64,000 nucleotides of DNA from assembly GCA_021810505.1 (NCBI GenBank), contig JAJZIR010000004.1, forward strand, positions 62,001-126,000. The letters run 5' to 3'. Positions 1-64,000 of this stretch are shown one piece after another (position 1 is the stretch's first letter; each line of letters begins with the position of its first letter). The notes below the pieces were generated by a model. That model was not told where the DNA came from. It searched no databases and worked only from the letters and a program-made list of their open reading frames with translations. The position numbers were made by a program, and so were the translations under genes. This DNA comes from a bacterium. GTDB taxonomy: Bacteria; Deinococcota; Deinococci; Deinococcales; Deinococcaceae.

Positions 1-23
1 TTTCGGCAAGTCTACCAGCGGAG

Positions 24-1352
24 CTAGTTACCCTTGACCTGGTATCCCTGGCCCTTGGCGTAGCTCAAAACGTCGTTCTGCCAGGCGTCCAGGGAAGCCG
101 CCCAGCCCATCTTGCCGCTCACGGCGGCGGCGGCGTAGCGATTGAAGCTGTTATTGGCGTAGAGGAACCAGGGAGCCCAGACGAAGTTGACGGGAACTCC
201 CCTGGAGGCCTGCGCGTAGATCTGGGCGATGTTCTGGCCGCCGAAGAACTTGCTGGGGTTCTGGTGGGGATCATGCAGGGCCGGCAAGGACAGGCCGGCC
301 CGATCAGCCGGGAACAGGCCGCCGTTCTGCCAGTTAAGCGCCACCGCGGTGGGCGCGGCGTTGATCCAGAGGGCGAAGATGGCGGCCGCCTGCTTGTGCT
401 TGCTCTGGATGGTCACCACATCGGAGGAGCCGCCCCAGTTCCCGCTGGCGAAGTGCCCACCAGCGGTCCACTGCGGCAGCGGAGCGGCCCGCCAGTCTCC
501 GGCGCTGACCGAGCCCAGCGTGCTGGCCAGGCTTCCTGGGCCCCAGGCTGCCTGCACCAGCAAGGCAACCTGCCCCTTGGCCAGGGCGCTGTTCAGCTCG
601 CTGGTGAAGTCGGGCAGAGTCGCAACCTCGCCGGCCTTGACCAGCTTGCCCCAGAAAGACATCACCCGCTTGGCCGCCGCATTGTTGAGGCTCTGGGTCC
701 AGGTATGGCCGCTGTGGGTCCAGAAGCGCCCACCGTCAGCCCAGGCCAAGCCCATCACCCAGGGCGCGTAGGTGGAAAAGAAGTCGCTGAAGTAGATCTT
801 CCCGCCGCTCTCGCGCTTGAGCTTGGCGGCGTCGGCCGCGAACTGCGCCCAGGTCTTGGGGACGGCGAGCCCGTACTTCTTGAAGATATCGGCCCGGTAG
901 TTGAGGGCAAAGGGCCCGGTGTCTTGAGGGATCGCGTAGACGGCGCTGCCCTGAGGGGAGACCTGACCCCAAGTCCAAGGCACGAACAGGCTTTTGTACT
1001 TGGACATGCCGTACTTAGTCAGGTTGACCAGGCCGCCGTAGTTGATGAAGTCCGGAAGGAAATCGTACTCGACCTGAGCGACATCGGGCGCACCGGTCCC
1101 GGCCTTGAGCGCGGTCAGCAGCTTGGTGTACTCGGCCGACCCCGATCCCACATTGCTCCATTTGATGTGGATCTTGGGATAGACCTTTTCAAAGGCCGCC
1201 ACGGTCTTGTCGATGCCGGGCACCCAGGACCAGAAGGTGAGAGTGACCGGAGGGCCGCTGTAGGCGGGAAACGCGGGGGTCTGGGCCAGAGCCGCCGATG
1301 CGAGGAGCAGGGTAGGGACAGCGAGCAGGCGAGCCGGAAGGGGAATCTTCAT
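24..1352 (-). CDS. Extracellular solute-binding protein, sugar ABC importer (family 1)
   Basis: Secreted or lipid-anchored periplasmic receptor that delivers a sugar-like ligand to an ABC importer. The 442-residue protein starts MKIPLPARLLAV, a basic then hydrophobic signal peptide ending near ALAQ. The mature part begins with the typical family-1 pattern VTLTFWSWVPG and contains GAPDVAQVEYD. I chose the ATG at 1352 because AAAGGA lies a few bases upstream; a start 15 bases earlier would place that Shine-Dalgarno inside the gene. No permease lies in the window; partners would be just beyond the left edge. The ligand cannot be read from sequence. Confidence 0.85.
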   Translation of the reverse strand: MKIPLPARLLAVPTLLLASAALAQTPAFPAYSGPPVTLTFWSWVPGIDKTVAAFEKVYPKIHIKWSNVGSGSAEYTKLLTALKAGTGAPDVAQVEYDFLPDFINYGGLVNLTKYGMSKYKSLFVPWTWGQVSPQGSAVYAIPQDTGPFALNYRADIFKKYGLAVPKTWAQFAADAAKLKRESGGKIYFSDFFSTYAPWVMGLAWADGGRFWTHSGHTWTQSLNNAAAKRVMSFWGKLVKAGEVATLPDFTSELNSALAKGQVALLVQAAWGPGSLASTLGSVSAGDWRAAPLPQWTAGGHFASGNWGGSSDVVTIQSKHKQAAAIFALWINAAPTAVALNWQNGGLFPADRAGLSLPALHDPHQNPSKFFGGQNIAQIYAQASRGVPVNFVWAPWFLYANNSFNRYAAAAVSGKMGWAASLDAWQNDVLSYAKGQGYQVKGN

Positions 1353-1419
1353 AGGAGTCCTTTCCAAGAGAGAGCGAGGGCGCAGCCCCCGAGCCAGGAG
1401 TCTTCCTGATGGCGCGAGT

Positions 1420-1449
1420 ATCCTAGCCGGATTTTCGATTTGTTGTCAA
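1420..1449 (-). promoter_or_regulatory. Sigma-70-type promoter of the sugar-binding protein gene
   Basis: On the minus strand a perfect -35 TTGACA (1444-1449) is followed after 18 bp by TAGGAT (1420-1425). It points at the binding-protein gene starting at 1352. Confidence 0.6.
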
Positions 1450-1463
1450 GATGGCAAGTGAGC

Positions 1464-1475
1464 GCAATGGATTGC
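1464..1475. promoter_or_regulatory. Small palindrome GCAAT-GG-ATTGC, candidate operator
   Basis: A perfect 5-bp inverted repeat with a 2-bp centre lies 14 bp upstream of the -35 box of the sugar-binding protein promoter, a position fitting an activator or upstream repressor site. No regulator gene is adjacent, so the partner is unknown. Confidence 0.35.
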
Positions 1476-1511
1476 AAGCAGTTTTTTCAGGAATTGTTTT
1501 TATTTAGCCAT

Positions 1512-1545
1512 ATAAAAGGTATGGAGCCCGGTCGGGCTCCATACC
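1512..1545 (-). terminator. Intrinsic terminator of aspC
   Basis: Perfect 13-bp arms (1518-1530 and 1533-1545, GGTATGGAGCCCG and its complement) with a 2-nt loop. Read on the minus strand the hairpin is followed by TTTTAT, 20 bases after the aspC stop. It would end the aspC transcript before the next minus-strand promoter. Confidence 0.85.
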
Positions 1546-1565
1546 TGGGGGCAGAGAGCAGGGGA

Positions 1566-2726
1566 TCAGGCGGTCACACCCATCAGCTGGCCGATCCTTT
1601 CCAGCGCCGAGGCGATCTGCTCCAGGCTGGTGGCGTAGCTCAAGCGCACTCGTCCGGGCGCAGCGAAGTCGGTACCCGGGACCACCGCCACCCTGGCCTG
1701 TTCCAGCAGGATGCGCGAGGCTTCCAACTCGTCTCGGTGCAGCGCCGAGATATCGGCCATGACGTAGAAAGCCCCGTCCGGGGTGGGGGTAGATAACCCC
1801 AGGGCGTTCAGGCCGGCCACAATCCGGTCGCGGCGCAGGCGGAACTGCTCTCTGGCCATCTGGATGAAGGCGGCGCTGCCCGAAAGGGCGGCAATGGTCG
1901 CCCACTGGGCGATCGAGTTGGGGTTCGAGGTGCTCTGGCCCTGGATGGCATTCATGGCGTCGATCAGTGGCTTAGGGCCAGCTGCGTAGCCGATCCGCCA
2001 ACCCGTCATGGCGTAGGCCTTAGAAGCCCCGTTGATGGTCAGGACCTGCTCGGCACCGAAGCTGGCAGCCGACACGTGCACGGCGTCGTAGATGATGTGC
2101 TCGTACATCTCATCGGTGATCACCAAAAGTCCGTGCTGAGCCGCGATCTCGACTACCCGGCGGATGGTCTCCTCTGGATATACCGCTCCAGTCGGATTAG
2201 CCGGGCTATTGATCAGGATCGCTCGGGTCTTAGGCCCCACCCGCTCGGCGACAGCTTGGGGGTCGAGCTGGTAGCCCGCAGAGGCCCCGGTCGGAACGGC
2301 CACCGGCACGCCGCCGGCGAAGGAGATCATCTCCGGGTAGCTCACCCAGTAAGGGGCCGGGACGATCACCTCGTCGCCGGGATCCAGCAGCGCCATGAAA
2401 GCGTTGAAGAGGGCCTGCTTTCCGCCGGTAGAGACGCTGATCTGGTCCGGGCGGTAAGTCAGGCCGTTTTCGCGCTTCAGCTTCTCGGCGATAGCTTCTC
2501 TGAGCTCGGGGACGCCCTGCACCGGGGTGTATTTGGTCTTTCCCTCGCGCATCGCCTGGACGGCAGCCTGCTTGATATGCTCGGGCGTATCGAAGTCGGG
2601 CTCGCCTGCCGCCATGCTGATGACGTCGATCCCCTCGCGGCGCAGCTGCATGGCGCGGGCCGTCACCGCTAGGGTGCTGGAAGGTTTAAGTTTCCGGACC
2701 CGCTCGGAAAGTTGGATGGGAGCCAT
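1566..2726 (-). CDS. aspC: Aspartate aminotransferase (class I PLP enzyme)
   Basis: Cytosolic transaminase converting aspartate and 2-oxoglutarate to oxaloacetate and glutamate. The 386 residues match the usual length. Visible fold-I motifs are GEPDFDTPEH near 41-50, NSPANPTG near 173-180, the PLP-phenol aspartate and tyrosine in ITDEMYEH (D205, Y208), the Schiff-base lysine in NGASKAYAMTG (K236) and the C-terminal RLSYATS. The pattern is of the subgroup Ig enzymes and from memory resembles Thermus AspC. The gene is monocistronic with its own terminator. Related aminotransferases can also accept prephenate or other acids, so substrate range is inferred. Confidence 0.92.
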   Translation of the reverse strand: MAPIQLSERVRKLKPSSTLAVTARAMQLRREGIDVISMAAGEPDFDTPEHIKQAAVQAMREGKTKYTPVQGVPELREAIAEKLKRENGLTYRPDQISVSTGGKQALFNAFMALLDPGDEVIVPAPYWVSYPEMISFAGGVPVAVPTGASAGYQLDPQAVAERVGPKTRAILINSPANPTGAVYPEETIRRVVEIAAQHGLLVITDEMYEHIIYDAVHVSAASFGAEQVLTINGASKAYAMTGWRIGYAAGPKPLIDAMNAIQGQSTSNPNSIAQWATIAALSGSAAFIQMAREQFRLRRDRIVAGLNALGLSTPTPDGAFYVMADISALHRDELEASRILLEQARVAVVPGTDFAAPGRVRLSYATSLEQIASALERIGQLMGVTA

Positions 2727-2837
2727 GGGTCAGTCTACGTTAGAGCGCGGGGGGTAGGAGCTGCGCTTGTCTACGCACGATCCCTTGAGATAAAATCTAA
2801 CCACGCTGTGGACTCGATCCTGGCGGGCAGCCACTCT

Positions 2838-2913
2838 GGGTCGTTAGCTCAGCCGGTAGAGCAGCTGACTTTTAATCAGTAGGTCGTAGGTTCGAACCCT
2901 ACACGACCCACCA
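2838..2913 (+). tRNA. tRNA-Lys (anticodon TTT)
   Basis: Complete cloverleaf. Acceptor GGGTCGT pairs with ACGACCC (2903-2909), discriminator A, then an encoded CCA at 2911-2913. The D arm contains AGCTCAGCCGGTAGAGC, the anticodon loop reads CTTTTAA (TTT), and the T loop is GGTTCGAACCC. A box resembling TAAAAT lies about 45 bases upstream. Confidence 0.97.
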
Positions 2914-3240
2914 GAGAAAACGAAGTCCGGGACAGGTTTGTCACTAGAAAGCACATCGGGGATCCTGCCGCTCCGGTGCGCTTTTTACAGCTATGCAGCT
3001 ACCAGCTTGGAGCGACGTGCTGCCGGAAGCGAAAGGTACCCTGGCCGGGGCGTAACGACCGAGCCAGCAACCCACATCGGCAGGGCTTCCGCCCCTCGTT
3101 CCAGGAGAGGCCAGGACTTTCGGATTTCCAGAGGCCAGCGCCGCCCTGGAGAGCGCGAAGAGGCCCAGCACCCTGCCGCACCGTAAACCGATAGGTCGAG
3201 CTGCTTTGGGCTACCAAGTTTGCTCCAGCAGAGAGGCCAG
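2914..3240. other. Intergenic stretch after tRNA-Lys, no gene recognised
   Basis: About 330 bases without a convincing coding frame. The short open frames on both strands have no recognisable sequence or ribosome site. It ends where the first copy of the duplicated module begins. Confidence 0.5.
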
Positions 3241-3333
3241 AGGTAAGCTGAGACCACCCTGACAGGTATGGCCTACTGTCACGGCAGAGGTTTCGATGCG
3301 AGGACCTGGGAAGCGCAGATTCGCCGCTCTATC
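3241..3333 (+). repeat. Left copy of a ~93 bp duplicated operator/gene-start module
   Basis: Aligns without gaps to 4836-4929, differing at roughly one base in eight. It carries the inverted repeat TGACAG-N10-CTGTCA, a Shine-Dalgarno region and an ATG (3296) encoding MRGPGKRRFAALS, matching the first residues (MRGSGKRRFAALS) of the binding protein at 4891. Beyond about 3333 the similarity stops, so this is a truncated gene start. Confidence 0.85.
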
Positions 3334-3541
3334 CTCAACGTACGGGCCACAAAGGCACCAATGGCTTACCAGTCATGTTGTGACGTGCCCCTCAATGGTA
3401 CATCAGATGAGCCCTAAGTTTCTTCGGCGCGGAGTCCGGGTGCGGCCGACTGGATCGCTAACATTACGGCCTCACGCGGGTGCCGCGCAACTCGCGCCTC
3501 GTTGGGCAGATACCATTAGAAGCTAGCACGAGGGACACAAA
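3334..3541. other. Spacer with no recognisable gene before the hydrolase
   Basis: Lower GC than the surrounding genome. The frame opened by the truncated start at 3296 continues to 3526 but encodes nothing recognisable. It lies between the left repeat copy and the hydrolase gene. Confidence 0.4.
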
Positions 3542-4306
3542 ATGAAAAGAGGTCAATTCCATCATGGCGATCTGGCGTTGTCATACCTCGATACGGGTGG
3601 CGAAGGTCAAGCTCTGATCGCACTCCACGCACATTGGATGGAGGCCACCACCTACACTCGGTTTGCGGCTGCATTATTGCCAGACTGGCGTGTCGTCGCT
3701 CTAGATCAGCGCGGACACGGTCATTCAGACCACGCGTCGAATTATACGCGCGAAGACTATGTCGGCGATTTGGCTGCGCTGTTGGACCATCTCGAGCTAG
3801 ACAAAGCCGTTCTATTGGGCAACTCGCTCGGCGGCGTGAATGCCTTCCAGTTCGCCGCGCGGCATCCGGAGCGTGTAGAGGCACTCATCATTGAAGACAT
3901 CGGCGCTGCGCCTGATGCAGATGCTTCATTCGTGTTGGCTTGGGAGGGTTCCTTTCCAAGCCGTGAGGCGTTGGAAGAACATATCGGACCGCGGCTGGCG
4001 CCATACCTCTTGGATTCCTTCCGCTCTACGCAAAACGGCTGGCGGCTTGCGTTCGAACCTCGCGAGATGTTGGAGTCTCAGCTACGCCTGAATGGCAACC
4101 ATTGGGCTGATTGGCTCGCGAGTGGATGCCCGGCTCTCTTGATCCGGGGTCGCGAGAGCCGGGTTACGACACAAGACCAACTCGAGCAAATGGCAGCGCG
4201 ACGCCCCAATACTCATCTCGTGACGCTTGACGGTGGGCACGTGGTTCATCAGGACAATCCGAATGGCTTCGCAGACACGGTGCGAGAGTTCTTGCATGGC
4301 CTTTGA
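3542..4306 (+). CDS. Alpha/beta-hydrolase fold protein
   Basis: A cytosolic 254-residue hydrolase. The nucleophile elbow is GNSLGG (S95), the catalytic histidine is probably H233 in GGHVVH, and DQRGHGHSD near 55-63 is the usual strand-4/helix motif. The oxyanion region reads HAHW instead of HGxx. The ATG at 3542 follows a GAGGG site. The acid residue and substrate are not clear; esterase, lactonase or haloperoxidase-like activities are all possible. Codon use is noticeably less GC-biased than its neighbours and it sits between two copies of a duplicated module with a dead cupin gene behind it, which suggests acquisition by transfer. Confidence 0.85.
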   Translation: MKRGQFHHGDLALSYLDTGGEGQALIALHAHWMEATTYTRFAAALLPDWRVVALDQRGHGHSDHASNYTREDYVGDLAALLDHLELDKAVLLGNSLGGVNAFQFAARHPERVEALIIEDIGAAPDADASFVLAWEGSFPSREALEEHIGPRLAPYLLDSFRSTQNGWRLAFEPREMLESQLRLNGNHWADWLASGCPALLIRGRESRVTTQDQLEQMAARRPNTHLVTLDGGHVVHQDNPNGFADTVREFLHGL

Positions 4307-4351
4307 TCTCATGAGCTTGCGCACTGATTATGTGCGGCTCTCGCCCAGCAG

Positions 4352-4410
4352 CCACTTGAGCCGCGGCTTACCCTTCCGCTGCGCTCCAGGCCAAGCCGCG
4401 GCTCAAGTGG
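4352..4410. repeat. Perfect 18-bp inverted repeat with 23-nt loop
   Basis: Arms 4352-4369 and 4393-4410 (CCACTTGAGCCGCGGCTT and its exact complement). It lies just after the hydrolase stop. There is no T-run on the plus strand, so it is not a textbook terminator. A small mobile-element end or a processing hairpin is possible. Confidence 0.7.
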
Positions 4411-4442
4411 AACGTCAGGCGCGCTAATCAAAAGGCGCGGTG

Positions 4443-4822
4443 ATGATTAATCCTGAAGGTGTAGTTTCGGCGAGTTGGCGGAACATTCTCGCTCAAGAAA
4501 TCTTTCCAGGAATTCGCATGCGTATCCTCTGGTAGGGCACGAACGGCGCAAAGGCCAAGATTCTAGAAATCGACCTCGGTGCCAAATTCACAGCCTTTGA
4601 CACCCACTCTCCTGGCCCTGAAGAAGTCTTCGCGATATCTGGCGTGTTTAGCTATGGTGTCCACGATTATCCTACAGGTTCTTTATTCACGACTCAGTCG
4701 GCTCTGCGCACGTTCCGCAATCAGCGCAAAGTTGCGTGATTTTTGTGCTCTTCCCAGATGGGGTGAGCCAATGCGATCTCTTAAGAGGCTTCCCCAGCGG
4801 CCCTGAGAGACCGGATATTTGA
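4443..4822 (+). pseudogene. Degenerate ChrR-like cupin gene
   Basis: From the ATG at 4443 the frame reads 30 codons to an in-frame TAG at 4533-4535. Beyond it the same frame continues with cupin-like text (IDLGAKFTAFDTHSPGPEEVF, then GVFSYGVHDYPTGS). Near 4690-4710 the frame shifts: the next frame carries the expected end PQSAQSCVIFVLFPDG and closes at TGA 4820-4822. One nonsense codon and at least one frameshift make it nonfunctional. Intact relatives are small cupins, some acting as zinc anti-sigma or acetylacetone-type proteins. It is part of the low-GC patch with the hydrolase. Confidence 0.7.
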
Positions 4823-4835
4823 AGTCATGCTGGGG

Positions 4836-4929
4836 AGGTGGGCTGAAACCACCCTGACAGGCACGGTCTACTGTCACGGCGGAGGTTTCGATGCGAGGAT
4901 CTGGAAAGCGCCGATTCGCCGCCCTATCC
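4836..4929 (+). repeat. Right (functional) copy of the duplicated operator/gene-start module
   Basis: Homologous to 3241-3333. It contains the operator-like inverted repeat, the GGAGG ribosome site and the first ~13 codons of the solute-binding protein gene at 4891. Confidence 0.85.
4855..4876. promoter_or_regulatory. Inverted repeat TGACAG-N10-CTGTCA, candidate operator
   Basis: Perfect 6-bp arms 10 bp apart, 15 bp before the start codon of the binding-protein gene. The arms are conserved in the left module copy at 3260-3281 while the spacer differs at three positions, which argues that the arms matter. No regulator gene is adjacent. Confidence 0.5.
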
Positions 4930-6024
4930 CTGACTCTCTTAGGAAGCGCAGCCTTAGCGGCCCCAGCTTGTGGGACCACCCGGCCCATCACGCTCACCTT
5001 CTACTCCAGCGGTGATGTCAACGTACACCACCTCTGGGCCAGCGACCTCCTGCCCATGTACGCCAAGATCTGCAGCCAGGTACACATCCGCCTGGTGTTC
5101 TCCACCCATGGCACCGCCGACCAACTCACCCTGGACCGCTTGGCAGCGGCCAAACAGGCTGGCAAACCATCCGGCGTGGATCTCTGGGAGAGCGGGCTCT
5201 TGCTCGAGGCTGGACAGAGCGGATTGCTGCGCAAGTTGAGCCCAGCAGCTATTTCCAACTTGAAGCGGGTCAACCCGGAGGTCTTCGCCAGCTACGGCGG
5301 CTACGGGGTTCCCTACCGCGGAAGCTCGGTGGTTTTGGCCTACAACAGCAACCACATCGCGCACCCGCCCAGAACGCTGTCAGGTCTAGAGCGCTGGATC
5401 CAGGCCCATCCTGGGAAATTCACCTATAACCCTCCTAACACCGGAGGATCCGGGGACGCTTTCGTCCAGGCAGTGCTCGAACAGTTTCTCCAGCCAGCTG
5501 AAAGCAAGGCCTTCTTCACTGGCTACGCCCCCCAACTTGAAGCGCAGTGGAAGCCAGGCTGGCACGAACTCATCAAGCTCGGGAAGGACATGTACCAGGG
5601 GGGCTTCTACCCCCAGGGTAACGTCGGGGTTTTGCAGGCCCTAGGGCGCGGCAGCATCTGGATGGCACCGGTCTGGTCGGATATGTCGCTGAGCTACCTG
5701 GCGCAAGGGCTCTTGCCCTCCAGTATCAAGCTGGAGCAGCTACAACCTCCTTTCTACGGGGGGTCGGCCTACATCGGGATCCCCAAAGATAGCGCACACC
5801 CCCAAGCCGCTGAGGCTTTCTTGAACTGGCTCCTCACCCCGGGTCCCCAAGCCGTGGTCGTCCACCAGATGCACGGCTACCCAGGGGTAGAATGGAAGTA
5901 CGTCCCCTCTTCCGTGCAGCGGAAATTCGCTGCTATCGCTGAGAATTATGGGGTCGGATTCAGCCCCAAGTTCGACGCCGATATGGCGCAGAAGTGGTCG
6001 CAGAAGGTGGCGGGCAGCCATTGA
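4891..6024 (+). CDS. ABC importer solute-binding protein (YnjB/spermidine-like type)
   Basis: Exported receptor of 377 residues, first gene of a six-gene operon. It has a basic N-terminus MRGSGKRRF, a hydrophobic stretch and a probable cleavage near ALAAPACG; the cysteine could be lipidated. The mature chain starts ITLTFYSSGD and includes a WIQAHPGKFTYNPP segment seen in YnjB-type receptors. The ATG follows GGAGG at good spacing. The linked permeases, ATPase, glycerophosphodiester phosphodiesterase and PHP hydrolase point to an organophosphate such as a glycerophosphodiester, but the ligand is inferred only from context. Confidence 0.85.
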   Translation: MRGSGKRRFAALSLTLLGSAALAAPACGTTRPITLTFYSSGDVNVHHLWASDLLPMYAKICSQVHIRLVFSTHGTADQLTLDRLAAAKQAGKPSGVDLWESGLLLEAGQSGLLRKLSPAAISNLKRVNPEVFASYGGYGVPYRGSSVVLAYNSNHIAHPPRTLSGLERWIQAHPGKFTYNPPNTGGSGDAFVQAVLEQFLQPAESKAFFTGYAPQLEAQWKPGWHELIKLGKDMYQGGFYPQGNVGVLQALGRGSIWMAPVWSDMSLSYLAQGLLPSSIKLEQLQPPFYGGSAYIGIPKDSAHPQAAEAFLNWLLTPGPQAVVVHQMHGYPGVEWKYVPSSVQRKFAAIAENYGVGFSPKFDADMAQKWSQKVAGSH

Positions 6025-6935
6025 CCACGCTCCAGGCCGGTGCCCGCACCCAGCAGGAAAAGCGGCCGATCAGAGCGCAGCTGACCGGCCTTCTGCTGGT
6101 TGCGCCGCCGATCGCCCTGCTGGCTTTGCTGGTTGCCTGGCCTGCGGTCTCAGCGATCAGCTTTTCCCTGGGCCTGATCCCTGGAAACAACCTGCTGTTC
6201 AGCCAGGGCCTACACCTCATCCGCAGCGATCACCCTACCTTTCAGGTCTACAAAGCGCTGTGGGGGCAGCCCGCTTTCCGGGCTGACCTAGCCCTCACGG
6301 TCGGCGTAGCGCTTTGGAGCACCCTCTCCATCTGCGTCTTGGCCTACGCCCTAGCGCTGTACACGCACTTCCACCGCCACCGGCTAGCCACCCTACTCCG
6401 CAGCCTCTATCTGGTTCCGATGTTCGTCCCCGTGGTGATCGCCTCATACGGCCTGCTGCTGTTCTTCGAAGGTAGGGGTTGGCTGGGATCCCTAATCGCA
6501 CAGCTAGGAGCGCCCTACCGCTCCCCGATCTTCCATCAAGGTGGCGTGGTGCTAGGCCAAGTTTGGCAAGGAATCCCCTTCGGAGTCCTGCTCCTCGGTG
6601 CCGGCTTGGAGCAGATCGCACCCGAGCTGCTCGACGCAGCCAGGGATTGCGGGGCGAATATCTGGACTCTGCTGGGCCGGGTGATCCTCCCGCTCAACTG
6701 GACCGGATTGCTCATCGTCGCCACCTTCACCTTCATCGGAGGGATGGGGAGCTTTACTATCCCCTTCCTGCTAGGACCCAATGCCCCCCAGTTGCTGGCT
6801 GTAGAGATGAACAACTATTTCGGGAGCTTCGATCAACCGCAGCCCGCCGTCGCCATGGCGGTGCTGACCTTCCTGATCGCCAGCCTAGCCGGGGGGCTCT
6901 ACGTCTTCGCGACCTACCGCCAGAGAAAGCTATGA
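6021..6935 (+). CDS. ABC importer permease, first subunit
   Basis: Inner-membrane subunit with about six hydrophobic segments, starting with LLLVAPPIALLALLVAW. The EAA loop that contacts the ATPase is visible as ELLDAARDCGANIWTLLGRV. The TTG at 6021 overlaps the upstream TGA (ATTGA) and follows AAGGTGG, so I prefer it (304 residues); a GTG at 5994 in the same frame would overlap more and has no good ribosome site. It forms a heterodimer with the next gene product. Confidence 0.85.
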   Translation: MTTLQAGARTQQEKRPIRAQLTGLLLVAPPIALLALLVAWPAVSAISFSLGLIPGNNLLFSQGLHLIRSDHPTFQVYKALWGQPAFRADLALTVGVALWSTLSICVLAYALALYTHFHRHRLATLLRSLYLVPMFVPVVIASYGLLLFFEGRGWLGSLIAQLGAPYRSPIFHQGGVVLGQVWQGIPFGVLLLGAGLEQIAPELLDAARDCGANIWTLLGRVILPLNWTGLLIVATFTFIGGMGSFTIPFLLGPNAPQLLAVEMNNYFGSFDQPQPAVAMAVLTFLIASLAGGLYVFATYRQRKL

Positions 6936-7738
6936 GCCGCCCCCTCTCCAAAGTCACGGGCTGGGCTTTATTGATCGGCCTCAGCTTCTTTTTGATCGGC
7001 CCCCTGGTCAACCTGCTCCTCTGGGCTTTCAGCAGCCGTTGGCCCTACCCTTCCCTGCTCCCAGAGCACTGGTCCCTGCGTTGGTGGAGGTTCGTGCTCC
7101 AAGACCACTCCATCGCCCACGCGGTATGGGCCAGCCTCAGCACGGCGCCGGTCGTCACGCTGCTATCGGTCCTGCTCTGCCTGCCAGCTGCCTACGCCCT
7201 CTCCAGACTACCGGTCCCGGGTGGCCGCTTCTGGATGATCAGCCTCCTAGCCATCAATGCCTTTCCTAAATTCGGTCTCTACATCGCGATCGCCACCCTT
7301 TTCTTTCGGATCGGCCTAATCGGCACCTATTGGGGGGTGATCCTGATCCAGCTGCTGGGCACTGTCGTCTTCATGGTCTGGATTCCCAAGGCGGCCTTCG
7401 ACGCAGTTCCACGGGAACTCGAGGAAGCTGCCCGAGACTGCGGAGCCAAGCCGCTCGCCGTGTTCCTCAGAGTCACCCTGCCGATAGCTCTGCCCTCTAT
7501 CGCCATCGCGGCGATCCTGGCTTTCTTGGCTGCCTTCGACGAATCCCAGGGCACGCTGATCGTCGGAGCACCCAACATCACCACCATGCCCATCTTGATG
7601 TACCGCTTAGTCTCCAGCTACCCCCAGCCCGTCAGCGCCGTCTTCTCGGTCCTCCTGGGTCTTCCGTCCCTGACGCTGCTGCTGCTGGTCAGGCGGTCGC
7701 TGCTCTCCGGCCGGCTAGCGGCAGGCTTCGGTGTCTGA
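6932..7738 (+). CDS. ABC importer permease, second subunit
   Basis: A 268-residue membrane protein beginning MSRPLSKVTGWALLIG, six predicted hydrophobic helices, with the EAA motif ELEEAARDCGAKPLAVFLRV in the cytoplasmic loop. Its ATG overlaps the preceding stop as ATGA, indicating translational coupling. The open frame extends far upstream but the ATGA overlap and the start of the first helix fix the start. It pairs with the upstream permease and the ATPase that follows. Confidence 0.87.
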   Translation: MSRPLSKVTGWALLIGLSFFLIGPLVNLLLWAFSSRWPYPSLLPEHWSLRWWRFVLQDHSIAHAVWASLSTAPVVTLLSVLLCLPAAYALSRLPVPGGRFWMISLLAINAFPKFGLYIAIATLFFRIGLIGTYWGVILIQLLGTVVFMVWIPKAAFDAVPRELEEAARDCGAKPLAVFLRVTLPIALPSIAIAAILAFLAAFDESQGTLIVGAPNITTMPILMYRLVSSYPQPVSAVFSVLLGLPSLTLLLLVRRSLLSGRLAAGFGV

Positions 7739-8804
7739 GGTGGCTTTTCTAGCTCTAGAGGGGCTCGCCAAAAGTTACGGGAGCTTCCAGGCAGTGCGCG
7801 CGCTGAGCCTGCAGCTGCGCGAAGGGGAGCTGCTCTCTCTGTTAGGCCCCTCGGGCTGCGGTAAGACCACCACCTTGCGGATGGTGGGGGGTTTCACCGC
7901 ACCCGACCAGGGGTCTATCCGTATCGCCGGGGAGGACATCACCAAGTATCCAGCGGAGGTCCGCCCTACCGGCATGGTCTTTCAGCGGGCCGCCCTCTGG
8001 CCCCATATGAATGTCTGGCACAACGTAGCGTTTGGCTTGAAGATACGCCGCGTCCCGCGCCCCGAGATTTACCGCCGAGTCCGCGAGACCCTAGAATTGG
8101 TCGGTTTACCGGACAGCGGCAAAAAATATCCGCCACAGCTCTCGGGTGGCCAAGCTCAGCGGATCGCCTTAGCCCGCGCCCTGGTGCTACGCCCTAAGGT
8201 TCTGCTGCTAGATGAGCCTTTCTCCAACTTAGACGCTCAGCTGCGCCTCCGGCTCCGCGAGGAAGTTCGTTCCATCCAGCAGCTCAGCGGCCTCACCACG
8301 CTGTTGGTCACCCACGATCAAGCCGAAGCCCTGGCTATCTCCGACCGCATTGCCGTGATGGAAAGCGGGGAGGTGCTCCAGGAGTGTAATCCAGCCGACC
8401 TCTACACCCGCCCAGCCAATCTGCGGGTCGCTCGCTTTGTCGGAGAGATGAACGTGCTCAAGACCGAACTGATCGGTGGCGCCCTGAAGCTTTTCGGGGA
8501 GTGCGCGCGGCACCACAGCTTGGACGCATTGGTCGATGGCCCGGTCACCGTAGCCATCCGCCCCGAAGACCTAGTGTTGGAACCCGGCCAAGGCGCTAGG
8601 ATCGAGAGCGTCTCCGACCTAGGGCACGCTCTCCAAGTACACCTACAAACCGCGCACGGCCCGGTGCGGGCCTGGACCAGCCGGAAAACCCTCAGACCCG
8701 GGGAGAGCGTGCGTCCGGGGGCGCAGCGTTGCCTTCTCTACCGGGAAGACCGCCTACTCTTAGAGATTAGCGCGCGCGAGGTGAGCGATGCACCATCCAC
8801 TTGA
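7731..8804 (+). CDS. ABC importer ATPase (Ugp/Pot family)
   Basis: Cytoplasmic ATPase of 357 residues that powers the importer. Walker A GPSGCGKTT (39-47), Q85, signature LSGGQ (137-141), Walker B VLLLDEP with E162 and H-loop LLVTHDQ near 190-196; the remaining ~110 residues are a TOBE-like regulatory domain. GTG start overlapping the permease stop by 8 bp. The convergent Ugp-like importer at 11.5-15.9 kb has no ATPase of its own, and multi-client ATPases of this family are known, so this subunit may serve both systems (inference). Confidence 0.92.
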   Translation: MSEVAFLALEGLAKSYGSFQAVRALSLQLREGELLSLLGPSGCGKTTTLRMVGGFTAPDQGSIRIAGEDITKYPAEVRPTGMVFQRAALWPHMNVWHNVAFGLKIRRVPRPEIYRRVRETLELVGLPDSGKKYPPQLSGGQAQRIALARALVLRPKVLLLDEPFSNLDAQLRLRLREEVRSIQQLSGLTTLLVTHDQAEALAISDRIAVMESGEVLQECNPADLYTRPANLRVARFVGEMNVLKTELIGGALKLFGECARHHSLDALVDGPVTVAIRPEDLVLEPGQGARIESVSDLGHALQVHLQTAHGPVRAWTSRKTLRPGESVRPGAQRCLLYREDRLLLEISAREVSDAPST

Positions 8805-9495
8805 ATCCCGATTGGAACTGCCTTCACGCTTTCAGCCGAAAGGTCGCTGGGCCAGGATCGCTCACCGCGGCAATCCCCTAGCTGCTCCAGGCAATAGCCG
8901 GCAAGCGGTAGAAGCGGCACTGAGGTGGCCCATCGACGCCGTGGAAGCCGACCTCAGGCGGAGCGCCGACGGGCAGTGGGTGCTGGCCCATGACCCAGAG
9001 CTGAGCAACGCTTTCGGTAACCGGCTGCGCATCGCGGAGCACTCCTTCTCGGAACTGGCTGCGTTCTTCGCCCCGCAGGGAGAGCTGATGACCCTGAGCG
9101 ACCTCACCGACCTGCTGCGTGGCCAGGCGGGATTGCTCTTGGACTTGAAAGAGCCCGGGCAAGCGGAAGGAGCTGCGCGCAGCCTCCTAGAGCTAGATTT
9201 TACCGAAGCGGTCTTATGCGGGGGAATCGGCGATGACCTCTACCGAGCCAGCGGACTAGCCTTAGCCACCACCCTAGGACCTTTCTGGTCCGGCCGCCCT
9301 GCCTTAGAAGAGCTCCCCTCCACGGCAGTATCGGTCTACTGGCAGCACCTCACCTCCAGCTGGATGCAGGAAGCGGCCTTCTTTGGCTTACAAGTTTTGG
9401 CCTGGACCGTCGACGAGGTCGGGAGCCTTCGGGCCTTGGGCAATCTGGGAGTTCAGGGAATCATCAGCAACCGGCTGGACTACCTATGCGCGTAG
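8788..9495 (+). CDS. Glycerophosphodiester phosphodiesterase
   Basis: Hydrolyses glycerophosphodiesters to glycerol-3-phosphate and an alcohol. The 235 residues show the GDPD signature: IAHRGN (H26, R27), APGNSRQA in place of the common PENT segment, VEADLR (E53, D55) and WVLAHD (H68), with the TIM-barrel end LAWTVDE and ISNRLDYL. There is no signal peptide, so it acts in the cytosol on imported substrate. The ATG overlaps the ATPase gene by 17 bp. Co-transcription with an ABC importer parallels the Ugp systems and gives the operon its likely role. Confidence 0.92.
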   Translation: MHHPLESRLELPSRFQPKGRWARIAHRGNPLAAPGNSRQAVEAALRWPIDAVEADLRRSADGQWVLAHDPELSNAFGNRLRIAEHSFSELAAFFAPQGELMTLSDLTDLLRGQAGLLLDLKEPGQAEGAARSLLELDFTEAVLCGGIGDDLYRASGLALATTLGPFWSGRPALEELPSTAVSVYWQHLTSSWMQEAAFFGLQVLAWTVDEVGSLRALGNLGVQGIISNRLDYLCA

Positions 9496-9550
9496 ATAGC
9501 CGCCATCCGGTACGGCGCCCGCCGAGCAGGGCCCAGGGGCCGGTCCAGCT

Positions 9551-10894
9551 GTGAGCGGACGGCCAGCCAGCAGATTGCCCTTGCTGGATACCGAGGTCTT
9601 TTTAGAGCGGGAGCAGCACAAGAGCCATCTCGCATTCACTTTCGAAGTCGAGCCAGGTACAGCTTACCTGTGCCTACATTTCGACTACCAGCCCGCCCGA
9701 GTAGGATCGCTGCGCAACCTGCTGACCCTGAGCCTGAGCGACCCCGAGCGGCCGAGAGGTAGCCTGCACCGGCACCACAGCGGGAACCCTCAGGTCAGCT
9801 GGATCGGCCCTACCGCCAGCCCCGGATGGATGCCAGGAACACTGCCGCCCGGGCGCTGGACCTTGTGGATCGACGCCCACGCGGTGCTCGAGCCTGCCAA
9901 GGTCCAGGTCCGTGTCGACGCCGAGGAGAGGGCGGGGCAGGAGCCACCCCCGGTTGCGGGGAGGCCGCAGAGCGAGCTCGGAGCCCGAAAGCTCTGGAAA
10001 CCAGCTGGGTGGTGGGTAGGCGAGCTGCACTGCCACAGCAACCATTCCGATGGGCAGTGGACGCCGGAGCAGATCGCCGCCTCAGCCGCCCAGGAGGGGT
10101 TAGACTTCGTCGCGCTGACCGATCACAACACCAAATCCGGAGGTAGTGCCTGGCCTGCTTGGGGCCCGCTAAGGCTCTCAGGTCTAGAACTCACCACCTT
10201 CTACGGGCACGCCCTAGTCCTAGGAGAAACCTGGCCCGACTGGAGAGAGGGGATTCCCTTCGCTCAGCTATCCGAAGCGGCCGAACAGCAAGGCGACCTA
10301 GTGGTGATGGCGCACCCCGCGGCCGAAGGAGACCCGGTGTGTACCGGTTGCCGCTGGGTCCATCCGGACTGCCTCCCAGGCCCACTCAAGCTCATCGAGG
10401 TCTGGAACGGACCCTGGTCAGATAGGAACGAGCAGGCCTTGCAGCTGTGGCACCGCTGGCTGGATCAGGGGTTTGCACTGGCCATCACCGCAGGCTCGGA
10501 CGCACACTCCGCGAGTACCTGGCGATCCGGCCAGATTGGGCGCACGGTGATCGCCAGCCCATCGCTGGAACCCAGCGCGCTGCTGCGATCCCTGAAGCGC
10601 GGTCAGGCCTATCTGAGCTGCGGGCCACACCTGAGCGCGGCGGTGCGAGAGGGGGGTGCAGGCACAGCGGACCTAGAGGTCACCGTGCAGGGCGAAAAGG
10701 GTGAGGACAGCTGGATGCTGCGCCTGGTGCAATCGAAGGGCGAGCAGAGCAGGGAAGCGCCCATAGGTAGCTCCCGACAGCGCATCGAGCGCCGTTGGGG
10801 GGAGTGGGTGACCATCGAGCTGCGCGGCCCCCACGGAGTGCTCGCGCTCAGCAACGCCATTTGGCCCTGGGGCTCCCCTCTAAGGAGCAGCTAG
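9551..10894 (+). CDS. PHP-domain hydrolase, CehA/McbA type
   Basis: A 447-residue metallohydrolase. Residues 1-150 form an N-terminal domain rich in beta pattern (…LPPGRWTLWIDAH). The PHP domain follows with GELHCHSNHSDG (H160, H162), FVALTDHNT (D191, H192), MAHPA, EVWNG and AGSDAH, the metal ligands expected of the superfamily. No export signal. GTG start at 9551. CehA/McbA relatives hydrolyse esters, carbamates or phosphoesters; here the operon with GDPD suggests a phosphoester but this is inference. A paralogue of the same architecture ends the convergent operon. Confidence 0.85.
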   Translation: MSGRPASRLPLLDTEVFLEREQHKSHLAFTFEVEPGTAYLCLHFDYQPARVGSLRNLLTLSLSDPERPRGSLHRHHSGNPQVSWIGPTASPGWMPGTLPPGRWTLWIDAHAVLEPAKVQVRVDAEERAGQEPPPVAGRPQSELGARKLWKPAGWWVGELHCHSNHSDGQWTPEQIAASAAQEGLDFVALTDHNTKSGGSAWPAWGPLRLSGLELTTFYGHALVLGETWPDWREGIPFAQLSEAAEQQGDLVVMAHPAAEGDPVCTGCRWVHPDCLPGPLKLIEVWNGPWSDRNEQALQLWHRWLDQGFALAITAGSDAHSASTWRSGQIGRTVIASPSLEPSALLRSLKRGQAYLSCGPHLSAAVREGGAGTADLEVTVQGEKGEDSWMLRLVQSKGEQSREAPIGSSRQRIERRWGEWVTIELRGPHGVLALSNAIWPWGSPLRSS

Positions 10895-10945
10895 GCGAGC
10901 TCACACTTGAGACCGACAGACTTGCCGGACGTCAGTATCTGCAGC

Positions 10946-11481
10946 ATGCACCAAATAGGGGGGTCGCCGGAGCTGATCGCCGCGCACTTCCTAGCGGCTT
11001 ATAGCAGCCCAAGGCGTCGCCCTGATCTAGTGCGTCGTTCAGAACAGCCGGTCCACTGGGGGCGTGGCCCTAGCGGCTCCGGCACCGCTGCGGCCGGCCG
11101 CCTCGCCTCTGGACAAAGCCCCGGCTGGCCGAGGATCTAAGCGGCTAGCCCGCCCTGCAGCCCCCGATGCTGGCCATGACTGGCGGCACGCTCATCCCAG
11201 GAGCAGCCCTAGCCGGCCTAGCGACCTCTCCCGCCACCTCGTCGGCCGTCCCAGCTGCTGGAATCGCCACCGCGGTGGCCGACAGCTACCTCGAGACCGC
11301 CCTGCAGCGCGGCGTCCAACTCGAGCTGCTAGGGACGGCTGCAGCCGGACCAGTGGGCTCAGCCGCGCTGGGCACCACCGCCCTGGACCTTCTAGTAAGC
11401 GCTGGCGCACGGATGTGGGTCCGACCCAGCGCGGTACGCGCTGTCCAGCCGCTCGCCCTCACTTCCAGCGCCCGGATTTGA
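10946..11481 (+). pseudogene. Possible decayed SIS-domain sugar-phosphate isomerase gene
   Basis: The 565-base gap between two convergent PHP genes has no intact gene, but shifting frames spell a SIS-like series. A segment near 10995-11045 reads RRRPDLVRRSEQ like the SxSGxSPDLV loop. A second frame then gives GVALAAPAP and ASPLDKAPAG. A third frame (11167-11481) gives LELLGTAAAGPVGSAAL and RPSAVRAVQPLAL, resembling the second SIS loop and the xAEVRHGPxAL end. At least two frameshifts are needed. The similarity is by eye only; if wrong, this stretch simply holds no gene. Confidence 0.3.
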
Positions 11482-12862
11482 AGTGCGCGCCGACCAGTAC
11501 CGGATTGCTGGCCGCCATGAAGCTGTCCCAGCTGCGGAAGCGCTGGTGGGGGCTGGGAGCCTGGTAGGGCTGCGCGTGCAGCTCGATGCGGTAGTAGCTG
11601 GGCTGCGCGCAGAGGTCGGAGCCTTCCCAGACGTGATCGCCCGGTGGGAAGTCTCGGTGCGCCAGGTACAAGCCATTCTTGAGGACGAACAGCGTAGCGG
11701 GACGATCCAGACCCCTGAGCTGGGCGCGCAGCTCGACGCGGCCCCCCAAAGGCAAGGACTCCCACATCTGGGCGGTCTTGCCACCAGAGGCGGCCTGGAA
11801 CTCCAAGGTCGGCCCCAGGGAAACGAAGACTCTCCCGGAGCGCAAGCCCGAGAGGATACCCGGCGCGCTGAGCTCCGGAGCCGCCACGTAGGTAAAGACC
11901 TGACCCAGCCTGTGGCGGCCCCAGAAGGCCTGGTGGGAGTCGGTCGCTCCTACCCCGACCACCCGGTAACCCTGACCGAGCAGCTGGTCCCAGAGACCCC
12001 ACTGCAAGACGTTGTGCTGGAATTCCAGGTGGTGGTAAATCTCCATCAGGTCGGCTTGGGCCCAGTCTAGGTCGTGGCGCTGCCAACCCAGCACGTTGCT
12101 GAAGGGGTGGTTCACGCTGAACAACCCCCCAGCACGGTGGGTCTCCTCGACGGTGGCGGAGAGCGGCCTGGCTGGGTCATCCACCCGGATATCCACGGGG
12201 CGCTCGATGCCGATCAGGTTGGCGTGGCCGCGGTGCGAGGTGAGCTCCATCCCCCGAATCAGGGCGACCGGCCCCTGCCTTGCCCACTGCGCCAGCTCCC
12301 TCCAACCGCTGGTGGTGAAGTGGTCGGTCAAGACCAGGAAGTCCAAGCCGAAGTGCTGGGCCGCGCTCACCAGCTCAGCGACGCTGGAGTTGCCGTCGCT
12401 GTGCAGGGTATGGGTGTGCAGCTCGCCGCGGTACCAACCCGGTTCGGCCTTGAGCACCGGCTCCGGAAAAGGAACTTCCTGGGCCAGCGGCCGCTCGCTG
12501 CGGTCACCGTGAAGCTGGAGCTGGTAGGGCGTGGCGGGAACGAGCCCGGCCGCATCCAGCCACACCTCCCAGGTTCCAGGCGGCAGGGGGCCCGGCAGAG
12601 AGCCCGGCGTGGCCTGATCCTGAGCGATCTGCAGCTGAAGGGAGCGCTCCAGGTTGCCCTGTACCCGCATCGTCACTCCCCGGAGCTGACCACCTGGGTC
12701 GTAGACCAGGGGAAAGAGGCGACCGGTCTCCGAGGTGTAGCGCAGCTGCAAGCTCAGAGCAGTCACACCTCCAGGCAGGATGAAACTGTGGCGCAAATAA
12801 CCTGGCGTAGGCTCGGTGGAAGCTGACCAGGACCAAGCTAGCCCGGTGTCAGGGTTCGGCAA
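11459..12862 (-). CDS. PHP-domain hydrolase, CehA/McbA type (second copy)
   Basis: A 467-residue protein with the same two-part build as the enzyme at 9551: a ~140-residue N-terminal domain (…LPPGTWEVWLDA) and a PHP domain with GELHTHTLHSDG (H149, H151), LVLTDHFT (D180, H181), SVNHPF, and GATDSH. The TTG start follows a strong GAGGGGGGA site just after the permease gene stop. No signal peptide, so cytosolic. It is the last gene of a Ugp-like importer operon. The substrate is not known; a phosphodiester or phosphonate-like ester is the contextual guess. Confidence 0.83.
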   Translation of the reverse strand: MPNPDTGLAWSWSASTEPTPGYLRHSFILPGGVTALSLQLRYTSETGRLFPLVYDPGGQLRGVTMRVQGNLERSLQLQIAQDQATPGSLPGPLPPGTWEVWLDAAGLVPATPYQLQLHGDRSERPLAQEVPFPEPVLKAEPGWYRGELHTHTLHSDGNSSVAELVSAAQHFGLDFLVLTDHFTTSGWRELAQWARQGPVALIRGMELTSHRGHANLIGIERPVDIRVDDPARPLSATVEETHRAGGLFSVNHPFSNVLGWQRHDLDWAQADLMEIYHHLEFQHNVLQWGLWDQLLGQGYRVVGVGATDSHQAFWGRHRLGQVFTYVAAPELSAPGILSGLRSGRVFVSLGPTLEFQAASGGKTAQMWESLPLGGRVELRAQLRGLDRPATLFVLKNGLYLAHRDFPPGDHVWEGSDLCAQPSYYRIELHAQPYQAPSPHQRFRSWDSFMAASNPVLVGAHFKSGRWK

Positions 12863-12880
12863 AAGTCCCCCCTCTCGCGG

Positions 12881-13699
12881 TCACCCGCGGACGCCCGTCC
12901 GGCTGATCGACTCGACGATGTACCGCTGGGCGATCAGGAAGAAGACCAGCACCGGCAGCGTGGTGAAGACGGCAGCGGCTGAGAGCTGGGTATACTCGGA
13001 GTTGTTACCCGTGCGGAAGCTGGCCAGACCGACCTCGATGGGCCTGACCGCGTGGCCGTTGGTGACGATCAGCGGCCAGAGGAAAGCGTTATAGGAGCCC
13101 AGAAAGACGTAGACGCCCACGGTGACCAGAGCTGGGATCACCAGAGGGGCCACCACGTGCCACAGGATGGCCAGCTCGCCCGCTCCGTCGATGCGCGCAG
13201 CGTCGAACAGGTCTCTGGGTAAGCTCATCACGAACTGGCGGATCAGGAAGATCCCGAACGTGCTGGCCGCCCAGGGGATGATCTGCACCTGATAGGTGTT
13301 GAGCCAATGTAGGTCAGCAAACAGCAGGTACTGGGGGATGATGTTGAGCTCGGTGGGGATCATCAGCACCGACAAGACCAGCCAGAACAGCACGCGCTTC
13401 CCCGGGAACTCGTGCATGCCGAAGGCGTAGGCGGCGCCCAGCGAGGTGATCAGCACCAGGGCGGTGGTCAGGGTGGCGATCAGGATGGTGTTGAAGAAGT
13501 AACGACCCCAGGGAGCAGCCTCCCAGGCGTGGACGTAGTTCTGGTAGTGGAACTGCGGGATCAGGGACCCCGGAAAGCTAGCTGCGTGCGACGAGCTCTC
13601 TAAGCTGCTGAAAAGAGTCCAGATCAGGGGGAAGAGCAAGATGGCCAGCCCGACGATCAGCCCGACGTGGCGCCACAGCTGGCGGCGGCGCTCAACCAT
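12881..13699 (-). CDS. UgpE/MalG-type ABC permease
   Basis: Inner-membrane importer subunit of 272 residues with six hydrophobic segments. The EAA loop reads DLFDAARIDGAGELAILWHVV, typical of carbohydrate and glycerol-3-phosphate importers (CUT1). The ATG overlaps the upstream permease gene by 8 bp. It lies between that permease and the PHP hydrolase; no ATPase gene is in this operon, so a shared MsmX/UgpC-type ATPase must serve it. Confidence 0.88.
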   Translation of the reverse strand: MVERRRQLWRHVGLIVGLAILLFPLIWTLFSSLESSSHAASFPGSLIPQFHYQNYVHAWEAAPWGRYFFNTILIATLTTALVLITSLGAAYAFGMHEFPGKRVLFWLVLSVLMIPTELNIIPQYLLFADLHWLNTYQVQIIPWAASTFGIFLIRQFVMSLPRDLFDAARIDGAGELAILWHVVAPLVIPALVTVGVYVFLGSYNAFLWPLIVTNGHAVRPIEVGLASFRTGNNSEYTQLSAAAVFTTLPVLVFFLIAQRYIVESISRTGVRG

Positions 13700-14597
13700 A
13701 GTGGATCCTCCTGCGGGTCACAAACAGCTCGATGCCGGTGAGCAGCAGCAGCAAGAGGAAGAGCACCACCGCCACCGCGGCAGCGTAACCGAAGCGGAAA
13801 AACTGGAAGCCATCCAGGTAGATCAGAAAGGAAAGCACGGTGGTAGCGTCCAACGGGCCGCCGCCGGTCAGCTGGAAGATCTGGGTAAAGGCCTTGAAGG
13901 AGCTGATAGTCGTGATCAGGACGACGAAGATCAGGGTAGGGCTGAGCAGGGGCCAGGTGATCCGCCAAAAGATCTGGCGCTCGGAGGCCCCATCGATTCT
14001 GGCCGCCTCCTTGAGCTCGCTGGGCACGTTGAGCAGGCCAGCGGTCAGGATCAGCGCGCTGAAACCGAGGTCGTGCCAGGTGGTGTAGATGATGATGGAG
14101 GGCAGCGCCCAGGTCCGGGACTCGGTCCACCCCGGGCCAGGCAGGTGGAGCAGGCCCAGCAGGTCATTGAGGATGCCGAACTGGGGCTGGAAGATCCATA
14201 GCCACACCAGGGAGGTCGAGACCAACGGCAACACGTAGGGGAGCAGGTAAGCGGTGCGGTAGAAGCCCCGCCCGCGGGCCACGCCGGCGATCAGGTTAGC
14301 CACCACCAAGCCCAAACCGGTGCTGGCCACCACCTGCGCGGCGCCGTACAGAAACGTCACCCGCAGCGCATGCCAGAAGGTCGCCGAGCGGAACATCTCC
14401 TGGAAGTGACGCCCCCCCACGAAGCGCGGAGGGGCGCTGAAGGACCAGTGAAAAAAGCTGAGGACGAAGACGAACAGGCTGGGTAAGATGGTGAAGACCA
14501 AGAGCACCAAGAGGGCCGGTGCCAAGAGGAGGTAGGGCGACCAGCTGCGGCCGCGGCGCTTAGCGGCCCCCGGGTACCCAGCTCGGCGGATCTCCAC
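13692..14597 (-). CDS. UgpA/MalF-type ABC permease
   Basis: A 301-residue membrane subunit; an N-terminal basic stretch is followed by LLLAPALLVLLVFTILPSLFVF and five more hydrophobic segments. The EAA loop is ELKEAARIDGASERQIFWRI. It starts with GTG at 14597, 12 bases after the binding-protein stop, with GAAGG upstream. Together with the next permease it forms the pore of a CUT1-family importer. Confidence 0.88.
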   Translation of the reverse strand: MEIRRAGYPGAAKRRGRSWSPYLLLAPALLVLLVFTILPSLFVFVLSFFHWSFSAPPRFVGGRHFQEMFRSATFWHALRVTFLYGAAQVVASTGLGLVVANLIAGVARGRGFYRTAYLLPYVLPLVSTSLVWLWIFQPQFGILNDLLGLLHLPGPGWTESRTWALPSIIIYTTWHDLGFSALILTAGLLNVPSELKEAARIDGASERQIFWRITWPLLSPTLIFVVLITTISSFKAFTQIFQLTGGGPLDATTVLSFLIYLDGFQFFRFGYAAAVAVVLFLLLLLLTGIELFVTRRRIHYG

Positions 14598-14609
14598 CGA
14601 GGCCTTCGC

Positions 14610-15926
14610 CTACTGCGCCAGCGCCTTGAGGTAGGCGACCTTCACCTTGGCCAACCAGTTTCCCTCCCTGCGGATCAGGCGCTGGGCATCGGTCAGCGCT
14701 TTGGCCATGGCTTGCTCAGGAGTACTGTCCCCCTTGACGGCCGACTGGATCAGGCTGGGCAGCGGGGAGCCGCTACGCCAAGCGAATTGATCCCACCAGC
14801 CCGAGAAATGGGTGGGAACCGCATGGGCCAGCTCGGCGATGGCTACCAGCTTGGCCCGTCCGGCTACAGTCTTGAAGTAGCCGTCCTGCAGCAGCCTAGC
14901 GTAGGCCATCCGGTTGGCCGGGAGATATCCGGTGTGCTCGACCCAATAAGCCTGGGCCTTGGGGGACACCAGGAAGCTGGCAAAGGCCCAGGCCGCGCTC
15001 TGCTGGGCCGGGCTGGCATTGGGGCCCTTGGCGAAGATCCCGATGTCGGAACCGTAAAGCTTGGTGTAGACCTTCCCCTGGCCGGTGGGGCCAGCCGGCA
15101 TCGGAGCCACACCGAGCTGGAAGTGGTGACCGACCGCCTTCTGGATGTAGGGGAGCTCAGCGATCGAGGCGGTAATCACTGCGGCATTGCCGTTACCGAA
15201 CAGAACCTCGTAGTCGAAATGAGCGGTCACGACGGCCTGGCCCTTGCTGACCAGCTGGTGCCAGAGCGAGAGCACCCGTGCACCGGCACCGTCGGTCGCG
15301 AAGACCGGATCGCTCTCCCCTTTAGTGAGGACCCGCGAACCGGTGCTGTTGACGAAGGCCTGGAAGGTGTCGTTGCCGAAATTATCGGCCAGCATCGCCC
15401 GCTTGGCGCTGGGGTCGGTGAGCAGGGGGGCGTCCTTGCGCAGCGCGGCCCAGCTGGTCGGTGGCTTGAGGCCCAGCTTGTCGAATAGGGTCTTGTTGTA
15501 GTAGAGGACGATGTCGCTCTTATTGAAGGGGAGGAGCCAGATCTCGCCGTTGGGGTAGCGGCCGCTGGCCAGCATGGCCGGGTAGAGCTCCTCGCGCAGG
15601 GCGGCGTGCGGGCTCATGAATTTGGCGACCGGCACCATCTCGCCGTCCTGGATGAAGTTGGTGGCCCCCGAAGGATACATCTGGGCCAGAGTAGGAGGGC
15701 TGCCGGCAGCGATCTGGGCCAAGATCTTGACGTTGAGGGAAGAGTACCCGCCCTCCGAGATGTTGCGCACGTGGATATTGGGGTGGGAAGCCTCGAACAC
15801 CTTGACTAGGGCGTCCAGCGCCTTGGCATTCGGGCCGGTCATGGCCTGCTCGAAGGTGATGGTCACCGGTGCCGCGCTGGCCAGACCGGCGCCCAGCATC
15901 AGACCGCTCAGCAAAAGACCTTTCAT
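14610..15926 (-). CDS. UgpB-like solute-binding protein
   Basis: Exported 438-residue receptor with signal peptide MKGLLLSGLMLGAGLASA. The mature N-terminus VTITFEQAMTGPNAKALDALV and the segments GGYSSLNVKILAQIAAGSPP and QMYPSGATNFI resemble glycerol-3-phosphate/glycerophosphodiester receptors (UgpB) more than maltose receptors. The ATG follows AAGGGGGA. It is the first gene of a four-gene minus-strand operon ending in a PHP hydrolase. Ligand assignment rests on resemblance and on the phosphodiesterase in the convergent operon. Confidence 0.87.
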   Translation of the reverse strand: MKGLLLSGLMLGAGLASAAPVTITFEQAMTGPNAKALDALVKVFEASHPNIHVRNISEGGYSSLNVKILAQIAAGSPPTLAQMYPSGATNFIQDGEMVPVAKFMSPHAALREELYPAMLASGRYPNGEIWLLPFNKSDIVLYYNKTLFDKLGLKPPTSWAALRKDAPLLTDPSAKRAMLADNFGNDTFQAFVNSTGSRVLTKGESDPVFATDGAGARVLSLWHQLVSKGQAVVTAHFDYEVLFGNGNAAVITASIAELPYIQKAVGHHFQLGVAPMPAGPTGQGKVYTKLYGSDIGIFAKGPNASPAQQSAAWAFASFLVSPKAQAYWVEHTGYLPANRMAYARLLQDGYFKTVAGRAKLVAIAELAHAVPTHFSGWWDQFAWRSGSPLPSLIQSAVKGDSTPEQAMAKALTDAQRLIRREGNWLAKVKVAYLKALAQ

Positions 15927-15978
15927 CTGGTTCCCCCTTGGTGGCTCCCTAGGCGGCTAATGTATTGCCTCCCTTGCC

Positions 15979-15984
15979 ATTCTA
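15979..15984 (-). promoter_or_regulatory. -10 box of the Ugp-like operon
   Basis: TAGAAT on the minus strand, 53 bases before the UgpB-like start codon; no clear -35 is visible. It would leave a short leader of about 45 bases. Confidence 0.4.
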
Positions 15985-16095
15985 GCAGATCGGCTCTCCG
16001 GCCCCGGACGCACTCTCTGACGCCGCGCTGACATCCGGCGCGGCGCTGAGGCCGGGAGAAAATGCAGGTGCGCGCTCAGGGTGTAGAATTCTGGG

Positions 16096-16509
16096 ATGGA
16101 GTTCCGGAGGGCAGCCGCGCAAGACTTGATCCGCCTATGCGCCTTGGACCCCCGGCTGCGGAGCGAGGAGGGACATCTGCGGTTCGTCCGAGCGGCCATC
16201 CTCTCCGGACACGCCTACACCGATGGGCCGGCGCAGGCAGCCTATGCCGTCATGGATAGAGGCTTCTTCGAGCGAGACTTCGTGCACACCCTCTACGTGC
16301 ACCCCGGGCAGCGCCGACAGGGCATCGGCCTGGCGCTGCTCCGCTTTCTGGAGTCGGCCTCCAGCGGGCGGCTGTTCACCTCCACCAACCTATCTAACCT
16401 GCCGATGCAGGCGCTGCTGGACCGGGCGGGCTACCGGCTCAGCGGAGTCGTGCACGATCTGGATCCGAGTGACCCAGAGCTGATCTACTCCAGGAGTCTA
16501 GGCCAGTGA
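16096..16509 (+). CDS. GNAT-family N-acetyltransferase
   Basis: A 137-residue acetyltransferase. Motif A, which binds acetyl-CoA, reads TLYVHPGQRRQGIGLALLRFLE, followed by ALLDRAGYRLSGVVHDL in motif B. The start ATG is preceded at 6 nt by TAGAAT (16084-16089) with no ribosome-binding site, so the mRNA is probably leaderless. Acceptor substrate unknown. It is divergent from the Ugp-like operon and not in an obvious operon. Confidence 0.82.
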   Translation: MEFRRAAAQDLIRLCALDPRLRSEEGHLRFVRAAILSGHAYTDGPAQAAYAVMDRGFFERDFVHTLYVHPGQRRQGIGLALLRFLESASSGRLFTSTNLSNLPMQALLDRAGYRLSGVVHDLDPSDPELIYSRSLGQ

Positions 16510-16693
16510 GCCTGGCCGACTGTGGGCCAGCTCGGCTCAGAGGGCTCTACGCTAGCCGGTGCGCTCCAGCCCGGGCCTGATACCAAGGCCCCGGGTGGAC
16601 GAGAAACTAGGAGGCCGCTAGAAGGTGTCATCTGGCCAGTAGCTAGGGCCTTGGCGGCCTCTCGCTCAAGGGCGCCTTGCGGTATCTTGGCCT

Positions 16694-17254
16694 GTGGACA
16701 TCCGAATCAGGAGGGTGGAGCGAGACGACTGGCCCAGCTGGGCGCGCATGGCCGCCCAGCTGTGGCCGGAAGCAACCGACCACGCGGCCGAGACCGCCGA
16801 GTTAGCAGGAAACCCCGACAGCTTCACCTTGCTGACCGAGACCGTACAGGGAAGCCCTTGCGGCTTCGCCACGATCTCCATCCGCCCGTACGCCAACGGC
16901 TGCGCGAGCCGTCCGGTCGGTTATCTGGAGGGCATCTGGGTACGGGAAGACCTACGGCGCCGGGGCGTCGGCGGGCAGCTGCTGCAGCGCGCCGAGGAGC
17001 AGCTGGCCGCCAGGGGCCTCACCGAACTCGCCTCGGACGTGCTCCTAGACAACCTGATCTCCCAGGGAGCGCACCTGGCCTGGGGATTCTCGGAAGCCGA
17101 GCGGGTGGTCTGCTACTGCAAGCCGCTGGCCCGGCGCGAGGAGCCCGGGGCAGCCAGCGCAGGAGAGCCCGGGCGCAGCGCAGGCATGCGCCCAGACCCG
17201 CAGCTGCAGGGTATGGGAGGGCTCACACCGCCTCCTACCCGGGATCTCCCTTGA
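16694..17254 (+). CDS. AAC(6')-like GNAT acetyltransferase
   Basis: A 186-residue protein. Residues 1-145 follow the aminoglycoside 6'-N-acetyltransferase pattern: YLEGIWVREDLRRRGVG for acetyl-CoA binding, then ELASDVLLDNLISQGAH and GFSEAERVVCYCK, the ASDxxLDNxxS...ERVVC series typical of AAC(6')-Ib relatives. About 40 low-complexity residues are added at the C-terminus. The GTG is preceded by TATCTT at 5 nt, a leaderless arrangement. Chromosomal homologues are common and may act on other amines, so resistance is not proven. Its stop overlaps the moeA start (TTGA). Confidence 0.75.
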   Translation: MDIRIRRVERDDWPSWARMAAQLWPEATDHAAETAELAGNPDSFTLLTETVQGSPCGFATISIRPYANGCASRPVGYLEGIWVREDLRRRGVGGQLLQRAEEQLAARGLTELASDVLLDNLISQGAHLAWGFSEAERVVCYCKPLARREEPGAASAGEPGRSAGMRPDPQLQGMGGLTPPPTRDLP

Positions 17255-18462
17255 GCGACTTCGCGAGCAACGTCACAATTGAGCAGGCCACCCACCTGCT
17301 AGCCGCCCTGCTCCCATGCCCTGAGGCCGCCGACCTGCCCTTGGAACAGGCGCTCCGGTCTGTCCTAGCCGCCGACCTGCGGGCTCTGACCGACCACCCC
17401 AGCGCCGACGAGAGCGCGATGGACGGCGTGGCCTGCCGGAGGGGCGACACCCTGGAGGCGAGCCCAGCGCGCCCCTGCACCCTGGCTCTGGCCGGCGAGT
17501 CCAGGGCCGGACACCCCTACTCCCGAGAGCTCAAAGCCGGCCAGGCGGTCCGGATCAGCACCGGCGCAGCCATACCGGAGGGAGCCGACGCGGTGGTCCC
17601 GGTAGAAGCCCTGACCTTCAGCCCCGGATCAGTGCAGCTGCGATCCCCGGCAGACGACCGGGACATCCGCCGCCTGGGAGCTGACTTTAGGGCCGGCGAG
17701 CTGCTGCTGCGCGCCGGCCGCTGGCTGGGGCCGGCCGAGCTGGCCCTAGCCGCTGCCATGGGGCACAGCCGGGTCGCTGCGCTGCGCCCGTTCAGGGTGG
17801 GCCTGCTCACCACGGGGGATGAGGTCGTGGAGCCGGGCAAGCCGCTGGCACCTGGCCAGGTCTATGACTCTAACCGCTTCGGCCTGAGCGCGCTGATCCG
17901 CGAGCAGGGCTGCGCGCTGGTGCAGCTCCCCCACCTGGGGGACGACCCAGAGCAGCTGGCAGGGCAGCTAGAGCACTCCCCTGAACTGGACCTGCTGATC
18001 ACCAGCGGCGGCGTCAGCGTGGGCGAGCACGATCTGGTCCGGCAGCTGCTCTTCGAGCAGGGGGAGGTCAGCTTCTGGAAAGTGCGGATCCGGCCCGGCG
18101 GACCCCTGCTGGTCGGGCGCTACCGGGGCCTCCCGATCTGCGGCCTACCCGGCAATCCGGTCTCAGCGCTGGTGGTCTTCGAGGTGATCGTCAAGGAAGC
18201 GCTGCGGCGGGCGACCGGCCGCCGCGACCGGCCCAGCATCGTCTGGGCTCAGGCCGGGAGCGCGTTCCCGAGCCTACCGGACAAGACCGCCTTCTGGCGG
18301 GGCCAGCTAGAGTGGGGGGAAGGGAAGCCGGTGGTCTCAGCTTACCGGTCCCAGAGCTCAGGGGTACTGCGCAGCCTCTCGGAGTCCAACGCCTTGGTCG
18401 AGGTCCCGGCCGGGCAGGGGCGGACGCCCGGGGAGCTGGTGCGGACCTGGTGTTTGGCCTGA
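17251..18462 (+). CDS. moeA: Molybdopterin molybdenumtransferase MoeA
   Basis: Inserts molybdate into adenylated molybdopterin in Moco synthesis. From the TTG at 17251 the protein has 403 residues, the usual size. Motifs are DESAMDGVA, RISTGAAIPEGADAVVPVE, LLTTGDEVVEPG, YDSNRFGLSALI, TSGGVSVGEHD and GLPGNPVSALVVFE, the whole MoeA series. The TTG overlaps the upstream TGA; the frame is open further upstream but MoeA begins here. The Moco-dependent sulfite-oxidase-like enzyme at 42.5 kb is a plausible client; no other Moco gene is nearby. Confidence 0.93.
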   Translation: MSDFASNVTIEQATHLLAALLPCPEAADLPLEQALRSVLAADLRALTDHPSADESAMDGVACRRGDTLEASPARPCTLALAGESRAGHPYSRELKAGQAVRISTGAAIPEGADAVVPVEALTFSPGSVQLRSPADDRDIRRLGADFRAGELLLRAGRWLGPAELALAAAMGHSRVAALRPFRVGLLTTGDEVVEPGKPLAPGQVYDSNRFGLSALIREQGCALVQLPHLGDDPEQLAGQLEHSPELDLLITSGGVSVGEHDLVRQLLFEQGEVSFWKVRIRPGGPLLVGRYRGLPICGLPGNPVSALVVFEVIVKEALRRATGRRDRPSIVWAQAGSAFPSLPDKTAFWRGQLEWGEGKPVVSAYRSQSSGVLRSLSESNALVEVPAGQGRTPGELVRTWCLA

Positions 18463-18745
18463 GCAGAGGGGCTCAGGGGCTGACCACCGCCGCCTTGCCC
18501 ACCCAGGCGGCATCAGAGGGCCACAGGATCAGGCGAGCTGGGTCCCCGGCGGCCGCGGGCCGCCGGGGATGTGCCCCGACCCTTATTGGGGTAATGACCG
18601 CGGCTTCCTGGCCAATCCAGGCGGCTTCCACCTGCTCGGGGATCAAAGCGTCGGTTTCCAGGGACTTCAAGCTCGGCGGTCCCGCAGGGATCCGGCCCCG
18701 GCGGTCGCTGGGTGGCCGAGCGGCAGGGCCGGCCCAGCCAGGGAG

Positions 18746-19336
18746 TCAGCCGGTCGCCTTGCCGGGGGCGCGGCGGCCCGAACTGACCAGGGCAGTCACC
18801 TGCCCGGGACCGTGCACGCCGACCACGGTGATCCCACCGATATCCGCTGAGCGCGAGGGACCGGAGTGCAGACCTAAGGCCGCTCCGCTGCGCACCTCCT
18901 CCAGGATGGACAGGGAGGCTACCACCCGCGCACGCTCCACCAGGACCAGGTGGGCAGGGGCCAGCAGCTGCAGCCTACGGCCCTCCTGGCTGGCGAGCAG
19001 CAGCGTCCCGGTCTCGGCTACCGCCGCCCAGGCCACCGAGATGGCCAGGGGCGCCTGCTCCGGGGGGAGTTCGGGCAGCTCCGGGCGCAGGCGGGCCGGC
19101 AGCAGCGGGCTGATGGCGACTCCGGGGAGCCCCTGGCAGTGGGCCAGGATCCGCGCGCGCAGGTCTTTCGCGCTGCCGGCCAGCTCGACGCTACCTCCAC
19201 TCTCGGCGAAGCGGCGGGCGAATAGGGCCAGCGCTTCCTCCGGGGAGAGCTGCAAGGGGGCGGGCGGCTCCGGCAGCGGCGCTTCCCCCAAGTGGGCAGC
19301 GGCCTGTTTGAGCCGGGCGCGGAAGCTCTCCTTCAC
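18746..19336 (-). CDS. lutC: L-lactate utilization protein LutC
   Basis: Third subunit of the LutABC complex that oxidises L-lactate to pyruvate. The 196-residue DUF162/LUD-domain protein begins with GTG overlapping the LutB stop as GTGA, followed by KESFRARLKQAA. The C-terminal SRSADIGGITVVGVHGPGQ is the family's conserved end. It is the last gene of the rhamnose catabolic arm, whose lactaldehyde dehydrogenase makes the lactate this complex consumes. Confidence 0.92.
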   Translation of the reverse strand: MKESFRARLKQAAAHLGEAPLPEPPAPLQLSPEEALALFARRFAESGGSVELAGSAKDLRARILAHCQGLPGVAISPLLPARLRPELPELPPEQAPLAISVAWAAVAETGTLLLASQEGRRLQLLAPAHLVLVERARVVASLSILEEVRSGAALGLHSGPSRSADIGGITVVGVHGPGQVTALVSSGRRAPGKATG

Positions 19337-20697
19337 CGCTCGCTCCAGAGCTCGCGGAAGCTCTTGGGGCTGGGCTGCAGCCCGCCCCGGCCGTCGCTCC
19401 AAGCCCGCAGCCAGGGCAGGGCCATCCGGCCCAGCCGCAGCGCCCGCGCACCGGCTCGGTAGAGCGCTGGGTTCAGCATGGCCTGGCCGTAGGCGGAGAT
19501 CACCCCGCGCTCCAGCGCGGTGGCCTCCCCCTCCAAGACTGCGCGCTGGCGGCCGGCCAGCAACAAGGCAGGGATAGGGATCTTGACCGGGCAGACCTCG
19601 GCGCAGGCTCCGCACAGGCTGCTGGCGTAGGGCAGAGGGCCAGCGGCGCGGCTGCCCAGCATCGCCGGGGCCATCACCGCCCCGATCGGCCCGGAGTAGA
19701 CCCAGCCGTAGGCGTGACCCCCGGTCTGGCGGTAGACCGGGCAGGCGTTGAGGCAGGCGCCGCAGCGCAGGCAGCGCAGCGTCTCCCAGCTCCGCTCGTC
19801 GGCCAACAACCGCAGGCGGCCGTTGTCGACGAAGATCAGGTGAACTGCCTCCGGTCCGTCCGGATCACCGCCCTTAGGCCCGCGGATCAGCGAGACGTAG
19901 TTCCCTAGACGCTGCCCGGTCGCCGCCCGGGCAGTCAAAGTCAGGAAAGGGGCCAGGTCGCGCTGCCTGGGCAGCAGCTTCTCGATGCCTACCAGCACGA
20001 CGTGCACCCGAGGGGCCGAAGTGGTGATGCGGATATTCCCCTCGTTCTCGATCAGGGCGACCGTACCGGTCTCAGCCACCACGAAGTTCGCCCCGCTGAT
20101 CCCCATATCGGCTTCCAAGAAAGCCTGCCTCAGCCGAGAGCGCGCCGCTGCCGCCAGAACATCCGGTGCCGCCTGCGGGGGGGTCCCGAATTCCCTAGCA
20201 AACAGGGCCTGGATATCGGCGAGAGTCTTGTGGAAGGCCGGCCCCACGATGTGGCTGGGAGTCTCGCCGGCCAGCTGGACCACGTACTCACCCAAGTCGC
20301 TCTCCAGCACCGAAACGCCCAGGGACTCCAACCAGGGATTGACCTCTAGCTCCTCGGAGAGCATGCTCTTGGCTTTGACCACCCGCTTCACCTGGTAACG
20401 GGAGACCAGCCGGGCCAACTCCGCGCGCGCCTCCTGGGCCGTCTCGGCCCAGTGCACCTGGACGCCGTGGGCGGTGAGGCTGCGCTCGGCCTGGTCCAGG
20501 TAGTGCTCCAGGTGACTGAGCAGGTGGTTCTTGACTCCCTCGGCGTAGCTGCGCCACTCCTCGATGGGGAGTTCGGCGTAGGCCCGTTCACGGGTGTGGA
20601 AGTGGTGCAAGGTCGCCTTGGTCACCGCCGCCCGGGGGTTTTCACCGGCCAGCAGCTTGCGGGACCGCTCGCGGTACCCTTTCGGCTCAGCGGACAT
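19333..20697 (-). CDS. lutB: L-lactate utilization iron-sulfur protein LutB
   Basis: A 454-residue LUD-domain protein with two ferredoxin-type cysteine clusters, CLRCGACLNACPVY and CGACAEVCPVKIP, which carry electrons from lactate. VVAETGTVALIENEGN is the conserved LutB segment. The ATG at 20697 lies inside the end of lutA (11-bp overlap); the open frame upstream is the shadow of lutA. It acts with LutA and LutC at the membrane or in the cytosol. Confidence 0.95.
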   Translation of the reverse strand: MSAEPKGYRERSRKLLAGENPRAAVTKATLHHFHTRERAYAELPIEEWRSYAEGVKNHLLSHLEHYLDQAERSLTAHGVQVHWAETAQEARAELARLVSRYQVKRVVKAKSMLSEELEVNPWLESLGVSVLESDLGEYVVQLAGETPSHIVGPAFHKTLADIQALFAREFGTPPQAAPDVLAAAARSRLRQAFLEADMGISGANFVVAETGTVALIENEGNIRITTSAPRVHVVLVGIEKLLPRQRDLAPFLTLTARAATGQRLGNYVSLIRGPKGGDPDGPEAVHLIFVDNGRLRLLADERSWETLRCLRCGACLNACPVYRQTGGHAYGWVYSGPIGAVMAPAMLGSRAAGPLPYASSLCGACAEVCPVKIPIPALLLAGRQRAVLEGEATALERGVISAYGQAMLNPALYRAGARALRLGRMALPWLRAWSDGRGGLQPSPKSFRELWSER

Positions 20698-21424
20698 CGC
20701 TGTCCCTCCTTCCCGAGCGCGCTTCCCAGAGCAGGCTGGCCAAGTGGCGGACTGGCAGGGGGTTGCCCCTGACCCTGAGCCTCCCGGCCAGCTGCAACAG
20801 GCAGCCGGGATCGCCCGAGGTGAGGACGTCGACCTCCGGCAGGGTATCCAGCTTGCGGTCAGCCATCCCCACCGACACCTCGGGCAGCTTGACCGCGAAC
20901 AGGCCGCCGAAGCCGCAGCACTCCAGCTCCGCCTCCCAGGGAACGACCGTCGCTCCCGCGGCCTCGAGCAGGCGCTTGGGACCGTCCCCGATCCCCAGCT
21001 CGCGCAGGCCGTGGCAACCCGGGTGGTACGCCACCCGCTTACCCCGCAGGCCATCCCCTAAGCGGGGACACCCCAACACCTCGCAGAGAAACTGGCTGAG
21101 CTCGAAGCTGCGAGCGGCCAGATCCCAAGCCCCTTCCAATTCCGGCCCCGAAAACAGCTCGGCGTAGTGCGCCTTGAGCATGGTGGAGCAGCTCCCAGAA
21201 GGCAGGATGACGGGCTGCTTTCCGGAGAACACCTGCAGGGTGTGGCGGGCCATCTGCCTAGCTTGATCGTGGAAGCCGGCGTTGAAGGCCGGCTGACCGC
21301 AGCAGGTCTGGTCGGCCGGAAATTCCACCCGGATCCCCAGGGACTCCAGCAGGCGGACCGCGTCCATGGCCGCCTCCGCGAAAAACTGGTCGGCCAGGCA
21401 GGTCACGCAGTAGGAAGCGCGCAT
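20687..21424 (-). CDS. lutA: L-lactate utilization protein LutA (CCG domain)
   Basis: A 245-residue protein with two CCG-type cysteine domains: CCGQPAFNAGF in the first half, and CHGLRELG followed by ECCGFGGLF in the second. These ligate Fe-S clusters in the LutABC lactate dehydrogenase. The N-terminal SYCVTCLADQFFAE is the family start. Gene order lutA-lutB-lutC with overlapping starts indicates one transcript, following the epimerase gene by 31 bases. Confidence 0.95.
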   Translation of the reverse strand: MRASYCVTCLADQFFAEAAMDAVRLLESLGIRVEFPADQTCCGQPAFNAGFHDQARQMARHTLQVFSGKQPVILPSGSCSTMLKAHYAELFSGPELEGAWDLAARSFELSQFLCEVLGCPRLGDGLRGKRVAYHPGCHGLRELGIGDGPKRLLEAAGATVVPWEAELECCGFGGLFAVKLPEVSVGMADRKLDTLPEVDVLTSGDPGCLLQLAGRLRVRGNPLPVRHLASLLWEARSGRRDSDVR

Positions 21425-21455
21425 CAGGCTTTCACCCTACACCTAGGGGCGCACA

Positions 21456-22307
21456 CTAGGAGACCGGCAGGCCAGCGCGCCGGGCCTGCTCCCTCAGGAA
21501 AGGTAGTCCGCGCGCGACGACATCCCCTGGGCGCTCGGTGACCGGGCGCCAGATGCAGGTAGCCCGAGCCAGCTGCGGGCTGGGGGCTACGAAGGACTCC
21601 ATCACCAAGTCCCCGCGGTAGCTCACCTGAGCCAGGGCGCTGAAGACCTCCTCCCAGCGGACATTCCCCTCTCCCGGAATTCCCCGGTTGCTCTCGGAGA
21701 GGTGGATATAACCCAGGTCGCTCCCGGCCTCCCGGATCGGGGTGGCGAAGCCAGCCTCCTCGATGTTCATGTGGTAGGTATCGAGGTGCAGGAAGACCGA
21801 CCCGCGCCCGATCGCTCGGATCAGCTCCAAGCCCTGCCTGGCGGTATTGACCAGGTAGGTCTCGTAGCGGTTGACCGGCTCGATCCCGATCCGCAGGCCC
21901 AAGGAGGCGGCCTGCTCGGCGGCCCCGGAGAGGGTCTCGGCTACCACGGCCAGCTCGTCCTGCCTGGGTGGATGGCCCTCCGCGCCGCCCAGCGTCCCAT
22001 AGATCACGCCGGTCAGCACCGGACTACCCAGTTCAGCGGCGGCCCGCAGGGCCTCCCCCAGGAACGCGGCGGCCTCCCTGGGGCGCTCCGGCAAGCTCGC
22101 CTGGACAGGTAGGCCCAGCGAGCAAGTCGCGCCCAGACCAAACTCCCTCAGAAGGCGCTTGGTCCCCTGAAGGTCGAAATGGGCGGGGTCGAGCAGGGGT
22201 ATCTCCAAGAAGTCCAAGCCGGCCTCGGCCGCCCCCGAGGCGGCGCGCCGGGCCTGCTCATCCGACCAGTCCGGCGCCCATACGAAAGCGTGGGCTCCAA
22301 ATCGCAT
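21456..22307 (-). CDS. Ketose 3-epimerase-like TIM-barrel protein
   Basis: A 283-residue sugar isomerase/epimerase of the tagatose/psicose/ribulose 3-epimerase type. The barrel contains the metal-binding glutamate in IGIEPVNRYETYLVN, HLDTYHMNIEE, YIHLSESNRG and DLVMESF, matching E-D-H-E ligands of that family. ATG at 22307 with AAAGGAGGAG upstream. It lies between rhamnulokinase and lutA. Its role in rhamnose breakdown is not obvious; it may act on L-rhamnulose epimers or on another deoxy-ketose such as one from L-fucose or L-lyxose. Confidence 0.82.
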   Translation of the reverse strand: MRFGAHAFVWAPDWSDEQARRAASGAAEAGLDFLEIPLLDPAHFDLQGTKRLLREFGLGATCSLGLPVQASLPERPREAAAFLGEALRAAAELGSPVLTGVIYGTLGGAEGHPPRQDELAVVAETLSGAAEQAASLGLRIGIEPVNRYETYLVNTARQGLELIRAIGRGSVFLHLDTYHMNIEEAGFATPIREAGSDLGYIHLSESNRGIPGEGNVRWEEVFSALAQVSYRGDLVMESFVAPSPQLARATCIWRPVTERPGDVVARGLPFLREQARRAGLPVS

Positions 22308-22354
22308 ATCTCCTCCTTTCTGCGCGCAAGTCAGCTCCAGGCGCTTTGCCCCGC

Positions 22355-23806
22355 TCAAGGGAGGTTTCCCAGCAGCGCGAGGGCTTGGTCTAGGCCGGCG
22401 ATCCGCCTAGGCAGGTAGTGTTTCAGCGGGAAGGAGGAGGCGACCACCTCGCGCAGGCTACCCCCTAGGGCGCCGGTCGCCCGAGCGGTCACCAAGAGGT
22501 TGCCGATGACCGTGGCTTCGGCCGGGCCTGCCACCACCTCTCTGCCGGTCACGTCGGCGGTCATCTGGCAGAGCAGGGTGTTCTCCGATCCGCCTCCGAC
22601 CACGTGAAGGCGCTGGACCCGAACGCCAGCGACCCGCTCGATCTGCCCTAACACCCAGAGGTAGCGCAGGGCTAAGCTGTCGTGCACAGCGCGCACCAGT
22701 TCGGCGCGGCTATCTGGAACCGGCAGGTCGTTCTGCTGGCAATAGCGCTGGATCCGCAGGGGCATCGGCCCAGCCACCTCGTTGGGGGCCAGGAAGACTT
22801 CGGCGTCCGGGTTGAACAGCCAGCGCAGCGCGGGGAGCTCGGCGGCTGCCCCGGCTAGGGCGGCGTAGTCCTCTCCCCCGCCCCAGGCCCTGCGGCACTC
22901 CTGCAGCAGCCACAGGCCCATCACGTTGCGCAGCAGCCGGACGCTGCCGTCCAGGCCGGACTCGTTGGTCAGGTTGCGGTCTAAGGCTTCCTGGCCCAGC
23001 CGGGGGCTGTCCAGCTCCACCCCCACCAGAGACCAGGTCCCGCTGGAGATGTACGCCCAGCCGGGTTCCAGAGCCGGGATGGCAGCCACCGCCGAGGCGG
23101 TGTCGTGGCTGCAGGGAGCGACCACGTCGAGGTCCCAGCCCAGCCCGCTGGACAGCTCGGGGCGCAGCGGGCCCAGCACCGTCCCTGGAGGCACCAGCTC
23201 CGGGAACAGGCGGGCCGGGAAACCCAGCCGCGCCAGTAAAAACTCCGACCACCCCTCACCGGGGCGGAGCAGCTGGGTGGTGCTGGCGTTGCTGCGCTCG
23301 CCCACTGCCCGGCCGGAGAGCCAAAAGTGCAACAGGTCCGGCAGCATCAGCAGCCGGTCAGCGGCGGCGAGCAACTCCGGGGCCTCCCCCTGCAGAGCTG
23401 CCAGCTGGTAAAGGGTGTTGATCGGCAGGAACTGGATGCCGCTCTCGGCGAAGATCTCTGCCCTCGAGAGCTGTCCGAGAACCCGCTGGTAGGCCAGCTG
23501 GTGGCGAGCGTCGCGGTAGTGGCGAGGTAGGGTGACCAGCGCACCGCTCCTGGTCAGCAGCGCGAAATCGACCGCCCAGCCGTCGACGCCCAGGCTGGAT
23601 ACGCCCCGTGGAGCCGACTTCAGGCCGTGCAGCACCTGCTGCCACAGTAGAGGGAGGTCCCAGTGCAAATAGCCGCCCATCAGGACCGGGACGTTGGGGA
23701 AGCGGTGCAGCAGCTGCAGGCTCAGCCGACCCCGCTCCAGCCGGCCCAGGGCCACCCTGCCCGATTCCGCGCCGAGATCGACCGCCAGGTGCAGGCTAGC
23801 GGACAT
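22355..23806 (-). CDS. rhaB: L-rhamnulokinase
   Basis: Phosphorylates L-rhamnulose at C1 using ATP. The 483-residue FGGY kinase starts with the phosphate-1 loop VDLGAESGRV and carries RhaB-typical segments SGIQFLPINTLYQL, LLMLPDLLHFWLSG, CSHDTASAVAAIPA, YISSGTWSLVGVE and GLWLLQECRR. The ATG overlaps the end of the aldolase-dehydrogenase gene by 11 bp. It supplies the substrate of RhaEW encoded upstream. Confidence 0.95.
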   Translation of the reverse strand: MSASLHLAVDLGAESGRVALGRLERGRLSLQLLHRFPNVPVLMGGYLHWDLPLLWQQVLHGLKSAPRGVSSLGVDGWAVDFALLTRSGALVTLPRHYRDARHQLAYQRVLGQLSRAEIFAESGIQFLPINTLYQLAALQGEAPELLAAADRLLMLPDLLHFWLSGRAVGERSNASTTQLLRPGEGWSEFLLARLGFPARLFPELVPPGTVLGPLRPELSSGLGWDLDVVAPCSHDTASAVAAIPALEPGWAYISSGTWSLVGVELDSPRLGQEALDRNLTNESGLDGSVRLLRNVMGLWLLQECRRAWGGGEDYAALAGAAAELPALRWLFNPDAEVFLAPNEVAGPMPLRIQRYCQQNDLPVPDSRAELVRAVHDSLALRYLWVLGQIERVAGVRVQRLHVVGGGSENTLLCQMTADVTGREVVAGPAEATVIGNLLVTARATGALGGSLREVVASSFPLKHYLPRRIAGLDQALALLGNLP

Positions 23807-25832
23807 AGGCGGCTGGTACCCCGCCGTCGACGGTGATCACCCCGCCGGTGGTCTTCGCGGAAGCTGGGGAGGCCAGGAAGTAGATGGCTTCGGCGACGTC
23901 CTCGGGGAACACGCTGACCTTGAGGGTGGTCCTGGCCCGATAGAACTCCTCGAGCTGGCCCTCTTCGATGCCATACGTCGCCGCCCGCTCCTGGCGCCAA
24001 GAGCTGCTCCAGATCGACGAGCCGCTCAGCACCGCGTCGGGAAGCACGCTGTTGACCCGGATGCCCAGCGGCCCGCCCTCTTCGGCCAGGCAGCGCGCCA
24101 GGTGCAGTTCAGCTGCCTTGGCCGCCGAGTAGGCGCCGGCGTTGCGGCCAGCTGCGACCGAATTCTTGGAGCCGACGAAGACCAGGTTCCCGCCGCAACC
24201 CTGCGCCTTCCAGGTACGGAAGGCCGCGCGCGCGACCAGGAAGTAGCCGGTAGCCAGCACCGAGAGATTTCGGTTCCACAGCTCCAGGGAAGTGTCCTCG
24301 ATCGGCGCCGAGGAGCTGATCCCGGCGTTGCTGACCACCAGGTCGACGCCGCCGTAGCGGCGGACGACCCGCTCGAAACCGGACTGGACCGCCGCCTCAT
24401 CGGTCACGTCCATCTGGACCGCCATGGCCCGCTGATAACCGCTGCGGCGCTCGATCGCGGCCGCCACCTCTGCTGCGCCCTCGCCATTGAGGTCCAAGAC
24501 GGCGACGTGGGCTCCCTCCTCGGCCAGCCGCAGGGCGGTAGCCCGCCCGATCCCGCTGGCACCCCCCGTTACCACCGCCACCTTGCCGGCCAGCGGCCTA
24601 GGCCTGGGGCGCAGAGACAGCTTGTAGAGCTCCAAGGGCCAGTACTCCACCGCGAAGGACTCGGCTGGGCTGAGGCTGGAGAAGCCGCCGCAGGACAGAG
24701 CTCCACTCATCACCGAGATGGCCCGCCGGTAGAGCTGGCGGCTCACCTCCGCGCCCCAAGCGTCGGGGCCAGAGGCGACCATGCCCAGACCGGGGATCAA
24801 GACGATCCGCGGCGTGGGCGGGAAGATCTGGTCTCCGGGACCGGCATGGGCTGCGAAGTAGGCTCTATACTGCTCGGCGAAGCGCTGGACGCCCTTCCTG
24901 GCTTCGGCGAGCAGCGCTGCCTGGCCCTGCCCCGGCTCCCAGTCCAGGAACAGAGGAACCCGCTTGGTGTGCACCAAGTGGTCAGGGCAAGCCGCGCCCA
25001 CCTGGCTCAGCTCGCGCACCTCCGGCCGAGCCAGGAAGCGCAGCACCTCCGGGCTCTGATCGGCACAGAGCACGGTAGGTTGCAGGGCGGCCATGGCCCC
25101 GCGCAGCGCCAGCAGCAGCTCAGCCGGCAGCTCCGGGCCTTCTCTGCTGGGGATAGCTGCCGGTAAGGGGTGGCGGGCCAAGTAATCCTCAGCTTCCGCG
25201 ATGATCCGCAGGGTGTTGGCGTAGCACTCTTTGGAGGTGGCCCCCCAAGTGACCAGCCCGTGCTTGGCCATCACCACGCACTCCACCTCGGGGTGACCGA
25301 GGACCGCCGCTCCGATCTGCTTGGAGAGGGTGAAGCCGGGACGGATGTAGTCCACCCAGGCGGCCCGGTCCCCGTAGATCTCCCGGACGATCTGCCGGCC
25401 TTTGGGCGAACAGGCCAGGCTGATGATCGCGTCCGGATGGGTGTGGTCGACGTGCGGAGCCGGCACGAAGGCGTGCAACAACGTCTCGATCGACTGCCGG
25501 GGCCGACCGGGCTCGAACGCGCAGCGCTCCAGGTAAGCGACCATCTCCTCATCGGACATCGCCCCCCGCTCCCGAAGCGGCAGCACCTCCTCCAGCTTGA
25601 GGCCGGCGAAACCCCGCTCGTCGATAGAGGCGATATCCGAGCCGCTGCCCTTGACCCAGAGCACCGAGACCTCCCGGCCCAGATGGTCGCGCTCCAGCGA
25701 CTTGACGCTAGTGTTGCCACCGTAGATGTTGACGACGCTGCGGTCCGACCCCAGCAGCCTGGAGCGGTACGTCAGGGCGCCCAAACCCTCCTGGGCGGGA
25801 GCTTCCAGGTCGTTCCACCGATTCTCAGGCAT
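23796..25832 (-). CDS. rhaEW: Bifunctional rhamnulose-1-phosphate aldolase / L-lactaldehyde dehydrogenase
   Basis: A 678-residue fusion. The N-terminal class-II aldolase domain (~1-410) has zinc-ligand regions such as VDHTHPDAI and AKHGLVTWG and cleaves rhamnulose-1-P to DHAP and L-lactaldehyde. The C-terminal short-chain dehydrogenase (~415-678) has the NAD loop TGGASGIGRA, SNAGISSSAP, and YSAAKAA with catalytic Tyr and Lys, oxidising lactaldehyde to L-lactate. The ATG at 25832 has GAGGT five bases upstream; a GTG 12 bases earlier is less likely. Lactate feeds the LutABC genes downstream. Confidence 0.93.
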   Translation of the reverse strand: MPENRWNDLEAPAQEGLGALTYRSRLLGSDRSVVNIYGGNTSVKSLERDHLGREVSVLWVKGSGSDIASIDERGFAGLKLEEVLPLRERGAMSDEEMVAYLERCAFEPGRPRQSIETLLHAFVPAPHVDHTHPDAIISLACSPKGRQIVREIYGDRAAWVDYIRPGFTLSKQIGAAVLGHPEVECVVMAKHGLVTWGATSKECYANTLRIIAEAEDYLARHPLPAAIPSREGPELPAELLLALRGAMAALQPTVLCADQSPEVLRFLARPEVRELSQVGAACPDHLVHTKRVPLFLDWEPGQGQAALLAEARKGVQRFAEQYRAYFAAHAGPGDQIFPPTPRIVLIPGLGMVASGPDAWGAEVSRQLYRRAISVMSGALSCGGFSSLSPAESFAVEYWPLELYKLSLRPRPRPLAGKVAVVTGGASGIGRATALRLAEEGAHVAVLDLNGEGAAEVAAAIERRSGYQRAMAVQMDVTDEAAVQSGFERVVRRYGGVDLVVSNAGISSSAPIEDTSLELWNRNLSVLATGYFLVARAAFRTWKAQGCGGNLVFVGSKNSVAAGRNAGAYSAAKAAELHLARCLAEEGGPLGIRVNSVLPDAVLSGSSIWSSSWRQERAATYGIEEGQLEEFYRARTTLKVSVFPEDVAEAIYFLASPASAKTTGGVITVDGGVPAAYVR

Positions 25833-25859
25833 CGTTGACCTCACGTAGGGAGTAGGGGC

Positions 25860-27038
25860 TCATTGGGGGTAACCTCCGCCGGAGACTGTAACGGAGCGGG
25901 CTGCCAGCCGCTGCGCATAGTCGCTGGCACGGTGCGCAGCCAGGGGATCTTCGGGAACTCCGAGCTGCCGCCTGACCTCTGCGAGCAGGGGGCGCACGTC
26001 GGCAAGAAAGGCGTCCATCAGGACCCGGTGGGCTTCCAAGACGTCCCCGGCTCGCTGGGCGCTGGACAGGGCTGGGCGGTCAACCAGCCAAGCCCGGGCC
26101 CAGGCAACCTGGGCGTTGGCCAGCGACTGCAGCATGGCCTCGATTTTCGGCTCGATGTTGTGCGACTGATCGATCATGTAGGCGACCCGCTGGGCGCAGG
26201 CCGCAGCGGGTGTAGCCGACAGCTCGGCGGAGACCAGCTCGCAGTCGATGCAGAACAGCTCGAAAGGATTGGTGCTCCCGACGATCAGGTCGTCGTCCGC
26301 GTAGCGCCTGGCATTGAGGTGGAAGCCACCCAGCTTCCCCTCGTCCAGGAGCGTGGCGACCACCGCCTCGATATTGGTTCCGGCTGGGTGATGGCCCAGA
26401 TCGACCAGAACTTCCGCCTTGGGTAGCGCGCGGCACAGCGCCAGAGCGCTGCCCCAGTCGGGAAGGTCGGTGTGGTAGAAGCCGGGCTCGAAGAACTTGT
26501 ACTCCAGCAGCAGGCGGCTGCCCTCCGGGAGCGCAGCGTGGATCCGCTGAAGGCCTTGGGCCAACCGGTGGCGGCGCTCCCGAAAGTCGTCCTGCCCGGC
26601 GTAGTTGGTGCCGTCAGCCAGCCAGAGCGACAGCAGGTTCGATCCGGTGACCCGCATGATCTCTACGCACTCCAAGACATGCTCTAGAGCTCTCTCGCGC
26701 ACCCGCTGGTCGGGATGGGCGAGAGAGCCGAGCCGGTAGTCCTCGTCCTGGAACAGGTTGGGATTGATCGCTCCGATCCGCAAGCCCCGCTCGCCGGCGA
26801 AATCCCTGAGCTCGGCCCAGTCCTGAACGCGGTCCCAGGGGATATGCAGGGCTATGCTGGGCGCGACACCGCTCAGCCGGTGGACCTCGGCGGCGTCTTC
26901 GACCTTCTCCCAGATCGTCCGCGCTGCCCCGGGGATCGCAAAGGTCTTGAAGCGGGTCCCCGAGTTGCCGTACCCCCAACTGGGCGTCTCTATCCGCTGC
27001 CGCAGCAGGGCTTCCTTGGCCTGGTCTCGCAAGCTCAT
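25860..27038 (-). CDS. rhaI: L-rhamnose isomerase (RhaI type)
   Basis: Converts L-rhamnose to L-rhamnulose with divalent metal. From the ATG at 27038 (GGAGGT upstream) the protein has 392 residues. It shows the TIM-barrel metal site in [15 protein letters not shown] (Glu), [13 protein letters not shown] (Asp, His) and [14 protein letters not shown] (His, Asp), as in the Pseudomonas stutzeri enzyme, rather than the longer E. coli RhaA. Its start overlaps the preceding ASRT-like gene as ATGA. Confidence 0.93.
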
Positions 27039-27424
27039 GGCACCTCCCCACCTCCCGGCTGTTGAACCGGGAAGCCCATCACGCTGAGAAAGGACATATT
27101 GGCCTGGGTGGTATCCAAACGGCTGTACTGCACCACGATGGGCAGCGAAGAGCGGACCATCAGGGCGTAAGGGGCCTGCCTGGGGAGCACGAAACCGCCC
27201 AGCGCCCCCGGGTCGTCCAAGCGCAGGTGCCGGCACCTGCGGGCGGCCAGTTGGACCGGGAGCCCCTCGACGGGGTCGCGATCCTCGAAGAAGAGGTCGA
27301 TCCAGACCTGGACAGGGACGTGGCCAGCGTTCAGCAGGCAGAGGCAGTCGTGGCCGCGGTAAGTAGAGTCGCCCGCGAGCGGCAGGTAGCCATCCGGGAT
27401 CAGCCAACAGGTCGCTCCGATCAC
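27035..27424 (-). CDS. ASRT-fold (sensory rhodopsin transducer / DUF1362) small-molecule-binding protein
   Basis: A 129-residue protein clearly of the Anabaena sensory rhodopsin transducer superfamily. [58 protein letters not shown] and [16 protein letters not shown] match that family along its whole length. No rhodopsin gene is present. GTGA overlap with the DeoR gene and ATGA overlap with rhaI couple it to both. The family has been proposed to bind small molecules, sugars included. No rhamnose mutarotase (RhaM) is seen in the locus, so a role as mutarotase substitute, sugar sensor or regulator partner is possible; none is shown. Confidence 0.85.
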
Positions 27425-28212
27425 GGCGTACCCGCCACCAGGATCTCGACGCCGGCGCGCTCCAGAGCGGCCCGTATCTGGGCCTGCGGTTCTAGGTCGG
27501 TGATCAGGAGATCGACCTGGTCCTCGCGCACGATAGTCACCAGGGCTTCCACCGTGAACTTGCTGTGATCGAGCAGGGCGATGACCTTCCCCCCAGAGGC
27601 GATCAGGTGCTCCTTGCACTCCACCTCCGGCGGGTAGGCGTCGGTGAACCCGGCGGCAGGGCTGTAGCCCTTGGCCGAGAAGAAGACCTTGCTGCAGTGG
27701 AGCCGGTCCAGGCTGGAGTTCGCCAGAGGACCGACAAAAGAGCGAGCCGGCGAGTGGAAGCTTCCTCCCACCAAAGTAAAGGGGAGATCGCTCTCAGCCA
27801 AGGAGGTGGCGGCATCCAAGCCGGTGGTGACCACGTTCCTGAGATCCAGGCCCGCCGCCACCAGCCGCCGAGCCAGGGCCAGGGCGGTGGTGCTAGCGTC
27901 CAGTCCGATGGTCTCGCCCGGTTCGATCAGGCCGCAGGCCACGGCAGCGATGACCACCTTAGCCTCCACCTCGGCGGCGGCCCGTACCCCGTAAGAGATC
28001 TCCTCGCGGGTCCGCCCGGCCAACCTGGCCCCCCCATGGACCCGCTCGACCCGCCCGGAAGCTGCTAGCTCATCGAGGTCTCTGCGGATGGTGATCTCGT
28101 GAACCCCCAGGCTGCTGGCCAGCTCGCTGACCCGGGCCACCTCCTTGCTGGCAAGTTGGAGCAGGAGCTGTTGCTGGCGCTGGACCGGAAGTAGGTCTGG
28201 CTTGACCGGCAT
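27421..28212 (-). CDS. DeoR-family transcriptional regulator of the rhamnose locus
   Basis: A 263-residue repressor-type protein. The N-terminal winged helix (~8-65) has [22 protein letters not shown] followed by RVHGGARL; the C-terminal sensor domain has [15 protein letters not shown] and ALLDHSKF, typical of DeoR proteins that bind phosphorylated sugars. It is first in the catabolic operon and divergent from the rhamnose importer. A promoter with a possible operator overlaps its -35. Rhamnulose-1-P or a related sugar phosphate is the likely effector (inference). Confidence 0.9.
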
Positions 28213-28221
28213 GATGGGGCC

Positions 28222-28268
28222 AGTGTACCCTTTAGCGCTTTGTACTTCAATGCATGCTATCGTTTGAA
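28222..28268 (-). promoter_or_regulatory. Promoter and possible operator of the rhamnose catabolic operon
   Basis: On the minus strand TTGAAG (28245-28250) and TACACT (28222-28227) are 17 bp apart. The -10 box is 9 bases from the ATG at 28212, so the leader is absent or very short. A TTCAA (28246-28250) and TTGAA (28264-28268) inverted repeat covers the -35 and could be the DeoR operator. Confidence 0.6.
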
Positions 28269-28302
28269 CACGCGCGGGGCAGCGAAGTGAAGTCCGGAGG
28301 AG

Positions 28303-28423
28303 GCCGCCGGGTGGTTCCAACACCCGGTCCGGCATTCCATGAGCCCTGAGAAGGCCACCATGCAGCTCCCCGCAGACCTCCCGCGCATCTCCAGGAGTCA
28401 AAGGGCACACCGCCTAAGCGGTG
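28303..28423. other. Hairpin-forming segment in the divergent rhamnose control region
   Basis: Two stable inverted repeats occur in a 411-base intergenic region. The first is an 11-bp stem (28303-28313 with 28321-28333, 7-nt loop, 2-base bulge). The second is CACCGC-ctaa-GCGGTG (28408-28423). They lie between the two promoters. No known riboswitch pattern was recognised. A small RNA or DNA-level regulatory structure is possible. Confidence 0.35.
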
Positions 28424-28457
28424 ACGGGGTCGGAGAGCTGCAATAGCTAGTGAGATC

Positions 28458-28486
28458 TTGCAAATTTTTGTTTGTTATGTTATGGT
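28458..28486 (+). promoter_or_regulatory. Promoter of the rhamnose importer operon
   Basis: TTGCAA (28458-28463), 17 bp, then TATGGT (28481-28486) in a locally AT-rich stretch. It points to the importer genes starting at 28624 and leaves a leader of about 130 bases. Confidence 0.5.
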
Positions 28487-28623
28487 TCCTGCGACAACAG
28501 TAGGCGGGAGGTGGATGCGGTCTCTGGTAAGGCGATAGGTCAGCGGGCGATCCAGCGGAAACAACACCGGCCTCGGTAGCCGGGGAACAGGGAGCTGAAG
28601 CTTCCTGGAAAGGAGCAGAATCC

Positions 28624-29628
28624 ATGGTAGGACCCAAGAGGAGCAAGGTGCACAAAGTCCTGGCCCTGGCAGCCAGCCTGGCCATTCCCTTGGCCCTCAC
28701 GGCTAGCGCCAAGACCTTCACCATCGCCTTCGTTCCCAAGCTGGTCGGCATCCCCTACTTCACGGCGATGGATCAAGGGATGATGCGGGCGGCCAAGGCT
28801 TTCAGCAAGGGTGGGGTCAACCTCAAGATCATCTACGAGGGGCCGACCACAGCCAGCGTCTCGGGCCAGGACCGCTTCGTGCAAGCCTTGGTCAACCAGG
28901 GGGTCAACGCCATCGGGGTGTCCGCCAACAGCCCCACCGCGCTCTGCCCGCTGGTCGACAAGGCGGTCAAGAAGGGGTTGGTGTTCTATTCCAGCGACTC
29001 GCAGGTAAGCTGCGCGAGCAATGAGCTGCAGGTCGTCCAGGCCAGCCCCAAGGGGCTCGGCTACGCCGCTATCGACGTCCTGGCCAAGGATCTGGGGGGC
29101 AAGGGCGAGATCGCCTTCATCTCGGCTGGACCGACCGCCACCAACCTCAACCAGTGGATGGCTTACATGAAGCAGCGGCTGAAGAAGTACCCGGGCATGA
29201 AGCTGGTCAGCGTCCAATACGCCGGCGAGAGCGTCAGCCAGGCGACCACCATCGCCAGCCAGCTGATCTCGGCCTATCCCAATCTGCGCGGTATCGTCGG
29301 GGTCGCCTCGACCATCGTGCCCGGCGCCGCTCAGGCCGTCCTCGAGGCGGGGATGAAGGGCAAGATCGCTGTGACCGGCTTCACCGATCCCAACTCGATC
29401 CGCCCCTACGTCAAGGACGGGGTGGTGAAGCAGGTCATCCTGTGGAACCCCACCAATCTGGGCTACCTGACCGCCTGGGGAGTGCTGCAGATGCTCGAGC
29501 ACAAGGCCTTCAAGGCAGTCAACAACGTACCCGGGCTCGGCAAGGTGCAGTACTTCGCCAAGAGCAAGGAGCTGCTGCTGGGGGCCCCCATGGTCATCGA
29601 CCGCTCCAACATCGACCTCAACTTCTGA
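28624..29628 (+). CDS. rhaS: L-rhamnose ABC importer, substrate-binding protein
   Basis: Exported receptor of 334 residues from the pentose/hexose (peripla_BP_4) family. A signal peptide of about 29 residues (basic SKVHKVLALAAS, ending near LTASA) precedes FTIAFVPKLVGIPYF. GVNAIGVSANSPTAL and VTGFTDPNSIRPYVKDG are ligand-cleft segments. Shine-Dalgarno AAAGGAG upstream. First gene of an importer operon divergent from rhamnose catabolism, which supports rhamnose as ligand. Confidence 0.9.
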   Translation: MVGPKRSKVHKVLALAASLAIPLALTASAKTFTIAFVPKLVGIPYFTAMDQGMMRAAKAFSKGGVNLKIIYEGPTTASVSGQDRFVQALVNQGVNAIGVSANSPTALCPLVDKAVKKGLVFYSSDSQVSCASNELQVVQASPKGLGYAAIDVLAKDLGGKGEIAFISAGPTATNLNQWMAYMKQRLKKYPGMKLVSVQYAGESVSQATTIASQLISAYPNLRGIVGVASTIVPGAAQAVLEAGMKGKIAVTGFTDPNSIRPYVKDGVVKQVILWNPTNLGYLTAWGVLQMLEHKAFKAVNNVPGLGKVQYFAKSKELLLGAPMVIDRSNIDLNF

Positions 29629-29694
29629 GCCGCTGGGCTGGCCACCCCGGACCCCTCATGGCCAGCCAGCCAGGAGGGGTCCTCTAGGGGGTGC

Positions 29695-31191
29695 ATGGCC
29701 TTCATCGAGCTCAGGGGCGTCAGCAAACAGTTCGGCGGGGTAAGGGCGCTGCGCGGCGTCGATGTGGCCTTCGAGCAGGGCAGGGTCCACGCCCTGCTGG
29801 GGGAGAACGGGGCTGGGAAGTCCACCCTGATCAAGACCCTGGCCGGAGCGGTGCAACCGGATTCCGGCGAGATCACCATCGCGGGGCAGCGGGCGCAGCT
29901 GTCCCCGCGCAGCTCCAAGCAGCTCGGTATAGCCGTGGTCTACCAAGAGCCGATGATCTACCCGCACCTCAGCGTGCTGGAAAATATATTCATGGGTCAG
30001 GAGCTGGTCAGCCCAGGCGGGTTCCTGCGTCGGGGCGAGATGGCCACCAGGGCCACCCCGACCCTAACCCGGTTAGGTTTGGATCCGAGCATCTTGGAGC
30101 AGCCGATGGGGGCGCTGAGCATCGGCTATCAGCAGCTGGTGCTGATCGTACAGGCGCTGATCCAAGGGGCTAGGGCGCTGATCTTCGACGAGCCCACCTC
30201 CATCCTGTCCAAGGAGGAAACCGACCGGCTGCTGGGAATCCTGCGCGGGCTGCGCGAGAGCGGCCACGCGGTGATCTACATCACCCACCGGATCGAGGAG
30301 GTCTACCAGATCGCCGACGAGGTTACCGTGCTGACCGATGGCGCGGTGGTCGGGCATTTCCCGATCGCTGAGATCGGATCGGAGCAGCTGCTGGCGCTGA
30401 TGAGCGGTGCCAGCAAGCGCGACTACCAGAAGCGGTCCTCCCAGGGCAGGGTGACCGGGGCGCCGATCCTGGCTGCGGAGCACCTCTGCGTTCCCCCCTA
30501 CGCCCAGGACCTGAGCTGGCAGATCTATGCCGGAGAGCTGACCTGCGTCTACGGGCTGGTCGGCTCCGGACGCTCGGAATCCTTCCAGGCAGTCTTCGGC
30601 CACCTCAGGCCCGCTTCGGGGCGGATCCTCCTGGGGGGGCAGCCAGTTGCGCCGCGCAGCCCGGCACACGCCATCCGGCTCGGTATCGGCTACTTACCCG
30701 AAGACCGCAAGCTGCAGGGCATCTTCGCCGACAAGAACCTGGAGTTCAACCAGACCGCCAGCGTCCTGAGGGCCTTCCTGCAGTGGCTGGGCAAATTGGA
30801 TCTGAGAGGGTTGGTGCGAGCCACCGATCAGGGCATGCGCGAGTACGGGGTCAAAGCCAAGCACCCTGGAGTCCAGATCGCCCTCCTCTCGGGCGGCAAT
30901 CAGCAAAAAATCCTGTTTACCCGCTGGGCTAAGTCCAAACTCAAGGTGCTGATCTTGGATGAGCCCACCAGGGGGATCGACGTCGGTACCAAGGCGGAGA
31001 TCCATGAATTTATCCGCCGGCTGGTCGATAGCGGCGTAGGGGTGGTGGTGATCACGTCAGACCTGGAAGAAGCTCTGCAGATCGGCGACCGAATCCTGGT
31101 CATGCGCAAGGGGAGGATCGTGGAAGACCTGAGAGGTGAGGCGCTGAACCCGGAGACCATCCTGTCGGCGGCGATCGGGGCCCGGTCGTAA
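29695..31191 (+). CDS. rhaT: L-rhamnose ABC importer, double-domain ATPase
   Basis: A 498-residue CUT2-family ATPase with two ABC domains. Domain 1 has Walker A GENGAGKST, Walker B ALIFDEPTS and a signature LSIGYQQ. Domain 2 has a degenerate Walker A (GLVGSGRSE) but a good signature LSGGNQQK and Walker B VLILDEPTRGID, the usual asymmetry of RbsA/RhaT proteins. ATG preceded by a GGGGG site. It energises the two following permeases. Confidence 0.93.
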   Translation: MAFIELRGVSKQFGGVRALRGVDVAFEQGRVHALLGENGAGKSTLIKTLAGAVQPDSGEITIAGQRAQLSPRSSKQLGIAVVYQEPMIYPHLSVLENIFMGQELVSPGGFLRRGEMATRATPTLTRLGLDPSILEQPMGALSIGYQQLVLIVQALIQGARALIFDEPTSILSKEETDRLLGILRGLRESGHAVIYITHRIEEVYQIADEVTVLTDGAVVGHFPIAEIGSEQLLALMSGASKRDYQKRSSQGRVTGAPILAAEHLCVPPYAQDLSWQIYAGELTCVYGLVGSGRSESFQAVFGHLRPASGRILLGGQPVAPRSPAHAIRLGIGYLPEDRKLQGIFADKNLEFNQTASVLRAFLQWLGKLDLRGLVRATDQGMREYGVKAKHPGVQIALLSGGNQQKILFTRWAKSKLKVLILDEPTRGIDVGTKAEIHEFIRRLVDSGVGVVVITSDLEEALQIGDRILVMRKGRIVEDLRGEALNPETILSAAIGARS

Positions 31192-31203
31192 GCGGGGTAT
31201 CGG

Positions 31204-32211
31204 GTGAAGTCAGAGCGTCTGCGCAGCGCGCGCCGTAGCGGGGGATCGCCCGGTCGCCGGCTGGGGCAGTTCCTGCTGAGCAGGGAGGGCCTGCTGCTGA
31301 TCTTCTTGTTGCTGCTAGGCGCTGCCATCGATATCGCCTCCTCGGGCAGCCTGCTGCGCTTCGCCAACCTCAACAACCTCTTCGTCAACGTCGCAGTGGT
31401 GGCTGTGGCCTCGATCGGCATGACCCTGGTCATCCTCACTGCCGGAATCGACGTGTCGATCGGGGGTATCGTCGGCTTATCCTCCGCTATCGCCGGGCAG
31501 CTCCTCACCAACGGGACCAATGTCTTGCTGTCCCTGGGGGTCTTCCTGGCAGTAGGGTTGGCTCTGGGCTTGGTCAACGGGATCCTGGTGAGCTACGTGC
31601 GCATCCCGGCAATCATCACCACCTTAGCCACCAAGAGCATCTTCCGCATGCTGGTGTTCCTGACTTTGGGAGGGGTCTGGATCTCCTCGATCCCCTTCCG
31701 GCTCACCAACTTCTTTGTGCTCACCCGGATCTGGATCCTACCGGTCAGCCTGGTCCTCACTCTGGCCCTGCTCATCGCCGCCTCGGTCCTGATGACCCAC
31801 ACCCGGACCGGCCGGTGGTTCTACGCTGTGGGAGATAACGAAGAAGCCGCCCGGCTGAGCGGGATCAACGTCCGCCTGGTCAAGACCTCGGGCTACGCCC
31901 TGCTAGGGCTACTCACCGCGGTCGCCGCCATCTTCTCGCTGGCCGAGAGCCCCCTGGTTCAAAACAACACCGGTTCCGGCTTCGAGCTGACCGTGATCGC
32001 CGCGGTCATTCTGGGTGGAACCGAGCTATCCGGCGGGCGGGGAACGGTGTTAGGGTCGCTGATCGGCGCCGTGATCGTCGCCCTAGTCCAGGACGGGGTA
32101 ATCCTGCTGCACATCCAACCTTTCTGGAACGGGGTCTTGCTCGGCGCGGTGATCCTGGCTTCGGTGGCCTCCAGCGGCCTGCGCCTGCTCAGGCAGCGAG
32201 GTGCGCGGTGA
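31204..32211 (+). CDS. rhaP: L-rhamnose ABC importer permease (first)
   Basis: A 335-residue CUT2-type permease with about ten hydrophobic helices. Family motifs are MTLVILTAGIDVSIGGIVGLSS and VILGGTELSGGRGTVLGSLIG. GTG start 13 bases after the ATPase stop. It partners with the following permease, as in rhaSTPQ loci. Confidence 0.9.
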   Translation: MKSERLRSARRSGGSPGRRLGQFLLSREGLLLIFLLLLGAAIDIASSGSLLRFANLNNLFVNVAVVAVASIGMTLVILTAGIDVSIGGIVGLSSAIAGQLLTNGTNVLLSLGVFLAVGLALGLVNGILVSYVRIPAIITTLATKSIFRMLVFLTLGGVWISSIPFRLTNFFVLTRIWILPVSLVLTLALLIAASVLMTHTRTGRWFYAVGDNEEAARLSGINVRLVKTSGYALLGLLTAVAAIFSLAESPLVQNNTGSGFELTVIAAVILGGTELSGGRGTVLGSLIGAVIVALVQDGVILLHIQPFWNGVLLGAVILASVASSGLRLLRQRGAR

Positions 32212-33161
32212 GCCGGCTGCTGAGCAGCCGCAACGCGCTGCTGGTGCTGATCAGCGCCGTCATCTGGATCGCCTTCGCCGCAGTCCAACCCTCCATCCTG
32301 AGCGCCACCAGCCTGCGCAGCATGGTGGTCTTGGCCGTAGAGGTTGGCGTCATCGCGCTGGGACAAACTTTCGTGATCATCAGCGGCGGAGGGGGTATCG
32401 ACCTCTCGGTCGGGTCGATCTTCGCGCTGTCCTCGGTGACAGCCGGCCTGCTGATGACCCACGGGGTCGCTTGGCCGCTGGCCGCATTGACCGCCCTCCT
32501 GGCTGGGCTGGGGATGGGGGCCCTCAACGGCGTGGTCATCGTAGCGCTCAGGATCCCGCCGCTGATGACCACCCTGGCCACGCTGTTCGGCTACAGCGGC
32601 GTAGCCCTGATCCTGAGCGGGGGGGTGGATATCTCCGGCTTCCCCAAGGGGTTCTTTGCCATCGGGCAGAGCCGTCTCCTGGAGATCCCGGTGCAGTTCC
32701 TGCTCATCTATCTCCCGATTCTGCTGATCCTGCTGTTCGTAGAGCGGGCCAGCTATTTCGGGCGCGCTCTCTACCTGAGCGGAACCAACGAGACGGCCGC
32801 CCGGCTGAGCGGGATCGAGGTGGGCAAGATCCGCTTCCTGGTGTACGCCCTGTCCGGATTGCTGTCCGGGGTCGCCGGGATCGTCAACGCTTCGCGGCTG
32901 ACCGTCGCCCGGCCCGATGCCGGCGGCAGCGCCAACCTGGTCAGCATCACCATCGCGGTCCTGGGCGGGGCCAATATCTTCGGCGGCGAGGGCTCGGTGG
33001 TGGGTACCGCGCTAGCCAGCTTGGCCATCGGGTCGGTGACCTACGGGCTCAGCTATGTCAATGCCAACCCGGTCTTCGAAGGCGGTATCGTGGGTGGAAT
33101 CCTGATCTTCTCGGTCCTGGCCCAGGGGCTGCTGGGGCGGCTGCAGCGGGCCAGGGCCTGA
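32208..33161 (+). CDS. rhaQ: L-rhamnose ABC importer permease (second)
   Basis: A 317-residue CUT2-type permease paralogous to the upstream gene product. It has QTFVIISGGGGIDLSVGSIF and VLGGANIFGGEGSVVGTALA. The GTG overlaps the preceding stop as GTGA. It is the last gene of the importer operon; the mer region follows 23 bases later in the same direction. Confidence 0.9.
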   Translation: MSRLLSSRNALLVLISAVIWIAFAAVQPSILSATSLRSMVVLAVEVGVIALGQTFVIISGGGGIDLSVGSIFALSSVTAGLLMTHGVAWPLAALTALLAGLGMGALNGVVIVALRIPPLMTTLATLFGYSGVALILSGGVDISGFPKGFFAIGQSRLLEIPVQFLLIYLPILLILLFVERASYFGRALYLSGTNETAARLSGIEVGKIRFLVYALSGLLSGVAGIVNASRLTVARPDAGGSANLVSITIAVLGGANIFGGEGSVVGTALASLAIGSVTYGLSYVNANPVFEGGIVGGILIFSVLAQGLLGRLQRARA

Positions 33162-33184
33162 AACCGAAGAGGTAAGAAAGAGGC

Positions 33185-33597
33185 ATGTACCAGATTGGAG
33201 AGTTGGCGCGGCGGGCTGGAGTCAGCCGAGACACCCTGCGCTTCTACGAACGCGAAGGCTTGCTCCCACCCAGCCCGCGCAGCCAAGGTGGTTACCGTCT
33301 CTACGGACCGGACGCCCTGACTCGCTTGCAGTTTATCCGCCAAGCCCAGCGCCTGAGCTTCTCCCTGCAGGAGATCGGCTCGCTCATCGAGATCATGGCC
33401 GGGGGGCGCCCCCCTGCACCCACGTCCGAGCCCTGCTGCGCGATAAGGTGGCCAAGCTCGACCGACAGCTAGCCAAGCTCACTGCCCTGAGAGATGCGCT
33501 GTCAGGGCAGCTCTCTTGGGCTGAAAATCACCCCGAACCATCCTGTGACGGCCAGGACCACTGCATCTACCTAGACCCGCCATCTCCCCTCCCCTAG
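33185..33597 (+). pseudogene. merR: MerR-family metal regulator with a frameshift
   Basis: The first 77 codons give an intact MerR DNA-binding domain (IGELARRAGVSRDTLRFYEREGLL, GGYRLYGPDAL). At a G6-C-G-C6 run (33401-33414) the frame breaks. Adding one C would restore RPPCTHVRALLRDKVAKLDRQL and a C-terminal PSCDGQDHCIYLD, giving 137 residues with three cysteines, the normal size and layout of Hg/Zn/Cd sensors. Either a real 1-base deletion in a homopolymer, a sequencing error or slippage. It precedes a MerR-type promoter and merA, its expected targets. Confidence 0.8.
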
Positions 33598-33600
33598 GGC

Positions 33601-33632
33601 TTGACTCTGGAGCTAACTCCAGGGTCTAGGGT
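33601..33632 (+). promoter_or_regulatory. MerR-family promoter/operator for the mer genes
   Basis: TTGACT (33601-33606) and TAGGGT (33627-33632) are 20 bp apart, an over-long spacer that only MerR-type activators can use. The spacer holds the dyad CTGGAG-ctaa-CTCCAG (33607-33622). From memory it closely resembles the zntA promoter recognised by ZntR. The -10 box is 6 bases before the ATG at 33639. Confidence 0.75.
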
Positions 33633-33638
33633 AAAGCT

Positions 33639-33872
33639 ATGCAAGGTCTTCGAGGTAGTGGGCAGAGCAGGTTCCAGGTCAACGGAGTGCACCCCTCCTG
33701 CAGGGCTCGGGCAGAGGGGAAGCTGCCAGCGCGCTTTCCAGATGGCGCAAAGCTCTTGCAGGCGACCTGCGCTGAGTGGCCGCGCAGGGGGCGGGAGCAG
33801 CGAGCGGCCGGCTCGGCCGAGCCGGCAACGGCGAAATCCCTTCTCGCGGCGCCGAGCGGGAGATCAGCATGA
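33639..33872 (+). CDS. Small HMA-like protein preceding mercuric reductase
   Basis: A 77-residue frame starting 6 bases after the -10 box (leaderless) and ending in an ATGA overlap with merA; both features argue that it is translated. Residues 12-29 read FQVNGVHPSCRARAEGKL, resembling the start of a heavy-metal-associated domain (FxVxGMxCxxCxxxVExxL) but with only one of the two cysteines and an HPSC in place of CxxC. The second half is Arg/Ala-rich and not HMA-like. It may be a degraded NmerA/MerP domain or a small metal-binding leader protein. Confidence 0.45.
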   Translation: MQGLRGSGQSRFQVNGVHPSCRARAEGKLPARFPDGAKLLQATCAEWPRRGREQRAAGSAEPATAKSLLAAPSGRSA

Positions 33873-35242
33873 GCCCTGATCTCCTGATCGTGGGCAGCGG
33901 CTCAGCCGGGGTGGCCGCCGCTCTAGAGGCTACTTCCCGAGGAGCAAAGGTGACATTGGTCGAGAAGGGGCTCCTAGGAGGCACCTGTGTCCACGTAGGC
34001 TGCGTACCGTCCAAGGCGCTGCTGCGGTCGGCTGAAGCGCTGCACCGGGCCGCCCATCACCCCTTCGCGGGTGTCCAGACGCGCGCGGAGGGGGCTTCGC
34101 TGAGCGCGATCGCGGAGCAGCGGGACGCGCTTATCGCCCAACTGCAGCGAGAGAAGTATGCCAGCGTCCTCCAGTCAGCCGGCGTGTCCCTGATCCGCGG
34201 AGCTGCTAGCTTCCTGAGCCCCGAGAGCCTCAGCGTGCAGGGGAAGACCTACCGGGCCGACAAGTTCCTCTTGGCTACCGGCAGCCTGGCAGCCTGGCCG
34301 GATATCCCGGGGCTGCGGAGCAGCCAGCCGTGGACCTATGTCGAGGCGTTCTCCGCAAAGACCCTTCCGAAAACCCTGCTGGTCTTAGGTGGGGGGGCAG
34401 TCGGCTTGGAGTTAGCCCAGGCCTTTGCTCGCCTGGGCAGCAAGGTCACAGTGCTGGAAGCTGCCGAGCGGCTGCTCTCCGCCGAAGATCCGGAGGTCAG
34501 CCATGCTCTGCGGGAATACCTGGAAGACGAGGGAATCGCCGTGCATACCGGCTTGCAGGTGGGCGCGGTCCGGAGAGACTCCGAATTCCAAGTGATCACC
34601 AGCAGCGGGAACTACGCCGCCGAACAGCTGCTGGTGGCCGCTGGACGGCGGCCACATACCGAAGGGCTGGGGCTACAGGCAGCAGGCGTGGAGCTGGGAA
34701 GTCGCGGAGAGATCTCGGTAAACGCCAGGCTGGAGACCAGCAACCCCCGCATCTTCGCAGCAGGCGACGGAGCCGGCTTCCCCCAGTTCGTCTACGTAGC
34801 CGCCCAATCGGGACGCATCGCCGCTAAAAACGCTCTAGGGGGCGCTGAAGAGCTGGACTTCCGGGTGGTGCCCAGAGTCACCTTTACCGACCCAGCCGTC
34901 GCTGCGGTCGGTCTCAGCGAGGAGCAGGCTAGGCAAGTCTCCGGAGAAGGCGTGCGGGTGGCCAGGCTTCCGCTGCGACAACTCCCCAAGGCGCTAGTCC
35001 AGCACGATGACCGCGGCCTGTTCAAATTGGTGGTAGACCGAGAAGGAAAGGTCTTGGGCCTCAGCGTTCTGGCCCAAGAGGCAGGCGACGCTCTGCAAGA
35101 AGCCGTGCTGGCAGTCAAGTTCGGCTTGAACTACCAAGACCTCATCCAGACCTACCACCCTTACCTAACCCTGGCCGAGGGGATCAGGCTAGTCGCGCAG
35201 GCGCTGGACACTGAGGTCGGCAAGCTATCTTGCTGCGCCTAA
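33869..35242 (+). CDS. merA: Mercuric reductase
   Basis: NADPH-dependent flavoenzyme reducing Hg(II) to Hg(0). The 457 residues have the FAD loop IVGSGSAGVAAA, the redox pair GGTCVHVGCVPSK (C40, C45), an NADPH loop LGGGAVGLELA, and the C-terminal vicinal cysteines KLSCCA (C455, C456) that separate mercuric reductase from dihydrolipoamide dehydrogenase. There is no N-terminal HMA domain. ATG overlaps the preceding small ORF. No mercury transporter gene (merT/merP) is adjacent. Confidence 0.92.
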   Translation: MSPDLLIVGSGSAGVAAALEATSRGAKVTLVEKGLLGGTCVHVGCVPSKALLRSAEALHRAAHHPFAGVQTRAEGASLSAIAEQRDALIAQLQREKYASVLQSAGVSLIRGAASFLSPESLSVQGKTYRADKFLLATGSLAAWPDIPGLRSSQPWTYVEAFSAKTLPKTLLVLGGGAVGLELAQAFARLGSKVTVLEAAERLLSAEDPEVSHALREYLEDEGIAVHTGLQVGAVRRDSEFQVITSSGNYAAEQLLVAAGRRPHTEGLGLQAAGVELGSRGEISVNARLETSNPRIFAAGDGAGFPQFVYVAAQSGRIAAKNALGGAEELDFRVVPRVTFTDPAVAAVGLSEEQARQVSGEGVRVARLPLRQLPKALVQHDDRGLFKLVVDREGKVLGLSVLAQEAGDALQEAVLAVKFGLNYQDLIQTYHPYLTLAEGIRLVAQALDTEVGKLSCCA

Positions 35243-35525
35243 GGCAAAGCGGGGAACGCGCTGGCATATGGTAGCGGCCGCGCCCTCCGCCCCGATGCCG
35301 GGGACGTTCCTCCTGTGCAAGAAAGCGCGGCCCAGCCAGACCCACCCAGCAGCTTGGGGCAGTGCCGCGGCGAGCCGCGCTAGGACGCCTTGTCGTCGAC
35401 GCGCCACCAACCCTGCCCACGGGGCTTGGGTGCGCACGCCGGCATCCAACTGGAGTCCGCGAGACCCGCTCCGGGGGCCAGCAGCCTCTCGGCAAAGCGC
35501 CCCTAGGTCCGAGCCCGGCCCCCGC

Positions 35526-37343
<1,818 letters not shown>

Positions 37344-37695
37344 ACGACCTCCGGGCGACAACCACCCCCAGGGCAGCTCGCGACGGGTAAAGGGCGATCA
37401 GCTACCCAGCCACTCCTGCTGACTGGGACCGTGCACGGTGTCCGGTATTACTCTCCCGTTACCGGAAGGCTTAGCGCCGAACTTGGGGTTTTCCCCAGGG
37501 GAGGGTGCCGCGCGCACCCTGGAGGCATCCGCAGAAGACTCGCTGACCTCCACCTCGTATCCCGCGACGCGGGCCTTGCGCTTCCCCAGACTTTACCGTC
37601 CCACCTCCCAGCAGGGTTCCCCCTGCCCGATCAGCCTACAGCAGCTGGCGGGATCCCGCCAAATCAGCCAGAGCCCGCGAAGGGTGCAGGGAAGG
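37344..37695. other. Hairpin-rich intergenic region upstream of glmS
   Basis: About 350 bases with a run of perfect inverted repeats: 37441-37447/37460-37466 (TCCGGTA, 12-nt loop), TGGGG-TTTT-CCCCA near 37484-37498, 37502-37508/37514-37520 (AGGGTGC, 5-nt loop), CCCGC-GAC-GCGGG near 37560-37573, and the 14-bp palindrome GGCGGGATCCCGCC near 37648-37661. It would be part of, or upstream of, the glmS leader. It does not match the glmS ribozyme that I know. A short minus-strand open frame (GENPKFGAKPSGNGRVIPD...) lacks a clear start. Confidence 0.4.
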
Positions 37696-38472
37696 TCAGG
37701 GAATCTTGGTGAAATCAGGCAGCCGGTGTTCGCTGAAAGCTCGTAGGCCTTCCCGAAGATCCTCGCTCTGGCGGATCCAAGCGTTGAGCAGGGAAGCTGC
37801 CGAGAAACCTTCCTCCAGCCCCATCCCAGGCAGCGTGGTCAGCAGCCGCTTGGTTGCCGCCAGGGCGGTCGCCGAAGAGCTGCCCAGCTGCCCGGCTAGT
37901 TCTTGGCTGCGGGCCAGCACCTGACCGTCCTCCACGACCTCGTTGGCCAGCCCCCAGGCTAGGGCCTCCTGGGCACCCAGCGAGCGACCAGTCATCAGGA
38001 GGTCCTTAGCCCGACGTTCTCCGACCTGGCGGACCAGCAGTACCGCGACGACAGCGGCGACGAAGCCGCGCCGGACCTCGGGGTAGCCGAGCACCGCCCC
38101 CTGACCCAGCACCGACAGGTCGCAGGCCGCCGCCAGCCCCGCCCCGCCGGCCAGAGCCGCCCCTTCGACGGCAGCCACCACCGGCTTGGGAAAGCGGTAG
38201 ATCTGGGCGATCAGCGCAGCGAAGGCGTCCGATCGCTCCAGGTTCCGCTGCACGGAACTTGAAAGATCTCCTTGCAGCTCCGAGAGGTCTAGGCCGCTGC
38301 AGAAAGTTTTCCCAGCCCCGGTCAGCACCACCGCCCGCACCCCGGCATCGGTCCTTAGCCGCTCCAGGTTGTCTCCCAGAGCTGAGAGCAGTTCGGCGTT
38401 CAGGGCGTTGCGCCGCTCGGGACGGTCCAGCGTCAGGGTAGCAACCCCTGCCCGCAGCTGTAGCTGCACCAT
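37696..38472 (-). CDS. Enoyl-CoA hydratase/isomerase family protein
   Basis: A 258-residue crotonase-fold enzyme. The oxyanion-hole regions are NALNAELLSAL with FCSGLDLSEL and AAVEGAALAGGAGLAAACDL; LGYPEVRRGFVAAV occupies the catalytic position where hydratases have a glutamate (E in PEVRRG). It probably acts in fatty or branched acid beta-oxidation. TAGACT lies 5 bases before the ATG, a leaderless start. Divergence within the family makes hydratase, isomerase or methylglutaconyl-CoA hydratase possible. Confidence 0.87.
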   Translation of the reverse strand: MVQLQLRAGVATLTLDRPERRNALNAELLSALGDNLERLRTDAGVRAVVLTGAGKTFCSGLDLSELQGDLSSSVQRNLERSDAFAALIAQIYRFPKPVVAAVEGAALAGGAGLAAACDLSVLGQGAVLGYPEVRRGFVAAVVAVLLVRQVGERRAKDLLMTGRSLGAQEALAWGLANEVVEDGQVLARSQELAGQLGSSSATALAATKRLLTTLPGMGLEEGFSAASLLNAWIRQSEDLREGLRAFSEHRLPDFTKIP

Positions 38473-38483
38473 GCCCCAGTCTA

Positions 38484-38999
38484 TCAGCTGGCCGCTTCCG
38501 CTTGCGCCAAGCGGTGCCCCAAATTCCAGCGGATCTGCTCGATGCGGATGACCTGCAGCGTCTCCACGTGGGTGATTCCCGGGATTTCGGCCAGCGGTCC
38601 GGCCAGGAAAGCGCTCAGCTCCTGGGGGCGGCCAAAGACCGCCTCCAGAACGATGTCCGCACTGCCCGTGGTGACGCCGACGAAGCGCACCCCGGGGATC
38701 TCGGCCGCCTGGGCAGCGACCCTGGAGCGCTCGGCAGGCCGCACCCGCAGGTGGATCAGAGCATCGACTTGGTAACCGAGCCTGAGGACGTCGGTCACCG
38801 CCCGGATCTCGATCATGCCGCTTCTCCGCAAGCGGGCCACCCGGTAACGCACCGTCCCCTCAGAAACTCCTAGCTGGCGGGCAATCTCTAGGAAGGCCAT
38901 CCGGCCGTCCTCCTGCAGCAGACCGATGATCGCCGCGTCCAGCGCGTCCACCACAGGTTTTGCCGCTCCCTCTACAGGACCTCTCCGCTTGGTCTTCAC
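38484..38999 (-). CDS. Lrp/AsnC-family transcriptional regulator
   Basis: A 171-residue regulator. The N-terminal helix-turn-helix (~20-65) has DGRMAFLEIARQLGVSEGTVRYRV and the C-terminal RAM ligand domain follows (VDALIHLRVRPAERS, VRFVGVTTGSADIVLEAV). GTG at 38999 with AGGGGGA upstream. It is divergent from an orphan peptide-type binding protein; a dyad in between is the likely operator. The bound amino acid is not known. Confidence 0.9.
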   Translation of the reverse strand: MKTKRRGPVEGAAKPVVDALDAAIIGLLQEDGRMAFLEIARQLGVSEGTVRYRVARLRRSGMIEIRAVTDVLRLGYQVDALIHLRVRPAERSRVAAQAAEIPGVRFVGVTTGSADIVLEAVFGRPQELSAFLAGPLAEIPGITHVETLQVIRIEQIRWNLGHRLAQAEAAS

Positions 39000-39022
39000 C
39001 GAGCTCCCCCTATCTATGGGTC

Positions 39023-39051
39023 TTGACAGCAGTGCCGTTTCACCGTACCAT
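39023..39051 (+). promoter_or_regulatory. Promoter of the peptide-binding protein gene
   Basis: Perfect -35 TTGACA (39023-39028), 17-bp spacer and TACCAT (39046-39051). Transcription would begin near 39058 and run to the TTG at 39153. Confidence 0.75.
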
Positions 39052-39060
39052 GACAGCGAC

Positions 39061-39086
39061 CGTAGAAAATCGCAACTTTTTCTACG
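39061..39086. promoter_or_regulatory. Candidate Lrp operator CGTAGAAA-N10-TTTCTACG
   Basis: Perfect 8-bp arms at 39061-39068 and 39079-39086, AT-rich in the centre. It starts about at the transcription start of the rightward promoter and lies upstream of a minus-strand TATAAT (39096-39101) that may serve the Lrp gene. One site could therefore repress both directions. Confidence 0.6.
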
Positions 39087-39152
39087 AGTTTCGCAATTAT
39101 ACCCTGTCCCAGTCCCAGCCCTGCTCACGGCTACACTGCTCAGGAGGCGACG

Positions 39153-40811
39153 TTGAAACACTGGAAGACTTGGTCGGTGTCGGTTGCGTTATCCCTCGGC
39201 CTGGCTAGCGCCGGAGCGCTGGCCAGCAGCCAGACCATGACCTACGCGCTACCTGCTGCGGTGCGCATCACCTACGAGGTTCCGATCTTCCCCGCGGCCG
39301 ACGAGACCCTCTACAATTTCGAGGCAGCCCGTATCGTCTATAAGCCGCTGCTCTGGATCGACCGCAAGATCCAAGTCGACTACCAGCGTTCGGTTGCCAG
39401 CTCAGTGACCACCAAGGATGGGCAGCATTACACCATCCACCTCAACCCCAAGTGGCACTGGTCGGACGGAAAACCGGTCACCGCTCAAGACCTGGTCTTC
39501 GACTTCAACCTGATCCGCAGCATCCCGGAGAGCCAGAACAGCAAGTACGGCTCGTGGGGAATCGGGGGCGTTCCCAACAACGTCCGCTCCTTCGTCGCCA
39601 CCGGGCCCCATACAGTGAAGGTCACCCTGGACAAGGCGGTCAGCGCCCAGTGGTTCATCTACAACGGGCTGGCCCAGCTCACCCCCTTACCCAAGCAGGC
39701 CTGGGACAAGTATCCCGGCCAGCCGGCTAAGACCCTGTCCTACTTGCAGGCGCACGGCAACGACCCTCAGTTCATCAAGAACAGTCCGGTGGACGGCCCC
39801 TTCACCATCCAGCGCTTCGTCAACAACCAGAGTTATAGCTTCAGCGCCAACCCCAAGTACGACGGCCACAAGCCCAGCTACCACACCTTCGTGATGCGCT
39901 ACTTCACCACGACCGACGCCGAGTACAACGCCCTGCGTTCGGGCCAGGTGCAGGTCGGCTATCTCCCAGTCCACCTCTACGGCCAGCGCCACGTCCCGGG
40001 CTACCGCTTCCTGCCCACCCCGCAATACGACATCTCCTACATCTACGTCAACTTCGGAAATCCCGCTGCGCCCGAGCTAAAAGACCTGGCGGTGCGTAAA
40101 GCGCTGCAGATGGCTATCGACCAGCCAGTCCAGGTCAAGGTGCTGTTGCACGGCTACGGCGTCGCCCAGTACGGTCCGGTGCCTTACCGCCCGTCCACCT
40201 ACCTGAGCCCCCTGCTCAAGCACGGCTTCGTCCCCTACCCCTTCAATCCGGCCCTAGGCAAGCAGCTGCTGCTCAAGGACGGCTACCACCTGGTGAACGG
40301 GGTGATGACCAAGGGCGGCCACGCCCTCGACTTCACGCTGCAGTACACCAGCGGCAACGCCCTGCAGCAGCAGCAGGCCGAACTGTTCGCCTCTGAAGCG
40401 GCCAAGGAGGGCGTCAAGGTCTCGCTGGAGCCCAAGCCCTTTGACACGCTGATCGGCGAGCTCTCCAGCCCCAAGTCCTGGACGCTGATCTACTACGGCG
40501 GCTGGATCTACGGCCTGCAGCCCTACCCCACCAACTTCGGCCTATTCGATAGCCACGGCGGCTCCAACCAGCAGAGCTACGCCGATCCGGTCGCCGATCA
40601 AGCCATCCAGAACACCCACTCCTTCTACAAGACCAAGGCTGAGGCGCTGAGCGCCCTCTACAGCTACGAGGAGTACCTGGCCACCCACTTGCCGGTCCTG
40701 TGGATGCCCAGCTCCGATCTGCTCTACGAGATCGCCAGCAACGTCCGCGGGGCGGCTCAGCACATCAACCCGGTGGGCAACATCTCGCCGCAGTACTGGA
40801 ACTACCGCTGA
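39153..40811 (+). CDS. Peptide/nickel-type ABC solute-binding protein (family 5)
   Basis: Exported receptor of 552 residues with signal peptide (WKTWSVSVALSLGLASAGALA). SBP-family-5 segments are YKPLLWIDRK, WHWSDGKPVTAQDLVFDFNLI, and VRKALQMAIDQ. TTG start preceded by AGGAGG. No permease or ATPase gene follows, so it is an orphan receptor working with an importer encoded elsewhere. Control by the divergent Lrp protein suggests an amino-acid or peptide ligand (inference). Confidence 0.9.
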   Translation: MKHWKTWSVSVALSLGLASAGALASSQTMTYALPAAVRITYEVPIFPAADETLYNFEAARIVYKPLLWIDRKIQVDYQRSVASSVTTKDGQHYTIHLNPKWHWSDGKPVTAQDLVFDFNLIRSIPESQNSKYGSWGIGGVPNNVRSFVATGPHTVKVTLDKAVSAQWFIYNGLAQLTPLPKQAWDKYPGQPAKTLSYLQAHGNDPQFIKNSPVDGPFTIQRFVNNQSYSFSANPKYDGHKPSYHTFVMRYFTTTDAEYNALRSGQVQVGYLPVHLYGQRHVPGYRFLPTPQYDISYIYVNFGNPAAPELKDLAVRKALQMAIDQPVQVKVLLHGYGVAQYGPVPYRPSTYLSPLLKHGFVPYPFNPALGKQLLLKDGYHLVNGVMTKGGHALDFTLQYTSGNALQQQQAELFASEAAKEGVKVSLEPKPFDTLIGELSSPKSWTLIYYGGWIYGLQPYPTNFGLFDSHGGSNQQSYADPVADQAIQNTHSFYKTKAEALSALYSYEEYLATHLPVLWMPSSDLLYEIASNVRGAAQHINPVGNISPQYWNYR

Positions 40812-40822
40812 GCGAGCTCTTC

Positions 40823-40866
40823 GGAGGCGGGGTCAGCGCTCAGGATCAGGCGATGACCCCGCCTCC
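40823..40866. terminator. Bidirectional terminator-like hairpin between convergent genes
   Basis: Perfect 13-bp arms GGAGGCGGGGTCA (40823-40835) and complement (40854-40866) with an 18-nt loop. One arm lies within the last codons of mnmA. No long T-run on either side, so termination efficiency is uncertain. Confidence 0.55.
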
Positions 40867-41898
40867 CAGCAGCCGGTCCCCCTGGTAGAGCACCACGCTC
40901 TGCCCGGGGGTGACCGCGAACTGCGGCTCGGCCAGCTGGAGCGTGAAGCTGTCCTTTTGGACGGCATAGAGCCTGGCGCGCACCGCGCTGGAGCGGTAAC
41001 GGAGCTGTGCCTCCAGGGACTCGGGCAGATCCTCCGGGTCGAGCAGCCAATTGGCCTGCTCGGCGGTGAGCCGGTCGCTGAGGCAGTCCTGCGCAGCCCC
41101 AACCCAGAGAGTCCTAGCTTCCGCGTCGATGCGCACCACGTAGCGCTCCTGGTCAGAGCGGGTTAGACCGAGGCCGCGCTTCTGGCCTATGGTGTAGAAC
41201 TGCACCCCCTGGTGCTGGCCCAGCACCTCGCCGCTGGCCAGATCGCGGATGGGCCCAGGCGCGTGCCCCAGTTCGGAGCTCAGGTACTCGCGCAGCGCCC
41301 CCGGCACGAAACAGATATCCTGCGATTCAGGCTTCCCGGCGGTGATCAGGCCGGCGTCCAGAGCCAATTCGCGCACCTGCGCCTTGCGCAGGTGACCCAC
41401 CGGGAAGATCAACCGCGCCGCAGCGTCCCCGGGCGTGCCCCACAGGAAATAGCTCTGGTCCTTGGCCGAGTCGCTCCCCCGGAACAGCCCAGGGGTACCG
41501 AAAGCGTCTCGGTGGCGGACGTAGTGGCCGGTAGCCACCGCGTCGCAACCCAGCGCCCGGGCCTGTTCCAGCAGCGCCCCAAACTTGACGAAGGTGTTGC
41601 AGCGGACACAGGGATTGGGCGTCTTGCCTTCCCGGTAGGCTTCCAGGAAGGGCCTACGAATAGAGCGATCGAACACCTCGCGGTAATCCAGCAGGTAGAA
41701 GGGGATTCCGACCTGGCGAGCCACCCGCCGAGCCTGGTAGGCGGCGTCCGGCGAGCAGCAGGTCTCGAAGGTGGAGTCGGTACGCTGATCCGGCCAGAAG
41801 CGCATCATCGCCCCGATCACCTGGTGGCCCTGCCGGTGCAGCAACAGGGCGCTCACGCTAGAGTCGACACCCCCGGACATCGCCGCTAGGACCTTCAT
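40846..41898 (-). CDS. mnmA: tRNA-specific 2-thiouridylase MnmA
   Basis: Installs 2-thiouridine at tRNA position 34 of Lys, Glu and Gln tRNAs; a tRNA-Lys(TTT) substrate is in this window. The 350 residues show the PP-loop SGGVDSSV (8-15), the sulfur-relay cysteine in NPCVRCN (C97) and the second catalytic cysteine in DICFVPG (C196), plus VATGHY. The ATG overlaps the pyrE stop as TGATG. Sulfur for it could come from a cysteine desulfurase elsewhere; rhodaneses are encoded 4 kb away. Confidence 0.95.
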   Translation of the reverse strand: MKVLAAMSGGVDSSVSALLLHRQGHQVIGAMMRFWPDQRTDSTFETCCSPDAAYQARRVARQVGIPFYLLDYREVFDRSIRRPFLEAYREGKTPNPCVRCNTFVKFGALLEQARALGCDAVATGHYVRHRDAFGTPGLFRGSDSAKDQSYFLWGTPGDAAARLIFPVGHLRKAQVRELALDAGLITAGKPESQDICFVPGALREYLSSELGHAPGPIRDLASGEVLGQHQGVQFYTIGQKRGLGLTRSDQERYVVRIDAEARTLWVGAAQDCLSDRLTAEQANWLLDPEDLPESLEAQLRYRSSAVRARLYAVQKDSFTLQLAEPQFAVTPGQSVVLYQGDRLLGGGVIA

Positions 41899-42452
41899 CA
41901 GATCTCCTGCAGGGGGAGGCCCTGGTCGCAGATCGGGCAGGTGGCGGGCGGGTAACGCGGGACCGTCAGGGTGAGCAGCGCGGCAAGGGGGGCGGCCGGG
42001 AGGGTGTTACCGCCGCTACGGTCGATGATGGCGGCGAGGCCCGAACAGCGCCCCCCCATCGCCTCAGCAGCCCGGATAGCCCGGCCGACCGATCCGCCGG
42101 TGGTGAGCACGTCCTCGACCGCCAAGAAGTGTTCTCCCGGCTGGACAATCAGTCCGGGGCGGATCCGCATCCGCTCCGGATCCGCCGACTTCTCCGCGAA
42201 GATCCCGCGTACACCCAACTGCTCGGCGAGGTAAGAGGACAGCAGGACACCGCCGATGGCTGGGCCGATCACGAAATCCACCGGCCAACCCGCCACCTGC
42301 TCGGCGAGGGCAGCCGCCAGCTTCCTGGCCACTTTGGGGTGCTGCATGACCGCGGCCGACTGGAAGAACAGCGGGCTGTGCATCCCGGAAGACAGCAGGA
42401 AGTGCCCCTCCCTGATCCCTCCCAGATCGCGGTAGAGGGCATAGACGTCCAA
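41898..42452 (-). CDS. pyrE: Orotate phosphoribosyltransferase
   Basis: Joins orotate to PRPP in pyrimidine synthesis. From a TTG at 42452 (GAGGA upstream) the protein has 184 residues starting LDVYALYRDLGGIREGHFLLSSG. The PRPP loop is VEDVLTTGGSVG; VIGPAIGGVLLS is also typical. The C-terminal CPICDQG pair of cysteines occurs in the PyrE subgroup found in thermophiles. A longer frame upstream has no family match. Confidence 0.92.
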   Translation of the reverse strand: MDVYALYRDLGGIREGHFLLSSGMHSPLFFQSAAVMQHPKVARKLAAALAEQVAGWPVDFVIGPAIGGVLLSSYLAEQLGVRGIFAEKSADPERMRIRPGLIVQPGEHFLAVEDVLTTGGSVGRAIRAAEAMGGRCSGLAAIIDRSGGNTLPAAPLAALLTLTVPRYPPATCPICDQGLPLQEI

Positions 42453-42474
42453 AATTCCTCCCCAACTCCCCAGT

Positions 42475-43077
42475 TCAGTCGTCGCTGTAGCGCTCCTCGC
42501 GAAAAGGCTCCCCGCGGCGGTGGTAACCGTTGCGCTCCCAGAAGCCCAGCTCGTCATGATCCAGAAACTCCAGGCCGCTCACCCACTTGGCGCTCTTCCA
42601 GAAGTACAGGTGTGGAACGACCAATCTGAGCGGCCCACCGTGGTCGGCAGCTAGGGGCTTCCCTTCATGGGTGTGCGCCAACAGGTTGAGCGGGCGGTTG
42701 AAGTCTTCCAGAGAGAGGTTGGTGGTGTACCCACCGTAGCAGTGGATCAGGACGTGGCTGGCCGAACCGTGCAGGCGGACGCGCTGCATCAGATCAGAGA
42801 TGGCAATCCCGGTCCAAGTGGTGTCCAGCATGGTCCAGCGGGTGACGCAGTGAATATCGTAAGTGAAGGTGGTCTGCGGGAGCGCCATCAGAGCGTCCCA
42901 GGAGAACTCGGCGGGATCTGCTCTGCCCCAAACCTTGATCACCACGTTCTCGGGCTGGATCCTCGGGGTGGGCCCGTAGGTGAGTACTGGGAAGCGCTGG
43001 GTGACACTTTGCCCCGGAGGAACGCGCGAGGGATCAACTGGACTGCGCAGGCGCCTGAACACACTTGAGTTTACCAT
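42475..43077 (-). CDS. Sulfite-oxidase-like molybdopterin oxidoreductase
   Basis: A 200-residue protein of the short YuiH type of the sulfite oxidase superfamily. It contains the Moco-ligating cysteine in YDIHCVTRWT, then CYGGYTTNLSLEDFNRP, HGGPLRLVVPHLYFWKSAKWV and the end GYHRRGEPFREERY. No signal peptide and no heme domain. The start is either the ATG at 43077 or a GTG at 43062, which has TAAACT 5 bases upstream. It likely needs MoeA (17.3 kb). Substrate unknown. Confidence 0.88.
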   Translation of the reverse strand: MVNSSVFRRLRSPVDPSRVPPGQSVTQRFPVLTYGPTPRIQPENVVIKVWGRADPAEFSWDALMALPQTTFTYDIHCVTRWTMLDTTWTGIAISDLMQRVRLHGSASHVLIHCYGGYTTNLSLEDFNRPLNLLAHTHEGKPLAADHGGPLRLVVPHLYFWKSAKWVSGLEFLDHDELGFWERNGYHRRGEPFREERYSDD

Positions 43078-43202
43078 TCTCGAGAAAGCGCTCTGTCAGC
43101 AAGGCCACAGCAACCCCGCTGCTCAAGACCGATCTGTGGGACAATGGAATGTGGGCGTGCCAGACGGCCCATACCTCAAGTGGTCTGGCGAGGAGTTTGC
43201 GC

Positions 43203-44114
43203 ATGCAGAATCGGCAGCAGGCCAAACGAGAGCTGGAGTACGCCAAGCGGCGGGCCCTGATCAACGGGGTCCTAGCCACGCTGCGCGGCGAGGAAAATCA
43301 CCTGATGCCCTTCGAATGGGTACGCCATCTGCGGCCCAGAGGCGAGCACTACCGCGGAACCACGCCGATCCCCCTAGAACAGGTGGTCGGCAGCGTGGAC
43401 CGCTACCGCGACTTCGACCTGCATTTCCTTCCCAGAGAGGAATACCTAGACGACCGCTGGATGTCGATTCGGATGGCCCAGCTGGACGGGCGGGAGCTGC
43501 CGCCGATCCAGGTGTACAAGGTCGGCGACGTGTACTTTGTGAAGGACGGCAACCATCGGGTCAGCGTGGCCAGGCGCCTGGGACAGAAGTACATCGACGC
43601 CGAGGTCATCGAGCTGGAGGTCAAGCTTCCCCCGGAACCAGGGGACACCTTGCGCGATCTGATCATCAAGGGCGAGTACGCCGACTTCCTGCAGAAGACC
43701 AGGCTGCAGGAGCTGCGGCCTGGTCATCAGGAGATCCTCTTCACCGCTCCGGGGCGTTACGATGTGCTCCTGGAGCACATCCAGACCCGGCAGTATTTTC
43801 TCGGCCTCAAGTTCGGCCGCGAGGTCTCCTGGGAGGAGGCGGTGACCAGCTGGTACGACAAGATCTACACCCACGTCACCGAACAGCTGCGATCTCAGGA
43901 CGTGCTGTCGCGTTTCCCGGGGCGCACCGAGGCGGATCTGTACCTGTGGATCATGGACCACCGCTATTTCCTCAGCCAGAAATACGGCTTCGATGTGGGC
44001 AGCGCCCGGGCAACCGCCGACTTCAGCAGGAACTTCGCGCCGCACTGGTACGAGCGCTGGGGACGGCAGATCTGGAACCGCTGGCGGCAGCGCGACCCGC
44101 TGAGCAGCGGCTGA
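43203..44114 (+). CDS. ParB/Srx-domain protein of unknown role
   Basis: A 303-residue cytosolic protein. The segment LPPIQVYKVGDVYFVKDGNHRVSVARRLGQ is the ParB-N/sulfiredoxin-like signature (GNHR core). The flanks, including a Trp/Tyr-rich C-terminus (YERWGRQIWNRW), resemble a family of uncharacterised regulators in Deinococcota and Chloroflexi rather than plasmid ParB; there is no HTH or ParA partner. ATG at 43203 with GAGGAG upstream. It is followed 30 bases later by an M24 peptidase in the same direction. Confidence 0.75.
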   Translation: MQNRQQAKRELEYAKRRALINGVLATLRGEENHLMPFEWVRHLRPRGEHYRGTTPIPLEQVVGSVDRYRDFDLHFLPREEYLDDRWMSIRMAQLDGRELPPIQVYKVGDVYFVKDGNHRVSVARRLGQKYIDAEVIELEVKLPPEPGDTLRDLIIKGEYADFLQKTRLQELRPGHQEILFTAPGRYDVLLEHIQTRQYFLGLKFGREVSWEEAVTSWYDKIYTHVTEQLRSQDVLSRFPGRTEADLYLWIMDHRYFLSQKYGFDVGSARATADFSRNFAPHWYERWGRQIWNRWRQRDPLSSG

Positions 44115-44143
44115 GCGTGAGCAGAGGAAAGGACGGAGACGGC

Positions 44144-45322
44144 GTGCTGGAACCAGAGATAGACGGGGCGAGCTCTCTCTCGCTAGAGGGCATCTGTGCC
44201 CAGAAACGGCAACAGGCGCAGCAGCTATTGGGAGCGGGAGAGCTGTGGCTGATCGCCGCGCGCGAAACCGGGGTACGGCCCGAACCGGCCTTGCAGCTGA
44301 TCCTCCCCTGCGACTTCACCTGGGACGCCTTCGTAATCCTCACTGGGACAGCGGCGATCGCCATCGTCGGGCGCTATGACGCGCCCGGATTGCCGGCAGG
44401 CTGGGAGGTGATCTCCTACGACGAGGACCCAGGAGACGCCCTGCGGAGCGTCCTGCGCAGCCTCAATCCCCGCCGAGTCCTGATCGACAGCTCGCCGGAC
44501 CACCCCTTGATGGACGGGCTGAGCCACGGCCTCTACTTGAAGCTGCAGTCGCTGCTTCCAGGGATCACGTTCAACTCCGCCGAGCAGCTGCTCGGCCGGC
44601 TACGCTCTCTGAAAACCCCGCAGGAGCAACGGCTGTTGGCGCGAGCAGTACGGCGCGCTGAAGAAGATCTCACCTGGGTCGCCGAGATCCTCCAGCCGGG
44701 GATGAGCGAGCGCGAGGCTACCAGCCTGCTGCAGGACCGGCTGCGGGCCGATAGCCTGGAGCCAGCTTGGGGGTGGCAGGGTTGCCCGGGCTTCAGCTTC
44801 GGCCGCCAGCCCAGCCACGCCGGCTCCGGAGACCGGATCCTCGAAGAGGGCCAGCTGGTCCACGTCGACTACGGTGTACGGATGGGCGGCTACTGCTCCG
44901 ACCTGCAGCGCGTCTGGCTCTGCGCGGGCGAGCCAGATCTGGGGCTGAACGCGGCCTTCGCCGCGGTGCGTCAAGCCATCGACGCCGCCGCCGCCGCCCT
45001 GCGGCCGGGGGCCAGGGGCTACCAAGTCGACGCTGCCGCCCGGGCGATCATCACCTCGGCCGGATACCCGGAGTATCTCTACGCTACCGGCCACAACTTG
45101 GGGCGGGCCACTCACGATGGAGGCCCGCTGTTAGGGCCGCGCTGGGCCCGCTACGGTCGCAGCCCGGAGGGCTCGGTCGAGGCCGGTCAGGTCTACGCCA
45201 TCGAGCTGGGGGTGATGGTAGAAGGCGCCGGTTACCTGGGGCTGGAAGAAGACGTTTTGGTGTCAGACAGCGGTGCCGTATGGCTGTCTGAGCGCGAGGA
45301 AGCTCTCTGGAAGCTCCCGTAG
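44144..45322 (+). CDS. M24-family metallopeptidase (Xaa-Pro aminopeptidase-like)
   Basis: A 392-residue protein with a creatinase-like N-domain (~1-175) and the pita-bread catalytic domain. The five metal ligands are visible: VHVDYGVRMGGYCSD (two Asp), ATGHNLGRATHDGG (His), AIELGV and GLEEDVLV (Glu). GTG at 44144 has GGAG upstream; a GTG 27 bases earlier is also in frame. It probably removes N-terminal residues before proline in cytosolic peptides. Likely in one operon with the ParB-like gene. Confidence 0.88.
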   Translation: MLEPEIDGASSLSLEGICAQKRQQAQQLLGAGELWLIAARETGVRPEPALQLILPCDFTWDAFVILTGTAAIAIVGRYDAPGLPAGWEVISYDEDPGDALRSVLRSLNPRRVLIDSSPDHPLMDGLSHGLYLKLQSLLPGITFNSAEQLLGRLRSLKTPQEQRLLARAVRRAEEDLTWVAEILQPGMSEREATSLLQDRLRADSLEPAWGWQGCPGFSFGRQPSHAGSGDRILEEGQLVHVDYGVRMGGYCSDLQRVWLCAGEPDLGLNAAFAAVRQAIDAAAAALRPGARGYQVDAAARAIITSAGYPEYLYATGHNLGRATHDGGPLLGPRWARYGRSPEGSVEAGQVYAIELGVMVEGAGYLGLEEDVLVSDSGAVWLSEREEALWKLP

Positions 45323-45344
45323 ATCGCCCGCCACCCCGCTCGCG

Positions 45345-45382
45345 CCTCAGAGCTCGCTTCTTGTCGGAATGCGGCTCTGAGG
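45345..45382. terminator. Terminator-like hairpin between convergent genes
   Basis: CCTCAGAGC (45345-45353) pairs perfectly with GCTCTGAGG (45374-45382) and can be extended imperfectly by CCCCGC/GCGGGG. It lies between the convergent M24 peptidase and rhodanese genes. No U-run is present. Confidence 0.45.
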
Positions 45383-45494
45383 AGCGCGGGGATCTGGCCG
45401 GCGGGCGCCGCCCGCGGCCAGGTGGCACCTTTCCCAAACGCGTCGCGCGTACCTACGCCCAGGAAGCTCCGGCGTACGAGCTACCCCACCAGAC

Positions 45495-45998
45495 CTAGTC
45501 CTGGGCCGACAGCCGATCCTTGTCGTCTCCGGCGAGCAGGGCCTCCAACAGCGCCTCCCACAGCGCCTCCCACTCCTGCTGCCCGAGGGTACCCCGCACC
45601 TCCAACCGGCTTCCCTCCAAGGAAACTACCCGGATACCGGGGTGGCGCAGCGACCGGCGCAGGAACTCCGCCTTAGCATCCAAAGGACGCGGCAACTCGG
45701 CGCAGTAGCGGCGCTCGCGCGCGCGGCGCAGGGCCAGAACTCCTCCTGGGTAGGAGCTGGCCTCCAAGCCGCTGGAGCGCAGCAGGGCCGCAGCGACCTC
45801 GCTCAGCGCTCCAGAAGTGCAGACGCAGAGCAGAGCCCGGTCGTTGGGGAGTTCGGTGGGGCCGCTAAGGACCGAACCGAAGTCCAGCCGGAAGCTCGGA
45901 ACGCCCGGCCAGTACAGGGCCAGCGGTTCGGCCTCGCACTCCAAGGGGTCCCTGAGATCCAAGATCAGCTGCCTCTCGCCGTCCCGCGGGCTGTCCAC
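45495..45998 (-). CDS. Rhodanese-fold protein with C-terminal extension
   Basis: A 167-residue protein. The first ~90 residues follow a rhodanese fold (LILDLRDPLE..., then LLCVCTSGALSEVAAALLRSSG with candidate active cysteine C60). The last ~75 residues are a charged extension with no known match. The GTG is preceded by TAGCCT at 6 bases, a leaderless start. It is divergent from a second, canonical rhodanese gene. The atypical active loop (CTSGALS) makes catalysis uncertain. Confidence 0.65.
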   Translation of the reverse strand: MDSPRDGERQLILDLRDPLECEAEPLALYWPGVPSFRLDFGSVLSGPTELPNDRALLCVCTSGALSEVAAALLRSSGLEASSYPGGVLALRRARERRYCAELPRPLDAKAEFLRRSLRHPGIRVVSLEGSRLEVRGTLGQQEWEALWEALLEALLAGDDKDRLSAQD

Positions 45999-46069
45999 CC
46001 GATCAGGCTACGCTGCATTCCTGAGCAGAAGCACAGAAGTGAGCGGAAAGCCCTGCTAGCATGGTTTCC

Positions 46070-46384
46070 ATGAACGACGAGCTCAACCCCCAGGACGGGC
46101 ATGCCAAGGTACGCAGCGGGGCCCTTTTAGTGGATGTCCGGGAAGCCGAGGAGTTTTCCGAGGTTCACGCCAGCGGCGCAGCCTTATTCCCGCTCTCCGA
46201 GCTGGCCGAACGGGCCAACGAACTTCCCCTGGACCGAGAGCTGGTCCTGATCTGCCGCTCCGGGGCGCGCAGCGCCCGGGCAGCCGCCTATCTGTCCTCT
46301 ATCGGCTACACCACCTACAACCTACGGGGGGGGACGCTGGCCTGGATCCAGGCCGGCCTACCCACCGAATCGGGGGCGATATGA
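46070..46384 (+). CDS. Single-domain rhodanese
   Basis: A 104-residue sulfurtransferase with LLVDVREAEEFSEVH and the active loop ICRSGARSARAA (C62). I prefer the ATG at 46070, which follows TAGCAT by 7 bases (leaderless); an ATG at 46061 overlaps that box. It is the first gene of a run with sufT, an inositol phosphatase and, after a gap, a Crp regulator. It likely carries persulfide sulfur; the recipient is unknown. Confidence 0.88.
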   Translation: MNDELNPQDGHAKVRSGALLVDVREAEEFSEVHASGAALFPLSELAERANELPLDRELVLICRSGARSARAAAYLSSIGYTTYNLRGGTLAWIQAGLPTESGAI

Positions 46385-46716
46385 CCGAGCCGACCCAGAA
46401 TCTACCTACCCGCGAGGAAGTGTTGGAAGCCCTCAAGGTCGTCCGCGATCCGGAGATCCCGGTCAACGTAGTCGACTTGGGCTTGGTCTACGACGTAGAA
46501 ATCGGGGGAGATGGCCTGGTCGGGATCGAGATGACCCTTACCAGCATCGGTTGTCCGGTCCAGGACCTGGTCCGCAGCGACGCCGAGCTGGCGGTCGCTC
46601 AGCTGCCTGGCGTACGGCAGGTGGAGGTCAACTTTGTCTGGACCCCGCCCTGGACCATGGACAAGATGAGTGAAGACGGCAAACGCCAGATGCGGATGTT
46701 CGGCTTCAACGTCTGA
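46381..46716 (+). CDS. sufT: SufT/MIP18-family iron-sulfur cluster assembly protein
   Basis: A 111-residue DUF59 protein with VLEALKVVRDPEIPVNVVD, LGLVYDVEI, and the reactive-cysteine region TSIGCPVQDLV, ending MFGFNV. Members help mature Fe-S proteins; LutA and LutB in this window would be clients in principle. The ATG overlaps the rhodanese stop (ATGA) and its own stop touches the next start (TGATG), so the three genes form one translation-coupled unit. Confidence 0.88.
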   Translation: MTEPTQNLPTREEVLEALKVVRDPEIPVNVVDLGLVYDVEIGGDGLVGIEMTLTSIGCPVQDLVRSDAELAVAQLPGVRQVEVNFVWTPPWTMDKMSEDGKRQMRMFGFNV

Positions 46717-47489
46717 TGGACTGGCAGCGCGCCCTCGAGGTCGCCGTCGCAGCCTGCCACCGGGCCGGTTCCCTGCACCTGCAGCTCCGTGACCAAGGTT
46801 TGGACATCGGGAGCAAGAGCACTTTCGCTGACCTGGTGACCAGGGCCGACAGGGAGTCCGAGCTAGCCATCCGGCAGGTCATCGCGGCAGCCTTCCCCGA
46901 CCACGCTGTGGTCGGGGAAGAGGGGGGGCAGCTGGGGGACAGCCGGTACCGCTGGATCGTCGATCCCCTGGATGGGACCGTCAATTACGCCCACGGCTTC
47001 CCCTTCAGCTGCGTCTCGGTGGCCTTGGAGGTGGAGGGCCAGACGCGGGTCGGCGCCGTATTCGACCCCAACCGCCAGGAGCTGTTCTCGGCCATCCGGG
47101 GGCAGGGAGCCCGCTGCAACGGCCACCCCATCCGGGTATCGGCCTGTCCTGACCTGGAAACTCCAGCTCTGCTGGCCACCGGCTTTCCCTACGACCCAGC
47201 CGAGGGAGCGCACAACCTGGAGCTGTTCAGCCGCTTTCTCAGGCTCGGCCTACCGGTTCGGCGGCCTGGAGCAGCCGCACTCGATCTGTGCTACCTGGCC
47301 GCCGGGCGACTCGACGGCTTCTGGGAGTTCAAGCTGAACCCCTGGGACGTCGCTGCCGGCATTCTGATCATCCAAGAGGCCGGTGGGCAGGTCACCGACC
47401 TGAGCGGGGAGACCTACCGCTACGGGGGCCCGCTGTTGGCCAGCAACGGCAGGATACACCGTCAGATGCGCGCAATCCTAAGCCCCTAG
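46716..47489 (+). CDS. Inositol monophosphatase family protein
   Basis: A 257-residue Mg-dependent sugar-phosphate phosphatase. Motifs in order are VVGEEGG, the metal-binding DPLDGTVNYAHGFP and NPWDVAAGILIIQEAGG. Family members act on inositol-1-P, fructose-1,6-P2, PAP or NADP; the sequence alone does not decide, and the sulfur-related neighbours make a PAP phosphatase role worth testing. Start overlaps the sufT stop. Confidence 0.9.
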   Translation: MDWQRALEVAVAACHRAGSLHLQLRDQGLDIGSKSTFADLVTRADRESELAIRQVIAAAFPDHAVVGEEGGQLGDSRYRWIVDPLDGTVNYAHGFPFSCVSVALEVEGQTRVGAVFDPNRQELFSAIRGQGARCNGHPIRVSACPDLETPALLATGFPYDPAEGAHNLELFSRFLRLGLPVRRPGAAALDLCYLAAGRLDGFWEFKLNPWDVAAGILIIQEAGGQVTDLSGETYRYGGPLLASNGRIHRQMRAILSP

Positions 47490-47615
47490 CCGGACCAGGA
47501 GCGGTTCCCCTGCAGGCTCAGCCCCGAGCGTGGCAGCCGGCCGCACCGCCCTCTAAGGTGTTTGGGCGTGGCGGGCCCCGGGCGCGCAATATTGTCACGA
47601 CAGTTGCAGTCAGGT

Positions 47616-47645
47616 TTGTACAAGCTTTGATACAGTCTTGTTCAA
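47616..47645. promoter_or_regulatory. Three octamers phased at 11 bp upstream of the Crp/Fnr gene
   Basis: TTGTACAA (47616-47623), TTGATACA (47627-47634) and TTGTTCAA (47638-47645) start exactly 11 bp apart, one helical turn, in the AT-rich 222-base leader of the regulator gene. This looks like an array of binding sites for one protein on one face of the DNA. The 47490-47615 part holds no other visible signal. Confidence 0.5.
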
Positions 47646-47711
47646 GGGAAGATCCGAGGAAGATTGGGCGTCTAGCTTCCCAGGTTTAGGTCTGGCCCCG
47701 AAATAGAAAGC

Positions 47712-48344
47712 GTGGATGACATGATGCAGAGCGCGAGCAGCCAGCTCCACCACCCCCACGAGACCCAGCAGCGCCCACTGCGGCGCGGCGACACGCTGTA
47801 CTACGCCGGCGACGCCAGCCCGGCGCTGTATCGGTTGGAGAGCGGTCTGCTGCGGGCCATCCGGCTCACCCCTCAGGGCCGGAATCTGACCGTCCGCCAC
47901 GTCCTCCCGGGAGATATCTTCGGCGAAGAGGCCCTGCACGGGACCCCGCGCGGCCATCAGCTGGTCGCCCTGACCGACGCGGCGGTCATCCCGATCTACC
48001 CGCAGGAGCTCCAGGGAGCAGCGCTCTGGGAGATCGTCCGCTCGCTCAGCATCCAGCTGCAGCGGGTGATGAACGACGGCGTGCACATCCAGGATGGCGA
48101 GCTGCGCGAGCGGATCGCCCGCTATCTGTTGAATCTGGCCGACTCCTCGCTGGGGGGTCTCGAGGGCGGCATGCGGGTGGTCCGGGCCACCCATGAGCTG
48201 ATCGCCGAGGGTACTGGGGCAACCCGCGAGAGCGTCAGCAAGCTGATCGGGGAGATGCGCGACGACGGCCTTCTCGCACCAGCGTACCGCTGCATCGGGC
48301 TCAGCGACGAAGCCGAGCTGCGCCAACTGGCCGGCTTGAGCTGA
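47712..48344 (+). CDS. Crp/Fnr-family transcriptional regulator
   Basis: A 210-residue regulator. The cyclic-nucleotide-binding-like beta roll spans ~15-110 ([34 protein letters not shown]), then a dimer helix and an HTH with [20 protein letters not shown]. The FGEEAL segment is close to the cAMP-pocket FGE motif, and the overall sequence resembles the Deinococcus DdrI/Crp type. GTG start at 47712 with an AGAAAG site. It is preceded by phased octamers that may be autoregulatory. Confidence 0.88.
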
Positions 48345-48350
48345 TTTAGT

Positions 48351-49181
48351 TCAGGGCTGCTCCCCCCTCGCCACCGGGCGATCCGGGTAACTCACATAAT
48401 CGCTCCAGCTCCCAGCGTAGAGCTTGGCCGCAATCCCGATCTCGTCGAGAGCCAGAACGTCCATGGCGGCGCTGACCCCTGAGCCGCAGTAGACCACCAA
48501 CTGCTTACCCCGCAGTGGCCGGTAGAGCTCCCCTAGCTCGCTCGGCTGCTTGAGCCTTGCCCCGGAGAGGTTGTCGGTGTGGGGAAAGTTTAAGGCTGAA
48601 GGGATGTGTCCGGCTACCGGGTCGATGGTCTCGTTCTCGCCCCGGTAGCGGTCGGGCGAGCGGGCGTCGATCAGCTGAGCGCCCTCCCGGAGCAGAGCTT
48701 CCAGCTGATCGATCTCCACCAGGTCAGGGGCAAAAGCCCTAGGGGTAAAGTCGCCACGAGCGGGTGGGCTGATTTCGGCAGTCACCGGCAACCCCAGCTC
48801 CTGCCAGCGCGGGAACCCCCCGTCGAGCAGCTGCACCCGGGCGTGACCCAAGTGGCGCAGCATCCACCAGAGGCGCGCTGCGAACATACCCCCGGAGCTG
48901 TCGTAGGCCACCACCCGGTCCATCGCCCCTAGACCGAGCTGCCGCAGGCGCTCAGCAAAGAGTCCCCAGTCGGGGAGCGGGTGGCGCCCGCCGTGCCGGC
49001 TGCGGGGACCCGAAAGGTCACGGTCAAGGTCCAGGAATTGCGCGCCCGGCAGGTGGCCTTCCAGGTAGGCCGCTCTCCCCCACTCGGGCCGCTTGAGGTC
49101 GAAGCGGACGTCGAAGATCCGCAGCGAGGGATCCGCCAGGGAGGCGTGGAGCTCTTGGGGAGATAACCAGTTCTTGGCCAT
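48351..49181 (-). CDS. Two-domain sulfurtransferase (thiosulfate/3-mercaptopyruvate type)
   Basis: A 276-residue protein of two rhodanese domains. The N-terminal domain (1-135) lacks cysteine in its loop (AYDSSGGMFAARLWW), while the C-terminal domain carries the active loop VVYCGSGVSAAM (C232). CGSGVxA is the form found in mercaptopyruvate sulfurtransferases, whereas thiosulfate enzymes usually have CRKGVT, so 3-mercaptopyruvate is favoured. Convergent with the Crp/Fnr gene, stops 6 bases apart. Confidence 0.9.
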   Translation of the reverse strand: MAKNWLSPQELHASLADPSLRIFDVRFDLKRPEWGRAAYLEGHLPGAQFLDLDRDLSGPRSRHGGRHPLPDWGLFAERLRQLGLGAMDRVVAYDSSGGMFAARLWWMLRHLGHARVQLLDGGFPRWQELGLPVTAEISPPARGDFTPRAFAPDLVEIDQLEALLREGAQLIDARSPDRYRGENETIDPVAGHIPSALNFPHTDNLSGARLKQPSELGELYRPLRGKQLVVYCGSGVSAAMDVLALDEIGIAAKLYAGSWSDYVSYPDRPVARGEQP

Positions 49182-49231
49182 GCCGGCATTCTGGCACAGC
49201 GCCCCGGCTATGTGCTAAGCTGGCTTCGCGT

Positions 49232-49304
49232 CACCGGGGGTGCCCTGACGGGCTGAGAGATACCCCAGGAACCTGATCCAGGTCATACTGGCGGAGGGAG
49301 CGTG
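49232..49304 (+). ncRNA. TPP riboswitch (THI box)
   Basis: The aptamer is recognisable by GGGGGTGCCC, the conserved CTGAGAGATACCCC core (49253-49266), GAACCTGATC (49269-49278) and the closing GGCGGAGGGA. It sits directly upstream of the thiamine importer operon and would turn it off when thiamine pyrophosphate is high. Confidence 0.95.
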
Positions 49305-49318
49305 GCACGCTTCAAGGG

Positions 49319-49351
49319 TTCCCTTTCACGGACGCGAAAGGGGAGTTTTTT
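49319..49351 (+). terminator. Riboswitch expression platform: attenuator overlapping the Shine-Dalgarno
   Basis: A 9-bp stem (49319-49327 with 49336-49344) followed after one G by six T (49346-49351). The 3' arm contains AAAGGGGA, which together with the next G is the only Shine-Dalgarno for the ATG at 49352. Formation of the hairpin would both terminate transcription and hide the ribosome site. Confidence 0.85.
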
Positions 49352-50398
49352 ATGGCATATTCCAGGGCCGGATGGGCGCTGCTGGCTTCGGTGCTGCTGG
49401 CCGTCCCCGCTTCGGCCAAGACCCTCACGGTGGTCGTTCCCGACTCCTTCGCGCTGAGCAAGGCGCTGGTAGCGAAGTTCGAGCGCCAGCAGGGGGTCAC
49501 GCTGCGCTTCCTCAAGGCTGGCAGCGCCGGCGCGATGGTCAACCGGCTGATCCTGACCAGGCGACATCCGTTGGGCGACCTAGTCTACGGGATCGACAAC
49601 ACCCTGATCGGCAAAGCAGTCCGCTACCACCTGCTGGCCCGCTACCGAACGCCGGGTACGCCCGAGTTGCCTCCCGAGCTACAGCTGCTGCCAACCGGAT
49701 ACCTGACCCCGATCAACCTCAGCACCGTCGCTATCACCGACGATCCGTCCTACTTCAGGAAACACCACCTACCGCTCCCCACCCAGTTGAGCCAGCTGGT
49801 GCGCGAGCGCTACCGCGGGCTGCTGGTGATGGAGAATCCGGCGACCAGCAGCACCGGCAGGGCCTTCCTGCTCGCTACCGTGGCCCACTTCGGCAAGTCG
49901 GTGTGGTCTTTTTGGCAACGGCTCAGGGAAAACGGGCTCAAAGTGGTGAACGGTTGGGAGGCGGCCTACTACACCGACTTCAGCAAGTACGGCGGCAGCC
50001 AACCGCTGGTGGTGAGTTATCTCACCGATCCAGCCGCTGAGGTCTATTTTGCCAAGACCAAGCTGCGCGCGAGTCCGGTCAGCAACCTGCTGCTACCCGG
50101 AAGCACCTTCGTGCAGGTGGAGGGCGCGGGGCTGCTGCGGGGCGGCCACCACCGCCAAGCGGCTGAAGCCTTCCTCCGCTTCCTGCTCAGCCGGGCCGCC
50201 CAGAGCTCCATCCCGACCAGCATGTGGGTCCTCCCGGTAGTCCCTGGGACCACTCTGAATCCGGTCTTCCGCTTTGATAGCAAGGCGCCCAAGCCGGATC
50301 AGGCCAGCTCGCTGCAGATCGCCGCTCACGTCCAGCGCTGGGTGCACGACTGGACCGCAGTGGTGATCGAGGGAGAGCCAGCCAGCCAGGTGCGTTGA
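49352..50398 (+). CDS. thiB: Thiamine ABC importer substrate-binding protein
   Basis: Exported receptor for thiamine or its phosphates, 348 residues. Signal peptide MAYSRAGWALLASVLLAVPASA; mature start KTLTVVVPDSFALSKALVAKFE; GDLVYGIDNTLIGKAV and NPATSSTGRAFLLATV are typical ThiB segments. The gene follows a TPP riboswitch directly, which gives the ligand assignment strong support. Confidence 0.93.
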   Translation: MAYSRAGWALLASVLLAVPASAKTLTVVVPDSFALSKALVAKFERQQGVTLRFLKAGSAGAMVNRLILTRRHPLGDLVYGIDNTLIGKAVRYHLLARYRTPGTPELPPELQLLPTGYLTPINLSTVAITDDPSYFRKHHLPLPTQLSQLVRERYRGLLVMENPATSSTGRAFLLATVAHFGKSVWSFWQRLRENGLKVVNGWEAAYYTDFSKYGGSQPLVVSYLTDPAAEVYFAKTKLRASPVSNLLLPGSTFVQVEGAGLLRGGHHRQAAEAFLRFLLSRAAQSSIPTSMWVLPVVPGTTLNPVFRFDSKAPKPDQASSLQIAAHVQRWVHDWTAVVIEGEPASQVR

Positions 50399-51957
50399 GC
50401 GCCCGGCGCACAGAGGCCACCAGCTGGCTGCTCGCCGCGCTGCCCTTGGGCTTTCTGGCGGCGATGGTGGCTTGGCCGCTAGCGACAGTGGCCGGAGGGG
50501 CTCTGCTCCACCCGGCAGCGCTGGCCTGGCTGCTGCGGCCCTACGGCCTGCACCTCGCAGTCTGGACCGCCGAACAGGCTCTGATCTCGACCGCCCTAGC
50601 TACCGCTCTGGGGCTGGTCTTAGCTGGTTTCCTGCAAACTTACCACTTCCCCGGTAAGCCGCTGCTGCTGAGGGCGTTGTTGCTTCCCTTTCTGACCCCC
50701 AGCCTGATCGCGGCTCTGGGTCTGCTCGATCTCTTCGGAGCGCACGGTCTGACCGGCTTGCACCCAGGAGGAGGGCTGCTGGTCATCCTGGCCAACTTGT
50801 TCTTCAACCTGCCCCTAGCCATCCGGCTGTGCTACGGCGGATTCAGCAGGGTCCCCCCACAAGCCCTGGAAGCCGCACGCAGCCTGGGGAGCTCGCCCTG
50901 GCGAGCTCGGCTACGGGTCACCCTGCCGTTGGTCTGGCCAGCGGCTCTAGCTGCCTCCAGCCTGGTGTTGCTCTACTCCTTCGTCGCCTTCGGGACCCCC
51001 CTGCTGCTGGCAGGACCCCGCCACCAGACCCTGGAGGTATTGATCTACGTATTGACCCTGGACCAGCTGCGCCTGAACCGGGCCGGGGCAGTGGCCTTGC
51101 TGCAGCTGCTGGTCTTGGGTGCCGTCACCGCCAGCTACACTTGGCTGCAGCGCAACCTGGCCCTCCAGCTGCCCTCTGGGATCGGGACGAGCCGCAGCCC
51201 CAAGGGGATCGGGAAGCTGTTGGTCCGCGCAGGCGCTCTCTCGATCGCCGCCCTAACCCTGGGACCGCTGCTGCTGGTATTGGCCGGCAGCTTGAGCGGA
51301 GCGGGCAGACCCAGCTTGGCCGCCTACGCGGCCCTGGGAGGGTTGCAGCTCCCGGTCAGCTTGGCCAGGGCAGCGCTGAACACAGCCCTGCTGGCTCTGC
51401 TATCGCTCCCACTCAGCTTGTTGCTCGGGGGCCTGCTGGCGCTAGCTATCTGGAGCTCTCCGGGGGTTTTGGACCTGCTCAGCCTGTTGCCGCTGATGGT
51501 GTCACCCGTCAGCCTGGCGGTGGGTTACCTGTTGCTCTACCCCGGCCTGCGGCTCAGCCTGCTGCTGCTGATTTGCTCCTATGCGCTGCTGGCCTTCCCG
51601 CTGGTAACCCGCACGCTGCTCCCCGCGCTGCGCAGCCTCCCCCATAGCCAGCTGGACGCAGCCAGGACGCTGGGGAGCTCCTGGGGGCGCAGCCTCGCCC
51701 GGGTCGTCGCCCCGCAGCTGCGCGCAGCGCTGCGCGCAGCTGCGGCGTTGGCCTTGGCCACCGCCCTGGGCGAGTTCGCCTCCACCCTGGTGCTAGTCCG
51801 ACCGAGCTGGACCACCCTGGCGGTCGGCCTCTACCAGGTGGCGCAGCACCCCGGCCAGCTCCCCTTGGCCGAGGCGCAGGCGATCGCAGTGCTGCTGTTC
51901 GGCCTGACCCTGCTGGGCTTCACCGCTCTGGACGGCGGGCGGGCGGAGATCGGCTAG
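50395..51957 (+). CDS. thiP: Thiamine ABC importer permease (fused pair)
   Basis: A 520-residue membrane protein in which two permease domains are joined, each with about six helices and an EAA loop: ALEAARSLGSSPWRARLRVTL and QLDAARTLGSSWGRSLARVV. TTG start overlapping the thiB stop (TTGA). It forms the channel with ThiQ. Leucine-rich throughout, as in other ThiP proteins. Confidence 0.93.
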   Translation: MSARRTEATSWLLAALPLGFLAAMVAWPLATVAGGALLHPAALAWLLRPYGLHLAVWTAEQALISTALATALGLVLAGFLQTYHFPGKPLLLRALLLPFLTPSLIAALGLLDLFGAHGLTGLHPGGGLLVILANLFFNLPLAIRLCYGGFSRVPPQALEAARSLGSSPWRARLRVTLPLVWPAALAASSLVLLYSFVAFGTPLLLAGPRHQTLEVLIYVLTLDQLRLNRAGAVALLQLLVLGAVTASYTWLQRNLALQLPSGIGTSRSPKGIGKLLVRAGALSIAALTLGPLLLVLAGSLSGAGRPSLAAYAALGGLQLPVSLARAALNTALLALLSLPLSLLLGGLLALAIWSSPGVLDLLSLLPLMVSPVSLAVGYLLLYPGLRLSLLLLICSYALLAFPLVTRTLLPALRSLPHSQLDAARTLGSSWGRSLARVVAPQLRAALRAAAALALATALGEFASTLVLVRPSWTTLAVGLYQVAQHPGQLPLAEAQAIAVLLFGLTLLGFTALDGGRAEIG

Positions 51958-51970
51958 ACTCGGGGAACGC

Positions 51971-52942
51971 ATGCTGGAGATCCGCAATCTCAGCAAACAC
52001 TTCGGCAGCACCGCTGCGGCCGACGCGGTCAACCTGGCGCTGGAGAGCGGCCAGATCCTGGCCCTCCTGGGACCCTCCGGCAGCGGCAAGAGCACGCTGC
52101 TTAGGCTGCTGGCCGGCCTGGAGAGGGCCGATGGCGGCGAAGTCTGGTTGGACGGCAGGGAGCTGAGCAAGTTACCACCCGAGCAGCGCAAGGTGGGGCT
52201 GATCTTCCAGGACTACGCCCTGTTCCCGCACCTAGACGTGCTCGGAAACGTCAGCTACGGCCTGGTGGAGCAGCGGATCCCCAAGGAGGAACGGGGGCGC
52301 CGAGCCGAGGAGCTGCTGGAGCGGATGGGCCTGGGTCAACTGGCCCGGCGCCGCACCTGGCAGCTCTCAGGCGGGCAGCAGCAGCGGGTGGCGGTGGCCC
52401 GCAGCCTGGCCACCCGGCCGCGCCTGTTGCTGCTGGATGAGCCGCTCTCCAATCTGGACGCGCAGCTGCGCCAGGATCTCCAGGCCGAGATCCACAGCTG
52501 GCTGCAGCGCTTCGAGCTGACCGCGATCTGGGTCACCCACGACCGCTCGGAGGCCTTCGCAGTGGGGGACCGCCTGGCCGTGCTGAGGGCCGGGCGAATC
52601 TTGCAAGATGGGCCGCCCCTAGAGCTCTACCACAGGCCAGCCAGCGCCTGGATAGCCCGCTTTCTCGGGCACAAGAACCTCTGGCCCTCCGGGGATTCCT
52701 TTCTCCTGGTCCCGTCCGCAGCAGTCGGGCTGCGCGGTGGGGAGCCGGCCGAGTTGGAGTCCCACAGCAGCGACGGCGAGCGCCATCTGATACGGCTGCG
52801 CTGCCCGGAGGGAGCCCTGGAGCTGGAACTCAGCTCCAGGGAATGGGCGGAGCTGAGGCAGGGAAGGGATCTGGAGGTGGGCAGCGCGCTGGGGATCGCG
52901 CTCGACCGCGCGGCCCTGCTGCGCTTACCAGGAGACCTGTGA
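51971..52942 (+). CDS. thiQ: Thiamine ABC importer ATPase
   Basis: A 323-residue ATPase: Walker A GPSGSGKST, Q-loop FQDYALFPH, signature LSGGQQQRVAVARS, Walker B LLLLDEPLSNLD and H-loop WVTHDRSEA. The ~85 C-terminal residues form a small TOBE-like domain, longer than the E. coli ThiQ. ATG 13 bases after thiP. Confidence 0.92.
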   Translation: MLEIRNLSKHFGSTAAADAVNLALESGQILALLGPSGSGKSTLLRLLAGLERADGGEVWLDGRELSKLPPEQRKVGLIFQDYALFPHLDVLGNVSYGLVEQRIPKEERGRRAEELLERMGLGQLARRRTWQLSGGQQQRVAVARSLATRPRLLLLDEPLSNLDAQLRQDLQAEIHSWLQRFELTAIWVTHDRSEAFAVGDRLAVLRAGRILQDGPPLELYHRPASAWIARFLGHKNLWPSGDSFLLVPSAAVGLRGGEPAELESHSSDGERHLIRLRCPEGALELELSSREWAELRQGRDLEVGSALGIALDRAALLRLPGDL

Positions 52943-53592
52943 GCTCGGCCTGGATCTTGGCCAACGGACCCCTGCGGGTCGGCCGCACCCCTCCGCCCGC
53001 ACCCGATCTGGTGATCGCCGCCGACGGAGGGGCACGGCACGCTGCCGCGCTGGGGGTGACGGTCGATTACTGGATCGGTGACTTCGACTCGGCGCGGTCC
53101 GGCCAGCTACCCCAGCCGGTAGACCCCGAGCGCCGGGTGCTGCCCACCGACAAGGACTTGCTGGACAGCGAGGCGGCCCTGGGCCTGGCCGCCTCGCTGG
53201 GAGCCAGACGGATCGTGATCTGGGGCGGCCTGGGCGGCCGCAGCGACCACGCTCTGGCCCTGTTGCTGGTCGCTTTGCGCTGGAGACCCAGATTCTCTGA
53301 ACTGGTGCTGCGCTCCGGCAGGGAGTGGGCTCTGCCGCTGCTGCCCGGCCACCTGGAGCTGGAGCTGGCAGCCGGGCAGGTCTTCAGCATCGTCCCCATG
53401 CAGGACATGGAAGCCGTGAGGCTGCGCGGCGCCAGGTGGGAGCTGGACGGCGAGGTATTGCCCTGGGGGAGCGGCCGCCCCCACGGCAACCAGGCGGAGG
53501 GCGGTGTCCTGATCCTGGACTTTCGGGCCGGTTCCGGGATCCTGATCGGGCAGGAACTGGGCACCTCCGGGAAGCGGGTGAGAGTACCATAG
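52939..53592 (+). CDS. Thiamine pyrophosphokinase
   Basis: Converts thiamine to thiamine pyrophosphate in the cytosol, closing the salvage route started by ThiBPQ. From GTG 52939 (AGGAG upstream, GTGA overlap with thiQ) it has 217 residues with AADGGARHAAALG, IGDFDS, DKDLLDSEAAL and GGRSDHALA, the ThiN/TPK catalytic series. Its product binds the riboswitch that controls the operon. Confidence 0.92.
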   Translation: MSSAWILANGPLRVGRTPPPAPDLVIAADGGARHAAALGVTVDYWIGDFDSARSGQLPQPVDPERRVLPTDKDLLDSEAALGLAASLGARRIVIWGGLGGRSDHALALLLVALRWRPRFSELVLRSGREWALPLLPGHLELELAAGQVFSIVPMQDMEAVRLRGARWELDGEVLPWGSGRPHGNQAEGGVLILDFRAGSGILIGQELGTSGKRVRVP

Positions 53593-53597
53593 GCCGT

Positions 53598-55139
53598 ATG
53601 CACAAATGGGGCGCCGCCCTGATGGTCTGGCTGATCTTGGCCCTGGGGGCCGCGCGCGCCGGTTACCTGACCGATTGCCAGTACTTCTACCAGGTGGGCG
53701 ACCTGGCCAGCGCCAGCGGTGCCTGCCGCCTGGCCACCATCTACGATCCCAGCAGCCTCCGGGCCTGGCAGCTGGTCACCAGGGTCCTGATCGCAGCCAA
53801 GCGTTTCGGCCAGGCCCGGCGCAGCTTGGCCAGGCTGAAGAGCCTCGACCCCCAGGGAAGCGCGCCCGCTCTGCTCGGCGCCCGACTGGACCTGGCCGAG
53901 GGCCAGCCGGAGCTGGCGCTGGCTACCCTAGCGCGGCTGCACAGCTCCCCCAGCAAGTGGTGGTGGAGCGCGCAGGCCTGGCTGCAGTTAGCCCAGACCG
54001 GCCAGGCCGTGAGGGCTCTGGAACGCGAGCTGGCCGCCGACCCCGCATCGGTCCGCGGCCGGTTGCTGCTGGCTAGGCTGCTGCTACCGACCCAGCCATC
54101 CCGGTCGCTGTCCCTGCTCGGCGCCATCCAGGATCCCAGCGCAGCGGCGCTGTCCCAGATCGGCATCACCGAGTGGGCTCTGGGGCGCAGCGGCGCGGTC
54201 CATACCCTGGAATCCGCCATCCAGAATCCGGCGGCCCTCTCCGGAAGCCAATACCGGCAGGCTCTGGGCGTCTTGACTCTGGCCTATTTCGGTACCGGGC
54301 AGTTCCAGAATGGCAACCTGGCTCTGGGCCAACTAGCCAGCAACGAGGATCTCACCAACCAGCTGCTCCACGGGTTGTTCCCGGTCCTGCTGTTGCTCCT
54401 AGCCCTGCTGGTCCTGCACCTGCTCGGGGAGAGCAGGATCGAGCCGCTGGCCACGCCGGAGGCTCTGGTAGGGCCGCAACCCTGGGGGGTCTTGGCCAGC
54501 TACCGCCAGCTGCTCTTGGCTCTGCTGCTGGCCCTGATCGTGAGCAGCGCGGTAGGCAGCGCGGTCTATGGCAACCTCTTGGCCCTGTGGACCCCGGTCC
54601 AGTCCGAACTCATCCGTCCCATCTTTCTGATCACTTGGACCTTGGCCGCGCTGGCGCTGCTCTGGCCGGACGTGCAGCGGCGGGGTTGGAAGACCTGGGA
54701 GATGCTGGTCAACACCCCCCGAGACCTACCTGCAGCCGCCCTGTTGGGACTGGCCTGGGCGGCGCTCAGCCTGGGCTACGCCTATCTGACCAGGAGCTGG
54801 GCCGCCCCTTGGGGGGGAACCGTGCTCCCCTTGCAGCGTCCTGGACTGGCCTTGCTGCTGACCGCTCTGGTCCTACCGCTCAGCGAGCTCTATTTCCGCT
54901 CTTATGCGCTGTTCCCCCTGCAGAAGCGCTACGGTCCGAGCACCGCGGTCGCCATCCTCGCCTTGCTCTACGCCCTAGTCCTGGGGATCCCGCTCCCGCT
55001 GCTGCTGGTCGAAAGCCTGCTCCTCTCCTGGTTGGCTCGCTGGGAAAACAGCACCGCCACCAGCCTGGTTGCCCGCTGGGGCCTGTACCTAGGCCTCTTC
55101 CTAGCCGCCCTCATCTTCCCGGCCACCCGGCTGTGGTGA
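53598..55139 (+). CDS. TPR-repeat membrane protein with CPBP-like C-terminal domain
   Basis: A 513-residue protein. A signal or anchor sequence (MHKWGAALMVWLILALGAARA) is followed by alpha-helical TPR-like repeats to ~250 (RARLKSL/ALLGARLDLAEGQPELAL style), then about eight membrane helices. The segment PLSELYFRSYALFPLQKRYG looks like the EExxxR helix of CPBP/CAAX-type intramembrane proteases, but only one glutamate remains and the later histidine motif is not evident. Protease activity is thus doubtful. TACCAT lies 7 bases before the ATG. Directly follows the thiamine genes. Confidence 0.7.
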   Translation: MHKWGAALMVWLILALGAARAGYLTDCQYFYQVGDLASASGACRLATIYDPSSLRAWQLVTRVLIAAKRFGQARRSLARLKSLDPQGSAPALLGARLDLAEGQPELALATLARLHSSPSKWWWSAQAWLQLAQTGQAVRALERELAADPASVRGRLLLARLLLPTQPSRSLSLLGAIQDPSAAALSQIGITEWALGRSGAVHTLESAIQNPAALSGSQYRQALGVLTLAYFGTGQFQNGNLALGQLASNEDLTNQLLHGLFPVLLLLLALLVLHLLGESRIEPLATPEALVGPQPWGVLASYRQLLLALLLALIVSSAVGSAVYGNLLALWTPVQSELIRPIFLITWTLAALALLWPDVQRRGWKTWEMLVNTPRDLPAAALLGLAWAALSLGYAYLTRSWAAPWGGTVLPLQRPGLALLLTALVLPLSELYFRSYALFPLQKRYGPSTAVAILALLYALVLGIPLPLLLVESLLLSWLARWENSTATSLVARWGLYLGLFLAALIFPATRLW

Positions 55140-55227
55140 TCCCGAACATCCAATCCTAGGGCGGCGGTGTACATCCCTACCAGAAGCGGCAAAAGGCCAA
55201 AGCGCCCTGCCCTTCAGGAGGTTCAGG

Positions 55228-56007
55228 ATGAAGAAGTCGTTGCTCGCCGCCGTCGTGATGGGATCGCTCGGCCTAGCGCTGGCCCAGGGACAGAGCCAGA
55301 TGATGGCGGTCACCCCCAGGTTGGCTGTAGCTAGCCAGACCATCAGCAACAACACCGTGGTCATCCCCGAGGTCATCCTGGCCCAGCCGGGCTTCGTGGT
55401 GATCCACGCGGTGGTGAACGGCAAGATCGTGATCACCCCGCCGCTGGGCGTCTCCGCGCTGCTGCCGGCCGGCCTCAGCACCGAGGTCCCCATCAAGCTC
55501 AGCTCGCTGCCGTTGGGAAGCCAGCAGGTCTACGCCATGGCCCACATCCACGGCAACACCAGCAGCGCCTACGACTTCCCGGGCCCGGACAGCCCGGTCA
55601 CGGTGGGCGGCAAGATCTTGATGAAGGAGTTCACCCTGGACAAGGTGGCGGCCGGAGCCCCCAGCGTCTCGGTGCGCAACCAGCAGCTCAAGCTCACCAA
55701 GGCCGGAGTCGAGGTCATCGTCAGCAAGGTCACCCTGGCCCAGCCCGGGTACGTGGTGATCCACATCAGCAACAAGAATGGCGGCCTGATCGTGCTGCCT
55801 TACGCCGGAGCCTCCAAGCTGCTGCCGGCTGGAACCTCCTACAACGTCCCAGTACTGCTCAACCCCAATATCAAGATCCATCTGGGCGAGAAGCTCTGGG
55901 CCATGGCTCACATCGACAACGGCGGCGGGGTCTACGACTTCCCAGCTGGCGACCCCCCGGTCATCCGCAACGGTAAGATCGTGATGGCCTCCTTCACGAT
56001 CGACTGA
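55228..56007 (+). CDS. Secreted tandem DUF7282-repeat protein
   Basis: A 259-residue protein with signal peptide MKKSLLAAVVMGSLGLALA. Two repeats (~35-135 and ~150-259) share ILAQPGFVVIH / LAQPGYVVIH, a LLPAG turn, an AMAHI segment and YDFPG/YDFPA, then GGKI/NGKI. This is the DUF7282 pattern, best known from secreted archaeal proteins. A beta-sandwich surface protein is likely; function unknown. Strong AGGAGG site before the ATG. Monocistronic, followed by a long palindrome. Confidence 0.78.
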   Translation: MKKSLLAAVVMGSLGLALAQGQSQMMAVTPRLAVASQTISNNTVVIPEVILAQPGFVVIHAVVNGKIVITPPLGVSALLPAGLSTEVPIKLSSLPLGSQQVYAMAHIHGNTSSAYDFPGPDSPVTVGGKILMKEFTLDKVAAGAPSVSVRNQQLKLTKAGVEVIVSKVTLAQPGYVVIHISNKNGGLIVLPYAGASKLLPAGTSYNVPVLLNPNIKIHLGEKLWAMAHIDNGGGVYDFPAGDPPVIRNGKIVMASFTID

Positions 56008-56034
56008 GCTAGCCAGCGACTGCTCAGGTAAAAT

Positions 56035-56070
56035 CCAGCAGGGTTCCGGGCGCGCCCGGAACCCTGCTGG
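56035..56070. repeat. 36-bp perfect palindrome
   Basis: CCAGCAGGGTTCCGGGCG and its exact complement abut with no spacer. As RNA it would form a very stable hairpin after the DUF7282 gene. TAAAAT immediately upstream gives a T-tract if read on the minus strand, but no minus-strand gene ends here. Confidence 0.85.
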
Positions 56071-56092
56071 CCATGCCCGCGTACTGGTTGGC

Positions 56093-56500
56093 GTGGACAC
56101 CAGGATCTACCGCAGCCGTTACCGGTTGATCGGCGGGGTGATCGGCGGAATCGCCAACCGCTTTGGGCTACACCCCACCCTGCTGCGCATCATCGCCCTG
56201 CTGCTGCTGTGGGTACCCCACCTCAACGTCATCCTGGTGATCCTCTATCTGCTGGGTTGGTTGCTGCTCCCGGTCGCCGCGCCGGGTTGGGAGCGCAGCT
56301 ACCCGCCGCTGTTCGGGCGACTCCGGCGCTCGCGCCGGGAGCGGATGCTCTCAGGCCTGCTGGGCGGCGTCGCCTGGTCCTGGAGCCTACCGGTCGCTGC
56401 TGTCCGTATCGGCTGGGTAGTCTTGACCGTCTTGACCGTAGGGCTGGGCGTACCGCTCTACCTGCTGCTCTGGATCGCGGTCCCGTTGGAGGAACGATGA
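56093..56500 (+). CDS. Tandem PspC-domain membrane protein
   Basis: A 135-residue protein with two PspC domains: YRSRYRLIGGVIGGIANRFGLHPTLLRII and a second starting RRSRRERMLSGLLGGVAWSW. Each has a pair of hydrophobic helices (LYLLGWLLLPV, LYLLLWIAVPL). PspC proteins respond to membrane stress. GTG start; ATGA overlap with the next gene, the usual partner. Confidence 0.82.
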   Translation: MDTRIYRSRYRLIGGVIGGIANRFGLHPTLLRIIALLLLWVPHLNVILVILYLLGWLLLPVAAPGWERSYPPLFGRLRRSRRERMLSGLLGGVAWSWSLPVAAVRIGWVVLTVLTVGLGVPLYLLLWIAVPLEER

Positions 56501-56847
56501 GCCTACTGATCCGCTTCATCCTCAACGCCTTGGCCCTATGGGTCACCACCCTGCTCTACTCAGGTATCTCCTTCGGCCCAGGGACCGGCCTGCTGTCGGT
56601 GCTCTGGGCCGGCATAGCTCTGGCGCTCCTCAACGCCCTGCTGCGGCCGATCCTGGTCTTCTTGACCCTGCCGATCAACTTCCTGACCCTGGGCCTCTTC
56701 TCGCTGGTGATCAACGCCATCATCCTGCTGATCGTGGCCGCGCTGACCCGCCTGGAGGTGCGAGGCTTCGGCAGCGCGGTGCTGGGCGGGCTGATCCTGG
56801 CCATCGTCAACTGGCTCATCACCGCGCTCTACCGCGGCGCCTTCTGA
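56497..56847 (+). CDS. YvlD/phage-holin-IV family membrane protein
   Basis: A 116-residue protein of four hydrophobic helices with the family pattern LNALLRPILVFLTLPINFLTLG and VINAIILLIVAAL. In Bacillus the yvlC (PspC) and yvlD genes are adjacent and respond to envelope stress; the same pairing with ATGA overlap is present here. Despite the holin name it is a chromosomal housekeeping gene. Confidence 0.88.
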   Translation: MSLLIRFILNALALWVTTLLYSGISFGPGTGLLSVLWAGIALALLNALLRPILVFLTLPINFLTLGLFSLVINAIILLIVAALTRLEVRGFGSAVLGGLILAIVNWLITALYRGAF

Positions 56848-56869
56848 ACAGCTGGCTTAGACTAGAGGG

Positions 56870-57685
56870 GTGCAGCGGCTCAGCAGCGCAGGAGCGATCG
56901 GCCCAGGGCTCTTCGGGGCTGCCCTAGTTCCGACCATGGGGGCCCTGCACCAGGGCCACGCCAGCCTGATCCGCAGAGCCCTGGGGGAGTGCCCCAGGGT
57001 GGTGGTCAGCATCTTCGTCAACCCCCTGCAGTTCGGACCCGGCGAAGATCTGAGCAGATATCCCAGAGCGGTGGAGGAAGATCTGGCGCTCTGCCAGGCG
57101 CTGGGGGTGGAGGCGGTCTTCACGCCTTCCCCGGAGGAGTTCTACCCTCCCGGCTTCGCCACCCGGGTGGTCCCAGAAGGGTGCGCCCTCCCGCTCGAGG
57201 GAGAGCGGCGGCCTGGGCACTTCAGCGGGGTAGCGACGGTGTTGGTCAGGTTATTCGGGATGCTCCAGCCTGCCCGGGCCTACTTCGGGGAGAAAGACTT
57301 CCAGCAGCTCCAGGTGGTCCGGCAGCTGGTCCGGGACCTCAACCTGCCGGTCACGGTGGTCGGCTGTCCGATCGTCCGAGACCAAGGTGGGCTGGCCCTC
57401 AGCAGCCGCAACCGCTACCTGAGCCCCGAGCAGCGGGAGCGAGCCCGGGTGCTCTACCAGGCGCTGCAGGCCGCCCAGCAGGCTTTCTCGGCGGGTGAGC
57501 GCCTAGCTAGCGCGCTGCGCGCGCGCATGCTGGAGGTCTTGACCATCCCGGAAGCCCAAGTCGACTATGCTGTAGTCGTTGACACCGAGCTCCGCGAGGT
57601 GCCACAGGCCACTAGGGGAACCCACCTGCTCGTGGCGGCCACCCTCTTCGGGATCCGGTTGATCGACCATCTGGAGCTGCTATGA
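56870..57685 (+). CDS. panC: Pantothenate synthetase
   Basis: Joins pantoate and beta-alanine with ATP. The 271 residues contain LVPTMGALHQGHASLI (HIGH-type nucleotide motif), SIFVNPLQFGPGEDLSRYPR, FGEKDFQQLQVVRQL and GLALSSRNRYLSPEQR, the full PanC series. GTG start 6 bases after TAGACT (leaderless). The usual N-terminal residues before the first beta strand are a little short. Its stop overlaps the pilT start. Confidence 0.94.
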   Translation: MQRLSSAGAIGPGLFGAALVPTMGALHQGHASLIRRALGECPRVVVSIFVNPLQFGPGEDLSRYPRAVEEDLALCQALGVEAVFTPSPEEFYPPGFATRVVPEGCALPLEGERRPGHFSGVATVLVRLFGMLQPARAYFGEKDFQQLQVVRQLVRDLNLPVTVVGCPIVRDQGGLALSSRNRYLSPEQRERARVLYQALQAAQQAFSAGERLASALRARMLEVLTIPEAQVDYAVVVDTELREVPQATRGTHLLVAATLFGIRLIDHLELL

Positions 57686-58779
57686 CTTTCCAGGAACTGC
57701 TGAAATTGATGGTTTCCAAGGGCGCTTCTGACGTCCACCTGCAGGTCGGTTCGCCGCCGATGGCCAGGATCGACGGGTTGCTCAACCGCTTCGGGGACTC
57801 CGCGCTGGTACCGAGCGATACCGAGGCGATCGCCAAAGGGATCTTGGGGCCGGAGCGTTGGGAGAAATTCTCCTATTCGACCGAGATGGATTTCGCGTAT
57901 TCCCTCCCCGGGGTGGCTCGCTTCCGCTGCAACCTGTTCCGGCAACGCGGTTCCATCGGCTTGGCCATGCGGGCGATCAGCGACACCATCCCCTCCTTCG
58001 AGTCGCTGGGGTTGCCGGTCAAAAGCATGGTCGAGTTCGTCCAGAAAGACCGAGGCCTGATCCTGGTCACCGGACCCACCGGCAGCGGGAAGTCCTCGAC
58101 CCTGGCCAGCATGATCGACTACCTCAACCGCAACTACCCCTACGTGATCATCACCATCGAGGACCCCATCGAGGTGCTCCACAAGAATCAGAAGAGCGTG
58201 GTAGCCCAGCGGGAGATCGGCGAGGACACCAAGGACTTCAAGGGCGCCCTCAAGTACGCCATGCGCCAGGATCCCGACGTGATCATGATCGGGGAGATCC
58301 GCGATAAGGAGACGGTCGAGACTGCCCTGTCGGCGGCCCAGACCGGCCACCTGGTCCTCTCCACCTTGCACACCTTAGACAGCATCCGGACGGTCAACCG
58401 TATCATCGACTTCTTCGCGCCCTACGAGCGGGACCAGATCCGGATCATGTTAGCCGAGTCGCTGATCGGCATCATCAGCCAGCGGCTGCTGCCCAGGGCC
58501 GACGGCCTAGGTCGGGTGCTGGCTCTAGAGCTGATGATCAATACGCCCTTCATCCAAGACTGCATCCGCGACGAGGACAAGGTCGCTGAGATCAAAGATA
58601 ACATGCTCCAGGACAACTACCGGGGGATGCAAACTTTCGACCAGCACTTGGCGCTCTTGGTCCAGAGCGGCCTGATTTCGATCGAGGAAGCCAAGTCGGC
58701 CGCCACCAGCTCCCACGAGCTCACCCTGATGCTGACCAGGCAGGGTGTCGGCAGCGCCATCAGCGGCAACAGCAACTGA
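57682..58779 (+). CDS. pilT: Type IV pilus retraction ATPase (PilT/PilU family)
   Basis: Hexameric motor ATPase that depolymerises type IV pili at the inner membrane. The 365 residues have SKGASDVHLQVGSPP, Walker A GPTGSGKSS (131-139), Asp-box ITIEDPIEV, Walker B MIGEIRDKET and His-box GHLVLSTLHT. The canonical AIRNLIRE retraction motif is not present; the region reads CIRDEDKVAEIKDNM...GMQTFDQ, closer to PilU-type proteins. ATGA overlap with panC. Confidence 0.9.
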   Translation: MTFQELLKLMVSKGASDVHLQVGSPPMARIDGLLNRFGDSALVPSDTEAIAKGILGPERWEKFSYSTEMDFAYSLPGVARFRCNLFRQRGSIGLAMRAISDTIPSFESLGLPVKSMVEFVQKDRGLILVTGPTGSGKSSTLASMIDYLNRNYPYVIITIEDPIEVLHKNQKSVVAQREIGEDTKDFKGALKYAMRQDPDVIMIGEIRDKETVETALSAAQTGHLVLSTLHTLDSIRTVNRIIDFFAPYERDQIRIMLAESLIGIISQRLLPRADGLGRVLALELMINTPFIQDCIRDEDKVAEIKDNMLQDNYRGMQTFDQHLALLVQSGLISIEEAKSAATSSHELTLMLTRQGVGSAISGNSN

Positions 58780-58780
58780 G

Positions 58781-59476
58781 ATGCCGGCCCAGCTCTGTGC
58801 GACCCGGGAAGCGCTGTCCGGCCTACGCAGCGGCATGACCGTGATGGTGGGCGGTTTCGGCTTGGTCGGGGCTCCCCTCACGCTGATCGAGGCGCTCGGC
58901 GAGCTGGAGGTGGACGGCCTCACCGTGATCAGCAACAACCTGGGGGAGCCGGGCCGGGGCCTAGGCAAGCTGCTCCGGCAGGGCAAGATCCGCCGGGCCA
59001 TCGGCAGCTATTTCACCTCCAACCCGGAAGTGGCTGGGGCCAAGCAGCGCGGCGAGCTGGAGGTCGGTCTGCTCCCCCAAGGGACGCTGGCTGAGGCGAT
59101 CCGGGCAGGTGGAGCCGGGCTGGGAGGTTTCTACACCCCTACCGGGGCGGGGACCAGCCTGGCCGAGGGCAAGGAGCAGCGCTGGCTCGGGGGTCGCCTG
59201 CAGGTTTTTGAGCAACCCCTCACCGCCGACTTCGCCTTGATCCGAGCTCAGAGAGCCGATTCCCTGGGCAACCTGCACTACCGGCGGACCGCCCAGAATT
59301 TCAACCCAGCCATGGCCACTGCGGCCAGGATCACCGTCGCCGAAGTGGACGAGCTGCTGCCCGAAGGGGCCCTGGAGCCGGAGGCGGTCCACACCCCACA
59401 CCTCTACGTACAGCGGCTGGTCCTCGCCGAGGTCCAGATTCTCGACGTCAAACCAGCCAGCGAGATGCTGGCTTGA
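58781..59476 (+). CDS. 3-oxoacid CoA-transferase, subunit A
   Basis: Alpha subunit of a ScoA/AtoD-type CoA-transferase, 231 residues. GMTVMVGGFGLVGAPLTLIEAL is the CoA-binding loop; YFTSNPEV and FYTPTGAGTSLAEGKE are typical. ATG one base after the pilT stop. The matching B subunit is at 59962, with greA in between. Together they would activate acetoacetate or a similar 3-oxoacid with succinyl- or acetyl-CoA. Confidence 0.9.
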   Translation: MPAQLCATREALSGLRSGMTVMVGGFGLVGAPLTLIEALGELEVDGLTVISNNLGEPGRGLGKLLRQGKIRRAIGSYFTSNPEVAGAKQRGELEVGLLPQGTLAEAIRAGGAGLGGFYTPTGAGTSLAEGKEQRWLGGRLQVFEQPLTADFALIRAQRADSLGNLHYRRTAQNFNPAMATAARITVAEVDELLPEGALEPEAVHTPHLYVQRLVLAEVQILDVKPASEMLA

Positions 59477-59495
59477 GCCGGAGGAAGCAGAAAGC

Positions 59496-59961
59496 ATGGC
59501 CAAGAACAGCGTCCCGATGACCCAGAAGGGCTTCCAGAAGCTCAGCGAGGACCTCCACCAGCTCAAAACTACCCGGCGCAGCCAGATCGCCGAGTATATG
59601 GGCACCGCCCTGGCCGACGGCGACCTGCGCGAGAGCGCCGCCTACGACGAAGCTCGGATGCAGCAGAGCGAGAACGAAGCTAGGATCGCCGAGTTGGAAG
59701 ATCTGCTGGCGCGGGCAGAGATCGTGAACGAGGAGCGGAGCGGAGCGCCCTTCATCGACCTGGGGGCTACCGTGGAAGTCGAGTCGGGCGGCCACAAGCA
59801 CGTCTTCGAAATCGTGGGAACCTACGAGGTCGACGTTCTGAAGGGCAAGATCTCCGATCAATCCCCGATCGGTAGGGCTCTGCAGGGCCGCGTAGCTGGG
59901 GACGAGGTGGCGGTCCAGACCGCCAGGGGCACGGTCCGTTACCGGATCCTGGAAGTGCGCT

Positions 59962-59969
<8 letters not shown>
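59496..59969 (+). CDS. greA: Transcript cleavage factor GreA
   Basis: Binds the RNA polymerase secondary channel and stimulates cleavage of backtracked RNA. The 157 residues comprise an N-terminal coiled coil (~10-75) with the acidic tip region GDLRESAAYDEAR and a C-terminal FKBP-like domain ending SPIGRALQGRVAGDEVAVQTARG. The tip carries the Gre-type Asp/Glu pair, not the four-Asp tip of Thermus Gfh1. It lies between the two CoA-transferase subunit genes and overlaps the second by 8 bp. Confidence 0.93.
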
Positions 59970-62099
<2,130 letters not shown>

Positions 62100-62112
62100 G
62101 GCGGGAGGAGCC

Positions 62113-64000
62113 GTGCGCGAAGGTACCGATAGAAACCCGGCAGATGGTCTGGAGGCCTGGAGGCGCGCCGCCGAGCGGGAGCTCGGGCGACCGCTGGCCC
62201 AAGGCGAGAGGCTGCTCTACACCGCGCGAGACGCCTTGGACCCCGGATTCCCGGGCCAACCGCCCTACCTGCGAGGACCTCGGGCCAGCATGTACGCCGG
62301 AAGGCCCTGGACCATCCGGCAGTACGCCGGCTTCTCGACCGCTGAGGCGAGCAACGCCTTCTTCCGCCGGAGCCTGGCAGCCGGGCAGACCGGCCTCTCG
62401 GTGGCCTTCGATCTGCCCACCCACCGGGGATACGACTCCGACCACCCCAGGGTCGCCGGCGACGTGGGCGTCGCCGGGGTGGCGATCGACGCGGTCAGCG
62501 ACATGGAGCGCCTCTTCGCCGGGATCCCGCTGGACCAGGTCTCCGTCTCCATGACCATGAACGGGGCGGTGCTGCCGGTGATGGCCGCTTTCCTGGTCTG
62601 CGCCGAGCGCCAGGGCGTCCCCTGGGACCAGCTCTCCGGGACCATCCAGAACGACATCCTCAAGGAATTCATGGTCCGCAATACCTACATCTACCCGCCC
62701 GGGCCCAGCTTGCGGATCGTCGGGGACGTCATCGCCTACCTCTCGGAGCGGGTACCCCGCTTCCACCCGATCAGCATCTCCGGGTATCACCTGCAGGAGG
62801 CCGGAGCGGGAGCCGCCCTGGAGCTCGGCCTGACCCTGGCCGACGGTTTGGCCTACGTCCAGACCGCCTTGGAGCGCGGCCTCCAGGTCGACCGCTTCGC
62901 ACCCAAGCTGAGCTTCTTCTTCGCCATCGGCATGGATTTCTTGGGGGAGATCGCCAAGCTCAGAGCTGCTAGGCTGCTCTGGTCAGAGCTGATGGAGCGC
63001 TTCGCGCCCGCCGACCCGGCCTCCAAGGTCCTGCGCACCCACTGCCAGACCTCCGGATGGAGCCTGACCGCCCAGGACCCTCTGAACAACGTAGTGCGCA
63101 CGACCATCGAGGCCTTGGCGGCGGTGTTGGGTGGAACGCAGAGCCTCCACACCAACAGCTACGACGAGGCGATCGGCTTGCCGACCGAGCGCAGCGCCCG
63201 GATCGCCCGCAACACCCAGCTGATCCTCAGGGAGGAGGCCGGCCTGCGGGAAGTCATCGACCCCTTGGGGGGATCGTTCTACCTGGAAGCGAGGACCAGG
63301 GAGATCGCCCGGCAAGCTAGGGAGGTGATCGCTGAGGTGGAGAGCCAGGGCGGCATGGTGCGGGCGATCGAGCTGGGCTGGCCGCAGCGGCAGGTCGAGT
63401 CGGCCGCAGCCAGGCGGCAGGCCCGCATTGACCGGGGCGAGGAGCGCATCGTGGGCATGAACGCCTTCCGCTCCGAAGACGCCGAGCCGCTCGAGGTCTT
63501 CTCGGTCGACAGCAGCGCAGTGCTGGGAGAGCAGCGCAGGCGCTTAGAGGAGCTGCGCAGGGACCGCGACGGGGAAGCCGCCTCCTCCGCCCTCTCGGCG
63601 CTGTCGGCAGCGGCTGAGGGAGGAGGCAACCTGCTCGGCCACAGCGTGGCGGCGATGCGCGCGGGCGCGACGCTCGGAGAGGTGAGCGCCGCTCTGGAGC
63701 GGGTCTTCGGCCGCCACGTCGCCGAGGCGCGCGCCAGCGGCGGGGTGTACGGCGCCGCCTACCAGGGGGACGCCGACTTCGCCGCGCTGCGGCGCAGGCT
63801 GGTCGGCTTCGCCGAGCAGAGGGGGCGCAGGCCCCGGGTACTGGTCGCCAAGCTGGGCCAGGACGGCCACGACCGCGGGGCCAAGGTGATCGCGGCCGGC
63901 TTCGCCGACCTGGGCTTCGACGTCGACCTAGCACCGCTCTTCCAGACCCCGGCCGAAGTCGCCAAGCAAGCCGCCGAGAACGACGTGCACGCGGTCGGCA
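62113..64000 (+). CDS. Methylmalonyl-CoA mutase, large subunit (incomplete at window end)
   Basis: B12-dependent isomerase of methylmalonyl-CoA and succinyl-CoA. From GTG 62113 (GGGAGGAG upstream) 629 codons are visible. The substrate barrel has [56 protein letters not shown] and [14 protein letters not shown]. The B12 domain begins near residue 575 with [17 protein letters not shown], containing the DxHxxG cobalt-ligand motif. The single-chain layout is the usual one in aerobic bacteria. It continues past 64000. Together with the CoA-transferase it suggests organic-acid catabolism. Confidence 0.93.

Follow-up and report, generated by a model that had tools for sequence, protein, structure and literature searches.

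Results

The array and the gene downstream

In the window (the whole 64,000-nucleotide stretch analysed), three octamers, TTGTACAA, TTGATACA and TTGTTCAA, start at 47616, 47627 and 47638, respectively, in exact steps of 11 bp, just as the earlier note had read them. The better register of the array is that of the minus strand, where the unit ends ACAA, TCAA and ACAA stand exactly in phase, its orientation being opposite to that of the downstream gene. In this register, the putative CarH-type operator (47616..47648, minus strand; unique in the genome) comprises three tandem 11-bp units: CCCTTGAACAA (unit 1, 47648-47638) and AGCTTGTACAA (unit 3, 47626-47616) keep the motif TnnACA, and the degenerate GACTGTATCAA between them (unit 2, 47637-47627) lacks the T and the first A of this motif. 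TnnACA is present in 2 of the 3 units on the minus strand and in 1 of 3 on the plus strand. Two more TTG triplets lie upstream, in TTGTCA from 47592 (47593-47594 region) and in TTGCAG from 47604; some 12 bp separate them, and they do not share the phase of the array.

Three TTG triplets at 11-bp steps occur once in the window against 0.12 expected, and at least once in 10 of 100 whole-window shuffles, which by itself is weak evidence against chance. The in-phase complement, WCAA-N7-WCAA-N7-WCAA, is found once in the window versus never in 100 shuffles, and a single time across the 2.31-Mb genome, where the reversed-pattern control has no match; this pattern was composed post hoc, with the site already known. 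Unlike it, the CarH-operator model described below is not tuned to the site.

The next open reading frame, ldrP1 (47721..48344, plus strand), encodes an LdrP-like Crp/Fnr regulator with the Pfam domains cNMP_binding and HTH_Crp_2, so that the array indeed precedes a Crp/Fnr gene, as had been noted earlier. There are two start candidates, GTG 47712, which gives the longer product, and the more likely ATG 47721, which aligns by eye with the starts of the orthologs in genomes G001 and G003; the GTG is probably unused. The ribosome-binding site is clear in both orthologs, but not in the window gene. The best model of the library for the product is LdrP (NCBIfam NF052518), at 169.7 bits, and among solved structures 5i2d and 3b02, those of Thermus TTHB099/LdrP, match best; because the score falls below the curated cut-off of 300, the protein is called LdrP-like rather than LdrP. 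A protein search found four family members of the ldrP1 product in its own genome, and since another one follows carH on contig C26, ldrP1 is a second LdrP-like gene that is not linked to carH. Its product groups with those of G001 (81%) and G003 (78%) in a clade supported at 100/100, to which the carH-linked copies of the family do not belong; the closest relatives in public data are metagenome-assembled genomes labelled Deinococcales. Further downstream (49352-52942) lies a thiamine-type ABC transporter set, with a substrate-binding protein (NCBIfam sfuA subfamily) and, by eye, permease-like and ATPase-like open reading frames.

The array resembles the operators of carH genes

CarH operators are tandem 11-bp repeats of the form nnnnTnnACAn, three in Thermus and four in Bacillus megaterium, with degenerate units tolerated, and three DNA-binding domains of the CarH/LitR tetramer engage the direct repeats, according to the available parts of PMC9304148. 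The genome of the window (G000) has a full-length carH, on contig C26, whose product would be the cognate light sensor. It contains MerR and B12-binding domains, matches Thermus CarH (PDB 5c8d) with an E value of 2.5e-46, and carries GxxW, EH, GxxH and GxxxP (by eye; W-x9-EH was matched by script), the light-response motifs of CarH given in the accessible text of PMC11796333. The gene is followed by the Crp/Fnr family member mentioned above.

The leader of this carH contains an 11-bp repeat, TTGTACAAAGG TTGTACATGGC, with the probable start codon within the second unit, and has two clear units rather than three (two-unit score 25.9, three-unit score 16.1). By eye, it has 12 of 13 bases in common with the window array, CAAAG[C/G]TTGTACA. 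Of 30 carH leaders of relatives, own genome included, 24 have two neighbouring TnnACA units at an 11-bp distance within the 290 bases examined. The carH leader of the Thermus-like genome G049 reads TGTACAAGACC TTGACAGGAGT TGTACAACCTG. In the relatives, LdrP genes follow carH.

A model of three units with a period of 11 was built from 27 carH leaders that belong to three other families, with G000, G002 and G003 excluded (an earlier run with 28 leaders had included G002; the reported run is without it). The window array scored 24.6 bits, compared with a training mean of 25.1 and a best score elsewhere in the window of 8.9. When each family was held out in turn, the site obtained 19.0, 24.9 and 23.8 bits versus 11.4, 6.9 and 7.4 for the best match elsewhere; the 27 true carH leaders, when held out, obtained 10.0 to 29.6 bits. 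In 5000 dinucleotide shuffles of the 80-bp core, the observed score was never reached, although the maximum came to 24.62, as may occur with so short a piece whose words are kept; over 50 whole-window shuffles, the maximum was 14.1 bits. Control models with periods of 9, 10, 12 and 13 gave the window leader 11.0, 16.0, 17.6 and 9.7 bits versus 14.4, 15.1, 16.2 and 19.6 elsewhere. With models built on reversed leaders, the array was in no case favoured (9.1 versus 13.6 elsewhere at period 11). No control singled out the array. The site thus counts three tandem repeats of 11 bp, complete or degenerate, and the other periods are not favoured. Most matches in the training leaders run in the same direction as carH, whereas the array runs opposite to its own gene. 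In G000, G001 and G003 alike, the best match near ldrP1 (in stretches of 64.0, 10.0 and 8.7 kb, respectively) falls in the region upstream of this gene.

Elsewhere, no strong array was found in the stretches examined around the distant LdrP paralogs of G016 (contig C4) and G019 (contig C55), with best scores of 7.3 and 8.1 bits, or in that of the partial G012 locus, with a best score below 0 bits. CarH control of crtB was considered and rejected, the crtB stretches containing no strong triple (best 6.7, 4.3 and 10.4 bits in G000, G001 and G003, respectively).

Promoter elements and orthologous leaders

A standard sigma-70 promoter scan of 47450-47760 was negative, and a classical promoter of this type was rejected for ldrP1. 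In 3 of 3 leaders (window, G001 and G003), TGnTAnnnT is present at TGATA. Read as an extended -10, this element (TGATACAGT at 47628..47636, plus strand, in the window) would place the transcription start near 47643, and the array would overlap both the -10 and the start site, as CarH/LitR operators do with the -35 or -10 of their promoters.

The consensus of TTHB099/LdrP is TGT(A/g)NBSYRSVN(T/c)ACA (PMC7662524, in its accessible part). Some 22 bp upstream from the core, at a distance that is the same within 1 bp, the G001 and G003 leaders carry a site with 12 of the 14 informative positions of this Thermus consensus, the sole match of this quality in 10.0 kb and 8.7 kb, respectively (both strands, palindromic pattern). 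The corresponding position in the window, near -42 (47593..47608, plus strand), holds the decayed TGTCACGACAGTTGCA, with 8 of 14. An activator site of LdrP type near -42 would accordingly precede a CarH operator placed across the -10. Positions in the three leaders were set by script; the MAFFT alignment is poor outside the core. The carH/ldrP2 leaders of G000, G001 and G003 (L052, G000:C26, about 6185-6240; L055; L121) contain TGTGnCRCATnnYACC exactly 34 bp before TTGTACA, an LdrP-site-like sequence with 10-11 of 14 matches.

The core, TTTGTAYANNNWTTGATA, is retained at the same place in both orthologs found, G001, which keeps TTTGTACAGCGATTGATA, and G003. The earlier note had looked to orthologous leaders for conservation of the octamers, and its expectation held in part: the first two recur in both leaders, the third in neither. 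The gene upstream of ldrP1 encodes an inositol-phosphatase family protein in the window and is another open reading frame in G003, so conservation of the core does not merely reflect a shared neighbourhood. In G003, the core scores 13.7 bits, and the strongest site, at 21.3 bits, lies further upstream in the intergenic region (L054, G003:C277, 5856-5899). Another copy of the core in G003, with one mismatch (contig C35, 1151-1168), sits in an overlapping reading frame of permease-like type and was regarded as a chance match.

No CarH is encoded in G001. A protein search for CarH retrieved only a MerR-type fragment (E value 4.5e-4). The MerR-type match on contig C7, a 332-aa open reading frame, resembles, by eye, a different regulator and was set aside. 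The single match to B12-binding_2 lies inside a 1281-aa open frame, which, judging by its length, is probably methionine synthase. At the second LdrP locus of this genome, the HMGL-like gene adjoins ldrP2 with no carH between them (L055, G001:C4:300000-310000, about 4379-6174), the position at which carH is present in G000. The same interval keeps a repeat remnant, TTGTACAAAGGGGATACA, with a two-unit score of 9.9 compared with 25.9 in G000. The three-unit score of the G001 core is -2.8; a 17.2-bit match to the CarH model upstream of ldrP1 (L053, G001:C2, 5049-5081) is, in a genome that lacks CarH, either a relic or chance. As the core is kept in G001 without carH, part of its conservation must have a cause other than CarH, probably the promoter.

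Alternative explanations

Some of these observations could also be accommodated by autoregulation, in which an LdrP-type Crp/Fnr dimer would bind the TGTA and TACA halves inside the array, both present there and both called for by the Thermus consensus cited above; retention of the core in G001 without CarH is consistent with this, too. We nevertheless regard it as unlikely. The halves in the array are spaced as TGTA-N10-TACA versus the published TGTR-N8-YACA, this 16-mer is absent from the array and its best match in the leader reaches 9 of 14, G001 and G003 have closer LdrP-type matches (12 of 14) upstream of their core, and the accessible text of PMC7662524 reports no TTHB099 site near its own gene. 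The ldrP1 product is thus unlikely to be the protein that mainly binds the array. Readings of the array as a Crp/Fnr palindrome or as an NtcA-like TGTA/TACA site were likewise dropped, as the spacing does not support them.

The persistence of the core in G001 also fits a promoter-only reading, in which TTTGTAYA and TTGATA owe their conservation to a role in the core promoter and the 11-bp phase is a coincidence, and so does the occurrence of TGnTAnnnT in all three leaders. This reading leaves unexplained the third in-phase unit, the period-specific score and the 12 of 13 bases common with the carH leader of the same genome, and the standard promoter scan was negative; we consider it quite improbable. 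Direct 11-bp repeats also occur beyond CarH, and another regulator of such repeats, for example an OmpR/PhoB-type response regulator, could account for the spacing. However, not only the spacing but also the sequence of the array fits the carH leaders, own leader included, which makes this option very improbable indeed.

Discussion

Taken together, these results suggest that the array is most likely an operator of the genome's own CarH/LitR, an AdoB12-dependent light-sensing repressor of the MerR type. The earlier suggestion that a regulator other than a Crp dimer, with its 22-bp site, uses the array as a phased operator is thereby supported, with the CarH/LitR tetramer as the candidate. In the dark, the tetramer would occupy all three 11-bp units along one face of the DNA and cover the presumed -10 and start site of ldrP1, so that transcription is blocked. 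On illumination, the Co-C bond of AdoB12 would be cleaved, upon which the tetramer would fall apart and release the DNA; ldrP1 would then be made, and its product would activate its targets. What the sequences show directly is the array, its agreement with the CarH-operator model, an intact carH, the repeat in the leader of that gene and the LdrP homology of the ldrP1 product; from these we infer CarH binding, repression and the light response, as well as the promoter position and the targets.

A broader picture, which we put forward tentatively and with somewhat less than even confidence, is that of a split circuit, in which a single CarH governs two separately located LdrP activators, that of its own operon and that behind the stand-alone array, with LdrP feedback on ldrP1 near -42; in G001, CarH would have been lost and the core kept for another regulator or as a promoter alone. 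Open-access titles and the openings of abstracts, a scope outside which most subscription papers lie, contained no stand-alone ldrP operator of the CarH type.

An unexplained repeat thereby becomes a testable light switch in uncultured Deinococcales, and the probable CarH regulon now takes in an unlinked activator. Scans for the 11-bp phase with a model built from carH leaders may find light-controlled genes outside carotenoid clusters. G001, in which CarH has been lost but the activator kept, represents a small natural experiment in circuit rewiring.

The LitR of Thermus keeps its own gene repressed in the dark; in the light, litR and the ldrP that follows it are derepressed, and LdrP activates crt and phrB, as described in the available parts of PMC5401885. 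Like the CarH/LitR operator of the litR/crtB region of Thermus thermophilus, the window array comprises three tandem 11-bp units, with TnnACA in two of them, and may overlap a promoter, and both carH and ldrP are present in one genome. Unlike the Thermus operator, it precedes an unlinked ldrP copy, runs in the opposite orientation and has a degenerate middle unit. The closest solved relatives of the window protein are LdrP/TTHB099 of T. thermophilus, encoded after litR, and 2 of the 3 orthologous leaders have an LdrP-type site near -42. In contrast to Thermus LdrP/TTHB099, the window copy belongs to a clade that does not include the carH-linked copies of its family, scores under the NCBIfam cut-off and would have a promoter and an operator of its own. 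Most likely, then, the array is a further CarH operator of the known type, in an unusual place before an unlinked ldrP-like gene.
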